A program made the translations under genes and the position numbers. A DNA stretch of 21,680 nucleotides from a virus, in IMG/VR virus record IMGVR_UViG_3300008116_001123, positions 1 through 21,680 of that record, one strand, 5' to 3'. The notes beneath the pieces are model-generated. The model saw only the letters and a program-made list of their open reading frames with translations, did not search any database and was not told the DNA's origin. Positions 1 through 21,680 of the stretch are shown here, in pieces (the stretch's first letter is position 1; every line of letters starts with the position of its first letter).

Positions 1-510
1 GTGGTAACAACACCAGTAACAATGTTACCAGTCTGTAAGGTACCAGTATTATAGAAGACATTGGTACCACTGAGTGTAGTAACAACACCAGTTACAATGT
101 TACCTGTTGTAGCATTAGCGGTTCCAAAATTACCAGTGGTATAAGTGGCATTAGAACCGCTAAGTGTGGTAACAACACCAGTAACGATATTACCCGTTGC
201 GATTGTAGCAGTTCCAGAAGTGAATAATGTCGTTACGATACCAGTGACAATTCTACCAGTCTGTAGAGTACCAGTATTGTAGAACGCATTGGTACCAGAA
301 ATCGTGGTAACAACACCAGTTACAATGTTACCTGTTGTAGCATTAGCGGTTCCAAAGTTTCCAGTCGTATAAGTGGCATTGGTACCACTTAAGGTTGTGA
401 CTACACCCGTTACGATGTTACCTGTTTGAAGGGTACCAGTGTTATAAAAAGCATTAGTACCAGAAATCGTGGTAACAATACCAGTAACAATATTACCAGT
501 GGTAGCATTA
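1..510 (-). repeat. Coding tandem module array, block 1
   Basis: This is the C-terminal repeat region of the gene starting at 3164. In gene direction the modules read B-A-B-C-A-B and then leave the window. A is 30 aa (core TGNIVTGVVTTLSG, then SNATYTTGNFGTANAT), B is 25 aa (ending ISGTNAFYNTGTLQ) and C is 21 aa (ending LFTSGTATIA). All unit lengths are multiples of three, so gain or loss of whole modules keeps the frame. Confidence 0.85.
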
Positions 511-3164
511 AGTGTAGTTAAGTTACCAGTCGTACTATTTAAATTCGTGATGGTTCCTACACCACCATTAACATTGCCACTAAAAGTAATTGCAGTTATT
601 ACACCCGTGATTCTAGTATCACCGAGTACATCTAATTTTGCTGTTGGAACAATCGTACCTATACCAACTCTTTGAGTATTGGTAGCTCTTAAAACCTCAA
701 GACCATCAGTATTGAGTCTAATTGTTCCATTCGATCCAGTATCATCAATCGCAATTGATGTATCACCGATTTGTAAAGCACTGGTTTGAAGAACAGATGC
801 TGTCAGGATACCACTAACATTCAGATTACCATCAATATTAGTCTCGGAATTTCCAGATGGATTGATATTAATATTTCCAGAAGTTGATGTGATTTCATTT
901 CCAGAAATTTGTATATTTCCAACTGTTAGATAAGTTGGGGTTAACGTATTTGTATTTGTTCCGTCTGTAACATTTAAGTCAGAAAGACTATTCAGTGTAA
1001 AGTTCTGCCCACCAAAGTTTACAGTTCCTGCTTCCTGATTAACATAAAATGCATCACCAACTCTAAAGTCACCAGACTGATCGATCGATACAAAATAAAC
1101 ATTTGCATTATTAGTCTTAACAACTTCTGCTGCCTGATTGACTAATGATACATCTTGACTAAAATCTTTTCCGGATCCGATGTGTCCGAAGTTAAATGCA
1201 AACATTCGGAGACCAACACCTGGTCCATCTGCACTGATACCAGTATTACCGAAGACTACAGCAGATCCAATCGATCTCATTTCAGCACCAAACTGCTGAT
1301 AATCTGCTAATGTAATCTTGGTTGCAGTTGCAATACCTACACCAGAACGAACCCAACGAATATCTTGTGCTGGAATTGAACTATCAATAAAGGAAGTACT
1401 TGCAGAAGCACCATCAAGATGGAGAAGAAGTTTATCACTACCATCAGAATTAAACTGAGTCGTTGATGGAGTGAAGGTTGCAGTATATCTTGCAGTATTT
1501 GAAATTCTAACTTCGTCTATATAACCAACAAATGCATTAGTACCAGAATTATCAGCACCAATTGTCAGTTGTCCAGTGTTGTTAATCGCAGAAGAATTTG
1601 TCTCTGTAGTTCCAAGTGCAGTTCCATTTACATAAGCAGTAATCGTTGAACCTGAACGAACTAATGCAATATGAGTCCAAGTATTGATTGAAATCGAACC
1701 ACCAAAAGTTGTAGAAGCACTACCAAAGAAATTGCCAGTTACAACACCACTTTCCAATGAAAAGTGATATCTACCGGTTGTTTCAGTTCCCAATGCAAAC
1801 AGATGACGACTTCCAGTTACACTTGTAGGATAAATCCATGCTTCTGCAGTAAAGTTTCCAGCGAATGTAAAGTCTGATCCACCTTCACATCTTGCATAGT
1901 CTCCTGTACCATCAAGATATAACGATGCAGTTCCAATCTTTTTCTGCAGTGTCGATAACTGAGCATCACCATAAGCAGTTACAGTCTTGCCAAGTCTTGA
2001 TGTTGGGAGTTCAAATAGTCCCTCACCTTTTGCAGTAATAGAAGAAAGACCAGTTGCTGAGGTATAACTTCTAACAGTACCGAAACCTAGTGCTTCTTTA
2101 TAAGATATATTTCCACTGGTGGTTGCAGAACCACCCATTGTAACAGAGAATGTATTGACACCAACATACCCAGTAACGCGATAGAATCCATCAGTTGCTG
2201 TTCCCGAAGTAAAGTCAGCAAAGATTCGATCACCAACTGTTAGTCCATGACCAACTCTGGTAATTGTAAGAGCAGTTCCTACCTGAGAATAAGTACCAGA
2301 CCGATAGTTTGCTTCAAGGTAATAAAGTTCGTCATTTGCTGCGGGAGTTGATCCAGTTAAACCACTTGTCTTAACTCTTACATATCCAGTGCTTCCTACA
2401 CCTACTGATCCATCATAAGCACGAATTCCTTTATCTGCAAAATAACTAAAGCAGTTAACCCATTCGGTTCTACCACCATTTGTCATCTCAAGAGCAGTGT
2501 TATTCGGACAAATGAATGTACATTCATTGAATAACATTGCTGGTTCAAGTGTGGTTGGATCAACTACACTACCATCGATTAAAACACCACGACCTGCTTT
2601 ATATGAAGTTGGTGGTGAATGAGCAGTATCAAATCCATATGGATCTGTTGCAGAAGTTATTGAACCTTTATTAAGTACAGTAACTCTCTGAACATAAGGG
2701 GAACGAGTTGTGGTCTTAGAATTATTGGCAAACTTGAATGCATAACCAGGTTCATTGATATTACCAATGGTCAAATCTTCAATAGTGGTTTCTCCATTTA
2801 ATAAGAAACCATCATTTTGTCTTGTTCCTGATGTAGGTTGAACAAATGTACCACGAAGTCCCGTACCTTTAACATTTACACCTACAGGAATTGTAAGTGG
2901 AAAAACTTCAGTAAACGTACCTGACTGAACAAAGATTGTATCTCCAGACGTTGATACACTTAATGCTTTAGCAATCGTTGCAAATGGTCTGTTGATGGTA
3001 GTTCCTGCATATCCATCATTACCATTCGTCGAAACATAATATGTCTTTCCAGGAGCATTTAAGTTTCCATCAAGTAAAGTAACTGCCGTTACTATACCTG
3101 CTTGAATTGTAACACCTACACCTACTTCTAAACCGCGCTTTACCCTAAAATTCTGGTCTGCCAA
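1..3164 (-). CDS. Large tail-fibre/adhesin-like virion protein with beta-helix, LamG-like and repeat domains (C-terminus off the window)
   Basis: An open frame of 1054 codons runs off the left edge, so the C-terminus is missing. I choose TTG at 3164 as start: an in-frame TGA lies two codons upstream, an AGGGGA ribosome site lies about 10 nt upstream, and the N-terminus MADQNFRVKRGLEVG is a common type in cyanophage fibre proteins. Residues about 31-110 (APGKTYYVSTNGNDGYAG, then RPFATIAKAL) look like the start of a right-handed beta-helix (pectin-lyase-like) fold. Residues about 415-580 look like a LamG/concanavalin-type jelly roll (YLDGTGDYARCEG, FTAEAWIYP, WTHIALVRSG, VGYIDEVRISNTARY, LLLHLDG). 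Residues from about 885 form the TGNIVTG module array. I infer a virion surface protein that binds a host glycan; the ligand is unknown. A late promoter lies at 3194-3201. Confidence 0.85.
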   Translation of the reverse strand, partial: MADQNFRVKRGLEVGVGVTIQAGIVTAVTLLDGNLNAPGKTYYVSTNGNDGYAGTTINRPFATIAKALSVSTSGDTIFVQSGTFTEVFPLTIPVGVNVKGTGLRGTFVQPTSGTRQNDGFLLNGETTIEDLTIGNINEPGYAFKFANNSKTTTRSPYVQRVTVLNKGSITSATDPYGFDTAHSPPTSYKAGRGVLIDGSVVDPTTLEPAMLFNECTFICPNNTALEMTNGGRTEWVNCFSYFADKGIRAYDGSVGVGSTGYVRVKTSGLTGSTPAANDELYYLEANYRSGTYSQVGTALTITRVGHGLTVGDRIFADFTSGTATDGFYRVTGYVGVNTFSVTMGGSATTSGNISYKEALGFGTVRSYTSATGLSSITAKGEGLFELPTSRLGKTVTAYGDAQLSTLQKKIGTASLYLDGTGDYARCEGGSDFTFAGNFTAEAWIYPTSVTGSRHLFALGTETTGRYHFSLESGVVTGNFFGSASTTFGGSISINTWTHIALVRSGSTITAYVNGTALGTTETNSSAINNTGQLTIGADNSGTNAFVGYIDEVRISNTARYTATFTPSTTQFNSDGSDKLLLHLDGASASTSFIDSSIPAQDIRWVRSGVGIATATKITLADYQQFGAEMRSIGSAVVFGNTGISADGPGVGLRMFAFNFGHIGSGKDFSQDVSLVNQAAEVVKTNNANVYFVSIDQSGDFRVGDAFYVNQEAGTVNFGGQNFTLNSLSDLNVTDGTNTNTLTPTYLTVGNIQISGNEITSTSGNININPSGNSETNIDGNLNVSGILTASVLQTSALQIGDTSIAIDDTGSNGTIRLNTDGLEVLRATNTQRVGIGTIVPTAKLDVLGDTRITGVITAITFSGNVNGGVGTITNLNSTTGNLTTLNATTGNIVTGIVTTISGTNAFYNTGTLQTGNIVTGVVTTLSGTNATYTTGNFGTANATTGNIVTGVVTTISGTNAFYNTGTLQTGRIVTGIVTTLFTSGTATIATGNIVTGVVTTLSGSNATYTTGNFGTANATTGNIVTGVVTTLSGTNVFYNTGTLQTGNIVTGVVT

Positions 3165-3186
3165 GGTTCACTATCCCCTATGGTTC
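3164..3186 (-). repeat. 23-bp leader repeat, copy 1
   Basis: A 23-bp perfect direct repeat shared with 7515-7537. It contains the AGGGGA ribosome site used by the TTG start at 3164. Each copy sits just downstream of a late promoter box. Confidence 0.9.
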
Positions 3187-3193
3187 TTTTATG

Positions 3194-3201
3194 TATTTAT
3201 C
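3194..3201 (-). promoter_or_regulatory. T4-type late promoter box GATAAATA
   Basis: GATAAATA on the minus strand, about 30 nt before the TTG at 3164. It overlaps the TGA stop (3200-3202) of the upstream gene. It is one base from the T4 late consensus TATAAATA. Confidence 0.7.
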
Positions 3202-3589
3202 AAACCACGATTGTATTAAATTGAAGTTTAAAGGTTGTTGCTGAAGAACTTGCAGGGGTAGCAAGTAATCTAATGTTCCCACCAGAGATGTCTACATCAT
3301 AAGTCGCAACTGCAGAATTATTATAAACAGATCCATATTCGGTTAGATAAGCAGTTGTGCCGTTATGAACTACAAGTATTTTTGTAGTATGGAAATTAGT
3401 ATTCTGAGTTGCTTGAACAATGTACTCGACGGAACGATAAGAAGCAGCTGCAATAGAATGAATTCCAACTTGAGATGTTGATAATGTTGTTGCAGTTGCA
3501 GATCCTATTCTGCTTGAAGTTGTATCATGAGTTGGTGCAGTTATTATACCAGAAACATTTGCATTAGTGTAAGTTAAATTAGTACCACT

Positions 3590-4052
3590 AATTGTAGTAA
3601 CAACACCAGTTACAATATTACCAGTGGTAGCGTTAGCAGTCGTAAAGTTACCAGTGGTATAAGTGGCGTTAGTACCACTTAATGTAGTGACAACACCAGT
3701 TACAATATTTCCAGTGGTAATATTAGCGGTTCCAAAATTACCAGTGGTATAAGTAGCGTTAGAACCACTTAGAGTTGTGACTACACCAGTAACAATGTTA
3801 CCCGTTGCGATTGTAGCAGTTCCAGAAGTAAATAGTGTCGTTACAATACCAGTTACTATATTACCAGTCTGTAGAGTACCAGTGTTATAAAAAGCATTAG
3901 TACCAGAAATCGTGGTAACAACACCTGTTACGATGTTACCAGTGGTAGCGTTAGCAGTCGTAAAGTTACCAGTGGTATAAGTGGCATTAGAACCACTCAG
4001 AGTTGTGACTACACCTGTTACGATATTTCCAGTGGTAGCGTTAGCAGTCGTA
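3590..4052 (-). repeat. Coding tandem module array, block 2
   Basis: Modules in gene direction are A-B-C-A-A followed by a divergent last unit. The 5' edge of the block in sense orientation coincides exactly with the second frame break. Confidence 0.8.
3939..4052 (-). repeat. 114-bp perfect direct repeat, copy 1
   Basis: Identical base for base to 5038-5151 (offset 1099). In sense orientation its 5' edge is the exact point where the reading frame of the fibre gene breaks. Within the repeat the TTANATTGNIVTG frame is intact. Confidence 0.9.
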
Positions 4053-4624
4053 GGTATTATTAATCGTACCTAAAGTGCTTACACCAGTAGCATTAATGTT
4101 TGATATTGTTAATTGGTTGTTAGTTAATAGTGTTACACCATTAATCTCATAAACTTTACCAGAAGCAAGGTTAAAGTTCTCACTTGACTTTAATGCAGTA
4201 TTAGTGTAGTCCCAAGTTAAGGTTTTTCTACTTGCAGTAGATCCGATACCAATACCAGCACCATCAAGAAGTAAATCTGATGTAACTGTACCAGCAATGC
4301 CAACAACAAAATCCGCAAGTTCAATTGCTGTTGAATTAACAACAGTTTGTGTACCATCTACATATAAATCACCTTTAATTCTAACTGCACCAGTATTATC
4401 ACCAACACCAGCAGGATCAATCGTAATTACTGATGGACCACTAATAGTATTTGTATCGATATTAATTCCAAATCCAGAATTTCCAGTGGAGAGTCTGGTT
4501 GTTGCTGTTACTACACCAGAACTAATTGTAACTCCAGTACCAACGTTAAGTTGAGTTGTAAATGTACCAACACCAGAATAATTAAGATGAGTACCTGAGA
4601 TAAAAGTAACTACACCAGATACAA

Positions 4625-5151
4625 TATTACCAATAGTAGCGTTAGCAGTCGTAAAGTTACCAGTGGTATAAGTGGCATTAGAACCGCTAAGTGTGGTAAC
4701 AACACCAGTAACAATGTTACCTGTTTGAAGGGTACCAGTATTGTAGAACGCATTGGTACCACTTAAGGTTGTGACTACACCTGTTACAATATTACCAGTG
4801 GTAGCATTAGCGGTTCCAAAATTACCAGTCGTATAAGTTGCATTGGTACCACTTAAGGTTGTGACTACACCAGTAACAATGTTTCCAGTGGTAATATTAG
4901 CGGTTCCAAAATTACCAGTGGTATAAGTTGCATTGGTACCACTTAAGGTTGTGACTACACCAGTAACAATGTTTCCAGTAGCAATCGTAGCTGTACCAGA
5001 AGTGAATAAGGTGGTTACGATACCAGTTACAATGTTTCCAGTGGTAGCGTTAGCAGTCGTAAAGTTACCAGTGGTATAAGTGGCATTAGAACCACTCAGA
5101 GTTGTGACTACACCTGTTACGATATTTCCAGTGGTAGCGTTAGCAGTCGTA
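4625..5151 (-). repeat. Coding tandem module array, block 3
   Basis: Modules in gene direction are A-C-A-A-B-A, then a degenerate unit (TIGNIVSGVVTFISG) leading into the non-repetitive domain. One B unit has a hybrid core (TTLSGTNAFYNTG), suggesting exchange between module types. Confidence 0.8.
5038..5151 (-). repeat. 114-bp perfect direct repeat, copy 2
   Basis: Identical to 3939-4052. Its 5' edge in sense orientation (5151/5152) is the first frame break: the frame of the 5' segment continues for only about 11 more residues and stops at 5117. Confidence 0.9.
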
Positions 5152-7456
5152 TAGTAACATTTGCCGTATTAATGGTGGCAGTGCCAGAAGTAAATAGTGT
5201 AGTTACGATACCAGTAACGATTCTACCAGTCTGTAAAGTACCAGTATTGTAGAAAGAATTAGTACCCGAAATCGTGGTTACAATACCAGTAACAATGTTA
5301 CCTGTTTGAAGGGTACCAGTGTTATAGAAAGCATTGGTACCAGAAATGGTAGTTACAACACCTGTTACAATGTTTCCAGTGGTAATATTAGCGGTTCCAA
5401 AATTACCAGTGGTATAAGTGGCATTAGAACCACTCAGAGTTGTGACTACACCTGTTACAATATTACCAGTGGTAGCATTAGCAGTTCCAAAGTTTCCAGT
5501 CGTATAAGTTGCATTGGTACCACTTAAGGTTGTGACTACACCAGTAACAATGTTACCTGTTTGAAGGGTACCAGTGTTATAGAAAGCATTGGTACCAGAA
5601 ATGGTAGTTACAACACCTGTTACAATGTTTCCAGTGGTAGCGTTAGCAGTCGTAAAGTTACCAGTGGTATAAGTGGCATTAGAACCACTCAGAGTTGTGA
5701 CTACACCTGTTACAATATTACCAGTGGTAGCGTTAGCAGTCGTAAAGTTACCAGTGGTATAAGTGGCATTAGATCCAGAAAGAGTTGTTACAACACCAGT
5801 AACAATATTACCTGTTGTAGCATTAGCGGTTCCAAAATTACCAGTGGTGTAAGTTGCATTGGATCCAGAAAGAGTTGTTACGACACCAGTAGTAACATTT
5901 GCCGTATTAATGGTGGCAGTGCCAGAAGTAAATAGTGTAGTTACGATACCAGTGACTATATTACCTGTTACGATTGTAGCAGTTCCAGAAGTGAATAATG
6001 TCGTTACGATACCAGTAACAATGTTACCTGTTTGAAGGGTGCCAGTATTATAAAAAGCACTAGTACCAGAAATCGTGGTAACAACACCAGTTACAATGTT
6101 ACCTGTTGTGGCGTTGGCAGTTCCAAAGTTTCCAGTCGTATAAGTAGCATTAGAACCGCTAAGTGTGGTAACAACACCTGTTACAATGTTTCCAGTAGCA
6201 ATCGTAGCTGTACCAGAAGTAAATAGTGTGGTTACAATACCAGTAACAATGTTACCTGTAGTAATATTAGCAGTTCCAATATTAGCAGTAGTATTATTAA
6301 GGGTTCCAATTGTACCAATACCACTAACGTTAAGGTTAGGTACTGTTAATGTTGTAGCACTTAATACTTCGGTTCCATTAATTTTATATACTTTATTAAT
6401 CGCTAGATCAAGATTTTCACTAGATTTTAAAGAAAGTGTTGGATAGTTCCAATTAAAACTTTTACGAACAGCAATTGTACCTAAAGCAAATCCAGCTCCA
6501 TCAAGAAGCACATCAGTATTTGCAGCAGTTGCAATTCCGATTTCAATATCTACAATATCAACAATATTAGAATTGACAATAGTTTGTGTGCCATCTACAT
6601 AAAGGTCACCCTTAATTCTTACAGCACCAGTGTTATCACCAATGCCTGCTGGATCAATAAAAATAATTGATGGTCCACTAATTGTATTGGTGGTAATATT
6701 GATACCTTCTCCAGGAACACCTGTAGACAATCTTGTTGAAGCTGTGATTATGCCACTAGGTGTCAAACTAACTCCAGATCCAACTCTTACTAAACTATTA
6801 AATGTACTGATTCCAGTAACATAAAATCCATTGAGTACATTAACAACGTTTTGTCCAGTTGAAGATCCTAATCTTAGATCTCCAGATACACTATTAATTG
6901 TTATCGAATCATCAAGTGCTAAGCGTAAATCTTTAATAAATGCTGCACTATCTCCAAAAATAGTTCCAACAAATGTACTGCTTCCAGTAATAAGAACGTT
7001 ACCATCTACATATAATTTTTGTGCAGAATCTGTACTACCAATAGCAACATCACCAGAGCTATTGATGACAAATTTTGTTATATCTGGATTTGTCTCATCT
7101 TCAACTACAAAAGCATTACCAGAACCCGTCTGAGTAATACGAACCATATCTGATGATGTGGTTCCTGAAAATAGTCCAGCAATATTACTCGAAGTTGGAA
7201 CTACATGAAACTTTGCTCCTACATTCTGAGTTCCAACACCCACAAGATTATCATAGTAAATTGATCCTGCACCAAAGTTCTCCGCCCAAGGTGTTAATAA
7301 AGCAATGGTTGTACCTATTCCAACACCAGCAGTGTCTCTCTTTGCCCATAGGTAACCATCATAAAAGTTAAGAGCTAATTCACCTAGTTGTAAATCCGAT
7401 ACCTGGGGTCTCTTTCCTGTTACAGCAGACCTTTTTAATCTAATTGGAGTTGCCAT
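5117..7456 (-). CDS. Tail-fibre/adhesin-like virion protein, 5' segment of a split gene
   Basis: A 779-aa frame starting at ATG 7456. Residues 1-45 (MATPIRLKRSAVTGKRP, DLQLGELALNFYDGYLW) match the N-terminal fold seen in many phage fibre and tropism-determinant proteins (LKR...GELA.N..DG). Residues about 45-250 carry VGIGTT and KLYVDG-type strands. Residues about 250-290 have INITTNTISGP and RIKGDLYVDGTQT. Residues about 400-768 are the module array, in order C-A-B-C-C-A-A-A-B-A-A-B-B-C. The last 11 residues (after 5151) are out of frame with the continuing repeats, so this stop is probably not the true end; the intact gene would run to 3200. A late promoter (7549-7556) and a 23-bp leader repeat precede it. 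I infer a fibre or adhesin; the receptor is unknown. Confidence 0.8.
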   Translation of the reverse strand: MATPIRLKRSAVTGKRPQVSDLQLGELALNFYDGYLWAKRDTAGVGIGTTIALLTPWAENFGAGSIYYDNLVGVGTQNVGAKFHVVPTSSNIAGLFSGTTSSDMVRITQTGSGNAFVVEDETNPDITKFVINSSGDVAIGSTDSAQKLYVDGNVLITGSSTFVGTIFGDSAAFIKDLRLALDDSITINSVSGDLRLGSSTGQNVVNVLNGFYVTGISTFNSLVRVGSGVSLTPSGIITASTRLSTGVPGEGINITTNTISGPSIIFIDPAGIGDNTGAVRIKGDLYVDGTQTIVNSNIVDIVDIEIGIATAANTDVLLDGAGFALGTIAVRKSFNWNYPTLSLKSSENLDLAINKVYKINGTEVLSATTLTVPNLNVSGIGTIGTLNNTTANIGTANITTGNIVTGIVTTLFTSGTATIATGNIVTGVVTTLSGSNATYTTGNFGTANATTGNIVTGVVTTISGTSAFYNTGTLQTGNIVTGIVTTLFTSGTATIVTGNIVTGIVTTLFTSGTATINTANVTTGVVTTLSGSNATYTTGNFGTANATTGNIVTGVVTTLSGSNATYTTGNFTTANATTGNIVTGVVTTLSGSNATYTTGNFTTANATTGNIVTGVVTTISGTNAFYNTGTLQTGNIVTGVVTTLSGTNATYTTGNFGTANATTGNIVTGVVTTLSGSNATYTTGNFGTANITTGNIVTGVVTTISGTNAFYNTGTLQTGNIVTGIVTTISGTNSFYNTGTLQTGRIVTGIVTTLFTSGTATINTANVTIRLLTLPLEIS
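5152..6270 (-). repeat. Coding tandem module array, block 4
   Basis: Fourteen modules (C-A-B-C-C-A-A-A-B-A-A-B-B-C in gene direction) of 90, 75 and 63 nt. Several neighbouring copies are nearly identical at the DNA level and differ mainly at third codon positions. Two C units end in the variant TINTANVT. Confidence 0.85.
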
Positions 7457-7484
7457 TTATCTTAAGACGGTATGTACCTTTTTT

Positions 7485-7498
7485 GCAGTATATACTGC
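7485..7498. other. 14-bp perfect palindrome in a fibre-gene leader
   Basis: GCAGTATATACTGC lies 29 nt upstream of the ATG at 7456, inside the roughly 90-nt leader. On the minus strand it is followed by an A-run, not a T-run, so it is not a terminator for the leftward transcript. It could be a leader hairpin or a dyad binding site. Confidence 0.5.
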
Positions 7499-7514
7499 TT
7501 ATCTTAGACTATCC

Positions 7515-7537
7515 AGGTTCACTATCCCCTATGGTTC
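7515..7537 (-). repeat. 23-bp leader repeat, copy 2
   Basis: Identical to 3164-3186, with the AGGGGA motif. Here it lies about 60 nt before the ATG at 7456, so its ribosome site no longer fits the start. This looks like a relic of an exchanged 5' end. Confidence 0.9.
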
Positions 7538-7548
7538 GTCTTTATATG

Positions 7549-7556
7549 TATTTATT
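7549..7556 (-). promoter_or_regulatory. T4-type late promoter box AATAAATA
   Basis: AATAAATA on the minus strand, overlapping the TAA stop (7555-7557) of the HNH gene and about 93 nt before the ATG at 7456. It is part of the promoter-plus-leader unit also found at 3164-3201. Confidence 0.65.
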
Positions 7557-7983
7557 AACTGGCGTTATTCCTTCTTGGACGATATGCAAATAAATTAGTT
7601 GGTGGATCAGGTTTCATCCAGTTCTTAATTTTTTCATATCTTTCCATAGAAAAAAACTCCTGTGAGAAGTACCAGTCTTCCCAAGGAGTATGTCCCTTAT
7701 TTTGATTACAGGAATGACAGCAGCAGACGACATTCTTCGTAAAATCCATTCCACCTTTTGATTGTGGAACAATATGATCGATTGTTAGGTTCTCTTCAGA
7801 TTCACAATAAGCACATTTATGATTCCAACTTTCCTTTATCTTTTGCCTCCACATTCGTTTCGCTTCTCCTGGACTTGTTGCATGTAAATTAAACAAGTAT
7901 TCTTTTGGAGAATGTAGAGGTCCCATAAGTGCTTGCGACTTATGATTATTTATCGTGCTTTTTCTTACAGGCACCACGAGCAT
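7555..7983 (-). CDS. HNH endonuclease
   Basis: A 142-aa protein with a complete HNH nuclease core: a first zinc pair C57xxC60, then LTIDHIVPQSKGG (D69, H70), N84 in NVV, and C89xxC92 with NQNKG. HNH proteins of this size in T-even-like phages are often free-standing homing nucleases; the target cannot be told from sequence. The start is uncertain. ATG at 7983 overlaps the upstream 46-aa gene by 38 nt and has only a weak ribosome site. ATG at 7926 (MGPLHSPKEYL) gives a 123-residue protein that keeps the whole HNH core, and lies 20 nt after a late-promoter-like GATAAATA (7947-7954). It sits at the upstream border of the repetitive fibre-gene region. Confidence 0.85.
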   Translation of the reverse strand: MLVVPVRKSTINNHKSQALMGPLHSPKEYLFNLHATSPGEAKRMWRQKIKESWNHKCAYCESEENLTIDHIVPQSKGGMDFTKNVVCCCHSCNQNKGHTPWEDWYFSQEFFSMERYEKIKNWMKPDPPTNLFAYRPRRNNAS

Positions 7984-8086
7984 ATGCTCTTGCCATACTA
8001 TCTACATTTGAACAAGGTTTCCCAGTCTCTCCACAATAAGGGCACTTTACATCAGGTGGATCATTAGGATACTTAAACTTACTCAT
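7946..8086 (-). CDS. Small protein with a CPYC motif, unknown function
   Basis: A 46-aa frame. Its ATG (8086) shares bases with the TGA stop of the upstream gene (ATGA overlap), which suggests translational coupling. The sequence contains KCPYCGETGKPC, then a basic tail (ARGACKKKHDK). The two close cysteine pairs suggest a small zinc-binding fold. It is similar in style to zinc-binding stubs found beside HNH proteins, but I do not recognise a family. Its 3' end contains a GATAAATA box and overlaps the annotated start of the HNH gene. Confidence 0.6.
   Translation of the reverse strand: MSKFKYPNDPPDVKCPYCGETGKPCSNVDSMARAYARGACKKKHDK
7947..7954 (-). promoter_or_regulatory. Candidate late promoter box GATAAATA
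   Basis: GATAAATA overlaps the stop codon of the 46-aa gene. It would only serve the HNH gene if translation starts at the internal ATG 7926. Confidence 0.35.
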
Positions 8087-8391
8087 ACAATGACAGGTTG
8101 CTGTTTACCCTCTGGAAGTTTGATCTGAGGCAATTTATCTGGTTCACGAACCTCCCAAGAACCACCAACACCACCATCCATATTTACTACGATCTCATTG
8201 GTTGGCAATGCCTTAGGAATCTCAACATCAATCACTGGACTCATGAGTGTTTTATTTTTTACAATTTCACGATTTGGTCCGTCTAGATGCATCATCATTC
8301 TTGCATCTTCAAAATTACCACAATCACAAATTTTTTTATGAGTTCTTTTTTCTCTTACTGAAAAATAATCTTCACTATTGTACTTGTTCAT
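8083..8391 (-). CDS. Hypothetical protein, 102 aa
   Basis: I do not recognise a family. It is hydrophilic, with a CDCGNF motif near residue 22 (possibly half a metal site), then a GGVGGSWEVREPDKLPQIKLPE segment whose Pro/Lys/Glu-rich end is probably extended. There is no signal peptide or membrane segment. The start ATG (8391) overlaps the end of the upstream gene by 17 nt, and its stop overlaps the next ATG. It belongs to a tight run of four small genes between the 1013-aa virion gene and the HNH gene. Confidence 0.65.
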   Translation of the reverse strand: MNKYNSEDYFSVREKRTHKKICDCGNFEDARMMMHLDGPNREIVKNKTLMSPVIDVEIPKALPTNEIVVNMDGGVGGSWEVREPDKLPQIKLPEGKQQPVIV

Positions 8392-8650
8392 GATGTTGCT
8401 TCAGATCTGGATTTGACTGAGATGAAATTACAGGATTGCGACTACGATTTTTAATAACAATAAAAGAATCGTTCTGATAAGTTACAGATCCAAATGGTTT
8501 TGCCCACTTTGGATTTGCATCTGGATGAGTAGATGTTCCTGTATACGCTACACCACCTACCTCAACACGAATATCATCGTATGAATCCCAATTTAATTCT
8601 TGAAGAGCAATGGCAAGTTGTCCCAACCAAGGAGACGGTTTCTTACCCAT
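8375..8650 (-). CDS. Hypothetical protein, 91 aa
   Basis: Unknown family. I prefer ATG 8650 (MGKKPSPWLGQL): it overlaps the stop of the upstream 50-aa gene (ATGGGTAA), an AGAAGAGAA purine run lies just before it, and the longer version from GTG 8752 would read through that whole upstream gene in another frame. Visible segments are a Trp-containing amphipathic N-terminus (LGQLAIALQELNWDSYDDI), a GGVAYTG turn, FGSVTYQNDSFIVI strands and a His/Gln-rich tail. It is probably a small soluble alpha/beta protein. No function is inferred. Confidence 0.6.
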   Translation of the reverse strand: MGKKPSPWLGQLAIALQELNWDSYDDIRVEVGGVAYTGTSTHPDANPKWAKPFGSVTYQNDSFIVIKNRSRNPVISSQSNPDLKQHHEQVQ

Positions 8651-8795
8651 CACATTCTCTTCTGGTTCTAGATTTCCAATCATCGTATGTTTCATTCTTC
8701 TGATCATTATAACGTGAATTTTGCAATATGTAAAGTTGTGGCCAAGTATCACGAATGATCTCGGCCAACTTATAAGGAGTTTCAGATGTAATCAT
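8643..8795 (-). CDS. Small hypothetical protein, 50 aa
   Basis: A short frame starting at ATG 8795 (MITSETPYKLAEIIRDTWP), eight bases after the stop of the 1013-aa gene. The N-terminal half looks like an amphipathic helix; the rest is charged (YDDWKSRTRRECDG). It ends inside the start of the next gene with an 8-base overlap, a typical coupled phage arrangement. I do not recognise a family. Support is its position, the overlap and a protein-like composition. Confidence 0.5.
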   Translation of the reverse strand: MITSETPYKLAEIIRDTWPQLYILQNSRYNDQKNETYDDWKSRTRRECDG

Positions 8796-8803
8796 TTAGT
8801 ATG

Positions 8804-11800
8804 TTATGCTTGTGCTTCAGTCCAGGATAGACGTGCAAAGATTTTTGCATCACCACCCTCAAGAGTATTCGCAATAATTGCTAACACATCAGGTCCATCT
8901 GGATAAGGTGCTGAATTTACAGGTGCTCCACCACCACCCAGAATAGAATTACCCAAATCTCTAAGTTGAGTAAGATCCAGAGAGTTTACACCAGTTCCGA
9001 CAAAAAATCCAGAGATAACTTCTCCACCTGTAACAGTAACGGGTCCTGTTGCCGAGTGAATTTGTGCCAATGATGAATTCACAACGTTTGCAGCACCACC
9101 AACAGCATTTGTCCAGTTTGCGGCAGTTGAAATCCCAACAGGATTCAAAATAGCCTGAACGAGAAGTCTCTTATCAGAACTAATATCAAGTGCTCTCAGA
9201 GTTAACTGCATTCGATTGACAAGTTCTCTTGTTCCAAAAATACCAGTCTGACCATTATCGACAGATGGTGCCACTCGAATTGCAAGAAGCAAACTTCTTG
9301 CTCCCTTACCACTAAGGGTAACTTCGTTTGACTGACCAAATGTAAAGATCAGAGATTTGTCATCATCAAATCTACCATCCATCATTACAGAAGTACCCCA
9401 GTGTGAAATGGTTGGACCAAAAGTTGGATAGGCAAGTTCAACAGCAGCTGCTGCACCAGGATTATTTGAGTCATAAGTAAATGCCTGTCCAGTATTAGCA
9501 CCCATTGCTGGGAATGTTACAACACCTGCAGTAATTGGTCCAGTTGCTGCTTGGGATAGTGTAATGGCAGTCGGTGATGTAATTGCAGAAATCCATGTTC
9601 CGTCTGGAAAACTTGGATGGACTGCTCTCATACCAATTTGAAGGTTGGCAGTGGATCCTACTGCAGTGCAAGAGTTTGATCCTTGAGTAACTGTTAGAGT
9701 TACTGCCCCACCAGCTTTTGCTCTGCTAACTTGAGTAAACGCTGTAGTTCCAATGCCAGCATAATTTATATACTCATAAGTTTCTGCATCACGAATAACA
9801 AGTGTTCCTGTTGGTGGAAATCCAGCAGTGGTTGTAACACCAATAAATGTTTCCGAAGTACCAACACTTCTATTAATTTGAGTTGTTGGTGGAACTGCCT
9901 GAGATTCATAACGAGCTGGCAAATTACCAGATCTCATATATGCTTCGGTATTAATATTATTATTTGCTATCTTATGACAATAAAGAACATTTCCATCTGG
10001 ACCACGAAGACCATATCTAATAAATCCTGCACCATACCATGAATAATCAATATACCACATTTGCATCTTACCAAGATCAAGAGTCATCCCCGATGGTCCA
10101 GTACCATTAAGTTTATCAATATTCCACTCTGATTGTGGAACTCTTAGATTAATAGTTTCAGATATATTGACATAATCTGCATTGGCACCACGATATGATG
10201 GAGAGATTGTCAATGATGTATCATTTGCAATATCAATGACACGATATGATTGTCCACGAATAACAACATAACTACCAATCTGTAATTGTTTTGAAAAGAA
10301 AGTTGGGAATGAAGAATTTGTTTGAGTTATTGTATTTGTGTTTTGTACTACACTAACTTTTCCAGAAAGTTGGAAAGTTGAACTTCTACGGACTGCATAA
10401 AGTTGTTGTCCATCATACTCAAAATACATTCCATTTTGTTCATCAAAAATGCCGAGTCTATTTGTAGCACCATACCAATTTGTTACGGTTACATAAGGAG
10501 TTCCACCAGTTGCAACTGTTGTAGCAGCTCCGATTGGTAAAGAATATTGGAAAGAATTATATCCAGTAACAGAAGTAATCGTGTAATTTCCATTATATGC
10601 AGTTTGAGCAGATCCTGTAATTGATATATTTGTACCAGGTTGGATATTATGCTGTTCTTTTGTAATGACATTTACAGTTGATCCAGCACTTACTCCAGTA
10701 GCACTAATAGAATCAATTTGTAAGTTTGGTCTTAGAATTGTACCAGAACTTACTTGAATGCCTTTACCAGACTGATAACGGAAATATCTTCTCGTCTGTC
10801 TGACCATTGTTTCAAAATTTCCATTGGCATTTGATGAGAAAATAACTCCACCATCATATGGTCTATGCAATACATTCCCCTGAGGAATAACATAAATTTC
10901 TCCACCACTTACAGTACCAGTTGGAATTGGATTTGTTGAAATAGCAACTTGGAATGCTCTGGCACTGCTAACACCAACAATTGAGAAAGATCCGTTAGGT
11001 GGATTAGTCGTTGCAGTTGTACCCCTAATTGCAACGTTGTTGCCAATTGCTAGTCCATGAGGAACTGTGGTAAAGAACGTTACAATTCCTGTTCCTGAAT
11101 ATTGAACTGCTGTTGGAGTTGATCCAATTCTAGCAGAGGTAAAGAGTAGAGCACTAGAAATTCCAGTTTTATTCGTATCAAAGATATTGGTAATGTTTGT
11201 AGTATTGGTCTGAGTTGCTGTATAAGTAAATATTGTATTTCCTGCACCACTTACAGATTCAACAATAAAATTGCCATTAGCAGGAGATAAGAACGTATCG
11301 GTAATGTTAACTGGAGTTCCAACAGAAGGAGCAGCACCAGCAAGTCCAACTCTTACGGTTCTAGAATTTGTTAAGAATTCAATAAAGTTAATTCCAGTAA
11401 TATTAATTGGAGATGAGAAAGCAAAAGGTCTCTGATTAATTAATGCAAGATTTTCCCATTTCGTAGTTTGAGATCCATATTCAAAGTCAGTATCAATGAG
11501 TGCTTGTGGAGTTGATACTCTTAACTTATTAACAGGATCAGTATACTCCTCCGATGGCATAAATCTTTCATTATAGTCATCAAAGATAATGGCAAGTTTA
11601 TCACTATCCGACATTGAAGTCGTATTAAACTGCAGTGTTATTTCAGTTGTATTTGCATTTGCAGCACCTGATGTTGTATAAGCAGTTGCTTTTAAAGTTG
11701 AATCAGTAAAATTATAAATTATTTGGTTTGTAGTTACGTTGGTGATAAGTACAAGTCTTTCCCTAGGGATAACTCTAGGAATGATAATTTTTTTCGATGC

Positions 11801-11845
11801 GGGAATAAATGTATATCCAGTTTCCAGTACTACCTTTCTTGCCAT
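8804..11845 (-). CDS. Large virion structural protein of the cyanomyovirus type, 1013 aa
   Basis: It starts at ATG 11845, 22 nt after a perfect TATAAATA box. The N-terminus (LETGYTFIPASKKIIIPRVI, then LVLITNVTTNQIIYNF) is of a kind I associate with a conserved large virion protein of cyanomyoviruses. The body is Ser/Thr/Gly/Asn-rich beta structure. It includes repeated loops of the form HGL..GNNVAIRGT...NGSFSIVGV (about residues 260-295) and HNIQPGTNISITGS...YNGNYTITSV (about 395-430), then a Trp/Tyr-rich segment (MWYIDYSWYGAGFIRYGLRG), an EYINYAGIGTT segment, and a C-terminal region with ALDISSDKRLLVQAILNP. There are no membrane helices. I infer a structural or baseplate-associated role; the exact position in the virion is unknown. 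It follows the psbD terminator directly. Confidence 0.75.
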   Translation of the reverse strand: MARKVVLETGYTFIPASKKIIIPRVIPRERLVLITNVTTNQIIYNFTDSTLKATAYTTSGAANANTTEITLQFNTTSMSDSDKLAIIFDDYNERFMPSEEYTDPVNKLRVSTPQALIDTDFEYGSQTTKWENLALINQRPFAFSSPINITGINFIEFLTNSRTVRVGLAGAAPSVGTPVNITDTFLSPANGNFIVESVSGAGNTIFTYTATQTNTTNITNIFDTNKTGISSALLFTSARIGSTPTAVQYSGTGIVTFFTTVPHGLAIGNNVAIRGTTATTNPPNGSFSIVGVSSARAFQVAISTNPIPTGTVSGGEIYVIPQGNVLHRPYDGGVIFSSNANGNFETMVRQTRRYFRYQSGKGIQVSSGTILRPNLQIDSISATGVSAGSTVNVITKEQHNIQPGTNISITGSAQTAYNGNYTITSVTGYNSFQYSLPIGAATTVATGGTPYVTVTNWYGATNRLGIFDEQNGMYFEYDGQQLYAVRRSSTFQLSGKVSVVQNTNTITQTNSSFPTFFSKQLQIGSYVVIRGQSYRVIDIANDTSLTISPSYRGANADYVNISETINLRVPQSEWNIDKLNGTGPSGMTLDLGKMQMWYIDYSWYGAGFIRYGLRGPDGNVLYCHKIANNNINTEAYMRSGNLPARYESQAVPPTTQINRSVGTSETFIGVTTTAGFPPTGTLVIRDAETYEYINYAGIGTTAFTQVSRAKAGGAVTLTVTQGSNSCTAVGSTANLQIGMRAVHPSFPDGTWISAITSPTAITLSQAATGPITAGVVTFPAMGANTGQAFTYDSNNPGAAAAVELAYPTFGPTISHWGTSVMMDGRFDDDKSLIFTFGQSNEVTLSGKGARSLLLAIRVAPSVDNGQTGIFGTRELVNRMQLTLRALDISSDKRLLVQAILNPVGISTAANWTNAVGGAANVVNSSLAQIHSATGPVTVTGGEVISGFFVGTGVNSLDLTQLRDLGNSILGGGGAPVNSAPYPDGPDVLAIIANTLEGGDAKIFARLSWTEAQA

Positions 11846-11866
11846 GATTAGCGAACACTTTTTTTC

Positions 11867-11874
11867 TATTTATA
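11867..11874 (-). promoter_or_regulatory. T4-type late promoter TATAAATA
   Basis: Perfect TATAAATA on the minus strand, 22 nt from the ATG at 11845. Its first T is the end of the T-run of the psbD terminator. No Shine-Dalgarno motif is seen in the short leader. Confidence 0.8.
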
Positions 11875-11895
11875 AAAAAAGGGGGGTGTCCCCCC
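11874..11895 (-). terminator. Rho-independent terminator after psbD
   Basis: Six G:C pairs around an ACA loop (11881-11895) followed on the minus strand by seven T. It begins six bases after the psbD stop and runs into the next late promoter. Confidence 0.9.
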
Positions 11896-11900
11896 GATTT

Positions 11901-12962
11901 TTATAGTGCATTTCCGCGAGGCAAAACTTCCTCTGGGAACACAAAGTTCTCATGAGGTTGATCTACTGGAGCCATCCAAGCACGAAGACCTTCATTAAGG
12001 AGGATATTCTTTGTGTAGAAAGTTTCAAACTCAGGGTCTTCTGCCGCTCTAATTTCCTGACTCACAAAATCGTAAGCACGAAGGTTAAGAGCCAAGCCAA
12101 TAATACCAATGGAAGAAGTCCAGAGGCCCATAACTGGGACGAAGAGCATAAAGAAATGAAGCCAACGCTTGTTACTAAAAGCAATGCCGAATATCTGCGA
12201 CCAAAAACGGTTCGCAGTAACCATTGAATAAGTCTCTTCCTCTTGAGTCGGTTCAAATGCTTTGAAAGTGTTCGCTTGATTGCCATCTTCGAATAATGTG
12301 TTTTCTACAGTAGCTCCGTGAATCGCACAGAGCAGTGCTCCTCCCAGTATACCAGCAACTCCCATCATATGGAAGGGGTTGAGGGTCCAGTTGTGGAAAC
12401 CTTGTAGGAACAGAAGGAACCTGAAGATTGCTGCCACACCAAACGATGGAGCAAAGAACCAACTGGATTGTCCCAGAGGATACATCAGGAAGACACTGAC
12501 GAAGACTGCAATAGGACCAGAGAACGCAATGGCATTGTAGGGTCTGATGCCCACCAGGCGGGCGATCTCAAACTGCCTGAGCATGAATCCAATCAGACTA
12601 AAGGCCCCGTGGAGCGCCACAAAAGGCCAGAGTCCCCCAAGTTGGAACCACCTGACGATATCCCCTTGAGCCTCAGGACCCCAGAGAAGAAGAAGAGAAT
12701 GACCCATAGAATCTGCTGGAGTACTAACTGCCGCAGTAAGAAAGTTTGCACCCTCAAGATAGGAACTTGCCAACCCATGAGTATACCAACTCGTAACGAA
12801 AGTTGTCCCAGTAAGCCAACCACCAAGAGCAAGGTAAGCAGTGGGAAAAAGAAGAAGTCCAGACCAGCCAACAAAAACGAAACGATCTCTCTTAAGCCAA
12901 TCGTCCAAGACATCAAACCATCCTCTCTGTGAAATTGGTTGTGAAAGTGTAGAAGAAGTCAT
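11901..12962 (-). CDS. psbD: Photosystem II reaction-centre protein D2
   Basis: A 353-aa protein, full length for D2 (usually 352). It keeps the redox tyrosine Y161, the chlorophyll ligand H198 and the non-heme iron ligands H215 and H269, with H190 beside the redox tyrosine, all offset by +1 from usual numbering. The conserved end ([16 protein letters not shown]) is intact. Five membrane helices are expected. In the phage it likely replenishes D2 in the host thylakoid during infection, paired with D1. AGGAGG lies only 2 nt before the ATG; a CTAAATA late-type box is at 12984-12990. Base composition looks richer in G+C than the flanking virion genes, which fits a host origin. The gene ends at a strong terminator. 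Confidence 0.98.
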
Positions 12963-12964
12963 AG

Positions 12965-12970
12965 CCTCCT
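12965..12970 (-). promoter_or_regulatory. Shine-Dalgarno of psbD
   Basis: AGGAGG with only two bases (CT) before the ATG. This is a very strong motif at a shorter than usual spacing. Confidence 0.7.
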
Positions 12971-12983
12971 GTGTTATTTCTCA

Positions 12984-12990
12984 TATTTAG
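12984..12990 (-). promoter_or_regulatory. Late-type promoter box CTAAATA for psbD
   Basis: CTAAATA, the cyanophage variant of the T4 late box, 22 nt before the psbD ATG in the 61-nt gap after the nuclease gene. Confidence 0.65.
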
Positions 12991-13023
12991 TTTACAATAC
13001 TTCATAAAAGAAGTCAATGAGTA

Positions 13024-13455
13024 TTACTGCTTATGCCGATCAAGGTAAAGTATAAACTCGGAAAAAAGACTCGCATCATCATACGCCTGCCCCAATATCA
13101 TATTACATCTTCTACAAAGTAATTGACGAACCTTTCCAGTTTTATGGTCATGATCTACGCAAAGTTTTTTCCACTTACCATCACCAGGTTTTTTGCAAGT
13201 AGCACAAAGACCATTTTGAACCTCATACATTTCTTGATGTTCTTGAAGAGTTATACCATAGTTTCTCTTTAAGTCATTATTTCTTGTGCGCTCTGGATTT
13301 TCTTGATGTCGTGCTTTCACCCTCGCCTTATCACACTCTTTACAAGCAGAGTGCCTCCTCCCTGTCTTTTTATCACGCATATAAAACTCTGTAATGTGCT
13401 TCTCAACATCACAGGTCATACAAGTTCTATACAGGTCGGAGTATAGTTTAGTCAT
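13024..13455 (-). CDS. Endonuclease VII-type free-standing homing endonuclease
   Basis: A 143-aa protein. The N-terminal part has a zinc ribbon (C12xxC15, C38xxC41). The C-terminal part has the recombination endonuclease VII signature: C84xxC87, then VDHDHKTGKVRQLLC with C114xxC117, and NMILGQAYDD. The DHDH motif supplies the metal and catalytic residues. It lies between intron-bearing psbA and psbD, the position of F-CphI in cyanophage S-PM2, which is reported to cut intronless psbA at the intron site. I infer the same partnership here; cleavage specificity cannot be read from sequence. It has its own TATAAATA box (13479-13486) and no clear ribosome site. The alternative role, a Holliday-junction resolvase like T4 gp49, is less likely given the N-terminal zinc ribbon and the location. 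Confidence 0.85.
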   Translation of the reverse strand: MTKLYSDLYRTCMTCDVEKHITEFYMRDKKTGRRHSACKECDKARVKARHQENPERTRNNDLKRNYGITLQEHQEMYEVQNGLCATCKKPGDGKWKKLCVDHDHKTGKVRQLLCRRCNMILGQAYDDASLFSEFILYLDRHKQ

Positions 13456-13478
13456 TCGTGTTTTCTTTCGTGCTTAAT

Positions 13479-13486
13479 TATTTATA
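13479..13486 (-). promoter_or_regulatory. T4-type late promoter TATAAATA
   Basis: Perfect box 23 nt before the nuclease ATG at 13455. It abuts the T-run of the psbA terminator. Confidence 0.8.
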
Positions 13487-13510
13487 AAAAAAGGAACTCC
13501 GAAGAGTTCC
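13486..13510 (-). terminator. Rho-independent terminator after psbA
   Basis: GGAACTC / GAGTTCC stem with a TTCG tetraloop (13493-13510) and a run of seven T on the minus strand, 12 nt after the psbA exon 2 stop. On the plus strand the stem is followed by a T-rich stretch, so it may also work in the other direction. Confidence 0.9.
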
Positions 13511-13521
13511 CCTTTATTATA

Positions 13522-14733
13522 TCACCCGATGGTTGGAGCAGTCAAGGCAACAGGAGTTGCTTCGGCAGCGGCAAGATCAAGTGGGAAGTTGTGAGCATTC
13601 CTTCTGTTTTAACCTCTGTCACCAGAGGGAGCGGACTATATCATCACTCATAAGAGTGTCGGACGCTAGTGGCGTATTACGGATGAAGCGTCATCCACCG
13701 CCTAGTCTCTGAACCTTCCTTACACGCTTGCAAGGCTTGGCTGCTGATTGTCTACAAGAGAGTTCCAGCAATTCATCCGATTTAACGAGCGCCATGCGTT
13801 CACAAAACGCTCGTGCATTACCTCCATTCCTAGACCAGCACGGTTGAGAACATCAGCCCAGGTGTTCAGAACACGACCCTGAGAATCCAGAATCGACTGG
13901 TTGAAGTTGAAGCCGTTGAGGTTGAAGGCCATCGTGGAAACACCAAGAGCAGTGAACCAGATGCCAACTACAGGCCATGCAGCAAGGAAGAAGTGAAGTG
14001 AACGAGAGTTGTTGAATGATGCATACTGGAAGATCAGACGACCAAAGTATCCATGAGCAGCAACAATGTTATAGGTCTCTTCTTCTTGACCAAACTTGTA
14101 CCCATAGTTCTGTGACTCATTCTCAGTGGTTTCACGAACCAGTGAGGAAGTAACTAGAGAACCATGCATAGCAGAGAACAGAGAACCACCAAACACACCA
14201 GCAACTCCAAGCATGTGGAAGGGGTGCATCAGGATGTTGTGCTCTGCCTGGAACACAAGCATGTAGTTAAAAGTACCACTGATACCCAGAGGCATTGCAT
14301 CAGAGAAAGAACCCTGACCAAAAGGATACACCAGGAATACTGCACTCGCAGCAGCAACAGGTGCAGAGTAAGCAACACAGATCCAAGGACGCATACCCAA
14401 ACGATAGGAAAGTTCCCACTCACGACCCATATAAGCATAGATGCCGATGAGGAAGTGGAAGACGACCAGTTGGAAAGGTCCGCCGTTGTAAAGCCACTCA
14501 TCTAGGGAAGCAGCTTCCCAGATGGGGTAAAAGTGCAGTCCAATAGCATTGGACGAAGGAATCACAGCACCAGAGATGATGTTGTTTCCGTACATGAGTG
14601 AACCAGCAACGGGTTCACGGATCATCAGAACGCCAAACCAACCCACATAGAGGCGGTTATCAGTGCTGGTGACCCATTGGCAGAATTGTTCCCAAGTATT
14701 CGATTGTCGTTGTTGAGCGATTGAAGCAGTCAT
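13522..14733 (-). CDS. psbA: Photosystem II protein D1, split by a group I intron; carries a 25-residue internal deletion
   Basis: Exon 1 is 14733-13807 (309 codons) and exon 2 is 13599-13522 (25 codons plus TGA). Spliced, they give 334 aa. Exon 2 restores the normal D1 end ([13 protein letters not shown]...TAPTIG), with ligands H337 and D342 and the processing residue A344 in D1 numbering. Unspliced reading instead runs 27 codons into the intron and stops at 13720, giving a false 337-aa product. Visible D1 features are [45 protein letters not shown] and MEVMHER (H332, E333). LMI at 36-38 is joined directly to REPVAG at 64: residues 39-63 are absent, removing most of helix A and Asp61. D1 is normally about 359-360 aa. 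No ribosome site is seen before the ATG. Confidence 0.93.
13600..13806 (-). ncRNA. Group I self-splicing intron in psbA (207 nt, no ORF)
   Basis: The core elements are readable on the minus strand: P AATTGCTGGAA (13763-13773), Q AATCAGCAGCCAAG (13736-13749), R TCAGAGACTA (13703-13712) and S GATATAGTCC (13633-13642). R and S give P7 (GACTA/TAGTC). The exon end ACGAGCGT pairs with the guide GCGCTCGT (13785-13792) over eight pairs ending in the U.G wobble that marks the 5' splice site. The last intron base is G. GCAT just before the guide can pair with ATGC of exon 2 (P10). A CTCTG-GTGA-CAGAG hairpin (13614-13627) fits P9 with a GNRA loop, and CACTC/GAGTG (13645-13658) fits P8. S-PM2 psbA is reported to have an intron of about 212 nt. 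Confidence 0.95.
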
Positions 14734-14785
14734 TGTTAGTAAAAGAAAAGTAAGACCATCAGGGAAATGGTGGTGTTACTATGCT

Positions 14786-14804
14786 CCCCGCACCCTCAGC
14801 GGGG
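14786..14804 (-). promoter_or_regulatory. GC-rich hairpin in the psbA leader
   Basis: CCCCGC / GCGGGG stem with a 7-nt loop, about 50 nt before the psbA ATG. It is not followed by a T-run on the minus strand, so it is not a terminator. It may stabilise the mRNA 5' end or control translation. Confidence 0.5.
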
Positions 14805-14817
14805 ATATGAGAGACGT

Positions 14818-14825
14818 GATTTATA
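14818..14825 (-). promoter_or_regulatory. Possible second promoter box TATAAATC in the psbA leader
   Basis: It differs from the late consensus only at the last base and lies 85 nt before the psbA ATG. It sits at the foot of a second possible hairpin, ACACCC / GGGTGT (14825-14852). Confidence 0.3.
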
Positions 14826-14897
14826 CACCCATAGGTCTCGGTTAGCGGGTGTGTGACAATGTTAAGAATTATGAGAAATCCGTAACATTTGTTTACC

Positions 14898-14905
14898 TAT
14901 TTATA
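14898..14905 (-). promoter_or_regulatory. T4-type late promoter TATAAATA for psbA
   Basis: Perfect box 165 nt before the psbA ATG, giving an unusually long leader for this window. It lies just after the terminator of the upstream operon. Confidence 0.75.
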
Positions 14906-14912
14906 ATACTAC

Positions 14913-14938
14913 AAAAAAACCACCCTGTCAAGGGTGGT
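14913..14938 (-). terminator. Rho-independent terminator of the upstream virion operon
   Basis: ACCACCCT / AGGGTGGT stem with a 4-nt loop (14919-14938), then seven T on the minus strand. It lies about 20 nt after the stop of the 77-aa gene and 8 nt before the psbA late promoter. Confidence 0.9.
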
Positions 14939-14957
14939 GGACAGTTTGGAAATTGGT

Positions 14958-15191
14958 CTACCTGTTGTAGACACCTCTTGGGAATACCTGTCCCTGTGAT
15001 GGTCTTCTACCAGTCAACCAACCTGGTTGTGCCTGGGAAAGATCAAAATCCGTAGAATTATAATTATCAGTTTGAACCAAATCACTAGAATTACTAATTG
15101 TATAACCAGCAGTTGATTGTGCTAAAAAAGAAACTGTTGTAGCAACTCCTGCCGCTGCTGTAGTTAAATTTACGATTGTAAAATCAGCCAT
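14958..15191 (-). CDS. Small protein of a virion operon, 77 aa
   Basis: I choose ATG 15191 (MADFTIVNLTTAAAG). It shares one base with the TGA of the upstream gene (TGATG), and GAGGAAAG lies just upstream as a ribosome site; a TTG one codon earlier is less likely. The N-terminus is Thr/Ala-rich and the end is polar (QPGWLTGRRPSQGQVFPRG). There is no membrane segment or recognised domain. As the last gene before the operon terminator, translated coupled to the 522-aa virion protein, it is plausibly a minor structural or accessory virion protein. Confidence 0.65.
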   Translation of the reverse strand: MADFTIVNLTTAAAGVATTVSFLAQSTAGYTISNSSDLVQTDNYNSTDFDLSQAQPGWLTGRRPSQGQVFPRGVYNR

Positions 15192-16759
15192 CAAACTTTC
15201 CTCGCACAGAACAGAAGTCCAGCAGTTTCATTATATTGACTATAAGATCCAGTGATAACTGTATAAACTTCAGATCCACTAATTGTAATTGTATCCCCTT
15301 GCTGAATGTTAGTAGCAGCAGTGGCATATCTAAAATCAATAATTACAAAATCATCAGGAAGATAATAAGGACAAGGAACTAAATTACCATTCAAAGGAAT
15401 CCCTTTGATTACAGCATTATAGTTAACGGCAGAGCTAATGAATGTGGAAATTCCAGCACTATATCCATTACTGTCAGTTACATCCATTACAGATTTTGGA
15501 TCAGAAGAACTTGATCTCCGTGTGAAAATTCTAGATCCAGTATAACTAACACCTTGATAATTAGTAGCAGGATCGGTTGTAAAAGTATCTAGTGTTTTTG
15601 ATGTTGTATCAAAAGTATAGCAAATTTGACTAGAACTACTTCCAGTTGATCTAGACATATATCCACCTTCAGCAGTTCCATAACAAACTTCATATGTATT
15701 ACTTCCACTATTTCTACCATTACCACCAACGAAAGTTCTGAATTCTAACCTTCCAGCAGTATTATTACCAGATGCTGAACAAGCATTTGGATGAATTGTA
15801 GTTAATCCTCCCAAGAAAACATGATCTAAATCCCATAAAGTTGAATCAAAATTATGAAGAATAAATGTTAAAAAGGTATTGTCGGTAATTGATGAATTAG
15901 CAACTGTTGGTTGAGAATATGAAAGAACAGCAAATCTTGGATCAATACCAGAACGATAGATATTTAATTTAAGAGCATGAGTTGTTGGTGAGTTTGATGT
16001 GGCAAATTGACCTCTAGTTGGGTCAAGTTGCGAATATCTTCCAAAATTACTTACGCTAGCTGTTGTTTCAAGATAATCAACACCAGATGAATATGGGGCC
16101 GCACTGGGAGTTCTATCAATACCACCAACACCAGCAAATCTTGTCCCATATCCAAGACCTCTATTGGTTATATTAGTAGCACCAGGTTGGAAAGCAGATC
16201 CACTTCCAATTAGCATTTGATAATTATTTCCATAAACCTGAAATGCTCTATAAGTAGTACCCTTTGCTTTGTTGGAGTTGATAACATGTCTCAATACACC
16301 CCATGGAGAATTAGTACCACCAGTTACTTGTTTAGCATAAAACTCATTAGTACTTCCAAATCCAGTTGGTGATGCACCTCCAGATACACTAACAGTAATT
16401 GCAATACCAACAGAACTGCCGACACTTGCTCCACTAATTTGAACTATTTCATTATTAACATATCCACTTCCTGGTCTATCAACATAAATTGCGTCAATTA
16501 TTCCACTTCCATTTCTTGTAACATAAAAACTTGCCCCCGTTCCAACGCCAGAAGTTGATACTTGTCTAACATCTGGGAAAAAAGAAGATGCATATCCTGT
16601 AGTCGTACCACCACCACTATAAGCTGCGATTCCAGTTACAATTCCAACGACTTGATCTCCATGCCAACCTAACCATGTAAATGCTTCTTCTAACTGAGTG
16701 ATAACCTCAGTTCTTGCCCACCCTGCGTTTTTTGTAATTGTGGTTGTTGTGATAGCCAT
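15191..16759 (-). CDS. Virion structural protein of the cyanomyovirus type, 522 aa
   Basis: The start at ATG 16759 is supported by GGAGGT about 10 nt upstream, which lies in the last codons of the preceding gene. The N-terminus (MAITTTTITKNAGWARTEVI, then EEAFTWLGWHG) is followed by Gly/Ser/Thr-rich beta structure, with a repeated FYVTRNGSG...VDRPGSGYVNNEIVQISG motif around residues 75-110, a common fold in phage structural proteins. The end is INIQQGDTITISGS-like strands (here NIQQGDTITISGSEVYTVIT). No enzyme motif is seen. It lies 6 nt downstream of a fibre-like gene, so it is probably made late and incorporated in the tail or baseplate. The exact role is unknown. Confidence 0.7.
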   Translation of the reverse strand: MAITTTTITKNAGWARTEVITQLEEAFTWLGWHGDQVVGIVTGIAAYSGGGTTTGYASSFFPDVRQVSTSGVGTGASFYVTRNGSGIIDAIYVDRPGSGYVNNEIVQISGASVGSSVGIAITVSVSGGASPTGFGSTNEFYAKQVTGGTNSPWGVLRHVINSNKAKGTTYRAFQVYGNNYQMLIGSGSAFQPGATNITNRGLGYGTRFAGVGGIDRTPSAAPYSSGVDYLETTASVSNFGRYSQLDPTRGQFATSNSPTTHALKLNIYRSGIDPRFAVLSYSQPTVANSSITDNTFLTFILHNFDSTLWDLDHVFLGGLTTIHPNACSASGNNTAGRLEFRTFVGGNGRNSGSNTYEVCYGTAEGGYMSRSTGSSSSQICYTFDTTSKTLDTFTTDPATNYQGVSYTGSRIFTRRSSSSDPKSVMDVTDSNGYSAGISTFISSAVNYNAVIKGIPLNGNLVPCPYYLPDDFVIIDFRYATAATNIQQGDTITISGSEVYTVITGSYSQYNETAGLLFCARKV

Positions 16760-16765
16760 TAGTCT

Positions 16766-18370
16766 TTATACCTCCAGTTGAAGAATCGTTAGGTTAACTG
16801 AAATACTTGTGGTAACTCCTGAAAGATTTGTAATTGCTGCATAGATGGTTGTGTCTGCAGGATCATCTAGATTTCCACCCATTACAAAAGGAGTAATAAT
16901 TTGTGTTGTTGAAATTCCCGTTGTGATAACCTCGACAATTACACCACTTCCAGGTGCTGGATCAACACCCTGACTTCTGGAAGCATCAGCAGTACGAGAT
17001 GCACTATCAGTATATAGTCTTAACCATCCTGCCGTAGATAATCCAACTTTCATTAATGAATAAGATTTAAATCCAGTAATATTGGTATTACCAATTCCAT
17101 TATTTGCAATTGATGTTGTTACTCCAGATACAACTGCTCTTGACTTAAGAGTATTAGAACCAACAAATGAAGTTGCTGTTACAACACCAGATACACTTAT
17201 TTGCTTAGCAAACAATGTTGTCCCAGTAATGGTGGTGATACCAGAAAGAGTAAGTCCACTATCATTAATGGATAACGCTGTAGTTCCATTATAATTATTT
17301 AAGAATATGCTACCATCTGGAGAACTGTAACTTCCCCCAAGAATAGTAGTACCCTGGAATTTAATTCCAAATTGTTGTGGTGGAGATGTATTTGGAATTG
17401 CAGCATCAAAATCAATATAATTGTTTCTACTTCTCAACGATATAGTTGATATAGAACCAACATCATTACCAGTTCCAGAAACAATCAGGTCCTTGGTAGA
17501 TGTTATACCAGTGTTTTGAATGTAAGTAAAAGTAGAGACGCCAGAAACATTCAAATTACCAGCAATTCTTGTGCTTCCATAAGTATCAATAAAGAATAAC
17601 TCATGGTCAGAACCTCCATAATAATTTGAGAAGTAATAAGAAGATGCTCCACTTGTACCTGCTCTAAAATATTGTTGGGTTCCTATTTGTTGAATATTTC
17701 CAGTGTTGTTAAAGGCAATAGTTCCAGGTGTAATGCGAGTTGATGTAGTATTACTGACAACATCTAATTGACCAGCATTTCCAGATGTAGATCCAAATGT
17801 TGCAATACCAGTTATATTAAGTTGTTGTGATTGTAAAGTTCCAAATATGGTAACACCATATCCAGTTGTTTGTAACTTATTGCTACCATCATTAAATAAC
17901 GTAACTGCACTATTTTCAATCCCAGTAATAATATTCTCATTATTTGCTGCATTATTAATAGCAAATCCATTCGCCAATATAACTAAGTTTCCTACTCCAA
18001 AATCTTTGATGTAACTATCAAATCCATCATGAAAAATTTGAAGATCATTGCCATCACCAAAATTTAAAATATCATTATCACCAAGTCTTACATTACTTTG
18101 GAAAGTTGCTACACCAGAAACATCTACACCACCAGTAAATTTGGCACCACCAATAACATCCAGTTTTGCCGATGGAATTGTAGATCCAATACCAACCGAA
18201 TAGCCGGACCCTATTTTCAAATTTGATTGTAATTGTCCACCAATAGTTACATCGGTACTAATAGCAACATTAATTGCATTTAGGTTTAAATTATTGGGAC
18301 TATCAATGGTCGGGGTTCCAGAAGCACCAATTAAATTTATTTGCTTTATACCAAAACCTTTATCTGCCAT
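16766..18370 (-). CDS. Tail-fibre-like virion protein, 534 aa
   Basis: It starts at ATG 18370 (MADKGFGIKQINLIGASGTP), 14 nt after a CTAAATA box. Repeated strand motifs typical of cyanophage fibres are visible: SVGIGSTIPSAKLDVIGGAK, NVRLGDNDILNFGDGNDLQI followed by FHDG, NLNVSGVSTFTYI and VSGVVTATSFVGSN. Residues about 90-115 (LGDND...DLQIFHDG) form a module that recurs across many cyanophage structural proteins. The C-terminus (about 440-534) is a separate beta domain ending SVNLTILQLEV. I infer a trimeric fibre or fibre-tip protein. It has no ribosome site and only a very short leader after the promoter. Confidence 0.75.
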   Translation of the reverse strand: MADKGFGIKQINLIGASGTPTIDSPNNLNLNAINVAISTDVTIGGQLQSNLKIGSGYSVGIGSTIPSAKLDVIGGAKFTGGVDVSGVATFQSNVRLGDNDILNFGDGNDLQIFHDGFDSYIKDFGVGNLVILANGFAINNAANNENIITGIENSAVTLFNDGSNKLQTTGYGVTIFGTLQSQQLNITGIATFGSTSGNAGQLDVVSNTTSTRITPGTIAFNNTGNIQQIGTQQYFRAGTSGASSYYFSNYYGGSDHELFFIDTYGSTRIAGNLNVSGVSTFTYIQNTGITSTKDLIVSGTGNDVGSISTISLRSRNNYIDFDAAIPNTSPPQQFGIKFQGTTILGGSYSSPDGSIFLNNYNGTTALSINDSGLTLSGITTITGTTLFAKQISVSGVVTATSFVGSNTLKSRAVVSGVTTSIANNGIGNTNITGFKSYSLMKVGLSTAGWLRLYTDSASRTADASRSQGVDPAPGSGVIVEVITTGISTTQIITPFVMGGNLDDPADTTIYAAITNLSGVTTSISVNLTILQLEV

Positions 18371-18384
18371 GAGATGTTTTTAAG

Positions 18385-18391
18385 TATTTAG
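18385..18391 (-). promoter_or_regulatory. Late-type promoter box CTAAATA
   Basis: CTAAATA on the minus strand overlaps the TAA stop (18388-18390) of the protease gene and lies 14 nt before the ATG at 18370. It separates the protease from the downstream three-gene virion operon. Confidence 0.65.
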
Positions 18392-20445
18392 ATTTGCCTG
18401 AAAGATATTCCAGAAAGTTTGACGCCACTAACCGAAGGTTGTGCATTACTAGCAAAAGGATTTGCCAAAACTCTCCTAATTGCTCCACGTAAACTACCAT
18501 TACCACGAACATTATAAGAATCATTAGTGAAAGATGATGCATCAAAAGTAGCATTATAAGTTTGAGACCAATAACCAACATCATTTGGATTTGGATATGG
18601 ATCAGACAAATTAATTTCAACAGAACCATGTTTTTCTAACCACTCATGCACATCTGATTGAGTAGCTTTTCGATTTGATTCAAGATATAATGCAATCACT
18701 GAACAAGTATTTGGACAAGCAGAACTTGTACCATTAAACCAACAATCATGAAAATTTGTGTTATCAACTCTTGTAAAAGATTCATAAGAACTTGTATATC
18801 CCGCTGCCATGGACATTTCTGCAGGTGCCCATACATTAATCATTGGACCAGAATTGGAATAACAAACTTTTCTGATTGCATATGCTGTAGAACCTTGTTT
18901 TGAATCTGCTGGTTCTACAGCACAATCTAAAGCACCAACTCTTATAGTTCCTTTCTTTCTTTCATGAGTTCCAGTAAATCCTCTACTAATACCACCACAA
19001 CGATTAATATAGTTTGATGAAAAACTATACCAATTATTAAAATCTATATCGGTCTCATCAGCAAATTTTTGATTTTGATTTCCAGCAGAAGTTAAAACAA
19101 TACATCCAGCAGCAATAGCATTCTCTGCGGCAGAACTAGTTGTTGCATCATGTGGCGTAAACTGACCACTACCAAGATAATAACTTAGACCAGTTCCAGC
19201 GCCAAGATTATAAGTAAAAGTCTTTGTATTTCTACAAGCACCAGCATTTGCCTGAACTGTAGTATCATTTCCATTTCCAGTATAATTTAATGTTACTCCT
19301 CTATATTGATGAGTATATACAGAACCATTTACATTACCTGTTGAGGAAACGTTTCCCCAACTATTGTTGATGATTGTTGGGTCTGCATTTCCATTTTGAG
19401 TAATTTTCTTTGCCTGATGCCAAATCGTACAAACATTCAAAGCAGCACTACCATCAATAATTCCACCGACACCACTAAGAGCAATTCTTATATTCCAAAC
19501 ATTACATTCAAATGCTAACCCAAAAGACTTTCCACCAATCTGAGATGCACATGCCGTACCATGTCCATCAATCAATTGGTTACTATTGGCATTGGCAGTT
19601 TTAGTTGCTACATGGGGGACAGTGTATAAAGCATTTATGGGAATTGTACCCAAACTTTGAAACTCCGCAGAACGATTAGATGCATTTCCCCACCATGCGG
19701 CAGATGCAGTTGTAGCAATACCGACACCAAGATTAACACCATCTACAATTTTAATATAGGTTAAACCTCTACTATTGAAATAATCTGGATCTACTTTATA
19801 AGGTCCATCAAGAATTACATCTTTAACTCTATAAGTTCCATCTCGTCTTTGAAATTCTGGATGCAAATAAGCAACTCCAGAATCAATGATAACTGCATCA
19901 ACTCCTTTGCCTGTCAAAGAATAACTAACATCACTCTCAACATATGTCGTACTAGTAACTCCAACTCCCTTAAATGGAAGACTGGTAGGATTATTAACAA
20001 ATAGATGCGACCAATTGGAACGGATATCATTTAAAAAATATGTTGTTTCATTATCAAAAGCAGCAACTACTTGTGGTTTATTAAATGCTACTGGTTTTTT
20101 ATATCTTAAGGTATGAGTTGATTGTGGTTGTGGATATTTTTCTGGGTTTAATTCTACACTTTCAATTTTTGGATGATTCTTCAATATCTCTGCTTCTTCT
20201 TGACTCATCAAATAAATTGAAGTTCTAAGAGAATATTCTTGAATGTTTATACAAGGTATTGCTCTATTAGGAATACCATCAATCTCATTCTCATTAATAA
20301 TGTAATTGTGAACCTCTTCCCAATACTCAGACTCCTCAACAATAACAATATACTCATCGATAGGATCTGGAGTATATTCTATGACGGGAGTTTCTGGAGA
20401 TAAAATAATCTCAATATCTTCTGTTACTGGAATTAATCGTGTCAT
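18388..20445 (-). CDS. Subtilisin-type (S8) serine protease
   Basis: A 685-aa protein with a complete subtilase active site: Asp188 (VDAVIIDSGV), His295 (DGHGTACAS), oxyanion Asn456 (LTSAGNQNQ) and Ser574 (NGTSSACPNT). Residues about 30-105 (EYIVIVEESE, then YLMSQEEAEILKNHPKIESV) look like an I9-type propeptide that folds and inhibits the protease until cleavage, probably near 105-115. There is no signal peptide or membrane segment, so it is made in the host cytoplasm. The C-terminal 75 residues are Ser/Asn-rich with no recognised domain. The ATG follows the stop of the fibre gene by one base, so the two are likely coupled. I infer either virion maturation or a virion-borne enzyme; the substrate is unknown. 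Confidence 0.9.
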   Translation of the reverse strand: MTRLIPVTEDIEIILSPETPVIEYTPDPIDEYIVIVEESEYWEEVHNYIINENEIDGIPNRAIPCINIQEYSLRTSIYLMSQEEAEILKNHPKIESVELNPEKYPQPQSTHTLRYKKPVAFNKPQVVAAFDNETTYFLNDIRSNWSHLFVNNPTSLPFKGVGVTSTTYVESDVSYSLTGKGVDAVIIDSGVAYLHPEFQRRDGTYRVKDVILDGPYKVDPDYFNSRGLTYIKIVDGVNLGVGIATTASAAWWGNASNRSAEFQSLGTIPINALYTVPHVATKTANANSNQLIDGHGTACASQIGGKSFGLAFECNVWNIRIALSGVGGIIDGSAALNVCTIWHQAKKITQNGNADPTIINNSWGNVSSTGNVNGSVYTHQYRGVTLNYTGNGNDTTVQANAGACRNTKTFTYNLGAGTGLSYYLGSGQFTPHDATTSSAAENAIAAGCIVLTSAGNQNQKFADETDIDFNNWYSFSSNYINRCGGISRGFTGTHERKKGTIRVGALDCAVEPADSKQGSTAYAIRKVCYSNSGPMINVWAPAEMSMAAGYTSSYESFTRVDNTNFHDCWFNGTSSACPNTCSVIALYLESNRKATQSDVHEWLEKHGSVEINLSDPYPNPNDVGYWSQTYNATFDASSFTNDSYNVRGNGSLRGAIRRVLANPFASNAQPSVSGVKLSGISFRQI

Positions 20446-20446
20446 A

Positions 20447-21680
20447 TTACAATAGTGTAGTTCTTACTAATCTATAAGTAGTTATACCATTAACACCCGT
20501 TTCTGGTGTTACTTGCAACTTACATACACCAGCAGAAATTGTTGCGCCAACAGAAACAATTAGATATGGTTCTGACATAACACCATACTCCTGCGAATAT
20601 GCGGTTGTTCCATTTTGCATCACAAGAACTTTCTGTGCCTGAATAGTCCCAGATTGAATAAAGTGCAATGTATATTCTGCGGTTTTAAAATCGTTTGTAG
20701 AAATCGTAAAACTATCAATGTCAGTTGCAATCCCAGCAGAAGCATTGAATGTTCCAAATCCAGTCTTTACACCATATCTCTCAACTTGTAATGGTGTTTG
20801 TGGACTTGTTGTTGCAATACCAACATTTGAAAGAGTATGAATACCAGAAGCATTTGTAACCCATTGAGTTGGAGTTGCACTAATAGTTACATTTCCTGTA
20901 GACTGATTTATCGCAATCCCAGTTCCTGCAATGATAGAAGTTACAATTCCAGTAAGACTAATTCCAGATCCAACAAAAGATGTTGCCGTTACAACTCCAA
21001 CTAGAATATTTGGAGTACCAGTTAATCCCTGAGAAGTTGTAGAAATTCCAGCAGTTGTAGCATATCCTGCAATTGTGGAGAACCCAGCAGTTGTAGCATA
21101 AGTTGAAACACCAGAATTAGGAACATAATTTATAGTGGATGAAACTGTTACAACTCCGACAGAAAGCGCAGATACACCCAATCCAAATCCAAAATCAATA
21201 GTGCCAGCAAATCCAACTACTGATCCAAGATTTTTAACATTTATTCCAGAACCGCCTCCACCAACACCAGAAATAGCTACATTAGTAATAGAAGAAATCC
21301 TCCCATCATTATCAACAACAATTTGAGGGACAACTGTTGAGTTCCCATAAGTATTTGGGGATGCGCCAGTAAGGTTGGTTAAAGAAGAACCAGATCCTAC
21401 AAATGATAATGCTGTTATTACACCAGAAATATTAGCACCTGAAGAAGTAATAATACCACTAAAGTTTCCTCTGGTTGCTGTTAGAATACCAACGGAAATA
21501 CCATTTGCTGTTAAATTACCGCGATTTGTTATGGAATTTAATGTGTCAGTCTCGGTATAAGAAGTTAAATATCCAACAATAGAATGGTTACCCCATCCAT
21601 AAGAAATATCCCAATTACTAATCTGTCCTGAAGTAATTGAAGTAGCAGCACCAGTAAAAGTATTAAGACCTATTTGAGTA
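20447..21680 (-). CDS. Tail-fibre-like virion protein, C-terminal part (N-terminus off the window)
   Basis: The frame is open from the right edge to TAA at 20447, 411 codons. There is no ATG suitable as a start; the TTG at 21181 is internal, because the frame and protein character continue upstream of it. Visible motifs are ISNWDISYGWGNHSIVGYL (a fibre motif seen in many phages), TALSFVGSGSSLTNLTG and TATSFVGSGISLTG repeats, VPQIVVDNDGRISSITNV, and STYATTAGFSTIAGYATTAG. The C-terminal domain (SFTISTNDFKTAEYTLHFIQ, then a Y-EYGVMSEPYLIV strand) resembles in layout the end of the protein that stops at 3200. I infer a long fibre or fibre-associated protein. Confidence 0.8.
   Translation of the reverse strand, partial: TQIGLNTFTGAATSITSGQISNWDISYGWGNHSIVGYLTSYTETDTLNSITNRGNLTANGISVGILTATRGNFSGIITSSGANISGVITALSFVGSGSSLTNLTGASPNTYGNSTVVPQIVVDNDGRISSITNVAISGVGGGGSGINVKNLGSVVGFAGTIDFGFGLGVSALSVGVVTVSSTINYVPNSGVSTYATTAGFSTIAGYATTAGISTTSQGLTGTPNILVGVVTATSFVGSGISLTGIVTSIIAGTGIAINQSTGNVTISATPTQWVTNASGIHTLSNVGIATTSPQTPLQVERYGVKTGFGTFNASAGIATDIDSFTISTNDFKTAEYTLHFIQSGTIQAQKVLVMQNGTTAYSQEYGVMSEPYLIVSVGATISAGVCKLQVTPETGVNGITTYRLVRTTLL

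Follow-up and report, generated by a model that had tools for sequence, protein, structure and literature searches.

Two frameshifts in a cyanomyophage fibre gene: very probable scars of short-read assembly at its longest internal repeat

The large tail-fibre-like proteins of cyanomyophages, such as those of S-SRM01 (QPX48298.1), S-SM2 (E3SJ01) and S-TIM5 (H6WG57), share a C-terminal beta domain that occurs frequently at the termini of fibre-like proteins in cyanophages. In S-SRM01, a cultured freshwater Synechococcus phage, the protein is encoded by one uninterrupted CDS of 1540 codons, with short shaft-like repeats of a GV/GI-T style similar to those described here. The collapse of repeats and the formation of chimeric joins when metagenomes are assembled from short reads by k-mer (de Bruijn) methods have been discussed in general (PMC8172020), while the titles and abstract openings surveyed held nothing specific on an artefact of exactly the present type in phage fibre genes. 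Here, such a fibre gene was analyzed in a window of 21,680 nucleotides (IMG/VR record IMGVR_UViG_3300008116_001123), a fragment of an S-PM2-like cyanomyophage that carries psbA and psbD. The gene is interrupted by two frameshifts in this record. Comparison with related contigs indicates that both are almost certainly products of short-read misassembly at the longest internal repeat, and that the gene of the phage is intact.

The fibre gene and its surroundings

The original prediction described three open segments (7456-5117, 5168-4041 and 4052-3200) reading as one fibre protein, the last two of them without a start codon, with both breaks exactly at the sense-side edges of the 114-bp repeats 5038-5151 and 3939-4052. 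Re-translation of the frames bore out the continuity: the second open frame (5168-4041, minus strand) translates to 375 aa and the third (4051-3200, minus strand) to 283 aa. From 5116 to 3200 the minus strand contained no ORF of at least 60 aa initiated by ATG, GTG or TTG, and the position of the breaks was likewise confirmed. The 114-bp pair is the longest exact repeat in the window and the sole exact repeat of that length. The features are listed below, the breaks and repeats being described relative to an independent assembly, IMG/VR contig 3300027816_000371 (L009).

5117..7456, minus strand: first segment, with an ATG start and 779 codons, the last few out of frame beyond break 1
5151..5152, minus strand: break 1, a blunt join of L009 9305 to 9361, with 55 bases missing and the frame lost
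5038..5151, minus strand: copy 1 of the 114-bp repeat, a truncated copy of the 143-bp repeat at L009 9332-9474
4053..5151, minus strand: second segment, matching L009 9361-10459 without a difference over 1099 bp
4052..4053, minus strand: break 2, a blunt join of L009 10459 to 10561, with 101 bases missing and the frame lost
3939..4052, minus strand: copy 2 of the 114-bp repeat, a truncated copy of the 143-bp repeat at L009 10532-10674
3200..4052, minus strand: third segment, with the last shaft repeats and the C-terminal beta domain (3556-3203); stop at 3202-3200
3600..3709, minus strand: in-frame difference, one 90-bp (30-codon) unit of L009 being absent from the window
3..3164, minus strand: next gene, cut by the window end, encoding a baseplate wedge/tail-fibre-like protein with a Laminin_G_3 domain

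The first segment comprises an N-terminal domain, a module at about 6290-6800 and the beginning of the repeat shaft, and in the second the shaft goes on and the globular module occurs once more (about 4100-4600). In the intact L009 protein the N-terminal domain is accompanied by both module copies (residues about 220-380 and 990-1150), the shaft and the C-terminal beta domain, which is predicted with a mean pLDDT of 90. The shaft consists of repeats 21, 25 and 30 residues long, of the kind TGNIVTGVVTTLSGSNATYTTGNFTTANAT. The 779-aa first segment had no match in PHROGs or Pfam; segments 2 and 3 gave weak PHROG matches and none in Pfam. A long intact ORF, a repeat shaft, the shared C-terminal beta domain and adjoining structural genes are all present, as in cyanomyophage tail-fibre-like genes. 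Because of these resemblances and the gene neighbourhood, a putative tail-fibre role is assigned, and the gene appears to encode an ordinary, if long, repeat-shafted protein of this type in an S-PM2-like cyanomyophage.

The downstream end of the neighbouring baseplate wedge/fibre-like gene (3164-3), which continues in L009 and L015 (the same contig), carries the same shaft repeats as the fibre gene. A 37-bp element (ATAAATAC...GAACCATAGGGGATAGTGAACCT, sense strand) precedes both fibre-like genes, at 3164-3200 and 7515-7551, the two copies being 86% identical; a close copy lies at the corresponding place in another contig, 3300008110_000207 (L013). It probably represents a late promoter of T4 type, with a leader common to these genes. 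An HNH endonuclease gene (7555-7983, minus strand) lies immediately upstream of the fibre gene, and in S-SRM01 an HNH gene likewise stands just before the gene with the matching N-terminus. Further away, psbA (13520-14733, minus strand) holds a group I intron near its 3' end (13612-13846, Rfam RF00028, 85.8 bits), followed by exon 2, and is adjoined by a free-standing endonuclease-VII-like gene (13024-13455), the S-PM2/F-CphI arrangement known as “collaborative homing” (PMC6083498). A PhotoRC-II RNA (RF01717) is located at 14771-14864 (minus strand), just upstream of psbA. Among the structural genes, a 522-aa ORF (15191-16759, minus strand) had no PHROG match.

The same gene in independent records

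IMG/VR was searched with the N-terminal 384 residues of the fibre protein, and two contigs were found to encode an identical stretch, namely L009 and L010 (3300031784_000344). L009 is 100% identical to the window over 14456-5152 (9305 bp), 5151-4053 (1099 bp), 4052-3600 (453 bp) and 3709-1 (3709 bp). Its fibre gene is a single uninterrupted ORF of 1500 codons (L009 7001-11503), and the first segment of the window equals L009 from 7001 to 9305, as far as window position 5152. Relative to this ORF, L009 9306-9360 (55 bp) and 10460-10560 (101 bp) are missing from the window, and so is a tandem unit of 90 bp, a third difference that could not be recognized from the window by itself. These omissions total 246 bp, or 82 codons, which is the exact difference between 4503 and 4257 bases. 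It had been predicted that two extra bases at the first break and one at the second shift the frame; these values are correct modulo 3 (55 mod 3 = 1; 101 mod 3 = 2), whereas they do not stand as insertions, since comparison with L009 reveals omissions. L010 is identical to the window for 8871 bp and then ends within the repeat array, at window position 5586. The three records, of one phage and with no substitution between them, thus disagree only in the repeats, which L009 resolved, at which L010 stopped and which in the window were glued.

Taken literally, the window contains two losses of frame, as would be seen in a decaying or defective fibre gene in which real deletions had become fixed in the lineage. 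Against this, there are zero substitutions between the window and L009 over more than 14 kb, segments downstream of the breaks included, and no biological reason exists for damage restricted to the longest repeats. Decay is accordingly considered exceedingly improbable.

The distribution of repeats locates the discrepancies precisely. The longest exact repeat in the combined sequence of L009 and L015 is the 143-bp pair (9332-9474 and 10532-10674), followed by a 110-bp tandem overlap (10904-11013 and 10994-11103) and then by pairs of 108 bp and less. The independent assembly differs from the window only at the 143-bp and 110-bp repeats. Each copy of the 143-bp pair carries one of the frame-breaking joins and is reduced to its last 114 bases, and the in-frame loss (window 3600-3709), possibly a collapse, lies at the 110-bp tandem overlap. 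Repeats of 102, 100, 99 and 95 bp in the shared stretch, clear of the 143-bp pair, are reproduced in the window; away from that pair, repeats of 100 bp and less were resolved. The coincidence of breaks with repeats is far beyond chance, yet it belongs to the contig and not to the phage.

A second case was provided by a homologous fibre gene of a different phage, represented by L012 (3300031963_000063) and L013, with 54% identity to the window gene in the N-terminal part and 76% in the C-terminal part. The fibre ORF of L012 is intact, with 1868 codons; together with the 1500 aa encoded by L009, this homologue upholds the prediction of one giant fibre gene. L013 is identical to L012 on either side, but its fibre gene is broken. 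The longest repeat of L012 is a 128-bp pair (11369-11496 and 12077-12204). L013 follows each copy for exactly 114 bases and then departs from L012, at 11482 with the omission of 105 bases (in frame) and at 12190 with that of 89 (frame lost). A contig from another sample, L016, reads through the second site in the same way as L012. The longest remaining exact repeat is exactly 114 bp in both broken records. The same ceiling in two unrelated contigs, together with omissions of 55, 101, 105 and 89 bases that ignore the reading frame, points to a limit of the assembler rather than to phase variation, selection or recombination. In the downstream baseplate/fibre-like gene, L016 (3951-4236) and L017 show two in-frame differences of a 78-bp unit in otherwise identical records; these sit at tandem overlaps of 77 and 86 bp and reflect either collapse or real length variation.

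Origin of the joins

Between the omitted pieces and the joined ends of breaks 1 and 2, no shared bases were found, neither microhomology nor a homopolymer tract. The 27-base junction word of break 1 and the 29-base word of break 2 occur in no other IMG/VR contig, among few records and with those very near the window possibly absent from the search; the intact sequence across break 2 is present in one IMG/VR contig only, that of L009.

It had been proposed that recombination between modules leaves small indels by which the C-terminus is switched on or off; such switching would affect part of the phage population. The existence of an intact and a broken form with otherwise identical flanks, in L009 and the window and likewise in the second phage, is in keeping with such phase variation. 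The modules, however, repeat in register (21, 25 and 30 codons), so homologous exchange between them preserves the frame, and the joins are blunt and without microhomology. Moreover, in both phages the frame-breaking joins are confined to the longest repeat, of which exactly 114 bp remain, two separate frame losses in one gene do not make a simple switch, and the broken form does not recur in the few IMG/VR records bearing on it. With L009 intact and the same scar present in an unrelated contig, the switching proposal is not sustained, and real phase variation is regarded as highly unlikely. Equally slight is the chance that both forms are present in the phage population through illegitimate deletions at the longest repeat, some virions carrying a truncated fibre.

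Programmed ribosomal frameshifting or splicing would also join the segments, and is consistent with a final frame equal to the initial one and with the group I intron in psbA on the same contig. By Rfam scan, however, neither break contains an intron; coding bases are absent, not shifted; and the intact ORF of L009 needs no recoding. Recoding or an intron was therefore rejected on the basis of the scan and of L009, its probability being practically negligible.

Misassembly of the repeats, which the original prediction had offered as its other explanation, is strongly supported by the intact, otherwise identical L009, by the breaks at the longest repeats and by the recurrence of the scar in L013. 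The phage would carry one intact gene (1500 codons in L009) with a shaft of 21-, 25- and 30-residue repeats. The assembler would have been unable to carry the longest exact repeat, of 143 bp in two copies 1200 bp apart, and flanking pieces would have been glued bluntly onto repeat copies cut to 114 bp, with 55 and 101 bases dropped. Because the omitted lengths are arbitrary, the reading frame would be lost twice. One 90-bp tandem unit would have collapsed elsewhere in the array; since its 110-bp tandem is below the 114-bp ceiling, this in-frame difference could reflect either collapse or genuine length variation. The joins were also compared with the ordinary unitig ends that L009 would yield at some k and did not correspond to them, the longest branching match being 7-8 bases. 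A plain de Bruijn break is thus insufficient, and a later gluing step is needed. From these sequence comparisons we infer that the joins arose during assembly and were not present in the DNA, presumably through such a step.

Implications and comparison with known systems

One false case of fibre phase variation is thereby removed; the frameshifts are best disregarded and the contig marked accordingly. For IMG/VR, the combination of a frame break at an exact repeat with a longest repeat of constant length, which is 114 bp in the two unrelated contigs compared here, can serve as a rule for recognizing an assembly scar. Fibre genes rich in repeats rank among those likeliest to be miscalled as broken or split in viral metagenomes.

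As regards the protein, the C-terminal domain is 60% identical over 89 residues to that of S-SRM01, and the fold also matches. The cyanomyophage relatives differ from the window gene in repeat sequence and in the N-terminus, the N-terminal relative in S-SRM01 being located in a neighbouring gene. The beta fold of the C-terminal domain also resembles T4 gp9 (1qex), the long-tail-fibre connector (TM by query 0.62), and the C-terminal domains of Acinetobacter phage tailspikes, a likeness at 9% identity that concerns the fold of one domain only.

As regards the breaks, the closest described system is repeat misassembly in de Bruijn assemblers. The joins in the window differ from it in being blunt and in leaving a constant 114-bp remnant. 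They agree with it in that sequence is lost or misjoined at repeats near the resolving limit, and in that assemblies of one genome disagree only there.
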